Positions 1-42,988 of a stretch of 42,988 nt of DNA are shown here, one piece after another. Position 1 is the first letter of the stretch. Each line of letters starts with the position of its first letter. The notes beneath the pieces are model-generated. The model ran no database searches, was not told where the DNA came from, and saw nothing but the letters and a program-made list of their open reading frames with translations. Position numbers and translations under genes: made by a program. This DNA comes from Planctomycetota bacterium (GTDB lineage: Bacteria > Planctomycetota > Phycisphaerae > SM23-33), in assembly GCA_012729725.1 (NCBI GenBank), contig JAAYCO010000085.1:1-42988 (forward strand). The letters are read 5' to 3'.

Positions 1-117
1 AAAGATCTGCACATAATGTTCTCCTATTATTAAAGGGCCTGTAGGTTCTGGACATAACTGCAAAAAACGGTTCCGTTGCTATAGCGAGCCTCCTTCCTTC
101 AGTTCAGTTGGGATCTA

Positions 118-1251
118 CTAAGATTTGGTGGTGTTTCCTGAAATCAGTTTGCCTGGCACAAGCACGTGCTTCTCAGTGATGGTTTTGTTTCCGAGCATGT
201 CGACAATCAGCTCCAAGGCATGCTTCACCTGCTCTTGGGGATCAAATTCAAGACGAGTCAGCGGCTTGTGATAGGGGAATTCCACGCCCTTGTTCGAGTG
301 GCTCACGAGCTGCACGTCGTTGGGAAGATCAACCCCAAGTTGCAGGCACGCTTGCAGTATGCCCCTGCATGCGACGTCGTCGGTGACCACTATTCCGTCT
401 GGCTTCTGGGGCAATTTCCACAACTGCATGAACTGATCGTATCCAGTCTTCGCAGTAATATGGGGCACGTTCGGTGTGATAGGCATCCACTCGGGCTTGG
501 TCTGCAAATCGTGCTGGCGAATGGCTTCAAGCATAGGCACATGCCAGTGCGCCGATAGGCTGCTGTCGACTGACGCCATGCCCAGCACGGCGATTGACTT
601 GCAGTTGCCCTGGATCAGCGGCCTGAGATACTGAAGCCCCGAGTCGCTGTCATCAAACGCAACCATGCACTCATCCGGAGCACAGGCCTTCTTACGCATC
701 AGGACAACCGGCACTCCATGCTCTTCGAGCTTTCTGCCCTGATCAAACAACGGGTGGAAGGTGAAAACGCCGCGAAGCCTCGTGATGACTTCTGGATTTG
801 CCAGGTCGAGCGTATCTGCAAACTCCGCTTCCGACTCTGCCGGCTTGCCCACGTGCACCCTGAGGTCCATCAACGGGCAGTTGACGTTGATCATGCTGGA
901 GAGGGCATTGCATGCCAACGAGTAGTAGGGCGACGCAGTCGGAGACAGCAGTTGTGGCTGAACAACGATCGCCAATTCGCCTGTCTTGATACGGTCCACC
1001 ACAAATAGCCCACGACCGTGCTGGCGCTCAATGATGCCTTCGCGTTCAAGATGCTCAAGCGCTCGGTTAACAGTCGTGTTGCTCAAGTTCAGGGATTTGA
1101 TTAACTCCCGCAGCGGCGGCAACTTAGAGTTTGGCTTTATGTCCGATTCCCGAATGTAGTTCTTGAGAACCTGCACAGTCTGCTTGTATCGAGGCAGTTC
1201 ACCTCTTGAAGACTTGAAAATCTTGCTTTTTGCCAGGATATCTGTGGTCAT
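118..1251 (-). CDS. GntR/LacI-hybrid transcriptional regulator
   Basis: A 377-residue DNA-binding repressor or activator. Residues about 18-85 form a GntR-type winged helix (motif LPPLRELIKSLNLSNTTVNRA, then EREGIIERQHGRGLFV). Residues about 92-375 resemble the LacI/periplasmic-binding sensor domain, including a late GIVVTDDVACRGIL segment and the LVSHSNKG strand. This GntR head with LacI body is common in Planctomycetota and relatives, where such proteins usually sense sugars; the ligand here is unknown. A TTGACA/TATTGT promoter and a perfect 14-bp palindrome lie directly upstream, so autoregulation is likely. No target gene is visible on its left because the window ends there. The ATG at 1251 fits the GntR N-terminus; no strong Shine-Dalgarno is obvious. 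Confidence 0.9.
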   Translation of the reverse strand: MTTDILAKSKIFKSSRGELPRYKQTVQVLKNYIRESDIKPNSKLPPLRELIKSLNLSNTTVNRALEHLEREGIIERQHGRGLFVVDRIKTGELAIVVQPQLLSPTASPYYSLACNALSSMINVNCPLMDLRVHVGKPAESEAEFADTLDLANPEVITRLRGVFTFHPLFDQGRKLEEHGVPVVLMRKKACAPDECMVAFDDSDSGLQYLRPLIQGNCKSIAVLGMASVDSSLSAHWHVPMLEAIRQHDLQTKPEWMPITPNVPHITAKTGYDQFMQLWKLPQKPDGIVVTDDVACRGILQACLQLGVDLPNDVQLVSHSNKGVEFPYHKPLTRLEFDPQEQVKHALELIVDMLGNKTITEKHVLVPGKLISGNTTKS

Positions 1252-1266
1252 GACTAAACTCTAAGT

Positions 1267-1280
1267 GTGTTAGCTAACAC
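1267..1280. promoter_or_regulatory. Palindromic operator GTGTTAGCTAACAC
   Basis: A perfect 14-bp palindrome lies between the -10 box and the ATG of the regulator read leftward, where a repressor would block transcription start. GntR- and LacI-type dimers bind sites of this size and symmetry. Autoregulation by the adjacent gene is inferred. Confidence 0.65.
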
Positions 1281-1282
1281 TT

Positions 1283-1310
1283 ACAATAGCACATTTTCCA
1301 TCTTTGTCAA
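1283..1310 (-). promoter_or_regulatory. Sigma70-type promoter of the GntR/LacI hybrid gene
   Basis: Read on the minus strand, TTGACA (1310-1305) is a perfect -35 box, followed after 16 nt by TATTGT (1288-1283). The predicted transcription start near 1276 lies inside the palindrome at 1267-1280, giving a leader of about 25 nt. Confidence 0.65.
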
Positions 1311-1511
1311 TGGGATAAACAAGAAACAGGAGCTACAGGCTTAAGCAATCCAAGGTGGAAGGCTGCCAGCCAGGGGAATCTGAGGCCGGAAGCCAGAGGC
1401 GTAAATTCTTGCAAACAAATGACTTGTGTCATGATGCGATGGCTGCTGCAGCCAGCTGAATGATGATAACAACGTCTGGCGACGGCGTTGTTGAGCGGTC
1501 CTGAAGCTTGG
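1311..1511. other. Intergenic region, no gene seen
   Basis: Between the GntR/LacI gene promoter and the end of the GT-C-like gene I see no ORF with a ribosome-binding site. There are short GC-rich inverted repeats, for example GGCTGC-T-GCAGCC near 1440-1452, but no T-tract that would make a convincing terminator. Confidence 0.5.
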
Positions 1512-3587
1512 TCACCTCAGGATCTGCCTGACTCGGTTGAGGTTCTTTCTTGCGCCGTCATTGGCTGGGTCCAGTTCGAGGCATCGTTCAAAACATTTTC
1601 CTGCCTCAAGCATCAGGTCTCTGCCTGAGGGAGCGCCTCTTGTCAGCAGATCTTCGCCGCGCTGGGCAATACACACGCCGAGGTTGAGCCACGCCTCGTC
1701 GAAGTCCGGGCGCTGGTCGAGACAAAGCCTCCAGAGCACCTCGGAGTGCTCGAACCATTCCATCGAGTGCAGCGTCATGGCGCCCATTCGGTAGGCCATC
1801 GCGGCTGAGGGGTCGCTTCTTCTGCACGCCTCGGCGAAGGCCTGCACGTCGAAGCCGGCGCGCGTGATCTCGTTGGCTCGAATAAGGTTTTCGTGTTGCG
1901 GCGTTCGTCGAGCATAGACGACGAACCAGCAGTCCATGAAGACCATCGCCCAGTCCGGGCTTTGGTCCAGCAGGCGGTTTATGCCGAAGGCGGGGGGCCA
2001 GAGCTGGATGACGGCGACGTCCATGTCCCATTCGCGCAGGCTATCGAGGCTGCCCTTGCCGCCGCACAGGAGCACAGCTTGGCGCATGCGGTCAACCGTC
2101 ATCGACCACGTGTTCGTCAGCACAGGCGCGGCGAGGGCCCGCTTGCTGAAATACATGATGTTGGACGAGCCGGTATAATCGACAAACACGGGAACGTCAG
2201 CGTCAAGGTGAGCGTCAAGCCATTCACAGGTTGATATCGGTAAATTGAACAGGCATTTGCCCGCGCCGAATCGCCATTCGAGTCGGCTGGCTTCGTAGAA
2301 CCTGTTGGTTGTCACCGTTGCCAGCAGCACGCCTGCCGCAAGCGCCAACGCCGGCAGGGCTGCGATTGTGAATCCTGTGCGAAGCCTGCCTCGGGGCAGC
2401 GAACCATCCAGCGCCAACTTCGCCGCTATTGCCCAAAGCGGCAGGCACATGATGGCAGCGGGGGCGATGTTCCGCCGCATCGACCACGATGCCGCCATAA
2501 AGGCGCCCAGCATTGCCAGCAAGGCCCATTGCCTTTTCCACGCCAGAACGGCAGCGACCGGCAGCGCGCCGGCAAGCAGCCCAATGTAGCACCATATCGC
2601 CGGCGTCCATGGCTTGGCGCCCAGCGGCGAGTAGAACTCGCCGATCAGCGCCCATGGGTGGACCTGTCCGGCTGCCTTGCCCCTCGTGCTTTCCATCGTC
2701 TGCCCGGTAATGTCGTTGGCGTTCAGGAAGGCAAGCGTGCGCAGCGGCATGGCGCTGTTGCGAATGCCCGCGGGATGCACAGCCGACAGCACCCCCGCAA
2801 GCACGAACAACAGCGTCAGGCGGTTAACGCGGGCAGCCAGTGCGGCATCCCAGGCCCTGCCCTTGTGGCGGTTCCACAGCAATCGAAGCCACGCCTCGCC
2901 TGCGAATGCGCCGAACATGAAGACGTTCATCACCCAGTAGCTGTGCACGTTCACCGCAATCAACTGCACCAGCAGCACCAGAGCCAGCCGGCGCCTGGTC
3001 ATTTCGCCGCATAGAAGCCAAAGGTGAATCGCCATGCAGGCGTAACCCAGCAGTTCCGGCCGGAGCACAAAACGTTCATAGGCAACCAGCCCCGTGCCGA
3101 GCCATGCAAAGGCGACCCATCCCCACCCCACGCCCAGGCGGCGCATTGCGCCTGCCTGCGCAAGCAGAATCACAGCAACCAGCAACGGGGCCAGCATGCT
3201 CAGCGCGTTCCAGCCCATCCACCGAAGCACTGCCGAGAATATCACCTGGCTGAGCCAGTTGGCGTTGGGGAACCTCAGCCTGCCAGTGTCATCGAACCAT
3301 CCGCCTGGCGCAAGGGCCGGCCGGTCGCCATCCGTCGGGGGTTCGGCGCGGGGGTGGATGAAACTGTCGTCGTCGACGATGCGCCCGGTGTCAAGGAACA
3401 CATCGCCGTAGGCAAGGTGGTAGCCGATATCGTTGCTGGATATCGGCCTGACCGCCAGGCAGATGACCGCTGCGAACGAAGCGACAACCGTCGCGGCCGC
3501 GGCCAGTCGGACGGCAAGCGTCCCGCGCGGGCCCGGTGCGTGCTGCATCGTCGGTGTCTGTGGCGATGGCGTCCGGTGAATCGTCAT
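1512..3587 (-). CDS. Polytopic GT-C-like membrane protein with C-terminal TPR
   Basis: A 691-residue predicted inner-membrane protein with many hydrophobic helices from about residue 20 to 430, then a soluble part. An early extracytoplasmic loop carries SNDIGYHLAYGDVFLDTGRI and later WLSQVIFSAV. These match the D-x-x-x-HLxxG and WLSQ signatures of uncharacterised GT-C-type membrane proteins thought to be polyprenyl-sugar-dependent glycosyltransferases. The last 100 residues (RMGAMTLHSMEWFEHSE, then FDEAWLNLGVCIAQRGED and CFERCLELDPANDGARKNL) look like TPR repeats. The reading frame stays open to 3680, but I choose the ATG at 3587. A TACAAT box sits six bases upstream of it, and the longer N-terminus is arginine-rich and would run across the opposite gene's promoter region. 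Catalytic activity is not demonstrated by the sequence. Confidence 0.75.
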   Translation of the reverse strand: MTIHRTPSPQTPTMQHAPGPRGTLAVRLAAAATVVASFAAVICLAVRPISSNDIGYHLAYGDVFLDTGRIVDDDSFIHPRAEPPTDGDRPALAPGGWFDDTGRLRFPNANWLSQVIFSAVLRWMGWNALSMLAPLLVAVILLAQAGAMRRLGVGWGWVAFAWLGTGLVAYERFVLRPELLGYACMAIHLWLLCGEMTRRRLALVLLVQLIAVNVHSYWVMNVFMFGAFAGEAWLRLLWNRHKGRAWDAALAARVNRLTLLFVLAGVLSAVHPAGIRNSAMPLRTLAFLNANDITGQTMESTRGKAAGQVHPWALIGEFYSPLGAKPWTPAIWCYIGLLAGALPVAAVLAWKRQWALLAMLGAFMAASWSMRRNIAPAAIMCLPLWAIAAKLALDGSLPRGRLRTGFTIAALPALALAAGVLLATVTTNRFYEASRLEWRFGAGKCLFNLPISTCEWLDAHLDADVPVFVDYTGSSNIMYFSKRALAAPVLTNTWSMTVDRMRQAVLLCGGKGSLDSLREWDMDVAVIQLWPPAFGINRLLDQSPDWAMVFMDCWFVVYARRTPQHENLIRANEITRAGFDVQAFAEACRRSDPSAAMAYRMGAMTLHSMEWFEHSEVLWRLCLDQRPDFDEAWLNLGVCIAQRGEDLLTRGAPSGRDLMLEAGKCFERCLELDPANDGARKNLNRVRQILR

Positions 3588-3593
3588 GCTCGG

Positions 3594-3599
3594 ATTGTA
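3594..3599 (-). promoter_or_regulatory. -10 box TACAAT, probable leaderless start
   Basis: On the minus strand TACAAT is followed by six bases and then the chosen ATG (3587). The RNA would begin at or within a base or two of the start codon. No clear -35 hexamer is visible. Confidence 0.45.
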
Positions 3600-3728
3600 C
3601 CGGGTGGGGACGCGGATTTCATCGTGCATGTGCCGGCGCAATTTCTCTGGCAAACCGGCTGCTTGCCGTGATAGAATCACCCGTTCGACGTTATTAATTC
3701 ACGATTAGCAGGTTACAAGAGGATATTC

Positions 3729-3803
3729 ATGGCCAAGCCAAGACGACGCAGGAAGATAGGCTCGAAGAAGCGACGCGAACGCCGCAATCGCAGAAAGCAC
3801 TAG
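3729..3803 (+). CDS. 24-residue highly basic micro-protein, possibly ribosomal
   Basis: A tiny ORF (MAKPRRRRKIG... ending RRKH) in which well over half the residues are arginine or lysine. It has an excellent Shine-Dalgarno, AAGAGGA at 3717-3723, five bases before the ATG, which makes translation credible. Its composition and length recall the AURKAIP1/COX24-type ribosomal micro-proteins (bS22-like) or bTHX of the small subunit, which are short, Arg/Lys-rich rRNA-binding peptides. The sequence is too short to assign by eye. It stands alone, convergent with amrS and divergent from the GT-C-like gene. A TAGAAT box at 3672-3677 could be its -10. If real, it is the kind of gene automated annotation drops. 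Confidence 0.6.
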   Translation: MAKPRRRRKIGSKKRRERRNRRKH

Positions 3804-3895
3804 AGCAACAAGTTTGCGCCTTGCATATGTGCCGCACGATGCGCCGGCGGGGTATCGCTCGCGCACCGGCTCAGGCATGCTTTGGCATGGTCCGC

Positions 3896-4915
3896 CTAGG
3901 GGCTCCAGATTCCCTCGATGGCTCTGTCGCAGTTGGGGCATTTGCCGTTGTTCAGGCGGATGCCGGATATATCGTAGCCTCTGCGATCGATAAGCGTTTC
4001 TCTGCAGGCGGGGCAGTACGTGCTTTCATCGGCCAGGCCGCTGATGTTGCCGCAGTAGACGTATGTCAGGCCTGCTTCAAGCCCTATGTCAGCCGAGCGG
4101 CGCAGCGTTTCCAGCGGGGTGCTGGGCGTGCCGTTCATGCGGTAGTCGCCGTGGAACCTGGTGACGTGCCATGGCACGTGGGCGCCAAGTTCCCGGGCGA
4201 TGAAGGCGGCGATATCGGCAAGTTCCCCGGGCGAGTCGTTCATTCCAGGCACGATCAGCGTTGTCACCTCAAGCCAGATGCCCTTGCCGGCGAGCGCCTT
4301 AAGGCAGTCCAGCACCGGCGCCAGACGGGCCTTCATCACGCGGCGGTACGTGTTGTCGTTGAAGGCTTTGAGATCAACGTTGATCGCGTCGAGATAGGGC
4401 GCAATCGCTTCGACTGCCTCCACTGTCATATATCCGTTTGAGACGAACACGTTGCGGAGGGACTGACGCCGGGCAAGGATGGCGCATTCGTACGCGGTTT
4501 CAAAGTAGATCGTCGGCTCGGTGTACGTGTAGCTGATGGAGGGGCAGTTGCTCTGGATTGCCGCCTGCACGACCTCTTGCGGGGTGGTTGGAATGCCCTC
4601 GATGTCGCCCTGTCTTGGCGATTGAGATATCTGCCAGTTCTGGCAGAATTCGCACTGAAAATTGCACCCGGCTGCGGCAATGGAAAGCGTCTGGGTTCCG
4701 GGCAGAAAGTGGAAAAGGGGCTTTTTCTCAATCGGGTCGATGTTCATCGCCACCAGCAGGCCGTAGTTAAGGCTCAACAGCTTGCCGCCAACATTGCGTC
4801 GGACGCGGCACAAGCCCCACTGGCCCGGCGAAATCAGGCAGCGATGCGCGCACAGAAAGCACTGGGCCTTTTGGTCTTGGGCGGGCGTCCACAGCATTGC
4901 CTCTTTGCTGTCCAT
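3896..4915 (-). CDS. amrS: AmmeMemoRadiSam system radical SAM enzyme AmrS
   Basis: A 339-residue radical SAM enzyme. The SAM-binding cluster motif CNFQCEFC gives C84, C88 and C91. The N-terminal CFLCAHRCLISPGQWGLCRVR block (residues 19-39) and the later YTYTEPTIYFE, NVDLKAFND and PWHVTRFHGDYRM blocks are characteristic of the AmrS family. A C-terminal CPxC pair set (CPACRETLIDRR, then CPNCDRAIEG) adds a zinc-ribbon-like tail. AmrS is normally found with AmrA and AmrB (AMMECR1 and Memo homologues); neither is in this window. The chemistry of the family is not settled. The start is supported by TATAGT six bases upstream and the absence of a Shine-Dalgarno. Confidence 0.93.
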   Translation of the reverse strand: MDSKEAMLWTPAQDQKAQCFLCAHRCLISPGQWGLCRVRRNVGGKLLSLNYGLLVAMNIDPIEKKPLFHFLPGTQTLSIAAAGCNFQCEFCQNWQISQSPRQGDIEGIPTTPQEVVQAAIQSNCPSISYTYTEPTIYFETAYECAILARRQSLRNVFVSNGYMTVEAVEAIAPYLDAINVDLKAFNDNTYRRVMKARLAPVLDCLKALAGKGIWLEVTTLIVPGMNDSPGELADIAAFIARELGAHVPWHVTRFHGDYRMNGTPSTPLETLRRSADIGLEAGLTYVYCGNISGLADESTYCPACRETLIDRRGYDISGIRLNNGKCPNCDRAIEGIWSP

Positions 4916-4921
4916 GTGCTC

Positions 4922-4927
4922 ACTATA
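4922..4927 (-). promoter_or_regulatory. -10 box TATAGT of amrS, probable leaderless start
   Basis: Read on the minus strand, TATAGT is followed by six bases (GAGCAC) and then the amrS ATG. No AGGAG-like sequence precedes the ATG and no good -35 is apparent. Confidence 0.5.
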
Positions 4928-4970
4928 GTCTGATGGCAGCCGACATAGGGCGGGACGCTGTCGGATAAGG

Positions 4971-5888
4971 TCAGAATCGCCCCAGATCGGGCTCGTAGAT
5001 CAGCTTGCGAAGCAGGACGTACTGCTTGCCCTTGTAGTCGGTGATCAGGCCCGAGACGCGGAACTTGACTGCTCTGCCTCTGAACGCAGCCACGGTTTGT
5101 TCCGCCTTCTGAAGCATTTTTCCGGGGAGGATCCTTATAGGCGGTTCGCGGAGCGTGTTGTCGCCCTCGAAATACATGGCCCACCAGCCGTCTTTTTCTT
5201 CTGGCAGAATTCGGACGACGCGATCAGTCACCAGCAGGTTTCGCGATTTAATGACGGCATCTCGTGGTCCTGGAATCGGACTGACGGCGATTGGCTGGGC
5301 GTCCTGCGGCGGGGTTGGCGGCAATATCGGCCGGGCGGGCCGTTGCGAGGCCATCCGATCGAGAATGTCCGCCGCCTGCGAGGCGTTCTGCGAAATTTCA
5401 TCGGGGCTTTCGCCCTGGGGCCTGGTGGCTGGCGATTCTTCCTCCAGCGGCGCGACTTCCGGCGCCGCATCGACCGGGGGTGCGGCGTCAAACGACGCTT
5501 CCGCCAACCAGATGAAGTTCCTGCCGCGATAGACGCTGTTCTCGCCGTAGATCCGCAGAAGCGGGGCATCGGGACGGTCAGCCAAAGGCTCGATTGTCTC
5601 AAGCAAGTAGTTTGGCAGAGCCATCATCGGCTCCAGCGGGGCCTGGCCCTGCGCCTGCTCGAATCGCACCAGGCACCAGTTTGTGCCTTCGATGCGTTCG
5701 ATCCTGCCGGCGCGGTCAATGATATGCACGCCTTCGACGGGATCGGGACTGGACGGGGGAGAAACCTTCTGCCCGCTGGGCTTGATGACGGGGGCCGGGG
5801 TTTCGTCAACGAGTATCGACGCGTCGTCGTCACCCGCCGCCGCGGCAGCGACCAGCAGGCAGGCCACTATTACTGATTTAATATCCAT
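4971..5888 (-). CDS. Exported hypothetical protein, Pro-rich linker
   Basis: A 305-residue protein of unknown function. The N-terminus MDIKSVIVACLLVAAAAAG is a typical Sec signal peptide, so the mature protein should be periplasmic. A low-complexity stretch rich in Pro, Ala and Glu (about residues 145-210) joins an N-terminal globular part to a C-terminal part with beta-rich sequence (VRILPEEKDGWWAMYFEGD, later AAFRGRAVKFRVSGLITDYK). I recognise no family. The frame is open upstream to 6485, but that extension is antisense to marC and lacks coding character. The ATG at 5888 begins the signal peptide and lies behind a TTGAAT/TAGAAT promoter, so I chose it. Confidence 0.75.
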   Translation of the reverse strand: MDIKSVIVACLLVAAAAAGDDDASILVDETPAPVIKPSGQKVSPPSSPDPVEGVHIIDRAGRIERIEGTNWCLVRFEQAQGQAPLEPMMALPNYLLETIEPLADRPDAPLLRIYGENSVYRGRNFIWLAEASFDAAPPVDAAPEVAPLEEESPATRPQGESPDEISQNASQAADILDRMASQRPARPILPPTPPQDAQPIAVSPIPGPRDAVIKSRNLLVTDRVVRILPEEKDGWWAMYFEGDNTLREPPIRILPGKMLQKAEQTVAAFRGRAVKFRVSGLITDYKGKQYVLLRKLIYEPDLGRF

Positions 5889-5916
5889 CTTGAAGATACG
5901 CCGCCTTCCTCGCACC

Positions 5917-5944
5917 ATTCTAACAAGCATTGGGGCCCATTCAA
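5917..5944 (-). promoter_or_regulatory. Promoter of the exported hypothetical gene
   Basis: On the minus strand TTGAAT (5944-5939), 16 nt spacer, TAGAAT (5922-5917). It points at the ATG at 5888 with a leader of about 20 nt. Confidence 0.5.
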
Positions 5945-6029
5945 CTGCTTGTGAAGCAGCCGCTGCCGTGGCGTGCGGGAATAATCCTCCTCCGCTTGGG
6001 CGAGCTTGGGCCAAATGACCCACTGGCGG

Positions 6030-6059
6030 TTGCCAAAAGCGGCCGGTGGACCGTACAAT
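6030..6059 (+). promoter_or_regulatory. Promoter of the marC-cdsA pair
   Basis: TTGCCA (6030-6035), 18 nt spacer, TACAAT (6054-6059). The start would be near 6066, just ahead of the GAGGAA ribosome-binding site at 6069-6074. Confidence 0.5.
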
Positions 6060-6077
6060 CCACCGCCTGAGGAAGCC

Positions 6078-6686
6078 ATGCTCAACCTTTTCGTTGGAAC
6101 ATACATAACGCTGTTCTTTCTTCTGACGCCGTTCTTCGTCGTGTCGTCCTTCCTGTCGCTGACAAGCGAAATGGACAGCAGGCGCAGACGCCGTGTCGCA
6201 TTCCGCACCATCATCACCGTGATCCTGATGACGCTGATCCTGTATCTCTTCGGCAGCAAGATCTTCGTGGTGCTTGGGATAACCATCGACTCGTTCAGAA
6301 TCGGCGGCGGCACGCTGCTGTTTCTGTCGGCGGTGGCGCTGGTCAAGGGCAATGCTGAACAACGCCAGGTCGCCGAAGGCGAGGATGTGGCGATTGTTCC
6401 GCTTGCGCTGCCGATAACGGTAGGCCCGGGAACCACGGCCGCGCTGCTCGTGCTTGGCGCCGAAGTCGCAGGCGAGTACGGGCATTCGATGCGGTCGCAG
6501 TTGACGGCGATAGGGGCGATGCTAGCCGCGGTGCTTACGGTATGCGCCATGATCTGGGCCTCAGCCGTGATGGACAGATTCATTCCCCAGCGAATCATGG
6601 GCATTCTCAGCAAGTTGACGGGATTGATTCTTGCGAGCCTGTCGGCGCAGTTGATCTTCACCGGCATTCGAAACTTCATGAAGTAG
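6078..6686 (+). CDS. MarC-family integral membrane protein
   Basis: A 202-residue inner-membrane protein with about six hydrophobic segments. The order and motifs fit the MarC/YhgN/YchE family: an early FFLLTPFFVVSSFLSLT segment, the GGGTLLFLSAVAL helix, and the PLALPITVGPGTTAALLV loop-helix, where the PxxxGPG pattern is the family hallmark. The molecular role of MarC proteins is not established; the old link to multiple antibiotic resistance was withdrawn for E. coli MarC. Translation starts at 6078 behind GAGGAA. The frame is open 24 codons further up, but that part overlaps the promoter. The gene is followed 14 nt later by cdsA, so the two are probably one transcript. Confidence 0.9.
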   Translation: MLNLFVGTYITLFFLLTPFFVVSSFLSLTSEMDSRRRRRVAFRTIITVILMTLILYLFGSKIFVVLGITIDSFRIGGGTLLFLSAVALVKGNAEQRQVAEGEDVAIVPLALPITVGPGTTAALLVLGAEVAGEYGHSMRSQLTAIGAMLAAVLTVCAMIWASAVMDRFIPQRIMGILSKLTGLILASLSAQLIFTGIRNFMK

Positions 6687-6700
6687 AAGGACAGCCGCTA

Positions 6701-7525
6701 ATGGGCAAGATGACCAAACGGATTGTCTTCGGCGCGCTTCTGATCGCGGCGCTCTCGGCGTTGCTTGTGCTGGACACGTGGCTTGGAAAGACGCGGCCGG
6801 ATCTGCCAGTGGGGCTGGCGGTGGCGTGTCTTCTGGCGTTGTTGGCGTTGGCTGCGTTCGTTGAGGTTCGGGCCATGATCAACAAGTCCGGCGGCGCGGT
6901 GCTGGGCATTTCGGGGTTGCTGGGGAGCATGGCGATTGCGGTCCTGCCGCTGTTTGGCAAGCCTGAGCTTGTGTCGGTAGCGCTGGTCGTGCTGCTTGTT
7001 TTCATCGAGCAAATGATCCGCTTTCGCAAGGAGGGCGCCGTCGCCCGCCTTGGCGGCACAATTCTGGCGATAGGATACGTCGGCGTGGGCATGGCCATGA
7101 TTCTGTCGATACGAACCGGGTACGGCATGGGAATGCTGGTGTTCTTCGTTGCCGCCGTCAAGTTCACGGATATCGGGGCGTACTTCACCGGCACGATGAT
7201 CGGCAGGCACAAGCTTATACCGTGGCTTTCGCCGGGCAAGAGCTGGGAGGGCCTGGCGGGCGGCCTGGTTGCGGCAGTAGCGGTATCGTTTGCGATGAAC
7301 GCCGTTCTGGGCCTGGCGTTAGGCGCCGGGGCCGTGGCTGCGCTGGCGGTAACCGCCGCTATCGCGGGGCAATTCGGCGACCTTTGCGAAAGCCTGCTCA
7401 AGCGCAGCGCCGGCGTGAAGGATTCCGGGTCGCTCGTGCCGGAATTCGGCGGCGTGCTGGACATGATCGACTCGCCGTTGCTTGCAGCGGGACCGGTTCT
7501 GGCGATGCTGTCGCTACTGGCCTAA
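6701..7525 (+). CDS. cdsA: Phosphatidate cytidylyltransferase CdsA
   Basis: A 274-residue membrane enzyme that makes CDP-diacylglycerol from phosphatidate and CTP, the entry point to bacterial phospholipids. Successive hydrophobic helices precede the FTDIGAYFTGTMIGRHKL and SPGKSWEG motifs and the C-terminal CDP-alcohol signature (LLKRSAGVKDSGSLVPEFGGVLDMIDS in two parts). The usual PGHGGxxDRxD is here PEFGGVLDMID: the His and the Arg are replaced while both Asp residues are kept. The ATG at 6701 has AAGGA at 6687-6691. It follows marC by 14 nt. A hairpin begins at the stop codon. Confidence 0.92.
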   Translation: MGKMTKRIVFGALLIAALSALLVLDTWLGKTRPDLPVGLAVACLLALLALAAFVEVRAMINKSGGAVLGISGLLGSMAIAVLPLFGKPELVSVALVVLLVFIEQMIRFRKEGAVARLGGTILAIGYVGVGMAMILSIRTGYGMGMLVFFVAAVKFTDIGAYFTGTMIGRHKLIPWLSPGKSWEGLAGGLVAAVAVSFAMNAVLGLALGAGAVAALAVTAAIAGQFGDLCESLLKRSAGVKDSGSLVPEFGGVLDMIDSPLLAAGPVLAMLSLLA

Positions 7526-7552
7526 GCACTGTGCAATAAAGATTCACAGTGC
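7526..7552 (+). terminator. Hairpin directly after cdsA, possible terminator
   Basis: GCACTGTG (7526-7533), 11-nt loop, CACAGTGC (7545-7552): an 8-bp perfect stem starting right after the TAA. No T-tract follows, so termination by this hairpin alone is uncertain. Confidence 0.35.
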
Positions 7553-7710
7553 TAGAGCAGGCGAGCAGTAGAACAGGTGGCTCGTGCTTCGTAGCGTACA
7601 TCGCAGAGTAGCAGCAGTAGAAAACACAGTGAACAACCCGTAGGCATTCCACTACTGGTTTGTGCTTCGCCTGCGGTCTCCTGATCACCTGCTCAACTGT
7701 TCAGACTTTT
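7553..7710. other. Intergenic region with several inverted repeats
   Basis: Between two convergent genes. Complementary pieces include GAGCAGG (about 7555) with CCTGCTC (about 7688) and CAGTAG with CTACTG around 7612-7655. These could fold into one larger structure. No ORF with a ribosome-binding site is present. I cannot tell a structured RNA from chance pairing. Confidence 0.3.
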
Positions 7711-8949
7711 TCACATTCCACTTAGATTCGGCGCCCCGGCGGGGGCGTGATCAAGCCTGATCGACTGCAACAGGTGGATGAACGCATCGGCCATCGGGTC
7801 TGCCTCGGGCGCATCCGCGGCGTTCATCACAATGACCATCGGCGCGATGTCCTGCGAGGGTTCGCCTGCCCACATCAAGGCCAGCCAACTGTGCCACTTC
7901 ATCTCGGTCGGCCAGAGAATCGAAACAATCTCCGCCGAGCCATGGCTGATTTCCAACTGCTTGTGCGTAACGACAAGATACCCCTTCGCCGCCAGCCTTT
8001 GCTGGTAATCGTCAAGCAGTTCGTCGCTTGTCGCCCTCCACTTGCCGCCCTGCACGCGTGCGAACAACTCGCCGCCGGGCTGGGGCGTGAGGTATATCTG
8101 GACGAACGGGTTGGCGGTGGCGTCGTACTTCATTTCGCCGCGTGGGTCGCGCTGCCATTTCTGGGGCGGCAGCACCGCCAGTTGCAGACCCGCCTGGCTC
8201 TTCACCTCGGCTGGGGGCATTTCGCCCCTGGCGTCGAGGCGTCTGACCTTGAGGCTCCTGATGATCGCCTCGGCAGGAGATCCATAGCGGTCCATAAGTT
8301 CAACTACTTGGGCATCGGGGCGGGCGGGCGGCGTCTGACCGCCGCGCACGGACAGTATCCAGTCTGCAAGGCTTGCATCCGGTGCGAGCTTGTCGCTGTG
8401 GGCCTGTTGCACGTCGATCGTCAGCGGGGCGCTTGGATACGCGGCAGACACGCGCCGCCAGCCCAGCAGGCAGTGGGCCCGCTCGCTCAGGCCGCTGACC
8501 GTCGCCCAGATGGGCAGATTCGCCAGGCGGCCGTCGAGTTGAAGCAGGCGAATGTCAGAGCCGTCGTACTCGACCGGCCCAACGTCCACCAGCACCGCGC
8601 CGATGAGCCTGTCGCTCATGCGATTGAGCAACGTAATAGCGCCTCTGGCCCACTGGCCCGAGGAAACCAGCAGCACCCGCGAGGAGTCAACCTGATGCGC
8701 TGCCGACACTTCATCCACCGCCTTCTGCACGTCGATCACGTTGGCGAGCCAGTCTTCAGAAGGTTTGCCCATGCGGATGACGAACCAATCGTCGCCGCCC
8801 GTCCAAGGGGCGTCTCCAAGCACAATCGCCAGCGGATGCCCCGCCTCGCCGGAGGAGGGCGGCTGGACTTCGTAAGGCATTGTGCTTGGGGCAGCATAGA
8901 GAAACGTGCATGCCAGCAATGCTAGAAGTGGAACAACGGATATCTTCAT
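7711..8949 (-). CDS. Exported protein, degenerate alpha/beta-hydrolase-like N-terminal half
   Basis: A 412-residue protein starting MKISVVPLLALLACTFLYA, a signal peptide, so secreted to the periplasm. The first half has the rhythm of a feruloyl-esterase or dienelactone-hydrolase-like fold: DVQKAVDEVSAAHQVDSSRV, then LLVSSGQWARGAITLL where active enzymes have GxSxGG. The nucleophile elbow is not recognisable, so catalysis by a Ser triad is doubtful. The second half (from about residue 250) has no recognised domain. The ATG at 8949 follows a GAGGAG site. The same frame is open to 9066, but the extra residues have no signal character. The gene lies 113 nt downstream of the Gfo/Idh gene and may share its transcript. 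Confidence 0.7.
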   Translation of the reverse strand: MKISVVPLLALLACTFLYAAPSTMPYEVQPPSSGEAGHPLAIVLGDAPWTGGDDWFVIRMGKPSEDWLANVIDVQKAVDEVSAAHQVDSSRVLLVSSGQWARGAITLLNRMSDRLIGAVLVDVGPVEYDGSDIRLLQLDGRLANLPIWATVSGLSERAHCLLGWRRVSAAYPSAPLTIDVQQAHSDKLAPDASLADWILSVRGGQTPPARPDAQVVELMDRYGSPAEAIIRSLKVRRLDARGEMPPAEVKSQAGLQLAVLPPQKWQRDPRGEMKYDATANPFVQIYLTPQPGGELFARVQGGKWRATSDELLDDYQQRLAAKGYLVVTHKQLEISHGSAEIVSILWPTEMKWHSWLALMWAGEPSQDIAPMVIVMNAADAPEADPMADAFIHLLQSIRLDHAPAGAPNLSGM

Positions 8950-9062
8950 GGCGGCTCCTCGTGTGTCGCATTTTGAACGACCGGCAGCGGTGATCCGGCG
9001 CGAACAGGCATCCAGTAGAACATGTTGGCGCCCACGAATGCAAGACCACGCACGGGGCGCAA

Positions 9063-9986
9063 TCACGCTTTGGGATACTTCTGCTTGCGATACAGCCGGG
9101 CGAATTCGGCGCCGTCATAGCCGGCAGTGTTGGAATCCAGCTCGGTCAACTGGACGACCCTGTCGCCCTCAGTCCATGAAACCATCGCGGCGATGGCTGC
9201 AAGCTCGGGCTCGATCAACTGGTCGAATTCCACCGGGGGCCTGTCCTGCACGCCGGCAAGGTAAGGCAGCGTCGCATTCAACAACGCGGCGTACACCTTG
9301 CCGGACTCGACAATGAACTGCGTGACTTGCTTGTCGGTGCAGATTGAGGCGTGGAATGGCAACCAATTATCGGCAGCGCCAATTACCAGTATCGCCGTTC
9401 TGCCGTCTGCCCAATCCACCTGCACCCGTCGCTGAACGTGGCGGCCCAAATGCCTGACGCTCTTGATGCCAGGCCCCATGATGCCGCTGATCAGCGAATA
9501 GGCGTGGATGCCATAGTTGAAATCGTCAACGGCGCAGCCGGCGAAGACAGTGTGAGCGGCGCCGCGCTTGGCGACATCCTGCGCCAGCCACTGCCGCTTC
9601 TCGTCGCAGAAACGCAGGGACGACCCGCCCGTTATGCGAGCGCCTTGCCTGACCCACTTGCGGAATTGCTCCAGGTCGCGAATGTTTCCTGCAATTGGCT
9701 TGTCCACCAGAACCGCCTTGCCCGCCTCTACGAACGGCGCCGCCTTGGCGACATGCGAATCCCAATCGCAACTGTGGATGATGGCGCAATCAACGTCGCG
9801 CGCCATCTGCGACAGATCGTCATAAACCCTGGGGATGCTGTGCTCACGGGAGAACTCTTTGGCGTACAGCGGGGGATGAACGTCGCCCGAATCCAGAATT
9901 CCTGCGACCTCGTGTCCAAGCTGCCGCTCGATGGGGATCCAGTTCCGAGGGTGCGAGGTGTCCAGGTCCACAATGCCAATCTTCAT
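9063..9986 (-). CDS. Gfo/Idh/MocA-family NAD(P)-dependent oxidoreductase
   Basis: A 307-residue dehydrogenase-like protein. The N-terminal Rossmann strand MKIGIVDLDTSHPRNW lacks the usual GxGxxG and has the DTSH form seen in a subgroup of the family. The catalytic-lysine motif appears as VLVDKPIAG (EKP in most members) at about residue 93. Downstream residues form the alpha/beta substrate domain. Planctomycetota carry many such paralogues acting on sugars, inositols or related polyols, and the substrate here cannot be read from sequence. The ATG at 9986 is preceded by AGGAG at good spacing. Genome position alone does not tie it to a pathway. Confidence 0.87.
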   Translation of the reverse strand: MKIGIVDLDTSHPRNWIPIERQLGHEVAGILDSGDVHPPLYAKEFSREHSIPRVYDDLSQMARDVDCAIIHSCDWDSHVAKAAPFVEAGKAVLVDKPIAGNIRDLEQFRKWVRQGARITGGSSLRFCDEKRQWLAQDVAKRGAAHTVFAGCAVDDFNYGIHAYSLISGIMGPGIKSVRHLGRHVQRRVQVDWADGRTAILVIGAADNWLPFHASICTDKQVTQFIVESGKVYAALLNATLPYLAGVQDRPPVEFDQLIEPELAAIAAMVSWTEGDRVVQLTELDSNTAGYDGAEFARLYRKQKYPKA

Positions 9987-10031
9987 GACGTTAAGCTCCT
10001 GTCGCCCCAGTCGCGGGGGATAATGGTGGCA

Positions 10032-11702
10032 TCAGCCCGGCCCGTGCCGAGTGGCGGTAAGATCGAATTCCTCCGGGCTTGATGAATCGCCGGTGACGAC
10101 TATTCCCTGCTCAACAAGCGAATCCCAGTGTTTTTCATTGAAGATGCATCCCGGATCGCCGGCGTGAAGCTTGCCGAAATACGCGTCGGCCCTCGCACGG
10201 CAGCCGCCGCAGTAGCTCTTGAACGAGCATGCTCCGCAATGGTGCAGCCGGCGGTCGCGGTCATTGAGGATGTCCCAGAACACGCTCTTGCGAAAGATGT
10301 CGACGAAGGGCGCCTCTCGCACGTTGCCCATGACGCGGTGGGGCAGGTAGACGCACGGCGTAACGTCGCCGTTTGGCTCCACGCAAACATACGTTCGTCC
10401 CGCGCCGCACCCGCCCAGATACTTCGCCACAACGCGGGCCTTTACGCCGCTGCCGCTGCCGGCGTGCGAGCACGCCACTCTCCCGCCGTCGATGGCGGCC
10501 CCGGCGAGACATACTCTTCCCAGTTGCGGCGCCGTGGAAATTATGCCCATGCCGCCTTCCTGCATGCGGCGGTTAAGAATGGCCAGCAGATCCTCCCGCT
10601 GGCGCGGCGAAATGTCGCCGCTGACCATCTTCAAGCCCCTGCCCACGGGGATGAAGTTGAAGTGAGCGAAGCACCCCGCGCCTATCTGGCGGGCGAATTC
10701 GATCATTTCTTCAACTTCGTGATAATTGCCCTGGTGCACGCACATCGCTATGCCCAGCCGGAGTCCCTTGGTGGCGGCGACTATCCTGGCGGCGTTGACC
10801 GACCGCTCCCACATGCCCTTGACGCCTCGAAATGCGTCGTGTCTTTGCGGATTGACGCTGTCCAGGGATATCTCAACATATCGCAGACCAGCGCCGGCGA
10901 GCTTCTCGGCAAGGTCGTTGGTCATGGTCGTGCCGTTGGTGGCAAGCGTGGTGTGCATGCCGTATTTGGCGGCCTGGCGCAGAACCGGCAGCAGGTCCGG
11001 GCTTATTGTCGGCTCGCCGCCCGAAAGCGCCAGCATGGGCATGTGCATCGCGCCCATCTGGTCAACAAGATCGAGCTTTTCCTGAAGCTTCAACTCGTTT
11101 TCAAGGGCTGAGTGCTCGCTGTCCTGGTAGCAATGACGGCAGGCGAGGTTGCATCTGTTGGTGAAGTTCCATACGGCGAACAGCGGGGCGGAGAATTTCT
11201 GCGGCGTGGTCAGACCGAACTCGCTGACCGACCGCGCGACGACCACGAGCCCCCGCAGCGTCGGCGAGTGGTGAGCGATTCTCTGGCGGAAGTCTTCCAC
11301 GCTGCTCTTCCCGCGCATGCGGTCGATGAACTTGTGGATCGGCCAATACAATATCCGCTGCATCAGCGTTGCCGACGGATCGCGATACGTTGTGATGATT
11401 CGCTCGAGAATCGTCTTGCCGTCGCGCCCCGCCCTGGACAACCTGCCCAGCAGCCAGCGCATAGGCTTGCGCCCAAGCCAGTTCTCAAGCGGGTGATGAT
11501 ACTCCAGCCGAACGGCCGACGCGGTCTGATTGTCTTCGCCGGCGGAGGCTGTGTAATCGCTGCTGGAAACATAGCCATCCTGGCGATCTGAAGAAGCTTG
11601 CTGCGGCGCGTCAAATTCGTGATCGTACTGTTTGCCCATGGCCGCAGCCGTCGTGTGTTTTCCGGCAGCGGTATACGACAATCCCTGTCGCTCAGTCGTC
11701 AT
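10032..11702 (-). CDS. Radical SAM/SPASM enzyme with long N-terminal extension
   Basis: A 556-residue radical SAM protein. The cluster motif CNLACRHC gives C184, C188 and C191, preceded by PLFAVWNFTNR. Then come LALSGGEPT, TLATNGTTM and YVEISLDSVNPQRHDAFRG. The C-terminal SPASM region has many cysteines (CLAGAA, CSHAG, GGCGAGRTYVCVEPNGDVTPC, HHCGACSFKSYCGGCRARA) for auxiliary 4Fe-4S clusters. The core resembles the NirJ/AhbC/AhbD heme-modifying group and peptide-modifying SPASM enzymes, but the substrate is not determined. Residues 1-130 are an extension with no domain I recognise. I chose the ATG at 11702 because it overlaps the TGA of the upstream gene (ATGA), implying translational coupling; upstream in-frame starts exist. 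It is the last gene of the three-gene iron-sulfur cassette. Confidence 0.88.
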   Translation of the reverse strand: MTTERQGLSYTAAGKHTTAAAMGKQYDHEFDAPQQASSDRQDGYVSSSDYTASAGEDNQTASAVRLEYHHPLENWLGRKPMRWLLGRLSRAGRDGKTILERIITTYRDPSATLMQRILYWPIHKFIDRMRGKSSVEDFRQRIAHHSPTLRGLVVVARSVSEFGLTTPQKFSAPLFAVWNFTNRCNLACRHCYQDSEHSALENELKLQEKLDLVDQMGAMHMPMLALSGGEPTISPDLLPVLRQAAKYGMHTTLATNGTTMTNDLAEKLAGAGLRYVEISLDSVNPQRHDAFRGVKGMWERSVNAARIVAATKGLRLGIAMCVHQGNYHEVEEMIEFARQIGAGCFAHFNFIPVGRGLKMVSGDISPRQREDLLAILNRRMQEGGMGIISTAPQLGRVCLAGAAIDGGRVACSHAGSGSGVKARVVAKYLGGCGAGRTYVCVEPNGDVTPCVYLPHRVMGNVREAPFVDIFRKSVFWDILNDRDRRLHHCGACSFKSYCGGCRARADAYFGKLHAGDPGCIFNEKHWDSLVEQGIVVTGDSSSPEEFDLTATRHGPG

Positions 11703-13516
11703 GTTGACTCCGTCCGCCATGCCGCCTCGACGAGCGGGCGGTATTCCGGCCCGCAGTTGTAGGCGCAAAACGGAAAGACGCCTTTGGGCGTCGAATACAA
11801 AATAACGCATCTTTTTACACGTTCAACATCGTAGTTGTAGCGGTCCTGGAAGTGCATGCCGGCGCACAGCAGGGTGTGATACGTCTGCTTCTGGCCTTCG
11901 CCTCGTCCGATGTTCTTGTCCACCAGCCCCTGAAGAGACCTGATGAACCTCTTCAACGTCAGGCCCGGCGGCGCCTGCTTTTCGTTGAAGTGCCTTTTGA
12001 ACATCCGCCACGTGCGCCACATGTCCAGTTTGGTCGCCCTGCCTCGAAGCGTAATGCGGCGCGCTATCTGGTTCATTTCGCTGAACATGCCTTCCACGTC
12101 AATCACCCTTGGAAACGGATACGCCTTTCCATCGGGGCTTATAAGGAAGTACGTTCCAAACGCGCAGTCGGGATGACAACTCGGCCTGATTTTTGGCTTG
12201 CCCGTCAGGGCTTCGAGAATCTGCGACAGCGGCACAACAACGCTCAGCGGGAACATGTCCTGCAGGGGGCTTGCGCCGGATGCCTCGGCAATTCCGTGCG
12301 CCAGATCGCCAAGCGTGTAGCGGCGGGCCTTCAATTCGCCGGGATCGATCCTGCCGGTGAAACTGACGGGCTGATAGCTGATTGCGCTGATGACGTCGAT
12401 GTTTTTCACCGCGAACTTGAATATCTCGCCGACCTGGTTGTCGTTGACGCCCTTGAGGATCGTCGGCACCAGGCAGATTTTCATGCCGGTCTTGCGGCAA
12501 TTCTCGATGGCGGCGACCTTCTTGCTCCAAAGATTCGGATAATTTCGGGTAAGCCTGTGCGGCTCGTCGCCGACGCCGTCAAATTGCATGTAGATGGTGT
12601 GCAGCCCAGCCTCGATGCAGCGGCGGGCGAAGTCCTCGTTGGCAAGCGTCAGGCCGTTGGTTGCGATCTGAATGTGCGAAAACCCCATGTCTCTTGCCGT
12701 GGAGACAATCTTGAGAAAATCCGGATGCACCGTTGGCTCGCCGCCGGTGAACTGGATGGCGGTGCACGGGGTCGGGCGCAGGTCGCGCAGAACCTGCAAC
12801 TGGCGCACTATCTCCTCATATGGCGGCTCGAAGACTCTGCCGGTTACGCCGGCGTTCGCAAAGCAAACGGGGCAGCGCATGTTGCAGCGGTTGGTCAGGT
12901 CTATCTGCGCCAGACACGGGCTGGAAAGGTGCTGGCCGCACAGGCCGCAGTCGCTGGGGCAGTTGCCCGTGCCGATGGTCTGGGGATACTTCTGGCCGGG
13001 CGCTTCCTCGAAGCTCCACCACGCAGCCTTTGAATACAGAAGGGCGTCGCTGTTGACGCAGTCGATGAAATGCCCATGCTCGGGGCAGTGCTTCTCGATC
13101 ATCACCTTTCCGTCCTGCACGAAGTATCTGCCAAGGATAATTGACGAGCATTCCGGGCAGAGCGTCTCGACCGTGCGAGGCAGGCGGCGAAGGACCGGCT
13201 TGATCGCCGCGCCGCTGAAGGTTGTCTCGGGGCTGCCCGGCACGTCGCTTCGTCCGTCGGACCAGATGCGATCGTGATGCACCTCGCTTCGTGGGCCGCA
13301 GGTGTCGCAGCCGAACTTCAGCACCACCTGATCGCCGACGCGTGTGAACTGGGCGTCAACAACCTCGCCGCAGGTTGGGCAGGTGGCGCGTGTGCAAAGG
13401 GGCAATTGCAGGTGCAGGCGGCGAAAGCGGCGAATACGCTGCCTGAAGTCGTCGCAAGACTCTACTGCGCGGTTGTCAGCCGGCGGTTGCATTTCCTCAA
13501 CGGATTGACTCATCAT
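11699..13516 (-). CDS. Radical SAM enzyme of the Tes/MJ0619 family
   Basis: A 605-residue multi-cluster radical SAM protein. The SAM motif is C211, C215, C218 (LTNRCNMRCPVCFANAG). The preceding CPEC (C120, C123), CPEHG (C144) and GNCPSDCGLC (C186, C190, C193) and the C-terminal LLCAGMHFQDRYNYD...RCVILY...FCAYN block are the signature of the family holding archaeal tetraether lipid synthase (Tes) and the methanogen methylase MJ0619. Tes couples two lipid tails by C-C bond formation; bacterial members are mostly uncharacterised. An extra N-terminal ribbon (C41, C46, C49, C70, C73) looks like a copy of the CPEC...CPEHG module. The next gene overlaps by four bases, and the dehydratase-like gene ends 33 nt upstream. 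Start is one of two adjacent ATGs (13516 or 13513). Confidence 0.88.
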   Translation of the reverse strand: MMSQSVEEMQPPADNRAVESCDDFRQRIRRFRRLHLQLPLCTRATCPTCGEVVDAQFTRVGDQVVLKFGCDTCGPRSEVHHDRIWSDGRSDVPGSPETTFSGAAIKPVLRRLPRTVETLCPECSSIILGRYFVQDGKVMIEKHCPEHGHFIDCVNSDALLYSKAAWWSFEEAPGQKYPQTIGTGNCPSDCGLCGQHLSSPCLAQIDLTNRCNMRCPVCFANAGVTGRVFEPPYEEIVRQLQVLRDLRPTPCTAIQFTGGEPTVHPDFLKIVSTARDMGFSHIQIATNGLTLANEDFARRCIEAGLHTIYMQFDGVGDEPHRLTRNYPNLWSKKVAAIENCRKTGMKICLVPTILKGVNDNQVGEIFKFAVKNIDVISAISYQPVSFTGRIDPGELKARRYTLGDLAHGIAEASGASPLQDMFPLSVVVPLSQILEALTGKPKIRPSCHPDCAFGTYFLISPDGKAYPFPRVIDVEGMFSEMNQIARRITLRGRATKLDMWRTWRMFKRHFNEKQAPPGLTLKRFIRSLQGLVDKNIGRGEGQKQTYHTLLCAGMHFQDRYNYDVERVKRCVILYSTPKGVFPFCAYNCGPEYRPLVEAAWRTEST

Positions 13517-13549
13517 GTAATCCCAGCCGCTTTCGGGGCGGCAATACCG

Positions 13550-14839
13550 TCACCCGCCAAAAAACGCCGGATACCGACGAGCCGTCTTCTTGCGCTTCGC
13601 GTAGCTCACAGCCAGCTCCATGAAGATGTCCAGGTCGCGTTCCATGTTCGAGCTGCTGGAGTCGAAGTAGAAGTTGCGGATAGGCATGCCGTCGCACGCC
13701 TCGCTGACGCGATGATAAACGGCCTCGCTGACGATTCCGTTCATGCACGAGAACGGGCTGATGTCTATGATTCCGTCCGCGCCCTTGACATGCAGATAGA
13801 AAGTCTTGCCGACTGACAGAACCATCTCGCCCAGTGCGCCGTCGGCGGGAAGGTACGGCCAGGCCGGGCGGAGCACATCTTCGTACACGTCGTGCGGCTC
13901 TTCGTATCCGGCGAAGTCCTCTGCGAACGGTTCAAGAATCCTGTGTTCGTCGGACTTCTGAATCTTGTTCTTGACGATCGCGCCGAGCATGGCCAACGAG
14001 ATTGTCTTGCCGTCCCGTTTCAGCAGGCTCTTCTGCGACCAGTTGGTGTACCACACCCATTCGGTGACGTCGCTCAGCCACGCCTCGCCGCCGTGCTGCT
14101 CTATTTTGCGAACCGCGTCATAGTTGCTGAACGTATTGAGGCGGCAGAATATTTCACCGACCACGCCTATCAGCGGCCGGCCTTTGACGTACTTGGCGGG
14201 AACGCTTCTGAACAGGTCCCGGCAGCGGGTCATGACGGCGACGATGGCCTCAGTCTGTTTGGCGCCCTTGAGGCCGCTCTGCTGGAGGACTTCTTCCAGC
14301 ATGTCCATTGATTTGGCGTATGCCGCGTCGGCGAGTCCCTTTTGGGTTTCGTAGGGTCTCGTTTTGAGCAGCATCTTTCGCAGAATATCGCCGGCGACAA
14401 GCCCGCGCCACATCGATCGCATCATCGTGGTGACGTTTCCGGCCAGGCCGTCGTATCCGTTCTTGCTGGATGGGCTGATGACCGGCACGTCGCCATGGCC
14501 CATTTCTCCAAGCACCTGTCGCAGGTACGGGGCATACTGCCCGAAGCGGCAGGGGCCTTCTGCCGTTGGCATGAAGAACGCGTGGCGGGACGGGTCGAAG
14601 TCCGGCGCGTGAACGATGCGCATGAAGTCGCCCAGCGTCACCTTTTCCGGGTAGCATTCCTCGCCGCTGCAATAAAGCCCGCCATACTGCAACGTGCTAT
14701 CATCCGAAGGGGGCGTGACGCGTGATTCGATTCCGTTTGCGCGAAAGACGGCCGCCATCATCCTGCCGCCGATGTGCGTCATCCGCGGAATCCACAGCGT
14801 CCGTCCCTCCAAACGGTTGTCAACTTTGGTCGCAGGCAT
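13550..14839 (-). CDS. Stand-alone 2-hydroxyacyl-CoA dehydratase/activase-like Fe-S protein
   Basis: A 429-residue protein similar to the C-terminal (HgdB-like, DUF2229-type) part of large acyl-CoA dehydratase activase-related proteins. Conserved-looking cysteines are C57 and C62 (LYCSGEECYPEKVTLGDF), C97 (EGPCRFGQYAPYLRQVL), C232 (GEIFCRLN) and C365 (SPFSCMNG). The CYPxK and GPCRFGxY motifs are typical of that group, which binds 4Fe-4S clusters and handles very low-potential electrons. The ATP-dependent ASKHA activator domain that is usually fused or adjacent is absent here. It is first in a three-gene cassette with two radical SAM enzymes, so a redox or electron-delivery role for them, or a paired reaction on the same substrate, is possible but inferred. 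A TACAAT box lies 12 bases before the ATG. Confidence 0.85.
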   Translation of the reverse strand: MPATKVDNRLEGRTLWIPRMTHIGGRMMAAVFRANGIESRVTPPSDDSTLQYGGLYCSGEECYPEKVTLGDFMRIVHAPDFDPSRHAFFMPTAEGPCRFGQYAPYLRQVLGEMGHGDVPVISPSSKNGYDGLAGNVTTMMRSMWRGLVAGDILRKMLLKTRPYETQKGLADAAYAKSMDMLEEVLQQSGLKGAKQTEAIVAVMTRCRDLFRSVPAKYVKGRPLIGVVGEIFCRLNTFSNYDAVRKIEQHGGEAWLSDVTEWVWYTNWSQKSLLKRDGKTISLAMLGAIVKNKIQKSDEHRILEPFAEDFAGYEEPHDVYEDVLRPAWPYLPADGALGEMVLSVGKTFYLHVKGADGIIDISPFSCMNGIVSEAVYHRVSEACDGMPIRNFYFDSSSSNMERDLDIFMELAVSYAKRKKTARRYPAFFGG

Positions 14840-14851
14840 AGTCCCAGCTCA

Positions 14852-14857
14852 ATTGTA
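14852..14857 (-). promoter_or_regulatory. -10 box TACAAT of the three-gene iron-sulfur cassette
   Basis: Minus-strand TACAAT lies 12 nt before the ATG at 14839, leaving a leader of only about 5-6 nt. The -35 is not convincing. Confidence 0.4.
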
Positions 14858-14957
14858 GGTTTAGCCGGCCGGTCTGCGGAGCACCTGACCCCTGCGCCGG
14901 CGCAAGAACACTTGCTTCCGTGTGCGCAAGTGCGGGGCTATTGTTTACGCAACCTCA

Positions 14958-14980
14958 CCAATTTGCAAGAATGCAATTGG
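14958..14980 (-). terminator. Inverted repeat after the FmdB-like gene
   Basis: CCAATTTGC (14958-14966) and GCAATTGG (14973-14980) pair with one bulged base, 28 nt beyond the fmdB-like stop codon. There is no T-tract on the minus strand, so terminator function is a guess. Confidence 0.25.
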
Positions 14981-15007
14981 GGCGTCGGTAACGGTTGCCT
15001 GGGGCGC

Positions 15008-15325
15008 TTAGTCTTTCGCCTTCTTCGGCTTGCTCTTGGTCGTATCGCCGGAGGCGGGCTTGGTTGTAGATTCGCTGGTCGAGCTGCCAGAGGCGGTGCT
15101 CGTTGACGATGAATCCGCCTGGGCCGATTTGCGGTACGAGTCGCTGCGATAGTCGGTCTGGTAGAAGCCGCTGCCCTTGAATATGATTCCCGCGCCCATG
15201 CCGATCAATCGGCGCACCTTGCACTTGCCGCAGGCGGGGCACTTCTTGACGGCAGGGGCCGTTATTGACTGAAACTTCTCGAATGTGTGCCCGCACGCGG
15301 AGCACTCATAGTCGTACGTTGGCAT
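15008..15325 (-). CDS. FmdB-family zinc ribbon protein
   Basis: A 105-residue protein. The N-terminal 50 residues are a classic FmdB/CxxC_CXXC_SSSS putative regulatory domain: MPTYDYECSACGHTFE, then KKCPACGKCKVRRLIG, giving two CxxC zinc knuckles. The family is widespread and its role is not established. Residues about 65-105 form a Ser/Thr-rich, then Lys-rich, probably disordered tail. It lies 52 nt downstream of grpE in the dnaJ-grpE-fmdB order. Confidence 0.92.
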   Translation of the reverse strand: MPTYDYECSACGHTFEKFQSITAPAVKKCPACGKCKVRRLIGMGAGIIFKGSGFYQTDYRSDSYRKSAQADSSSTSTASGSSTSESTTKPASGDTTKSKPKKAKD

Positions 15326-15377
15326 ACTTCCTTCTCCTGAACATCGAATCCGTCACAAGCGGAAAGCAGAACGGAAG

Positions 15378-15932
15378 CTATGTGACTTCCTCTGCTTCTT
15401 TCTGTGTTTTCCGTGACACGATCACCGTTGCGGGCCTGATGGTTCGACCTTTAAGCGAGTAGCCCTTCTGCAACTCCTTGATGACCGTGTTATGAGGCAG
15501 ATCCTGCGAATCCTGCTGAAGAACCGCCGAGTGGTGCTCGGGGTCGAAGGGCCGGCCTTCGGACTGAATGCTGGCCAGGCCAAAGGAGCTCAGAATGTCC
15601 ATCGCTTTGTCTCTGATCAGGCGCATGCCGGCAAGCAGCGGATCATCCTGCGGAATTGCCGTTGCCGCTGCCGCATCGAGGGCGCGATCCATGTCGTCAA
15701 GCACCACCAGCAGCGCCTTTATGAGGCTCTCGTTGGCGTACTCGCGAGACTGGACTATATCCTTCTGAATTCGCTTCTGATAGTTGAGATAGTCAGCGCT
15801 CACTCGCTGAAGGCGTGCGAGCAGATCGTCGCGCTCGAGCTTGAGGGTCTCTTCCGGCGTTGCCCCCTGCTCGGCGGCAGGCTGTTCGGCGGAGATTTCC
15901 TGCTCTTCGGGCTGATTTTCGTTTTCAGTCAT
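15378..15932 (-). CDS. grpE: GrpE, nucleotide-exchange factor for DnaK
   Basis: A 184-residue cytoplasmic co-chaperone that releases ADP from DnaK. An acidic, Glu/Gln-rich N-terminal arm leads into a long coiled coil (LERDDLLARLQRVSADYLNY, KRIQKDIVQSREYAN). The C-terminal beta domain has PFDPEHHSAV, then GYSLKGRTIRPATVIVS, which matches the GrpE signature. Length is normal. It follows dnaJ by 48 nt; dnaK is not in the window. No CIRCE element is seen near dnaJ, so HrcA control is not indicated here. Confidence 0.96.
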   Translation of the reverse strand: MTENENQPEEQEISAEQPAAEQGATPEETLKLERDDLLARLQRVSADYLNYQKRIQKDIVQSREYANESLIKALLVVLDDMDRALDAAAATAIPQDDPLLAGMRLIRDKAMDILSSFGLASIQSEGRPFDPEHHSAVLQQDSQDLPHNTVIKELQKGYSLKGRTIRPATVIVSRKTQKEAEEVT

Positions 15933-15980
15933 GACGATTATCCTGCGTATTCATTCAAATTACGTGTTGGACGGCCAAGC

Positions 15981-17105
15981 CTATTTCTGCGGCACAAAGC
16001 ACTCTTTAAGCTTATCAATGAAACTCTTGCGCTGAGGAGTTACCTCAACTTCTTCGATCTCGGCGTACTGTTCGAGCAGTTCCCGCTGGCGCTTCGAGAG
16101 TTTGCGAGGAACCTCGATGTTCAACTGCACGTACTGGTCGCCTTTTCTGCCGGTGCGGGTGGAAGGCAGCCCCAGGCCTTTTAACCTAAGCACGTCGCCG
16201 CTCTGGGTTCCGGCGGGAACTTCGATTTCTTCCATTCCCCAAAGCGTTGGAACCTGTATTTTGCCGCCCAATGCCGCCTGCGAGAAGGAAATCGGCGCCT
16301 GGCACACCAGGTCGTCGCCACGGCGCGTCAGCAGGGGATGGGGCTTGATGCGGATGTATACGTGAAGATCGCCTCGAGTTGTTCCGGTGGCGCCAGGTTC
16401 GCCCTCACCTCGCACTCGAACTACCTGGCCTTCCTGCACGCCGGCGGGTATGTGAACCGTCAGAGCGCGTTTCTTCTTCTGCCTGCCCGAGCCGATGCAG
16501 ACCGGGCATCTCTCGCGGACGATCCGGCCCTTGCCCTTGCATGTTGGGCATGGCATCACGCGAACCGACACGCCGAAGAACCCCGGAACCTGCTGCTGAA
16601 CCCTTCCGTATCCGCCGCAGGTTGAGCACTTGTCAGGGCGGGTGCCTGGTTTGGCGCCGCTTCCACCGCAGGTTTCGCAGTAATCCATCCGTTCGAATTC
16701 CAGCGCCTCGTCGTGGCCGCCGGCAACCTGTTCGAGTGTAAGCTTCACCTCGGTTTCAAGATCGAGTCCGTGGTCGCTCATGCCGCCGCCCATGGAACCG
16801 CCGCCGAAGATATCCTCGAACATCGAGAAGATATCTCCGAAACCCATATTTGAGAAATCGTGAACGCCGGCGCCTCGCAGCCCTTCGTGCCCGTAGTGGT
16901 CGTAACGCTGGCGTTTTGCGGGATCGCTGAGAACCTCGTATGCCTCGGCAAGCTCTTTGAACTTGCGTTCGGCGGCCGCCTTGTCGTCGCCCTTAACGTT
17001 GTCCGGGTGGTGCTTGAGCGCGCCCTTGCGATAGGCGCGCTTGATCTCGTCGACGCTCGCCTCGCGGCTTACGCCCAGAACCTCGTAGTAATCCCGTTTT
17101 TCCAT
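15981..17105 (-). CDS. dnaJ: Chaperone DnaJ
   Basis: A 374-residue type I J-protein that stimulates DnaK ATPase and delivers unfolded clients. The J domain (residues 1-70) has HPD at 33-35. A Gly/Phe-rich linker follows ([20 protein letters not shown]). The zinc-binding domain has four CxxCxGxG-type repeats ([32 protein letters not shown]); the last is CxxCIGSG. The C-terminal client-binding domains are complete ([22 protein letters not shown]). The gene is first of dnaJ-grpE-fmdB. The 121-nt upstream region contains AT-rich TATATTAT at 17138-17145, a possible -10. Confidence 0.97.
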
Positions 17106-17226
17106 CCGTCAGTAGTCCTTCTCACTCACGACAGCGAGATAATATACTCAAGAAAACGTCGTGGTGCAGCCATTTTAGTATTCCCCGCGATGTCTTGCGG
17201 TTCGCCCGCCAAAGGCAACGAAGCGT

Positions 17227-18093
17227 TCAGATTACGCTTCTGAGATAGCCCCTGGTGGCGGCGAACCAGCCGCTGCCCCAGTGTCTCAGTCCGTGCAGAA
17301 GCAACGCCGCCATTGCCAGTGGGGTCAGGCGGCAATAGTTCTGCTCGATGAAATTCACTGCCGCCGCGGGGTGATCGCGCAGCGGAACCCACTCGGAGTG
17401 CTCGTGAGCGTCGAGAGCCTTTTCGGCAAGCTGGCGAACATCGATGAACTCCGGCGCGATGGACACGTCAAACACCAGCTCGGGCTGTATTATGTGCTTG
17501 TCTCGAACCAGGCCAAGGCAGTGGATGTCCATGAATTCCGAGACGTTGATCTCCTGCTCGATCTCTCTCTTCATTGCGGCAAACGGATCAACAGGCCGGT
17601 CCTTCGCCGCCTCGATGATCCCGCCGATGGGATGAATTCTTCCCGCGTGGTACAACACCGACTGGCTGCGCATGCCCAGCAGAAGAAAGCCGTCGCCGGT
17701 GCGAATCACGGCCGAGGCGCCCAGCGCATCGGCAAGAACCTCCGATCCGTGCACGTACCTCAAATACGCGTGCGTGAGGTTAGTGCCAAGAAATTCCTTG
17801 AAAGAGACCTCGCCAACGCTCAATTCCAGTGTTGAGTTGCGGTAGCTGGCTGAATTCAGGCGGCACAGCCTGCCGTCAAAGAGCGTCTTGCCGGCCTCCT
17901 GAGCCCTGGCAATCTCTTTCTGCCAGGTCTCTTCGATAAGCCGCTCGACGTTGGGATGCTTCTGCCTGACGGCGGGCGAAGACTCGACGTGAACCTGGGA
18001 CTGGCCGAAACACCCGGCGCAATCCAGGAAGAACGTGCCGCAATCGCACGCGTTGTCTTTGCAGGTACTCGTTTGAACCACATCCTCAAACAT
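17227..18093 (-). CDS. Nudix hydrolase, NUDT22-like, with Cys-rich N-terminus
   Basis: A 288-residue Nudix-fold protein. The Nudix box is split by an insertion: GGIIE at 157-161, then REIEQEINV at 176-184, in place of a contiguous Gx5Ex7REUxEExGU. FKEFLGTNLTHAYLR followed by SAVIRTGDGFLLLGMRS before the box resembles animal NUDT22, a UDP-sugar hydrolase. That parallel is by eye and suggestive only. Residues 11-28 hold five Cys (CKDNACDC, CAGC) that could bind a metal. The start lies 3 nt after the hemB stop codon, so the two are probably translationally linked. Confidence 0.75.
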   Translation of the reverse strand: MFEDVVQTSTCKDNACDCGTFFLDCAGCFGQSQVHVESSPAVRQKHPNVERLIEETWQKEIARAQEAGKTLFDGRLCRLNSASYRNSTLELSVGEVSFKEFLGTNLTHAYLRYVHGSEVLADALGASAVIRTGDGFLLLGMRSQSVLYHAGRIHPIGGIIEAAKDRPVDPFAAMKREIEQEINVSEFMDIHCLGLVRDKHIIQPELVFDVSIAPEFIDVRQLAEKALDAHEHSEWVPLRDHPAAAVNFIEQNYCRLTPLAMAALLLHGLRHWGSGWFAATRGYLRSVI

Positions 18094-18096
18094 CTG

Positions 18097-19080
18097 TTAC
18101 AACCAATCCGCCAGATCCTCGGCAAAATATGTAATGATTACGTCAGCGCCCGCTCGTCGGATGGCATGAATCATTTCCAGGACGACAGCGCGTTCGTCAA
18201 TCCAGCCATTTGCGGCTGCGGCCTTTATGCACGCGTATTCGCCGCTGACGTGGTAAGCAGCCAGCGGCAGGTTCACCACGCCTCGCAAAGCGGCGATTAT
18301 ATCAAGATACGCCCCGGCCGGCTTCACCATGATTATGTCGGCGCCTTCGTCGGCGTCGGCCTGCGCTTCAAGCACCGCCTGGCGAGGCGAGCGATAATCC
18401 ATCTGGTATGTCTTGCGGTCGCCCTGGCGGGGGGCGCTTTGGGCTGCGTCCCGGAACGGGCCATACAACGCGGAGGCGAACTTGGCGGAATAGGCCATGA
18501 CGGCCGTGTCGGTGAATCCCTCGGCGTCCAGCGCCTTGCGAATCGCAGCCACCTGGCCGTCCATCATTGCCGACGGCGCTACGACGTCCGCCCCTGCCCT
18601 GGCCTGAGAAACCGCAATTTTGCCGAGAGACTCGAGAGTTAAATCATTGTCAACAATGAATTTGCCGTTGTTATTCCTGATCGGCCCGCAGTGGCCGTGC
18701 GACGTATATTCGCACAGGCACGCGTCGGTGATGACCAGCATTTCAGGAACCTGAGACTTGATCATGCCCGCCAGCCGCTGCACGGGTGCATCGGCTGACC
18801 ACGCTGCCGAGCCTTGCTCGTCCTTGCCGGCAGGAATGCCGAACAGCAGCACCGCCCGAATGCCCTTGGCGGCCCATCGCTGCACTGTTTCGAGGGCAAG
18901 ATCGCATGAAAACTGATACTGCCCGGGCATGGAGGGAATTTCGTTTCTCACGTCTCGGCCTTCGCATGCAAACAACGGCGCCACAAGGTTTTGCACGCCG
19001 GGCGGGGATTGGGCGATCATGTCCCTCATGGTCTGGTGAGACCTTAGCCGTCGCAGCCGCGATGTCGGAAACGCTGGCAT
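18097..19080 (-). CDS. hemB: Delta-aminolevulinic acid dehydratase (porphobilinogen synthase)
   Basis: A 327-residue enzyme that condenses two 5-aminolevulinate molecules to porphobilinogen, the second committed step to heme, siroheme and cobalamin. The two Schiff-base lysines are K200 (MAYSAKFAS) and K253 (IIMVKPAGAY). The zinc-type active-site cysteines are C121, C123 and C131 (DACLCEYTSHGHCG). The N-terminal RLRRLR motif is conserved in the family and fixes the start at 19080 even though there is no Shine-Dalgarno. Instead TATAAT lies nine bases upstream, so the message should be nearly leaderless. A Nudix gene follows after 3 nt. Confidence 0.97.
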   Translation of the reverse strand: MPAFPTSRLRRLRSHQTMRDMIAQSPPGVQNLVAPLFACEGRDVRNEIPSMPGQYQFSCDLALETVQRWAAKGIRAVLLFGIPAGKDEQGSAAWSADAPVQRLAGMIKSQVPEMLVITDACLCEYTSHGHCGPIRNNNGKFIVDNDLTLESLGKIAVSQARAGADVVAPSAMMDGQVAAIRKALDAEGFTDTAVMAYSAKFASALYGPFRDAAQSAPRQGDRKTYQMDYRSPRQAVLEAQADADEGADIIMVKPAGAYLDIIAALRGVVNLPLAAYHVSGEYACIKAAAANGWIDERAVVLEMIHAIRRAGADVIITYFAEDLADWL

Positions 19081-19089
19081 AGACAGACA

Positions 19090-19095
19090 TTATAC
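19090..19095 (-). promoter_or_regulatory. Consensus -10 box TATAAT of hemB
   Basis: Minus-strand TATAAT is separated from the hemB ATG by nine bases (GTCTGTCTA). The predicted RNA leader is only 2-3 nt. The -35 is weak. Confidence 0.55.
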
Positions 19096-19126
19096 ATTGT
19101 GAATGCCCAGCGCGAAGGGCGCGGGT

Positions 19127-20986
19127 TCAGGTTTCGTCGCGTTTTCGCCGGCTCAGGAGGATTATGTCGCGGAGGTGCTCGCCGGCGGGGGCCTTGAGCC
19201 AGCGGTCGATGAAGTCGTGCTCCTGGACTATGTGGGCGACAGCCATGAGCGCCCGAAGGTGGTAATTCCTCTGGTCGGCGGAGCCGATGAGCACGAAAAC
19301 CACGTTGACGGGTTTGTCCTGCGCGGGAAATCTCACTCCGCTGCGCGAGCGAAGCAGCAACACGTCGAAGATGTTCTCGCCGGGCACAATGACGTGCGGA
19401 ATGGCAAGGCCCGGCTCAACCACCGTGCTTGACTGGTGCTCTCGCTCGACGAACAGCTCGAAGAGCCGCTGCTGCGACATGCCCAGGCGCGGCGACAGAA
19501 CCGACGCCACTTGAGCGAACATGTCATCGGATTCGATTGGGCCTTCGACGTCCAGCACCGCGCAGCCGCGGATGATGTTGTCGAATCGGTCATGGATTAT
19601 GTCATCCCGCTCGATGGCTATCTGTTTGAGGTCTTCGTCAAGGCTGCTGCGGTACATTTCGCGCGAGATCGCCCGCCTTACCAGGTACATCAGCGCGCTT
19701 TCCCGCTCCTGGTGTCGCCTGGCGTACACGAAGTACCACCCGGCTGCTGCAACGGCGAAAGCAGCCGTCGTCATCAGGGGAATTGCCCCCATGTCGGCAA
19801 TGAGAAACACGTACGCGATGATTCCGGCGATCGGCAAATAAGGATGAAGCGGCGCGCGAAACAGCGGGCGGTAGTTCTGCAACTTGCTGCCTCGCATGAT
19901 TATCACCGCCGTGTTCACCAGCACAAACAGCACCAGCATCATGGTGCTGGCCACTTTCACCAGTTCTTCGACGGTCAGGAACGCGATAACCGCCACAATG
20001 AACACGCCTGTCAGCAGAACGCTGCCGATTGGCGTTGAAAACCGTGGAGAAACCCTTGCCAGCGCCGGCGGAAGCTGGCCGTCTTCGCTCATTGCCATCG
20101 GGTGTCGTGACGCAGAGAGAATACCGCCGTTGGCGGTTGTAACGAACGCGATCAGCGAGGCCGAGCCGATAATCGCCGCCCCGAGCGGCCCGAAAATGAT
20201 TCCCGCCGCCGAGGCAAGCGGCGTGAGACTGTGCGAAAGGTCCTCCGGCGCCATGATATTGATGGTGACATACACGGCCAGCACGTACAGCACGGTCACA
20301 ATGACCAATGCCGAGATCATGCCGATGGGGATGCTGCGCCTGGGGTCTCGCACTTCGCCGGCGACATTCGCCACCATGTTCAGTCCGAGGTATGAAATGA
20401 ACACCATTCCGCTGGTGGCGAACACCGACCGTGGTCCGGCGTTGAAGAACCCCGCGAACGGCTGATGCGTCGGCCTTGCCAGGGCGTAACCCGCGATTAT
20501 GTACAGAATCACTGCCGCAAGCAGCAACACCACCAGAATCACCTGAAGCCTGCCGACGGTCTTCACGCTGACGCAGTTTATTGCAACGAATATCGCAGCG
20601 GATCCGATGGCGGTGAGTTTCACGTGCCAGATGCCGACATCCGGCATAATCAGGCTCAGCGATGCTCCTATGCCGATCAGCGCGAAGGCCGCCTTGAGCG
20701 CATCGGCCAGCCAATTCGCCAGGCCGGCGAACGTGCCGACAGGCCCGCCGATGCCGCGTTCGATGAAGAAGTAGTTGCCTCCGCTCTTGGGCATGGCGGT
20801 GGCAAGTTCGGCAAGGCACAGTGACGATGGCACAAAAAGCAGGCCCGCAATGGCGTAAGAGAAGATCACGGCAGGGCCTGCTTGTGCAAAGGCCAGGCCC
20901 GGCAACACGAACAGTCCGGAGCTTATCATGGCGCCGGAGGCGATGCAGAAGATGTCCCAGACTCCGAACTGGCGCTTCAGTGGCAT
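19127..20986 (-). CDS. APC-family amino acid permease fused to a PTS EIIA domain
   Basis: A 619-residue fusion. Residues about 1-430 are an APC-superfamily permease with 12 hydrophobic segments and the family opening GVWDIFCIASGAMISSGLFV; PKSGGNYFFIERGIG is a further hallmark. Residues about 470-619 resemble a fructose/nitrogen-type PTS EIIA domain. They hold GLAIPH, whose H531 corresponds to the phospho-accepting histidine, and end HLRALMAVAHIVQEHDF. The permease part should move amino acids or similar solutes. The EIIA part suggests control by PTS phosphorylation; no EI, HPr or EIIBC is present in the window. It follows the YmdB-like gene by 9 nt, so they are likely co-transcribed. Confidence 0.9.
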   Translation of the reverse strand: MPLKRQFGVWDIFCIASGAMISSGLFVLPGLAFAQAGPAVIFSYAIAGLLFVPSSLCLAELATAMPKSGGNYFFIERGIGGPVGTFAGLANWLADALKAAFALIGIGASLSLIMPDVGIWHVKLTAIGSAAIFVAINCVSVKTVGRLQVILVVLLLAAVILYIIAGYALARPTHQPFAGFFNAGPRSVFATSGMVFISYLGLNMVANVAGEVRDPRRSIPIGMISALVIVTVLYVLAVYVTINIMAPEDLSHSLTPLASAAGIIFGPLGAAIIGSASLIAFVTTANGGILSASRHPMAMSEDGQLPPALARVSPRFSTPIGSVLLTGVFIVAVIAFLTVEELVKVASTMMLVLFVLVNTAVIIMRGSKLQNYRPLFRAPLHPYLPIAGIIAYVFLIADMGAIPLMTTAAFAVAAAGWYFVYARRHQERESALMYLVRRAISREMYRSSLDEDLKQIAIERDDIIHDRFDNIIRGCAVLDVEGPIESDDMFAQVASVLSPRLGMSQQRLFELFVEREHQSSTVVEPGLAIPHVIVPGENIFDVLLLRSRSGVRFPAQDKPVNVVFVLIGSADQRNYHLRALMAVAHIVQEHDFIDRWLKAPAGEHLRDIILLSRRKRDET

Positions 20987-20995
20987 ATGGAGGCG

Positions 20996-21823
20996 CTATT
21001 CCACAACATCGTCATCGCCGGCATGTGGCGCGAGCACGCCCGCTATTTCGATTCTTTCCACCGACTGCGCCCGGCCGGTCTGTTCGTCAATGGTTGCAAG
21101 CAAGGCACTCAGGCGCGGATCTTCAGTGGCCACGTCAAACGGGTAGGGCATGTTGGTGGTCATCGCCGCCAGCACTCGATCCTTGCGTCTGCCAAGCACT
21201 CCATCATAGGGGCCCGTCATGCCCACGTCGCTTATCACAGCGGTGCCGCCGTCCAGGACGCGAGCGTCGGCGGTTGGAATGTGCGTGTGCGTGCCAAACA
21301 CAATGCTGCACCTGCCGTTAAGGTGCCAACCCATGGCGATCTTCTCGCTGGACGCCTCTGCGTGAAAATCAACCACGCGAATGGTCACTTCCGGGGGAAC
21401 CTCGGCGAGCACCTCGTCTATCGCTGCCCATGGCGAATTGTATTGCCCTATGTACAGCTGGCCCAGGACGCAGGCGACGGCAACCTTATGATTGCCGGAC
21501 TTCGTTGGCACGACCGTCCACCGCCTGCCGATTGCCTGGCTGGAAAGATTCGCCGGCCGGACGATGCGGTCCGACCCGATAAGGGCAGCGGTGATTTCCC
21601 GCTTGCGATATACATGGTCGCCCAGGGTAACAACGTCCACGCCATAATGAATGAACTTGCCGAACAACTGCGGCGTCAGGCCGCTGCCGTTGGATGCGTT
21701 CTCGGCGTTGCAAACAACCAGTTCGATCTGGCGCTGCTGAATCAGTTCTCTCAGATGGTCAGCCACCATCCGCCTGCCCGGCTTGCCGACCACGTCTCCG
21801 ATGCACAATATGTTTATGGCCAT
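20996..21823 (-). CDS. YmdB-like metallophosphoesterase (TIGR00282 family)
   Basis: A 275-residue protein matching the YmdB family, whose Bacillus and Deinococcus members hydrolyse 2',3'-cyclic nucleotides or cAMP. It begins MAINILCIGDVVGKPGRR, with D10 as a metal ligand. ENASNGSGLT, VDFHAEASSEKIAMGWHLNG and FGTHTHIPTAD follow in family order. The usual GNHTWD metal/catalytic block reads GDHVYRKREI, so the Asn ligand is an Asp while the His is retained. GGGAG lies before the start. It is first of a pair with the APC-EIIA gene and divergent from waaF. Confidence 0.9.
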   Translation of the reverse strand: MAINILCIGDVVGKPGRRMVADHLRELIQQRQIELVVCNAENASNGSGLTPQLFGKFIHYGVDVVTLGDHVYRKREITAALIGSDRIVRPANLSSQAIGRRWTVVPTKSGNHKVAVACVLGQLYIGQYNSPWAAIDEVLAEVPPEVTIRVVDFHAEASSEKIAMGWHLNGRCSIVFGTHTHIPTADARVLDGGTAVISDVGMTGPYDGVLGRRKDRVLAAMTTNMPYPFDVATEDPRLSALLATIDEQTGRAQSVERIEIAGVLAPHAGDDDVVE

Positions 21824-21937
21824 GTGGCTCCCGCCTTGCTGTCGTCAAAAGCTTACCCGCTCGCGGCGATTTCTGCATGCATTTTGCGGCAGGATCGTGA
21901 TTTAGACAGGCTGCTGTCGCATAAGGGAGGCTTTCTG

Positions 21938-21943
21938 TACAAT
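21938..21943 (+). promoter_or_regulatory. -10 box TACAAT of the waaF operon, probable leaderless start
   Basis: TACAAT followed by six bases (AACCGA) and the waaF ATG at 21950. The GGGAGG at 21924-21929 is too far from the ATG (20 nt) and would lie upstream of the transcription start, so it cannot act as a ribosome-binding site. Confidence 0.5.
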
Positions 21944-21949
21944 AACCGA

Positions 21950-23029
21950 ATGATCCCGCGGCAGTGCAATATCCTTATATGGCTTCCGAATTGGATTGGC
22001 GACGTTGTGATGGCGACGCCGCTTCTGGCTGCGTTGCGCAAGCAGTACGAGCATTCCCTCATCAGGTGCGTGGGCAAGCCGGCGGTCATGAACCTGCTTT
22101 CGGGCGGCCCCCTGACCGAAGGGTTCATCGCCGACGAGACCAGCGGCGGACTCAAGTTGCCTGCAATGCTGAGGTTAAGTCGGCGGATTGCAGAGGGCAA
22201 TTTCGACATCGCCGTCCTGCTGCCAAACAGCTTCAGGTCGGCAGCGATTGCCAGACTTGCCGGCGTCAGGCGAATCGTGGGCTACTCGCGTGACGCAAGG
22301 GGATGGCTCCTGAGCGACAGGTTGTCGCCGAAGAAGAACGACGCCGGCGGGTACATTCCGGTTCCCATGATCGAATACTACAACGCCATCGGCAGAGTTC
22401 TTGGCGCGGATGCGACAGGCATAGGCATGCACCTGCCCCTGAGCGATTCGGATGACAGGCAGGCGGGTCTGGAGCTGGAATCGGCGGGCCATGACCAGTC
22501 CCGGCCGTTGGTCATGCTTAATCCTGGCGCGGCCTTTGGATCAAGCAAACTCTGGCCTGCCGAATCGTTCGCCGCAGTGGGGGACTTGCTGACCCAGCGC
22601 CACGGGGCACAGATTATTGTCAACGCCGCTCCATCAGAGCAGGCAATCGCCGCACGTGTGACGGCAGCAATGAAGTGCAGACCGCTGATGGATTTCTCAA
22701 CACGAACCAACACGCTTGGCCTGCTCAAGGGCCTGTTGGCAAGATGCTCGCTGCTTATAACCAACGACACAGGCGCCCGGCACGTTGGCGTCGCCATGGG
22801 CTCGGCAGTGGTGACCGTGTTCGGCAGCACTGATCCGGCGTGGACCACGCTTGACTATCCGCTTGAACGCATCGTCAGAACCGCTTCGCCATGCGCGCCG
22901 TGCCAGAAGAAGATATGCCGGCTGAGCGGACCGGGGCATCATCAATGCATGCGGTCCATATCGGTTGACGAGGTTCTCTCCGCCGGCGAGGAACTGCTGC
23001 GCCAAGTCGCGGAGGGGCGAAAACAGTGA
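21950..23029 (+). CDS. waaF: Glycosyltransferase family 9, ADP-heptose:LPS heptosyltransferase II-like
   Basis: A 359-residue GT9 enzyme. The N-terminus MIPRQCNILIWLPNWIGDVVMATPLL is the expected heptosyltransferase start (NWIGDVVM motif), which argues against the much longer open frame upstream. NPGAAFGSSKLWP at about 190 and LLITNDTGARHVGVAMG are nucleotide-sugar binding motifs. The C-terminal CAPCQKKICRLSGPGHHQCM block matches heptosyltransferase II. It would add heptose to the lipopolysaccharide inner core on the cytoplasmic face of the inner membrane. The next gene starts within its stop codon (GTGA). Confidence 0.9.
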   Translation: MIPRQCNILIWLPNWIGDVVMATPLLAALRKQYEHSLIRCVGKPAVMNLLSGGPLTEGFIADETSGGLKLPAMLRLSRRIAEGNFDIAVLLPNSFRSAAIARLAGVRRIVGYSRDARGWLLSDRLSPKKNDAGGYIPVPMIEYYNAIGRVLGADATGIGMHLPLSDSDDRQAGLELESAGHDQSRPLVMLNPGAAFGSSKLWPAESFAAVGDLLTQRHGAQIIVNAAPSEQAIAARVTAAMKCRPLMDFSTRTNTLGLLKGLLARCSLLITNDTGARHVGVAMGSAVVTVFGSTDPAWTTLDYPLERIVRTASPCAPCQKKICRLSGPGHHQCMRSISVDEVLSAGEELLRQVAEGRKQ

Positions 23030-23832
23030 TTTGCGAGGATGTCGCCCAGCCGCTGCGATCGTTGCTGATCAAGCATCGCCTTGATTCGCTAGATGGCGCA
23101 TTGGCGTTTGAAGCCGGCAGCGATCTTGACAAGCCCGGACTGGGGCATCGCCGCCGGACGAAGGCACAGTTCACAGACGACGACGGGGGGACGCATGTTT
23201 TCTTCATCAAGCGCTACGGCAAAGAGCGGCTGCGAGACCGGCTCAAGCGCCGGCTCGAAGGCGGCAAGGCATCCGGTCCCGCCGGCATTGAGTACGCCAA
23301 CATAGTCGCCGCTAATAAGTTGGGTGTTACGCGGATGCGGGCGGTGGCGTGGGGTCAGAGCCGAGATGCTGGTTATCTTGTTGTTTCTGCGGTGGCGGGC
23401 GAGGCCCTCAGCCGGCAGGATGACGAGTTCTGGCGGAAGCAGAATCAGGATGCAGCCGCGGCTTCCGTGCTTGGGGGCGAGCTGGCGTCTCTGGCGTGGC
23501 GGCTGCATGAAGGCGGGTATTGCCACCGCGACATGTACGCCTGCCACATCTTCCTGTGCGGCCCGAGCGAGAGCGGAAACGATCTGTCGCTGATCGATCT
23601 TGCCCGCATGTTCCGGCCCCGCTGGCGCAAGCGGCGATGGAGGGTGAAGGATCTCGCCGAGCTTCATTCGTCGCTGCCGACCGAGTGGCTGGCCCGGTAT
23701 TGGGATGGCTTTCTGGACAGATACACGGCATTAAGCGCGGATGACAAGACGAAGCTGGGCAGGGCTGTTGAGCGCAAATCGGCAGGCATAAGAGCGCAAC
23801 TTCTCAGGCGCTGCCGCAGGAGGCAATCTTGA
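23026..23832 (+). CDS. Lipopolysaccharide core kinase (WaaP/InaA-like)
   Basis: A 268-residue protein-kinase-fold sugar kinase. FFIKRYG (K62 as the ATP-site lysine), HEGGYCHRDMYACHIFL (catalytic loop, D169) and LIDLARM (metal-binding D191) place it in the lipopolysaccharide kinase (Kdo/WaaP) family. Such enzymes phosphorylate heptose or Kdo of the core. The GTG start overlaps the waaF stop, and its own stop overlaps the next start, so the four genes from waaF to plsY are translationally chained. This context supports a core-glycolipid role. It is rich in Arg at the C-terminus (RAQLLRRCRRRQS), consistent with binding a membrane surface. Confidence 0.88.
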   Translation: MICEDVAQPLRSLLIKHRLDSLDGALAFEAGSDLDKPGLGHRRRTKAQFTDDDGGTHVFFIKRYGKERLRDRLKRRLEGGKASGPAGIEYANIVAANKLGVTRMRAVAWGQSRDAGYLVVSAVAGEALSRQDDEFWRKQNQDAAAASVLGGELASLAWRLHEGGYCHRDMYACHIFLCGPSESGNDLSLIDLARMFRPRWRKRRWRVKDLAELHSSLPTEWLARYWDGFLDRYTALSADDKTKLGRAVERKSAGIRAQLLRRCRRRQS

Positions 23833-24992
23833 AAATCGCCTGGGTTATCGAGCAGATGAACACGAGCAACGGCGGGAAAGAGACATCCACCGCGCAGGTC
23901 GTTGGCGCACTTGCCGATGCCGGGCACGAAGTTGTTATTCTCTGCCAGAAGGGTTCATGGTCGCATCCCGGCGTGACGGTCAATCAACTGGGCGTCCGCG
24001 GGCCAACGCGACGCGCTCAGGCTGCGAACTTTGCTTCAGACGTGGTGTCGGCGGTCAACGCAGGCGGTTTTGACATCGTGCACACTGTAACGCCGGTTAA
24101 CGGAGCGAATGTCTATCAACTGCGCAGCGGCTCAATTCCCGGCCAGATCGAAGCCGGCAGCAGGCGCTGGGGTCGCCTTGGCTTCGTGCGCAAGATGCTT
24201 GCGCCCTTGAGCCTTCGCAGGGCTCTGCTTGGCAGGATTGAGAAGCAGATGGCAGCCCAGCCGGGCGTGAAGTTTCTGCCGGTCAGTCGGATGGTCGCCC
24301 AGGAGCTTGCGCAGCATTACGGCCTGGGCAGTCAGGTCTGCGTGGTGTACAACGCGGTGTCGGGGCCGTCGGTCTCGCCCGACCAGCGGGCAAAGTGGCG
24401 ACGCGAGCTGCGGGCAAGAATCGGGGCCTCGGACGACGCGGTGGTTTTCGTCACTGCCGCCAATAACATGCTTCTCAAAGGCGTGCCGCAAACGCTACGC
24501 CACTTCGCCCGCTGGCGTGATGAATCCGCCCGGAAGGCGCCGGCAAGACTTGTGGTGATTGGCGATGAGTCCGCCCGTCGCATGGGCAGGCTTGCGGCGA
24601 GGCTTGGCGTCAAAGACGAAGTGGTGTTCGTGCCGCACGTGGATGATGTATTCCCGTGGTATTCCGCTGCCGACGCATGCATTCTGTTAAGCTGGTACGA
24701 CCCATGCAGCCGGGTTGTGCTGGAGGCGCTGCGATGGGGCCTTCCGTCCATCACAACCGTCTATAACGGCGCAGCCGAGGCGCTAGCGCGCGGTGGCGGC
24801 ATAGTAGTCTCTTCTCCCGAAGACGCCAGGGCTGTTGTGGCTGCGATGGCCGAACTTGCCGACCCGTCTCATCGCCGCCGCAGGATCGAGGCATGCGAAT
24901 CCTGCGTCGAGGAGATATCGATCGAGCATCACGTTGCGCGGTTGCTGGAAGTGTATGAATCTCTGGTCCGGCGGCGAATCCAGCAAATGTGA
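23829..24992 (+). CDS. Glycosyltransferase family 4 (WaaG-like)
   Basis: A 387-residue GT-B fold glycosyltransferase. The first Rossmann half opens KIAWVIEQMNTSNGGKETS; the second half has RLGVKDEVVFVPHVDDVFPWY, DACILLSWYDPCSRVVLEAL and GLPSITTVYNG. The E of VVLEAL is the family's EX7E nucleotide-sugar site, and the sequence continues to a GGGIVV segment. It resembles WaaG, which transfers glucose to the LPS core, but the donor and acceptor cannot be told. Translation starts at TTG 23829, behind AGGAGG at 23818-23823, overlapping the kinase stop codon. It is co-transcribed with waaF, the core kinase and plsY. Confidence 0.9.
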   Translation: MKIAWVIEQMNTSNGGKETSTAQVVGALADAGHEVVILCQKGSWSHPGVTVNQLGVRGPTRRAQAANFASDVVSAVNAGGFDIVHTVTPVNGANVYQLRSGSIPGQIEAGSRRWGRLGFVRKMLAPLSLRRALLGRIEKQMAAQPGVKFLPVSRMVAQELAQHYGLGSQVCVVYNAVSGPSVSPDQRAKWRRELRARIGASDDAVVFVTAANNMLLKGVPQTLRHFARWRDESARKAPARLVVIGDESARRMGRLAARLGVKDEVVFVPHVDDVFPWYSAADACILLSWYDPCSRVVLEALRWGLPSITTVYNGAAEALARGGGIVVSSPEDARAVVAAMAELADPSHRRRRIEACESCVEEISIEHHVARLLEVYESLVRRRIQQM

Positions 24993-25702
24993 TCCAGGAT
25001 GTGCTTGCAGTTGCTCGTCAAGTGCGCAAAATTGCGAGACCTATGAATCTTCATCCAGCGACCATAGTGATACTGTCGGCGGCAGCGTCTTACATAATCG
25101 GCGCAACGCCGTTCGGCATGATCATCAGCCGGCTAAAAGGCGTTGACCTGAGGAAGTCGGGCAGCGGCAACATCGGGGCCACCAACGTGGGCAGGGTTCT
25201 TGGTCGAAGGTGGGGCTACCTGTGCTTTCTTCTTGATCTGGCCAAGGGGCTGGCGCCGGTCGTGGCGGCAGGGATGATCTCAGACTTCGCGGGCATGTCG
25301 TTTCTGCTTAAGCAATTCGTCTGGCTCGCGGCGGGTCTTGGGGCGATCCTTGGTCACGTGTTCACCTTCTGGCTCGCCTTCCGAGGCGGCAAGGGCGTGG
25401 CGACGGCGCTTGGCGTGGTCCTTGGCGTGTTTCCATACCTCACGCTGCCTGGGCTTGCTGCCTTTGGCATTTGGATCGCCGTGACGCTGATAACGCGATA
25501 TGTCTCGGTCGGCAGCATCGCCGCGGCGCTGGCGTTTGCGCCATTATTCGTAGTGATGAACTACCGAACGATAGGCGAACTGGCGCCGCTGGCGACGTTC
25601 GCGGGTCTCATGATTCTGCTGATACTGGCGCGGCACCTAACGAACATGCGGCGGCTTCTGGCCGGCGTTGAGAATAAGATTGGAAGCAAGGCCGGGCGAT
25701 AA
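24989..25702 (+). CDS. plsY: Glycerol-3-phosphate acyltransferase PlsY
   Basis: A 237-residue (GTG start) or 219-residue (ATG at 25043) inner-membrane enzyme that transfers an acyl group from acyl-phosphate to glycerol-3-phosphate, the first step of phospholipid synthesis. Signature motifs are SGSGNIGATNVGRVLG, the GxxxGH helix (GLGAILGHVFTFW) and FRGGKGVATALG. About six to seven transmembrane helices are evident. The GTG at 24989 overlaps the previous stop (GTGA) and fits the coupling in this operon. The ATG at 25043 is closer to the first helix and typical PlsY length, so either may be used. An inverted repeat ending in TTTT follows. Confidence 0.95.
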   Translation: MIQDVLAVARQVRKIARPMNLHPATIVILSAAASYIIGATPFGMIISRLKGVDLRKSGSGNIGATNVGRVLGRRWGYLCFLLDLAKGLAPVVAAGMISDFAGMSFLLKQFVWLAAGLGAILGHVFTFWLAFRGGKGVATALGVVLGVFPYLTLPGLAAFGIWIAVTLITRYVSVGSIAAALAFAPLFVVMNYRTIGELAPLATFAGLMILLILARHLTNMRRLLAGVENKIGSKAGR

Positions 25703-25734
25703 CGCCTGCCGACTTCTGTTCGCGCCGGCCTTTT
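25688..25734 (+). terminator. Probable intrinsic terminator of the waaF-plsY operon
   Basis: AAGGCCGG (25688-25695) pairs with CCGGCCTT (25725-25732) and is followed by a short T run (TTTT overlap, then CC). The 5' arm overlaps the last plsY codons and the loop is about 29 nt, so it may be weak. Confidence 0.4.
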
Positions 25735-25759
25735 CCGTCAACTAACGAGGAGTCTTTGC

Positions 25760-28708
25760 ATGCCTCAAATGCCGCAATTAGTGCTCGCCACCGGAGACCA
25801 ATTGCATGGTTTCCGCGTTGTCTCAGTAACGCCCGTTGAGCCGATTTTCGCCGTTGCCTATCATCTGGAGCACATTGCAAGCGGCGCAAAGGTGCTGCAC
25901 GTTCATACCGAGGACACCGAGAACCTCTTCTCGATCAACTTTCTAACCCCGCCGCCGGACGACACGGGCCTTCCGCACATCATCGAACACTGCGTGCTGG
26001 CGGGTTCCGAGAAGTTCCCCGTCCGCGAGCCGTTCTTCGAGATGATAAAGATGAGCATGGCGACGTTCATCAACGCCATGACAGGCTATGACGCCACCTT
26101 CTATCCGGTCAGCAGCAATCTGCCGAAGGATCTTTTCAACCTGGCGGAAGTCTACTTCGACGCTGTCTTTCATCCGCTGCTTACCGAGCAGACCTTCCGC
26201 CGCGAAGGGCATCACCTTGTCGCAAATGAAGATGGCCTGCAGATAAACGGAATCGTCTATAACGAGATGAAAGGGGTCTTCAGCGATCCTCAAAGCAAAT
26301 TGCACAGAATCGCCACCAGAACCCTGCTTGAAGACACGATCTACGGCAAGGAATCGGGCGGCGATCCAGAGGCGATACCGTCGTTGTCCTATGACCAGTT
26401 CAAGCAGTTCTTCGAACGGTACTATCACCCTTCCAACGCCAGGTTTCTGTTCTATGGCAACATCCCCACGAGCGATTACCTTTCGTTTCTGGCGCCGCGG
26501 CTGGAGGGCCTTAGCAGGCAACGCGGGGTCGAGCCGATCACTCGCCAGGTCCGCTGGACCAAACCTCGAAGGGTCGAGGATGTCTACGCGATCGGGGCCG
26601 ATGAATCGCCGGCCGAGAAGACATACCTCTCGATGGAATGGATTGTCGGCGATGCGCTTGACCCTCAGGAGACCGTGGCCATCAGACTGCTGAGCCTTGT
26701 GCTGCTCGGAAATGACGGCGCCCCGCTGAAAAAGGCGATAATAGACTCCAAGCTTGGAGCAGACCTTATTGGCTCGGGTGATGAATCCGTGGGATTCGAG
26801 AACATCTTCCGCCTGACCCTGAAGGGTTCCGAACCAGACCGCATTGAGGAATTTGAGAACCTCGTGCTGTCCAAGCTTCGCCAGATCGCATCTGAGCCCA
26901 TTTCTCGCGAGGCGGTGGACGCAGCCTTTCAGCAGACTGCCTATCAATATCTCGAAATCGATTCGATGTTCCCGCTCAACGTCGCCATGAGGGTGCTTCA
27001 GTGCTGGCTGTATGACGCCCAGCCGCTGACGTACCTGAGAATAGGCGAGCACCTCGATGCCGTGCGACGAAGATACGAGCAGGACGATCGGATGCTTCAG
27101 AAGCTGATCGTCGAAAGACTGATCGACAACCCGCATCGGCTCTCAGTCGTCCTTAAGCCCGACCCAGCCCAGCAGGCGCGGGAAGAGTCCGAGCTGAAGG
27201 CGAAGATGGCGCTGCAGGCCGGCAAGCTCAGCAGCGACGACATGACGAGAATCAAGGTTGAGGCCGATCAGCTTGACATGCTCAACAGCCAGGCCAACTC
27301 GCCCGAGGCCCTGGCCTTGCTGCCCCAACTGAGCGTCCGCGATCTTCCGGCGGCGCCGCGAGAAATCAAGACTTCGCTTGAAAAGGTCGGCGGCGTCGAT
27401 CTGCTGGTTAACGACGTCTTCGCCAACGGCGTGAGTTACCTCGAGTTGGACGTTGATCTCCGCGGCCTGCCCAATGATCTTTGGCAACACCTTCCGCGAT
27501 ACTGTGAAGCCGTCGCCAAGTGCGGGGCAGCCGGAATGAACTACGAGCAGATCGCCGCAAGGCAGGCTGCCTATACCGGCGGCATTGGGTGCTGGCCGCT
27601 GTTCTCAACCAGCGCGACGAGCGGCGCGGGCGGCGTATGGAGCATGAGGTTCAGGCTCAAGACGCTGGATTCTCAAATAAAACCCGCGCTTGACCTCCTG
27701 CACGACCTGCTTTTCGAGGTCGATCCGCAAGACAAGAACCGCCTTCTGGACATCCTCAGGCAGACCCGCGCGAAGCACCGAACCGATATGGTCAACAACG
27801 GAAGCAAGACCGCGCGCACGCATGCCGGTCGAGGTCTGACGCCCGAGGGCTACCTGGGCCATCTTGTGCAGGGCCTGGGCCAGCTTGAACTCAGCGAGCA
27901 GCTTATCGGCAAGTTCGACAAATCGAGCGACGAGTTGATTCAGCGGATAGAAACGATCCGCGCCTTTATGCTGAACAGGCGAAGGGTGGCAGTCTCGTTC
28001 ACGGGCTCAGATGAGTCGGCGAATGCAGTTCGATCCGCCCTGGGCGCATGGGTCGGCGTCATGCATGATGAGGCGGTGGCGAGCGGTGGCGTGGAGTTTC
28101 CCGCATATAAATCGCCGCCGCGCGAGGGCCTGGCCGGGCCGATACGCGTCGCGCATTGTGCCGCGGTGCTGGCTGCGCCGCATTTCAGCCAGGAAGATGA
28201 AGCTTTTCTGACCATCGGCGCGCACATGGTCAGCATGGATTACATCCTCAGCGAGATCCGCTTCAAGGGCAACGCCTACGGGGCGTGGTTCAACTACGGC
28301 GGCCTCTCGCGGGCCATCAGCATTGGATCGTACAGAGATCCCAACGTCGCCCGCACGCTTGAGGTTATAGAGGCCGTCAAGGATTATGTCGCCAAGGCCG
28401 ACTGGACGCAGGTGGACGTGGACAGGGCCATAATAGCCACCGCAAAGGACGACGACCGGCCGATCCGACCGCAGGAAGCAACCGGCGAGGTTCTCTTCAG
28501 GCACAGGATCGGCCTGAGCTCGCAACTGCGAAAGGCTCGCTATGAACGATTGAAGACCGCCACCCCGCAGCGAATCAAAAAGTCGCTGTTGCACGTGCTT
28601 GAATCGTCGCTGCCTCATGCAGCCATCTGCGTGGTCGCGGGCAGGGGAATGCTTGAAGAGGCCAACAAGCAGATGTCCCAACCGTTGGATATTAAGGATA
28701 TTCTTTGA
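25760..28708 (+). CDS. M16C zinc metallopeptidase, PreP/Cym1-like
   Basis: A 982-residue cryptdomain-type peptidase of the insulinase/presequence-protease group. The inverted zinc motif HIIEH is at 73-77 (GLPHIIEHCVLAGS), with His73 and His77 as ligands and Glu76 as catalytic base. The distal Glu ligand falls in INGIVYNEMKGVFSD. Length and the four-domain M16C pattern fit the peptidasome. FRLTLKGSEPDRIEEFENLV and the C-terminal YGAWFNYGGL block are typical of the second half. No signal peptide is visible, so it is probably cytoplasmic, where such enzymes degrade short unfolded peptides. The ATG at 25760 follows CGAGGAG. Downstream, yceH starts after 34 nt. Confidence 0.93.
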   Translation: MPQMPQLVLATGDQLHGFRVVSVTPVEPIFAVAYHLEHIASGAKVLHVHTEDTENLFSINFLTPPPDDTGLPHIIEHCVLAGSEKFPVREPFFEMIKMSMATFINAMTGYDATFYPVSSNLPKDLFNLAEVYFDAVFHPLLTEQTFRREGHHLVANEDGLQINGIVYNEMKGVFSDPQSKLHRIATRTLLEDTIYGKESGGDPEAIPSLSYDQFKQFFERYYHPSNARFLFYGNIPTSDYLSFLAPRLEGLSRQRGVEPITRQVRWTKPRRVEDVYAIGADESPAEKTYLSMEWIVGDALDPQETVAIRLLSLVLLGNDGAPLKKAIIDSKLGADLIGSGDESVGFENIFRLTLKGSEPDRIEEFENLVLSKLRQIASEPISREAVDAAFQQTAYQYLEIDSMFPLNVAMRVLQCWLYDAQPLTYLRIGEHLDAVRRRYEQDDRMLQKLIVERLIDNPHRLSVVLKPDPAQQAREESELKAKMALQAGKLSSDDMTRIKVEADQLDMLNSQANSPEALALLPQLSVRDLPAAPREIKTSLEKVGGVDLLVNDVFANGVSYLELDVDLRGLPNDLWQHLPRYCEAVAKCGAAGMNYEQIAARQAAYTGGIGCWPLFSTSATSGAGGVWSMRFRLKTLDSQIKPALDLLHDLLFEVDPQDKNRLLDILRQTRAKHRTDMVNNGSKTARTHAGRGLTPEGYLGHLVQGLGQLELSEQLIGKFDKSSDELIQRIETIRAFMLNRRRVAVSFTGSDESANAVRSALGAWVGVMHDEAVASGGVEFPAYKSPPREGLAGPIRVAHCAAVLAAPHFSQEDEAFLTIGAHMVSMDYILSEIRFKGNAYGAWFNYGGLSRAISIGSYRDPNVARTLEVIEAVKDYVAKADWTQVDVDRAIIATAKDDDRPIRPQEATGEVLFRHRIGLSSQLRKARYERLKTATPQRIKKSLLHVLESSLPHAAICVVAGRGMLEEANKQMSQPLDIKDIL

Positions 28709-28742
28709 AAACGCGTTCACCCGCGTTACGAAGGACAGGCGC

Positions 28743-29450
28743 ATGCAGAATCTTGCCCCCGATGAAATCCGCGTTCTGGGCGTGCTGATCGAGAAGGAAT
28801 TGACCACTCCCGATCTGTACCCTCTGACGCTCAATTCAACCGTCAACGGCTGCAATCAGAAGAACAATCGCCACCCGGTGACGTCGCTGGACGAATCGGC
28901 GGTAATGACTGCGTTGGACGGCCTTCGGGACAAGGGCTATGTGGTTTTCGTTGACGCAATAGGCGCCCGCGCCAGCAAATTCCGCCAGCAGGCCCAGCAG
29001 GCTCTTGGCATCGGCGTTAAGGAGCTGGTGATACTTGCCGAGCTTATGCTTCGCGGCCCACAGACGGTTGGCGAGATCAGGACCCGCGCATCCCGCATGC
29101 ACCCGCTTGACTCGCTGGACGTGGTCTCAAACACGTTGACTCTGATGATGGATCGGCCCGAGCCGCTGGTGAGGGCGGTGGCGCCCGCGCCAGGAAGCAG
29201 GGCGCAGCGGTTTGCGCAACTCCTTTGCCCACAAGCTCATCCGCTTGACGCCGCCGTTGAGGAAGCGGCTCGCCGACCCGTCGCCTTGGCGGCTGGGGCC
29301 GGTGAACTATCGCAGCGAGTCGAGTTGCTCGAACGCCGTGTTGCTTCACTGGGGGCGGCCCTGCGAAAACTGGCCGACGCGCTCGGCGAGACCGATCCGC
29401 TTGAACAGGATATGGAATCTCAACCGGCCCAGCCGCCCGAACACACTTAG
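28743..29450 (+). CDS. YceH-family protein (DUF480)
   Basis: A 235-residue cytoplasmic protein. It opens LAPDEIRVLGVLIEKELTTPDLYPLTLNS and continues GCNQKNNRHPVTSLDES, the family hallmark, forming two winged-helix units that span about residues 1-165. The end (RVELLERRVASLGAALRKL) is a short coiled coil. The function of the family is unknown; the winged-helix fold hints at nucleic-acid or protein binding. The start at 28743 has AAGGA seven to eight bases upstream; the frame is open earlier but overlaps the peptidase gene. It lies 34 nt after the M16 gene. Confidence 0.92.
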   Translation: MQNLAPDEIRVLGVLIEKELTTPDLYPLTLNSTVNGCNQKNNRHPVTSLDESAVMTALDGLRDKGYVVFVDAIGARASKFRQQAQQALGIGVKELVILAELMLRGPQTVGEIRTRASRMHPLDSLDVVSNTLTLMMDRPEPLVRAVAPAPGSRAQRFAQLLCPQAHPLDAAVEEAARRPVALAAGAGELSQRVELLERRVASLGAALRKLADALGETDPLEQDMESQPAQPPEHT

Positions 29451-29565
29451 CCTTCGGGCCTTCAAGACGCCAAAATCAGGTCGAAACGCACCCTGGCGGT
29501 TTTCTGCTAAAGCCTCGTCCGGCAATGCCGATGAACTATGCGTAAGACTACAGGGTTGTGTATCT

Positions 29566-30135
29566 ATGCGTGATTTACGCCGCAAAGATGTGTTAACGAC
29601 GGGCGAGGTGGCAAGAATCTGTCACGTCGCGCCTAGAACCGTCAGTAAGTGGTTCGATACCGGTGAACTCAGAGGCTATCGGATTCCTGGAAGCAGAGAC
29701 AGGCGAATTCCTGTTGATCAGCTTACCGCATTCATGCGGCTGCACGGCATCCCGCTTGACTCGCTGGACGGCGGGACGTGCCGCGTGTTGCTAATCTTCA
29801 GAGATCCCCCTGATGACCTCATTCGCCAGGCTCGAGCCGGCAATCGCTATGAATTGCGTTCCGCGGCGAATTGCTTCGAGGCGGGCGTTCTTGCCCAGCA
29901 ATTCCGGCCTCACGCCGTCATCGTGGACGTTGAAGAGGATAGCGACGCGCTTGAAGTCTGCCGCAACATCAAGGAATGCCCATCCCTGGGATCGGCCTGT
30001 GTGCTGGCGGTATGCGCGGATGAGCAGCAAGGCAGACGACTGGAAGCAGGCGGGTTCCAAAGCTTTCTTGTCCGTCCGGTGAATCTGGAACAACTGGCCA
30101 GGGCGGTGGAACGAGCCACAAATCTTGTGATTTAG
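29566..30135 (+). CDS. HTH_17/BldC-type DNA-binding protein with pseudo-receiver domain
   Basis: A 189-residue regulator. Residues 8-60 are an excisionase/MerR-like helix-turn-helix (VLTTGEVARICHVAPRTVSK, GELRGYRIPGSRDRRIP). Residues about 70-189 have the alternating pattern of a response-regulator receiver. The phospho-acceptor region reads HAVIVDVEEDSDALEVC, and the usual KP dyad at the last strand is RP (SFLVRPVNL), so canonical phospho-switching is doubtful. DNA binding with signal input through the second domain is a reasonable inference. The start at 29566 was chosen to begin the HTH; an open frame reaches 29212 but lies antisense-like within yceH. The gene ends 158 nt before a strong terminator. 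Confidence 0.78.
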   Translation: MRDLRRKDVLTTGEVARICHVAPRTVSKWFDTGELRGYRIPGSRDRRIPVDQLTAFMRLHGIPLDSLDGGTCRVLLIFRDPPDDLIRQARAGNRYELRSAANCFEAGVLAQQFRPHAVIVDVEEDSDALEVCRNIKECPSLGSACVLAVCADEQQGRRLEAGGFQSFLVRPVNLEQLARAVERATNLVI

Positions 30136-30293
30136 CCGCGGACGGAGCAGCGGCTGCAGTGGATATGGACCGTCCATGGAGGGCGTCGAACCATCACGGG
30201 CCGGCGTCGGACGGTCCTTTGAAATCCTGGGGTGTGCGGCGGACAACTGGCGAGTGCGGACTTGTTCCGGCATTTGCCTGACCATCCAGGCAA

Positions 30294-30332
30294 GGGGCGG
30301 CGCGCGAGATAGCGCGCCGCCCCGATTTTCTT
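30294..30332 (+). terminator. Strong intrinsic terminator
   Basis: GGGGCGGCGCGC (30294-30305), loop GAGATA, GCGCGCCGCCCC (30312-30323): a perfect 12-bp GC-rich stem followed by GATTTTCTTC. It would end transcription from the M16-yceH-HTH unit. Confidence 0.85.
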
Positions 30333-30452
30333 CATAACAGCTAACGTTTATGTGTCATATTCCGGCGCCAGCCATGAATGTGACAGGCATAAACCTTAAC
30401 TGCTCTAAGCTCCTCAATGCAGCCCTCGCATAAACTTTTAGCCAATGGGTGC

Positions 30453-30481
30453 TTGCATATTCATGTCGGCGCAAATAACAT
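30453..30481 (+). promoter_or_regulatory. Promoter of the small lipoprotein gene
   Basis: TTGCAT (30453-30458), 17-nt spacer, TAACAT (30476-30481). The start would be near 30488, ahead of GGGAGG at 30498-30503. Confidence 0.45.
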
Positions 30482-30510
30482 TCATAGACACATTTTCGGG
30501 AGGTCTTGCA

Positions 30511-30858
30511 ATGAGATCGAGTTTTTTGCTGGCAGTTCTGGTTTTGGGGCTTGGGACTGGTTGCAGCAAGGTTATCAGTCTTACGGTGACCAACAACCTT
30601 CCCTCGCGTGCGAACGTGACCATTGATGGTCCGCAACGCAGTTCGGGAGACCTTGGATATGTATGCGCGGGCGGCGGCAGGGTTACGTATGACCTTGTTA
30701 TACCACGTCGAGAGCTGCCGGCCGTGCTGGATATCAAGGCTGGTCCCTACAAGTTTCAGTACACCGTGAGCGATGAGACATCGTCGCCGCTGTGGCTGGA
30801 ACTCAATCGCGACGGCATAGACGGGCCCAGGGCGGCACAGTACCCTACATATCCGTAG
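30511..30858 (+). CDS. Small lipoprotein of unknown function
   Basis: A 115-residue protein with a lipoprotein signal: [18 protein letters not shown], where LGTGC fits the lipobox with Cys18 as the lipidated residue. The mature part (about 98 residues) has beta-strand-like repeats of hydrophobic and polar residues ([31 protein letters not shown]) and could be a small beta-sandwich; I recognise no family. GGGAGG at 30498-30503 decides the start at 30511; the frame is open to 30445. It has its own promoter and a terminator-like hairpin behind it, so it appears to be a single-gene unit just before recA. Confidence 0.72.
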
Positions 30859-30875
30859 CTAAGGCCTGTGCCTGG

Positions 30876-30923
30876 ACCGCGCACGGAGGCGTTTTCGGCG
30901 CTGGTGCGGTTTTTTATCTTTTT
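30876..30923 (+). terminator. Terminator-like hairpin after the small lipoprotein gene
   Basis: ACCGCGCAC (30876-30884) pairs with GTGCGGT (30904-30910), leaving a 2-nt bulge, and is followed by TTTTTT and more T-rich sequence. It probably ends the small lipoprotein transcript before the recA promoter. Confidence 0.5.
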
Positions 30924-30945
30924 GTTTGCAAATGCCAAACAAAAA
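30919..30945. promoter_or_regulatory. Inverted repeat over the recA -35 region, candidate operator
   Basis: TTTTTGTTTG (30919-30928) and CAAACAAAAA (30936-30945) are perfect 10-bp arms around a 7-nt spacer. The repeat overlaps the TTGCAA -35 box. It matches none of the LexA boxes I know from proteobacteria or Gram-positives. A damage-response operator is inferred; a bidirectional hairpin is an alternative. Confidence 0.5.
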
Positions 30946-30954
30946 CCGTACAGT
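30926..30954 (+). promoter_or_regulatory. recA promoter
   Basis: TTGCAA (30926-30931), 17-nt spacer, TACAGT (30949-30954). The start would be near 30961, giving a leader of about 32 nt with AAGGAGA before the ATG. Confidence 0.5.
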
Positions 30955-30992
30955 CCCCCGGAGCGGGCAAGGCTCGCGCCAAGGAGACAATA

Positions 30993-32060
30993 ATGGCCAA
31001 AGCAGTGAAGCCGACAAAGCAGGAAGCTGCCAAAGCAGTGACTGAGGTTGACAAGCGAAGAGAAGCGGCGCTCGACGCGGCCCTCAAGCAGATCGAGAAG
31101 AATTTTGGCGCAGGCAGCATCATGAGGCTGGCGGCCGACAGTATTCACTCGGTGCCGGGCATTCCCACGGGCGCCCTGAGCCTCGATCTGGCCCTTGGCG
31201 GCCAGGGCATGCCAAGGGGCAGGATATGCGAGTTGTTCGGTCCGGAAGGATCCGGCAAGACGACCCTCGCACTTCATGTAATCGCCAGCGCCCAGAAGGC
31301 CGGCGGCGTTGCCGCTTTGATAGACGCCGAGCACGCCTTTGACCCGACCTGGGGCAGAAAGCTTGGCGTTCAACTCGACACGCTTCTGGTTTCGCAGCCC
31401 GACAGCGGCGAACAGGGACTTGAAACCTGCGAGCTTCTGGTTCGCTCCAACGCCGTTGACGTGATTGTGGTTGATTCCGTGGCTGCCCTCATTCCAAAGG
31501 CCGAGATTGAGGGCGAGATGGGCGACCAGCATGTTGGTCTTCAAGCCCGCCTCATGAGCCAGGCCATGAGAAAGCTTGTAGGCGCAATCAGCAAAAGCAG
31601 AACCTGCGTGATCTTCATCAACCAGATTCGCATGAAGATAGGCGTGATGTTCGGCAATCCCGAGACAACTCCCGGTGGAAACGCGCTGAAGTTCTACAGC
31701 TCGGTGCGTATCGACGTCCGCCGCATAAGCACTATCAAGGAAGCCGAAACCGCCGTCGGAAATCGCGTTCGCGCGCGAGTTGTCAAAAACAAGGTTGCTC
31801 CGCCTTTCCGCTCCGCTGAATTCGATATTATGTTCGACAGCGGCATCAGCTACTACGGCGATTTGATCGACCTGGCCTCTGAGCAGGGAACTGTGGAAAA
31901 GCAGGGTTCATGGTATAGCTACGGCGCGGTTCGCCTTGGCCAGGGAAGGGAACAGGCAAAGAAGTTCCTTTCGGAGAACCAGGATCTGGCCGAGGAGATC
32001 CGCCAGGCGATACTTTCCAAGGGTCCCGGAGTGCTGCCGGTCGATTCCAAGCCTGAGTGA
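30993..32060 (+). CDS. recA: Recombinase RecA
   Basis: A 355-residue RecA protein that coats single-stranded DNA, drives strand exchange and, in most bacteria, triggers LexA cleavage. Walker A is GPEGSGKTT at 83-91; Walker B lies in [20 protein letters not shown]. The L1/L2 DNA loops include [19 protein letters not shown] and [20 protein letters not shown]-type sequence (here [18 protein letters not shown]). The C-terminal domain ends [12 protein letters not shown], shorter and less acidic than E. coli RecA. The start at 30993 follows AAGGAGA. The frame is open to 30792, but no coding pattern supports it. aroA lies 145 nt downstream. Confidence 0.98.
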
Positions 32061-32092
32061 TAGGCGGTACTCATCTCTGTTTTGTCCCGCTC

Positions 32093-32133
32093 TGTGTGCG
32101 AGGGAGTTTCCCCGCGGAATCCCCTCGCACACA
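32093..32133 (+). promoter_or_regulatory. Long hairpin between recA and aroA
   Basis: TGTGTGCGAGGG (32093-32104) pairs perfectly with CCCTCGCACACA (32122-32133). Inside the 17-nt loop TTCC and GGAA can also pair. There is no T-tract, so it may be a processing, stability or attenuation element rather than a terminator. Confidence 0.45.
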
Positions 32134-32205
32134 TGGCAGCGGGCGATCGTCAGTACTATTGCGTGAGATAGTGCGTTCGCATACGATGTGCCGCAGAGGT
32201 GAGTG

Positions 32206-33486
32206 ATGGATTTGATCGTTGGTAAATCCCCGAATCTGCGAGGCGTCATTAAGATACCGCCCAACAAGAGTCACTCATTTCGCGCCATGATCATGGCGTC
32301 GCTTGCCGAGGGTGTCAGCCGCATCATGGCGCCGGCAATATCCAACGATTGGATGCTTGGCGCCGAGGCCATGGAGATGTTCGGTGCTCACGTCGAGCCC
32401 AAGGCCGGCGGCGTATGGGAAATAATCGGCACCGGCGGAAAGCTCAGAACTCCTGAAGACGTAATCAATTGCGGCAACAGCGGCATCATTTTGCGTTTTT
32501 TCACGGCGTTGGGGGCTTGCTGCGAGGGCTTCACGGTCCTGACGGGCGACAACTCGCTTCGCCACATTCGCCCATGCCAGCCGCTGATTGACGCACTAAA
32601 CTCGTTGGGCGCGTGGGCTGTCAGCAGCAAAGGCGACGGGCATGCCCCTCTTCTGGTTCGTGGCCGCCTCAAGGGCGGCAGGGCGGAAATTGACGGTACC
32701 GACTCTCAGCCGGTCTCGGCATTGCTGATGGCGTGTTCCCTTGCCGAGGCGCCAACCGATCTCGTCGTTCACAACCCCGGCGAGAAACCCTGGGTCGGCG
32801 TGACCCTTGAGTGGCTAAAACGCTGCGGGGCCGAGTTCAGCAACCAGGACTACTCGCACTACCGCATTCGAGGCAAGAGCAGGTGGAAGGGCTTTGAGGC
32901 CAGGATACCCTTGGACTGGTCCGCCGCCTTGTATCCAATTGTGGCTGCCCTTATTACCCCCGGAAGCGAAGTGCAGGTTCCGGGAATGGATCTTGACGAC
33001 TCGCAGGGCGACAAGCTCGTGATCGACGTTCTTCGAGAAATGGGCGCCGACATCCAGGTGCGCGACGGTGTTGTGATCGCCCGATCAAGCTCGCTCAAGG
33101 GCATGACTATCGACTGCAACAATTTCATCGACCAGTTCATGCTTCTGGCGGTGGTAGGGGCCTTCGCCGAAGGACAAACCGAGCTGACCAACGCTTCCAT
33201 CTGCCGACAAAAAGAATGCGACCGCATCTCCGAGATTGTCAAGGCGCTTCGCATGATGGGCGCTTCGGTTCAGGAGAAGCCCGACGGAATCGTGATAAAG
33301 GGCGGAAGGCTCAGGGGCGCCAGGGTTGATAGCGCCCATGACCATCGAATGGTCATGACAATCGCCGTTGCCGCCCTTGCCGCGGACGGCGACACCACAA
33401 TCTACAACATTGACTGCGTTAAGAAGACATTCCCCGCCTTTGTCGATCAGATGCAGGGGCTGGGCGTTGATTTCCAGACGAGATGA
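32206..33486 (+). CDS. aroA: 3-phosphoshikimate 1-carboxyvinyltransferase (EPSP synthase)
   Basis: A 426-residue enzyme that joins phosphoenolpyruvate to shikimate-3-phosphate in aromatic amino acid synthesis. Substrate residues by alignment to E. coli are present: K21 and R26 in PNKSHSFRA, Gln in TDSQPVSALLM, Asp in NFIDQFMLLAVVGAFAEG, KECDRI, DHRMVM, and KKTFPAF. The glyphosate/PEP-site segment reads CGNSGIILRFF where E. coli has GNAGTAMRPL. ATG 32206 is better spaced from AGAGGTGA than GTG 32203. It is probably transcribed with recA or from its own unidentified promoter. It ends six bases from the convergent RF-like gene. Confidence 0.94.
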   Translation: MDLIVGKSPNLRGVIKIPPNKSHSFRAMIMASLAEGVSRIMAPAISNDWMLGAEAMEMFGAHVEPKAGGVWEIIGTGGKLRTPEDVINCGNSGIILRFFTALGACCEGFTVLTGDNSLRHIRPCQPLIDALNSLGAWAVSSKGDGHAPLLVRGRLKGGRAEIDGTDSQPVSALLMACSLAEAPTDLVVHNPGEKPWVGVTLEWLKRCGAEFSNQDYSHYRIRGKSRWKGFEARIPLDWSAALYPIVAALITPGSEVQVPGMDLDDSQGDKLVIDVLREMGADIQVRDGVVIARSSSLKGMTIDCNNFIDQFMLLAVVGAFAEGQTELTNASICRQKECDRISEIVKALRMMGASVQEKPDGIVIKGGRLRGARVDSAHDHRMVMTIAVAALAADGDTTIYNIDCVKKTFPAFVDQMQGLGVDFQTR

Positions 33487-33492
33487 GCAGTG

Positions 33493-34038
33493 TCAAGTCA
33501 ACGGCTTGAGGCCGTGCCGCTTGCGTATTTCCTGCACCGCAGAGAGCAGATGCCGCTCTTGTTGAAGCACCTTCGTGAGGTTGGCGGTTGACACGCCAAC
33601 AACGGCGGCGGCGTCGGAAACCCTGCCCTCAACAGCCTCAAGCAGATCAAGCACCCACGCGGCGACGGGCCAGAAGGCGGCGTCTTTGCTTCCAATTGCG
33701 AATCGTGTAGCGCCTTTGGCGTCGCCACCGCGGGCGACGAACAGGCGCTCTTTGACCATAGGCGGGACCGGCGATTGCAGATCGATTTCGCGGCGGAGGC
33801 TGCATGCCATGTTCATCCTGAGCCGGCGTATCGCCATCGCCTTGTTCTGGTGCTGCGAGCGTGAATCGTCGCCGTGCGCGCTGACGCCCGATGCGCGGTG
33901 CTTGAGCCTCACTGCCGAAGAAACCTTGTTGCGGTGCTGGCCGCCCGGCCCGCTGGACTTGTACGTGTGGACGTCGCAACGGGCAACCAGTTCCTCATCG
34001 CTAAGAAGGATGTCGTCCCTGGGGTCGCCGTTGTGCAT
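33493..34038 (-). CDS. RF-1-domain (GGQ) release-factor-like protein with helical C-terminal tail
   Basis: A 181-residue protein. Residues about 10-105 are a class-I release factor catalytic domain with GGQ at 32-34 (KSSGPGGQHRNKVSSAVRL), expected to hydrolyse peptidyl-tRNA. There is no codon-recognition domain, as in ArfB/YaeJ and ICT1 rescue factors. ArfB normally ends in a basic tail that threads the empty mRNA channel; here the last 70 residues form a helical, HTH-like region (VEGRVSDAAAVVGVSTANL, TKVLQQERHLLSAV). It could serve ribosome rescue by a different docking mode. It starts 3 nt after the 842-residue gene's stop, so the two are co-transcribed. Confidence 0.88.
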   Translation of the reverse strand: MHNGDPRDDILLSDEELVARCDVHTYKSSGPGGQHRNKVSSAVRLKHRASGVSAHGDDSRSQHQNKAMAIRRLRMNMACSLRREIDLQSPVPPMVKERLFVARGGDAKGATRFAIGSKDAAFWPVAAWVLDLLEAVEGRVSDAAAVVGVSTANLTKVLQQERHLLSAVQEIRKRHGLKPLT

Positions 34039-34041
34039 TGG

Positions 34042-36570
34042 CTAAACCGCAACCTTCTGTTCAACCGCCGACGGCGCGGGCGCCGGCGGCGCCACCGAAA
34101 TCTCCGTTCGCAGTGCTCCCAGAACGCCCAACAGGCCGAACAGGAACACCCGCCACATCGCGTCCATCGCAGCGATTTTCAGCATGTGTTCGCCCCCGGC
34201 GTTCAGGGCGAGCATCAGTCCCAGATGAGCCAGCGCCGACGCGGCCGCCATGAGCGGCGCGACCTTCAGCACAAGCATGATTCGCCCACGAAACGCCATG
34301 CCCCCCGCCCAAAGCGTGGTCAACGCGCCAAACGCACCCGGCAGGGCGATCACCGCCCACCAGATATTCTTGAGCGTTGGAAGTGCGCCATATATATGGA
34401 ATGAAACCAACTCGATTGCGGCCATTGCAAGCACGACCGCTCCCGCGATCGGAGCAACATGCCACCGCCGCGGCGCCTGAGCCAGCCTTGCCTGCGCTAC
34501 TTCGCCCATTCGCCTTCTTATCGTCAGCGGATGGTTGTAGAACAAATCGAACGCCGCATGTTCGAGCAGCGCTCCACGCTCACCGAAAACCGGCACGACA
34601 TGCACCGCTCCCGTGGCCCAGTGGCCGGCCATGAACCTCGCCAGGCTTGGATACCTGTACGCCATCTGGATTGGAAACGCCAGGTAGCCCACATACTTGA
34701 AGAACCCCAGGAATATCGCGATGTTGTAGTCCCTGTAATTTCTCTCTTTGAGGGCCAGGTAAACCACGTACGCCCCGCGAGTGAACGAACCCGGCGACAC
34801 CGGTATCATCTGGAATATGGCGATAGTGAAGCCAGCGATGGCCATTCCCTCCGCAAAACTGCCGCCGTAGTGAATTCCAAGGATGATGCCAAGCGTCACC
34901 GAGACCACCTGCGTGATCGGCAGCGTACAGACATGAACCGCCAGTGCCTTGAGGTACTTCTGGATATAGTCATCCTGCAACTGGGCCTTGATGCCGTCCG
35001 CCTCGGTCGAGGTCAACATGCCGTTGGAAATGCCCTGCTCGATCATGTCCAGCATCCAGCGCTGGCGTTCCTCGGCGTTGAAATACAGCCTCACCGGCCT
35101 GACGAACGCGTACCGCATGGCCGAGCGAAAAGCCTCGCCGTCGGTGCACCAGCGGTGTATGAAGACGAACATGAACCCCAGCGGCAACTCCCACAGAATC
35201 CTGACGGGCTTTTGCATCAGCCAAAGAGCGTGCGCCTCAGATACCCTGCCTTTCCTGTGCCACGTGATCAGTTTTTCAAGCAGGCGGCCACGAACGGCCT
35301 GGCGCAAGTAGCCGACGTCACGAACCATCCTGCCGTAGTGAGCGCGAAGGTCGGCTCGGCCCCACGATCTTCTGCACATTCTTCCCAGCAGGGGAATCAG
35401 GCCCAGCAGGGCGAATACGATTGTCTTGCACCGGCTGCGGCGCAGGCTCGCGTCGGCGATGTCGTCGGTAATGCGCCGCGTCTTCCAGCTTTCCCTGGCG
35501 CCTTCAAGCACCGATCGCCACAGCCCTGCGCTATACAGCAGACGCACATGGTGATGGGTCACGTCGAGCAGGCTTTCGCGATACCGTTCTTCGCAGGCGA
35601 TCAGTTCCGCCAAGGCCGCTTGCATATCCTCGAACTTGCCGGCATTGGCCGAAACGAACGCCAGGAACTTCTTCATGTTGGGGCGGTCGAACTGCACCAG
35701 GCTTCCGCGAGCGATGCCCTTTCCGATCAGGACCACGTCGCCGGGGCTCATGGGCAAAAACGGCAGCAGGGCGAGGCCCGCGCGAAAATCCATTGCCGTG
35801 AGCCCTTCGGTGGGTTTGGCTTCGGTGTCGCTGCGTTTGAAGACGTTGGGCTGGCTCTTGCAGGTCCACCAGTAGTACTGGCGTGCGAATTCGGAAGCGC
35901 CCATTTCGTGAAGCATCTTCACGAAGTCATCCATGAAGGTCTTTTTGCTGAGATACTCCGGGCTGGCGCCGTAGTTAACCGTTTCGCTCTGGTCGTCAAG
36001 GCGCCGGCTGCGGGTGTCGAGCCCGTCGTCGCACTCGAATCGCCAGTTGCGTCCTTCAACCCACTCGCTTATCTCGCCGCAGCTGCCAATGGTCGAATCA
36101 ACGAAGGTGGCGTGAATGTCCTTTACGGTTCGTTCGGAGCCGAACCGCAGAGCCGCGGCCCGTCTGATGAACTTCTGCCACAATGCCCCGGCCCTGGCGG
36201 CCGATACGTTGACCTGGGGCGAAAACGAACCCTGGAAGCCGATCATGTACACGGCGTCTCTGAAGACCTTGCTGCCCCGCGAAGGCGGAACAAGAATCTT
36301 CATCGCGTACCTCTTGCCGATTTCCAGGCCGCCGCAAGGGCCCGATAGTGATTTGACTATAACCCTGTACACCTGGCCCGCGAAACCGCCGCCGATGAAC
36401 TTGTCAACCGCGAGCGTAACCTGGGCCTTGTCGGCGGGCGCAACGCCGGTCATCTCGTAAGAGAGTTCCGTTCCGGCGTCGTAATGATCGACGCGCATCG
36501 GACGCACAAGATTGCACTTGTTGAACTCCTGGGCAATCTGACGGCAGACATCTGGCGAATATTTCGGCAT
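34042..36570 (-). CDS. Kinase-fold protein fused to a polytopic membrane domain
   Basis: An 842-residue protein I do not recognise as a named family. The N-terminal part has a protein-kinase-like N-lobe: a glycine loop GGGFAGQVY at 60-68 and AMKIL with K91 as a possible ATP-site lysine. I cannot place an HRD or DFG motif with confidence. From about residue 390 the chain becomes hydrophobic, with roughly eight helices. One pair (FQMIPVSPGSFTRGAYVVYL) recalls the PxxPGG motif of flippase-like LPG-synthase membrane domains. AGGAAAA precedes the ATG at 36570. It is followed 3 nt later by the RF-like gene. A membrane signalling or lipid-moving role is conjecture. Confidence 0.7.
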   Translation of the reverse strand: MPKYSPDVCRQIAQEFNKCNLVRPMRVDHYDAGTELSYEMTGVAPADKAQVTLAVDKFIGGGFAGQVYRVIVKSLSGPCGGLEIGKRYAMKILVPPSRGSKVFRDAVYMIGFQGSFSPQVNVSAARAGALWQKFIRRAAALRFGSERTVKDIHATFVDSTIGSCGEISEWVEGRNWRFECDDGLDTRSRRLDDQSETVNYGASPEYLSKKTFMDDFVKMLHEMGASEFARQYYWWTCKSQPNVFKRSDTEAKPTEGLTAMDFRAGLALLPFLPMSPGDVVLIGKGIARGSLVQFDRPNMKKFLAFVSANAGKFEDMQAALAELIACEERYRESLLDVTHHHVRLLYSAGLWRSVLEGARESWKTRRITDDIADASLRRSRCKTIVFALLGLIPLLGRMCRRSWGRADLRAHYGRMVRDVGYLRQAVRGRLLEKLITWHRKGRVSEAHALWLMQKPVRILWELPLGFMFVFIHRWCTDGEAFRSAMRYAFVRPVRLYFNAEERQRWMLDMIEQGISNGMLTSTEADGIKAQLQDDYIQKYLKALAVHVCTLPITQVVSVTLGIILGIHYGGSFAEGMAIAGFTIAIFQMIPVSPGSFTRGAYVVYLALKERNYRDYNIAIFLGFFKYVGYLAFPIQMAYRYPSLARFMAGHWATGAVHVVPVFGERGALLEHAAFDLFYNHPLTIRRRMGEVAQARLAQAPRRWHVAPIAGAVVLAMAAIELVSFHIYGALPTLKNIWWAVIALPGAFGALTTLWAGGMAFRGRIMLVLKVAPLMAAASALAHLGLMLALNAGGEHMLKIAAMDAMWRVFLFGLLGVLGALRTEISVAPPAPAPSAVEQKVAV

Positions 36571-36648
36571 TCGTTTTTCCTGTGGCTAATACTCATATAT
36601 CGGCCAAGACGCCATCATATTACCGCAAATGACGCTGGGACGAATGAG

Positions 36649-36672
36649 ATTGTGCGATCTCTATCGCACAGT
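36649..36672 (-). terminator. Hairpin after the large exported protein gene
   Basis: TGTGCGAT (36651-36658), loop CTCT, ATCGCACA (36663-36670): a perfect 8-bp stem just beyond the stop codon at 36675. No T-tract follows on the minus strand, so efficiency is uncertain. Confidence 0.35.
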
Positions 36673-36674
36673 GC

Positions 36675-39338
36675 TTAGTGATCGTACAGGCCGCAGATGC
36701 CAAGGCTGGATGTTCCAGCGATTGACCTTCTGGGATCGGGCAGAACAATGGTAGCCGGCATAACGCTCGACAGGTCAAGCGTAACAGCCGGGGTTTCGTC
36801 GGCCGATGCGCCACCTGATGCAAGCTGTTGGGCGGCTGTGGCTTTTCCTGTCCACAGCGTTCTGCCTGCCGAATCCACCCACGTTTGCTCGATTGAGTAG
36901 GTGTTCAACTGAATCTGGGCCTTCTCATCGGGCGCGGGCTTTGGACTCTCCTCCGAGCGGCTGGAGATTGTCCGGCTTTTCACCACCAGCCTGTATACGG
37001 CGTTGGAGTCGATGATGAGCCCGGCGGATTCCAGCACCTTGCTCAGGTGATTCGTTATGGCCTGCGCCTCGGCAGAGGCGGAATCGAATTCCAGTTTCAC
37101 GTGCACTCCAGGCCGGACGATTGCTTCCGGAATGATCGCCGAAGGGGCCGCCTTTACCGCGGATGGATGCGGCAGGTCCACGCAGACAAGGTCGCACTCG
37201 CCGGCTTTGATCAAAGGCTTAAGGCAAAGCAGTTGCGAACCCCAGTCGGCGGCATGGTGCATGTTGTACTGCCACACCGGCGCGCCGTCGAGCCGGTAGA
37301 GAAAGCTGCCGCAGAGCAACAGTTCCTCTCCCGTCCAATGAATCGAACTTGCCGCCGAATCGTGAAGATCAAACCGGCCCGCGAGTTTGCGCGTGGAAAG
37401 GTTCACAAGGCCGATGCTGTGATCGTTTCCCTTGCAGAAGCGTATCGCCACCTGATTGCCGCTGGGGCCAAACGCCACGTCCTGACCTTGGCCGATGTCT
37501 GAAGGCAGCTCAATGCCGCATGCCCACTGGCCGGTGGCGGGACTCATAAACCGCAACGAGTTGTTCACAAGGCCGGCCAGGTACTTTCCGTCGGCGGTGA
37601 AGATGCGGGGCGCGCCGCGCACGGCCCAGCAGAGTGTCGCATTCTCTTCTTCTATCCGCCAAGAAGACAATGTGCCGTCATTGAACCACAGAAGCAGTTG
37701 GTCGTCGCCGACAAAGCAGCCATCGCTGATGCGCCGCGCGGTGGTTTCCCTGCCGTCGTCGCTGAGCGTTATTATGAACCCGCCCAGTCGCCTGAGCTTG
37801 TCGCCGTTAAATGTGAAAACGTCGATGCGTCGCTGGGCAGTCTGCATGACGGCTTTCTTGCCGTCGTCGCTCAAACACAACGGTCGCGTGCCGGCAGGAA
37901 GACTCAAGGCCGTTGCCTGGCCGGCGACCAGATCAAGCAACTGAACAGGATGCTCCCTGCCGTTCTCTTCACCAGACCGCGGCCCGACAAGGGCGACATC
38001 CGCCCGGCGAGCAACAGCCACGCGGCAGTTCAACGCGTCGACTTGAACCTGTACTGATCGCGTCATGCGGCCTTTTCGCTCGGCGGCTGCATCAAACGAG
38101 ATCGCCTCATCGCCCAAAGGCAGACTTGACGCATCCTGAACCGGCAGGCCCTTGTGGTCCGCCGGGACCGCCGGAGGCAGATTGCAGCTTGTATCGGAGC
38201 CGGCAAGCTGTTCGAGCTTCTTATCCTTGGCTATCTTCGCCAGCTTGGCCAGTTGATCCAGGTTTATGGCGTCCAGCTCAAGCGACGCAGCGCCGGAGGC
38301 GGGCACGCTTAGCCGATGCGTTTGACCAAGAACGGCGCTGGCGATTCTGGGCAGGTTGATCTGACCCCACTGCTCAACAACCTCTCCTGTGGATCGGTCA
38401 ACGACATAGCGTCCAGCGATCAGGAAAAACCTGCCGCCGTCGATCCACTCAATACTCGGCGTTTCGTACTCAAGCGGTGCGTCGCTCCCGACTTGCAGTT
38501 CACGCGAGATGGTTCCCTTCGCCGCGTCATACGTGATGACGCGCAGGTTGCCTCTGCTGTCTTTCATGAGTAACGACAGCTCATCGCCGCCTGGAGAAAA
38601 TGCGATTTTCTCCAACAGTAATCCATCGGGAACGCCGGCTTGAGCAGCCTGTTTGCCGTTGCCGGTTTGAATAAGCCTCAGCGTGCGTCCTTCGTTGGAG
38701 TCGGCAATCAGGCCGGTGACAATCGCCACGAATTGCCTGCCCGGGCTCAGAGCCCACACTCCGCCGCTGACCTGCGCGTATCGTTCGCTCTGCCAGGGTT
38801 CTTCCTGCTTGTTTGTGTCGTGCCCTTCGATATTCCACCCGGCAGTGGCCTCCCGCAGCGCCAGCACGCGGTGATCCGCCCCAAAATCCACCTGGCGAAC
38901 GCTTCTGCTTTCGGTCATTTCGACTTGGAGGATGGGTTTGCCCCACGGAAGCAACAGCACCTCAATGCCGCACCTGGCGCCCCTGGTGCGGATGAACGCC
39001 ATGGCTCTTCCATCCGGGCTTAAAACTGCGTCACGCGGCTTGTTGGTTCGTATCTTCGCCTTGAACAGGATGCGGTTGGTGTTCAGGTCGATCAGGGCGA
39101 AGTCAGTGGGCATCGAGCCGTGGCCGAGCAACATGAACCGGCTGGGCGTGCTTGGCATTGTGACTTGTTCAATGCCGCGAAACGGCGAGGAAATAGTGGT
39201 GAATCCACCGCCCTTGAACGCCAGATCCGCCGGGGCCGGATCCACCTGTGCATGCCAACCCTCTGCCGACAGTGCGGCAGGAATCAGGCACACCACCAGG
39301 ACCAAGGCGTAACTAATACGGCTGGCACAGATGTTCAT
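36675..39338 (-). CDS. Large exported protein with beta-propeller-like repeats
   Basis: An 887-residue protein beginning MNICASRISYALVLVVCLIPAALS, a signal peptide with cleavage near residue 25, so periplasmic or surface-located. Repeats such as VLSPDGRAMAFIRTRG, ALSPGRQFVAIVTG, AFSPGGDELSLLMKD and CLSDDGKKAVMQTAQ have the spacing of WD40/TolB-like propeller blades. About 200 C-terminal residues (VHVKLEFDSASAEAQAITNH onward) are a separate domain. The function is unknown. CAGGAGATG precedes the ATG. It follows the phosphomutase gene by 37 nt and may share its transcript. Confidence 0.8.
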   Translation of the reverse strand: MNICASRISYALVLVVCLIPAALSAEGWHAQVDPAPADLAFKGGGFTTISSPFRGIEQVTMPSTPSRFMLLGHGSMPTDFALIDLNTNRILFKAKIRTNKPRDAVLSPDGRAMAFIRTRGARCGIEVLLLPWGKPILQVEMTESRSVRQVDFGADHRVLALREATAGWNIEGHDTNKQEEPWQSERYAQVSGGVWALSPGRQFVAIVTGLIADSNEGRTLRLIQTGNGKQAAQAGVPDGLLLEKIAFSPGGDELSLLMKDSRGNLRVITYDAAKGTISRELQVGSDAPLEYETPSIEWIDGGRFFLIAGRYVVDRSTGEVVEQWGQINLPRIASAVLGQTHRLSVPASGAASLELDAINLDQLAKLAKIAKDKKLEQLAGSDTSCNLPPAVPADHKGLPVQDASSLPLGDEAISFDAAAERKGRMTRSVQVQVDALNCRVAVARRADVALVGPRSGEENGREHPVQLLDLVAGQATALSLPAGTRPLCLSDDGKKAVMQTAQRRIDVFTFNGDKLRRLGGFIITLSDDGRETTARRISDGCFVGDDQLLLWFNDGTLSSWRIEEENATLCWAVRGAPRIFTADGKYLAGLVNNSLRFMSPATGQWACGIELPSDIGQGQDVAFGPSGNQVAIRFCKGNDHSIGLVNLSTRKLAGRFDLHDSAASSIHWTGEELLLCGSFLYRLDGAPVWQYNMHHAADWGSQLLCLKPLIKAGECDLVCVDLPHPSAVKAAPSAIIPEAIVRPGVHVKLEFDSASAEAQAITNHLSKVLESAGLIIDSNAVYRLVVKSRTISSRSEESPKPAPDEKAQIQLNTYSIEQTWVDSAGRTLWTGKATAAQQLASGGASADETPAVTLDLSSVMPATIVLPDPRRSIAGTSSLGICGLYDH

Positions 39339-39375
39339 CCAACATCTCCTGAAGCGAGCCCGTCGTTGATGTGTA

Positions 39376-40758
39376 TCAATGTGCGACTGGTTTGCCCAGT
39401 ATCTGCTCCAACTGGGCGACTCTTTCTTTCATGGCCGCCTCGTCCGGCGCTTCGAGCGTCAGTCGCAGAAGCGGCTCGGTGTTGGACGGCCGGAGGTTCA
39501 GCCACCAGTCCTTGTATGTGCAGGTAACGCCGTCGAGGTAATCGATCTGCGCATCGGCGAAGCGCTTTTCGACTTCCTTCATCTTGCCGGCCTTGTCGTC
39601 CACCTCGAAGTTGATCTCGCCGCTGTGGCTGTAGCGGTTCAGCGGTGCAATCAGCTCGCTCAGTGGCTTGCTCTGCGAGGCGATAACCGTCAGCGCCGTT
39701 GCGAAGGCGATAGCGCCGCTGTCGCAGTTGAAATTATCGCGGAAGTAGAAGTGGCCGCTCAGTTCGCCGCCGAACACGCCATGCCCGTCGGCGAGCGTCT
39801 TTTTCATGAAGGCGTGTCCAACACGTTCGCGTCGCGGCACGCCTCCGGCGGCGCGGATCTCCTCGGCAACTGCCCTGCTGCTGCGGAGGTCGTAAACTAC
39901 CATCGCGCCCTTCGATTCCTTAAGGAAGTGCCTGCACAGAAGGGCGGTCATCAGGTCGCATCTGACGGTCTGCGCCTTTTCGTCCACGAACATGCAGCGA
40001 TCGGCATCGCCGTCGAGGCAGATGCCAAAATCGGCCTTGTGTTCAAGAACCGCATCCTTGAGCTGCTGGAGATTTGCTTCGACAAGCGGATTGGGCGGAT
40101 GGGCGAATCCCTTTCCGATATCGAGGTTCAGCGGAATCATGTCGATGTCGGCGCCGTCGAACACTGCCGGTATCATCTTGCCGCCCATTCCGTTTGAGGC
40201 GTCGATGACGACCTTCAACCTGCGGGCGACCTTCAGGAATTTGAGGACGTGCTGGCGGTATTCGCTCCAGAGATCCACCTTTTGGATGGGGGCGAGGGAT
40301 GCGCCTGTCGGCATGCGTCGCAGGGTGCTCACCAGCCGCTGAATCTCCTTCAGGCCGGTGTCTTTGCCAACAGGCCGGGCCTTTGCGCCGGATATCTTGA
40401 AACCGTTATACTCAACCGGGTTATGTGAGGCGGTCACTTGAATGCCGCCGCACGAGCCCAGGTGGTTGATGGCGAAATAAACCATGGGCGTATCGACCAT
40501 GCCGATGTCTATGGCGCCGGCGCCGCTGGAGCTTATGCCTTCCATCAGTGCCTCGGCAAGGCTGTCGCTGCTGGGTCGCATGTCGCGTCCGACGACTAGC
40601 CTGTTGCTGCACGCCTGGCCGCGTTCAAAGCCGCTCATCAGGCTGCGAAGGAAGCCGCCGCAGGCATGGCCGATCTTCCAGGCAAGATCCTCGTCAATCT
40701 CTTCGCCGTAGAGCCCTCGCACGTCATACGCCTTGAATACCTTTTCGAGCTTGGCCAT
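39376..40758 (-). CDS. Phosphomannomutase/phosphoglucomutase
   Basis: A 460-residue alpha-D-phosphohexomutase. The phospho-serine loop is TASHNP with S111. The metal site is DGDADR at 249-254. GGELSGH is the sugar-binding loop, and the C-terminal phosphate-binding loop is RPSNTEPLLRL. The opening (VFKAYDVRGLYGEEIDEDLA) is typical of the AlgC/ManB group, which interconverts mannose-6-P/mannose-1-P and glucose-6-P/glucose-1-P, feeding GDP-mannose or UDP-glucose for cell-envelope glycans. The ATG at 40758 follows AAAGGA; an in-frame ATG nine codons earlier is less well placed. Confidence 0.95.
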   Translation of the reverse strand: MAKLEKVFKAYDVRGLYGEEIDEDLAWKIGHACGGFLRSLMSGFERGQACSNRLVVGRDMRPSSDSLAEALMEGISSSGAGAIDIGMVDTPMVYFAINHLGSCGGIQVTASHNPVEYNGFKISGAKARPVGKDTGLKEIQRLVSTLRRMPTGASLAPIQKVDLWSEYRQHVLKFLKVARRLKVVIDASNGMGGKMIPAVFDGADIDMIPLNLDIGKGFAHPPNPLVEANLQQLKDAVLEHKADFGICLDGDADRCMFVDEKAQTVRCDLMTALLCRHFLKESKGAMVVYDLRSSRAVAEEIRAAGGVPRRERVGHAFMKKTLADGHGVFGGELSGHFYFRDNFNCDSGAIAFATALTVIASQSKPLSELIAPLNRYSHSGEINFEVDDKAGKMKEVEKRFADAQIDYLDGVTCTYKDWWLNLRPSNTEPLLRLTLEAPDEAAMKERVAQLEQILGKPVAH

Positions 40759-40884
40759 CAGGAGTCCTTTCAGTTGTCGGGCCATTATTGGCGGGATTGA
40801 TCAGGATTGCAATCCCAGTCAAAAACGGCGCAAATAGCGGGCCATAGGTATTTTGTGATTATCGGCGCTTTGACCGGCATAAGT

Positions 40885-40912
40885 TTGATCTTGGGAAAAA
40901 CGTGCATATAAT
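40885..40912 (+). promoter_or_regulatory. Near-consensus promoter of the TolC-family gene
   Basis: TTGATC (40885-40890), 16-nt spacer, perfect TATAAT (40907-40912). The start would be near 40919, about 20 nt before the ATG. Confidence 0.65.
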
Positions 40913-40938
40913 CGGTCTGCCCAAAATGTGAGTCAAAA

Positions 40939-42657
40939 ATGAAAATGCGTATCGCCACCATCGCTCTGTTGCTAGTCGGCGGCTGTGTCGGGGCCGGCAA
41001 GATCGATCCCAACCTGCTCAACCGCTATCAGTATAAGCTTGCCTGCAACAGCCCCCAGCCCAGGGGCGGGACAAGAAGCATTGGCCTGCTTCAACCGTCT
41101 CAGGAACTCGGACCAAGGCTCAGGATATCCGGCGATGAACGCAAACAGGTGGAGCTTGACGTCAACGAAGCCGTCATGCTTGCCGTCGCAAACAACCTCG
41201 ACGTGCGGGTGCTGAGCTTTGATCCGGAGATTGCGCGGCAGGAGATGATTCAGGCGGCAGCACAGTTCGATTACACTGTTTTCGGCGGTTACACATTCTC
41301 CAGAGAGGAGACGCCAGGCAGCCTGTTGCAGGCGGCAGGACAGGCAAAACGGCATACGTTCGATGCGGGAGTGCGTCAGTTGACCCCGCTTGGGGGCACG
41401 TGGGCCATACGCGGCGCGCTGAGCAGAATATGGGATAACCGCACGTTCGGCGCATCGCCGGTGACATACGAATCAACGATCGCCCTGGAAGTGGCGCAAC
41501 CGCTGTTGCGTGACGCCGGCCCGACGTTCAACCTGGCCCGGCTGAGAATCGCTCGCGTCAGCAGGCGCATCAGCGAAGAGGAATTCCGCCGGGTTCTTGA
41601 AGATGCGATCACGCAGACCATAAACGAATACTGGTCGCTGTGGCTTGCCCGCGAGAATCTGGCGCTGGAGGAACAGCTTCTTCGCTGGCGACGCGACACC
41701 TACGAGCGCGTCTGGGAGCGGCGCGAGATAGACGCCGGCGCGGCGCAGATCAATCAGGCTCTGGCGGCAGTCGCGGCCAGTGAAGTCGCGGTCATCCGAG
41801 CTCGCAAGAACGTGGTGGATGTTCAGGAGCGGCTGGTTCGGCTGCTGGCGGACCAGCGGATAAACCTGGTGGATGATCTGGTGATCATCCCGACGACGCC
41901 CCCGGCGACAGCGCCGGTTGTGGTGGATGTGAACGACCAGCTGATCGCCGCCATGGAGCACAATCCATTGCTGGAACAGGCAAGGCTGAACATTCAGGTT
42001 GCCGACATCAATGTGCAGGTCGCAATCAATCAGGCTCTGCCTCAACTGGACCTTCAGGGCCAAGTTGGGTATCAGGGTTTTGGCGGGACAACCGGCAGGG
42101 CGATCGACAATCTGAGCGATCAACTCAGTTACACGCTTGCCCTGGCGATGGAGTATCCGCTGGGCAACCGTGAAAGGCTTGCCGAACTCACCCGCCGAAG
42201 GCTGCTGCGAGACAGGACGATAACCGAACTTCAACGAGCCGCCGAACAGGTGGCGGTTGACGTGAAGGAACGCGCCAGGGAAATTGAACTCAATTACAAG
42301 GAAATCGAAGGCCAGCGGCGTGTTGTCGAAGCAAGGCGGGCGGAGCTTGAAGCCCTGGAAGCCATAGAGCAGATACAGGGCAGGCTGACGCCGGAATTCC
42401 TGCAATTGAAACTTAACAGCCAGGTCCAGACGGCATTGGCCCGGCTGCAGGAACTGACAGCCGTTCGAGACTACAACGTCTCGATGGCCCAACTGGCTCG
42501 CAACACCGGCACGATTCTCAGGCAGTACTCGCTTGATCTGGCCATTACTCCGGTGCTGGACCAGCTTCCATGCCCGCCTTCATCCGTCCAGCCTGAGCTT
42601 GTTGACGCGCCCGAAGCCGTTGGCAAGCCCACGATGCGGAGCATGGCGACCGACTGA
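40939..42657 (+). CDS. TolC-family outer-membrane efflux lipoprotein
   Basis: A 572-residue outer-membrane protein. The start MKMRIATIALLLVGGC gives a lipobox, so it is lipidated at Cys16, as in OprM-type channels. The body shows the two-repeat TolC pattern of long amphipathic helices: LDVNEAVMLAVANNLDVRVL, and later EHNPLLEQARLNIQVADINV, with beta-barrel strands (ETPGSLLQAAGQAKRHTFDA region and YTLALAMEYPLGN) between them. It should form the exit duct of a tripartite efflux or type I secretion system. The inner-membrane partners are not in this window. A near-consensus promoter precedes it. Confidence 0.9.
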   Translation: MKMRIATIALLLVGGCVGAGKIDPNLLNRYQYKLACNSPQPRGGTRSIGLLQPSQELGPRLRISGDERKQVELDVNEAVMLAVANNLDVRVLSFDPEIARQEMIQAAAQFDYTVFGGYTFSREETPGSLLQAAGQAKRHTFDAGVRQLTPLGGTWAIRGALSRIWDNRTFGASPVTYESTIALEVAQPLLRDAGPTFNLARLRIARVSRRISEEEFRRVLEDAITQTINEYWSLWLARENLALEEQLLRWRRDTYERVWERREIDAGAAQINQALAAVAASEVAVIRARKNVVDVQERLVRLLADQRINLVDDLVIIPTTPPATAPVVVDVNDQLIAAMEHNPLLEQARLNIQVADINVQVAINQALPQLDLQGQVGYQGFGGTTGRAIDNLSDQLSYTLALAMEYPLGNRERLAELTRRRLLRDRTITELQRAAEQVAVDVKERAREIELNYKEIEGQRRVVEARRAELEALEAIEQIQGRLTPEFLQLKLNSQVQTALARLQELTAVRDYNVSMAQLARNTGTILRQYSLDLAITPVLDQLPCPPSSVQPELVDAPEAVGKPTMRSMATD

Positions 42658-42786
42658 TTCATGTTCTCCTGTTGTTTGTCGATTTGCGGCACATAATTCT
42701 TGTGCGCCCCCATCATTCATGGGTATCATTGCTTCGATCAGTGGGTTGATTGCGCCTGTCAGAAAATTCTTCTTTTTTTAGCAGCG

Positions 42787-42804
42787 GTGACACTAGGCTG
42801 TCAC
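42787..42804. promoter_or_regulatory. Inverted repeat upstream of the HTH regulator, candidate operator
   Basis: GTGACA (42787-42792), 6-nt spacer, TGTCAC (42799-42804). It lies 23 nt before the start of the regulator gene and may be an autoregulatory site. This is inferred from position and symmetry only. Confidence 0.45.
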
Positions 42805-42827
42805 ACCTTTGTGGGAGGTTAGAGCAA

Positions 42828-42988
42828 GTGAGCATCAGCCGCGTGTACAGGATACTGAGGATAATCACGATTCTTCAGGGCAGTCGCGGCTACACCGCTG
42901 ATGAACTGGCCAGTGAACTTGATGTCAGCCGCAGAACTGTGTTCAGGGATTTGAACATGCTCGAAATGGCAAGGATTCCTTACTACTT
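42828..42988 (+). CDS. HTH transcriptional regulator, N-terminal part (probably WYL family)
   Basis: The first 53 codons of a gene cut by the window edge. Sequence VYRILRIITILQGSRGYTAD then ELASELDVSRRTVFRDLNML is the DeoR/HTH_11-type winged helix found at the N-terminus of WYL-domain regulators; the WYL part itself is not visible, so that family call is inference. It starts at GTG 42828 behind GGGAGG at 42813-42818. An 18-bp inverted repeat lies just upstream. WYL regulators often control their own gene or respond to nucleic acids or damage; nothing here shows its target. Confidence 0.75.
   Translation, partial: MSISRVYRILRIITILQGSRGYTADELASELDVSRRTVFRDLNMLEMARIPYY

Follow-up and report, generated by a model that had tools for sequence, protein, structure and literature searches.

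Three consecutive genes on the minus strand of a planctomycete contig raise the question of whether they belong to one pathway and, if so, what that pathway makes. Within the analyzed stretch of 42,988 nt (hereafter, the window), gene 1 (13550..14839, 429 aa), gene 2 (11699..13516, 605 aa) and gene 3 (10032..11702, 556 aa) follow one another, the first two separated by 33 nt and the last two overlapping by 4 nt (ATGA, 11699-11702), an arrangement already described in a first-pass annotation and confirmed here from the open reading frames and their spacing. Homology identifies gene 1 as the putative beta-like module, or back half, of a glycerol ester reductase (Ger/PlsA type) that is divided in two, gene 2 as a homologue of the tetraether synthase Tes, and gene 3 as a Gms-like radical SAM/SPASM enzyme.

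Gene order among relatives

The order gene 1-tes-gms, on the same strand, was found at 24 loci (the window and 23 other genomes), with further loci cut by contig ends, and is far beyond chance; a search for the trio in order in other genomes was the check that the first-pass annotation had put forward. Among 60 relatives, Tes was present in 41 and a Gms-type gene in 35 (partial genes at contig ends were counted by hand), and all 35 carriers of the Gms-type gene also carried Tes (Fisher p 9e-11 over the 60 genomes, uncorrected for relatedness). The tes and gms genes are also adjacent in families with a fused Ger and elsewhere. A few Tes cassettes stand without gms (G215, G219), indicating that a cassette can do without gene 3.

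Many relatives have a gap of 500-800 nt between tes and gms that codes for a lipoprotein of ~160 aa; this protein has a lipobox and an invariant Trp-Pro and matched no Pfam family (examples are L111:~3984-4490, L118:~3538-4044, and L121). A profile of this protein detected it in 26 of the 60 relatives, one copy each, and in 25 of them right after tes; in the tes-less genome G235 its gene lies behind gene 1 and the front half of Ger described below. The window genome, with its overlapping genes 2 and 3, has lost the lipoprotein. At one locus (L128, genome G221), the tes-gms gap contains a 331-aa ankyrin-repeat-like open reading frame besides the lipoprotein.

Downstream of the trio, a GFO/IDH/MocA gene (9063-9986) and a gene for a 451-aa protein (7711-9066) were considered and left out of the cassette, as neither has a counterpart near it in relatives. 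Elsewhere in the window, two general phospholipid genes were observed, namely a CdsA-like phosphatidate cytidylyltransferase (6593-7525, plus strand; below cut-off) and a PlsY acyltransferase (24989-25702, plus strand; over cut-off), together with a radical SAM enzyme of the AmmeMemoRadiSam system (3896-4915, minus strand; 360.7 bits, cut-off 220). The window genome also has a pair of adjacent SPASM radical SAM genes on another contig (G000:C56:12258-14344, minus strand), and comparable pairs occur in many relatives.

Two radical SAM enzymes

Genes 2 and 3 had been read from the letters as radical SAM enzymes, the latter with a SPASM domain, and these domains scored above the Pfam cut-offs. 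The Tes/MJ0619 signature noticed in gene 2 was likewise substantiated, with 494.5 bits against the Tes equivalog NF045702 (cut-off 450) and a match to MJ0619 (PDB 7TOL; E 1.2e-115) aligned over 477 residues. Twelve cysteines of gene 2 (Cys120, 123, 144, 186, 190, 193, 211, 215, 218, 451, 570 and 584) align with cysteines of MJ0619 in a comparison covering the radical SAM cluster, the auxiliary clusters and the zinc site, and all twelve are kept in 22 of 22 cassette-type Tes sequences. The radical SAM CX3CX2C motif (CNMRCPVC) lies at 12863..12886 (minus strand). Relative to archaeal Tes, the cassette type has an extra zinc-ribbon-like element near its N-terminus (CPTC...CDTC; 13298..13381, minus strand), whose four cysteines were found in 91-100% of the 22 cassette sequences vs. 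0-8% of 12 archaeal ones. In the phylogeny, cassette Tes proteins formed a clade of their own (100/100), joined to archaeal and other bacterial Tes at a star-like centre. The window genome has a single Tes; in two genomes of the class, a second, divergent Tes lies beside the cassette Tes (L149 in G246, L148 in G248).

A search with gene 3 retrieved a homologue from Methanocaldococcus sp. SG1 (residues 90-524, E 4e-74), which has Cys123, Cys127, Cys370, Cys372, F326, S334 and N351 at the numbers published for Gms, and Ala for E346; the published numbering is that of Methanothermococcus okinawensis (PMC11186832). This archaeal protein was present in 10 of 36 Methanococci genomes. In the reverse search with archaeal Gms, the gene 3 protein was the best match in cassette genomes, usually with its N-terminal domain covered, and other SPASM proteins matched only from residue ~80 on. 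In a tree restricted to the radical SAM and SPASM columns, the cassette proteins joined archaeal (Methanococci) Gms (98/95), and 28 other SPASM proteins fell outside this group. The branch between the cassette clade and archaeal Gms was long (0.76), and gene 3 was 31-34% identical to the latter.

The domain layout of Gms (N-terminal helical domain, radical SAM domain, bridging region and SPASM domain) was recovered in gene 3. Its N-terminal helical domain (11208..11501, minus strand) matched that of Gms in a profile-profile comparison (hhalign, E 1.1e-7); among 14 other SPASM N-termini, only a Helarchaeota protein did so as well. The radical SAM CX3CX2C motif (CNLACRHC) lies at 11130..11153, and a STAP motif in the bridging/hairpin region, common to archaeal Gms in the alignment, at 10524..10538 (both minus strand). 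Differences were concentrated in the SPASM auxiliary-cluster cysteines (10146..10415, minus strand), where gene 3 lacks the full archaeal arrangement of four cysteines in each of AuxI and AuxII: archaeal AuxI Cys372 is replaced by Ala, with Cys440 of gene 3 six residues later (GGCGAGRTYVC), and the other SPASM cysteines are kept. All 35 cassette proteins have Ala at position 372, followed after 3-6 residues by a Cys in 34, so that the fourth AuxI ligand of cassette Gms-type proteins appears to have moved. Assignment of gene 3 to AhbC, AhbD or NirJ was rejected, as these models gave 177-227 bits vs. the 500-650 needed and the tree set gene 3 apart. As judged from sequence, gene 3 is related to the archaeal GMGT synthase Gms; H-bridge formation, taken alone, is somewhat favoured as its job.

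A glycerol ester reductase in two pieces

Gene 1 alone matched no Pfam or NCBIfam family, and membership in HGD-D/HgdB (PF06050) was discarded, with no Pfam match at E<=10 and no PDB relative. It was assigned to the back half of Ger because it aligns to the end of full-length Ger/PlsA-like proteins: it shares 33-37% identity with the last ~400 aa of fused proteins of ~1430 aa, and its matches, in 199 genomes of the phylum, mostly fall at the ends of such proteins. The front half was located on a different contig of the window genome as a separate 1043-aa open reading frame (G000:C23:21195-24326), flanked by lysS-like and lnt-like frames (read by eye). This front protein aligns to the first ~1020 residues of fused Ger-type proteins, gene 1 aligning to the remainder, and contains two BcrAD_BadFG activase domains (PF01869), each with a CAAGTGSF motif, together with DUF2229. 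Thus, the complete Ger set (two PF01869, DUF2229 and the C-terminal module) is present, spread over polypeptides of 1043 and 429 aa rather than in a single one of ~1430 aa.

The split Ger replaces the fused one in the family of the window genome. In its relatives, the front lies 68-173 nt upstream of gene 1 (G206, G220, G232, G233, G205), ~2 kb upstream (G230, G213), or adjoining it (G214, G224, G235, G244). Other families of the class have a fused Ger (open frames of 1431-1551 aa) and a tes-gms pair without gene 1; the two-piece state is therefore probably the derived one, in which the operon took up the back half. A Ger in two frames, with front and back ~1.2 kb apart, was also observed in another family of the phylum (f38; L036 in G126), where the split is perhaps independent.

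Gene 1 proved homologous to the DUF2229-type module of the front protein (profile comparison, hhalign E 2.7e-7), with three cysteines in matching places, which puts the break point of Ger between the alpha-like and beta-like modules. The 2-hydroxyacyl-CoA dehydratases, in which HgdAB works with the activase HgdC, are likewise divided between alpha-like and beta-like modules. Cys62 and Cys97 of gene 1 (14534..14668, minus strand), invariant in 9 orthologues and aligned with cysteines of the front's DUF2229-type module, are candidate [4Fe-4S] ligands, as is Cys365 (13736-13762) as the third. Of the HgdB-like/DUF2229 character initially ascribed to gene 1, the relationship to a DUF2229-type module stood, and an HgdB assignment by Pfam or PDB did not. 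The role of electron supplier that had been its main proposed function was dropped, given the alignment of gene 1 with the C-terminal part of fused Ger and the location of the activases in the separate front protein; a second, beta-like catalytic half of Ger is the likelier identity of gene 1. Single-sequence AlphaFold models of the gene 1 and gene 3 proteins reached pLDDT values of 36-40 and were not used.

Predicted pathway, alternatives and known systems

We consider it likely that the trio constitutes most of an operon making membrane-spanning ether lipids. The earlier suggestion that the three proteins act on one substrate, possibly a membrane-spanning lipid, is supported by the synteny in 24 genomes and by the homology and phylogeny of all three genes, which point to lipid-tail and ether-bond chemistry, at a modest identity of about 31-46% to characterized enzymes or close orthologues. 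Overall, the pathway would start from ordinary ester phospholipids and, under anoxia, yield ether lipids that span the membrane and are cross-linked. Initially, a two-subunit Ger would be formed by the front protein (two ATP-dependent activase modules and an alpha-like iron-sulfur module) and gene 1 (the beta-like iron-sulfur subunit); ATP hydrolysis by the front would drive low-potential electrons into the paired iron-sulfur modules, which would reduce acyl ester bonds to ethers, presumably alkyl rather than vinyl. Gene 2 would then join the ends of two lipid tails, presumably iso-branched (brGDGT/brGMGT-like), by radical SAM chemistry, giving a membrane-spanning chain, and gene 3 would add a C-C bond between both chains, giving an H-shaped, GMGT-like lipid; this order of steps is itself a prediction. 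The product is probably H-bridged and brGMGT-like. In its fullest form, the proposal is of a self-contained operon (split Ger, Tes, exported lipoprotein and Gms) leading to brGMGTs, which would be the first physically linked gene set for these orphan lipids used as climate proxies, with the lipoprotein as a new partner at the outer face and Ger divided exactly between its alpha- and beta-like modules; for this combination we regard the chances as evenly balanced.

The explanation to which we give least credence is that the genes are chance neighbours with unrelated functions: in G055, a more distant member of the phylum, Tes, Gms and Ger are indeed found on different contigs, yet the reading is contradicted by the shared order and strand at 24 loci and by the 35/35 co-occurrence. 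Also highly improbable is that the trio modifies a soluble cofactor or peptide, through pterin methylation of the MJ0619 type, heme chemistry of the AhbD/NirJ type or SPASM peptide maturation. MJ0619 was once linked to pterin methylation, Pfam still names its zinc ribbon HMPTM, and NirJ2 and AhbD are the best NCBIfam matches of gene 3; these matches, however, reach 227 and 223 bits of the 500 required in each case, gene 3 groups with Gms away from other SPASM proteins, and gene 1 is Ger/PlsA-like. The modified cofactor entertained in the first-pass annotation also sits poorly with the PDB title of MJ0619, deposited as a GDGT/macrocyclic archaeol synthase, and with the Ger-like and Gms-like partners of gene 2.

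Two other possibilities, both rather unlikely, would keep a lipid as the substrate. Within the same pathway, gene 3 could carry out another C-C step (such as closing a cyclopentane ring, forming a different cross-link or rearranging a methyl group) instead of the GMGT bridge; its identity to Gms of only ~33%, the long branch between the two clades, and the AuxI ligand displaced in 34 of 35 members and missing in one would agree with this. Against it stand the Gms-type N-terminal domain and the STAP hairpin motif common to both, the different architecture of GrsA, which makes the archaeal rings and lacks auxiliary clusters (PMC11186832), and the tracking of Black Sea brGMGT by Planctomycetota Gms homologues, which match it in depth (PMC11868695). 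Alternatively, front and gene 1 could be PlsA-like, and the membrane-spanning lipids made by the operon would then carry vinyl ethers (plasmalogen type) or a mixture of esters and ethers. Sequence does not distinguish Ger from PlsA, the enzyme for vinyl ethers, and membrane-spanning lipids with vinyl ethers are made by Bacillota that have both pathways (PMC13274423); on the other hand, the front has two activase domains, an architecture associated with validated alkyl-ether-forming Ger, and one-activase forms correlate with plasmalogens (PMC13274423). The reading we prefer remains an alkyl-ether pathway ending in an H-bridged lipid.

The components of this pathway had been proposed separately (PMC8941075, PMC11186832, PMC13274423), including bacterial Tes homologues for brGDGT synthesis (PMC8941075), and homologues of Tes, GrsA, Gms, Mss and Ger have been reported in Planctomycetota MAGs (PMC11868695), in a text that contains neither the word 'adjacent' nor 'synteny'. 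The initial statement that no described pathway unites the trio held for the physical cassette, of which, as of the split Ger and the lipoprotein, no description was found in the open-access literature. The brGDGTs serve as proxies for past temperature and pH, and many of their producers and, beyond a few cultures, most of their pathway are unknown (PMC13274423, PMC11868695). The cassette would offer a concrete gene cluster to test for the unsolved source of these lipid climate proxies and a genomic marker for producers. With the predicted genes for making ethers, for coupling tails and for a Gms-like cross-linker in one operon, a single construct could be tested for the whole product, and the operon link turns the occurrence of Tes and Gms homologues in bacteria into a functional hypothesis. 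As an archaeal-type trait in a bacterial lineage, it also bears on the lipid divide.

Among known systems, gene 2 resembles Tes/GDGT-MAS (MJ0619; Zeng 2022, PMC8941075) in passing NF045702, in its near full-length match and in the shared cysteines, and differs in being bacterial, in its extra N-terminal four-Cys element and in belonging to a separate clade (100/100). With Mss, the membrane-spanning lipid synthase of Bacillota and Thermotogota (PMC13274423), the cassette shares tail-to-tail coupling, the same overall job as predicted here, but uses the Tes type. Gene 3 shares with Gms (Li 2024, PMC11186832) the N-terminal domain, the CX3CX2C motif, the bridging STAP region and SPASM, as its sister clade (98/95), and departs from it in sequence (31-34% identical), in the shift of one AuxI Cys by a few residues and in an N-terminal leader of ~70 aa. 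Front and gene 1 combined reproduce the two BcrAD_BadFG domains, DUF2229 and C-terminal module of Ger/PlsA (PMC13274423, PMC11150832), here as two proteins, the back half within the tes-gms operon and the front elsewhere in the window genome. The layout of an ATP-driven activase with two homologous iron-sulfur modules is also that of HgdC and HgdAB; unlike these, gene 1 on its own has no match among HGD-D models or solved structures, and the predicted substrate is a lipid ester, not an acyl-CoA.
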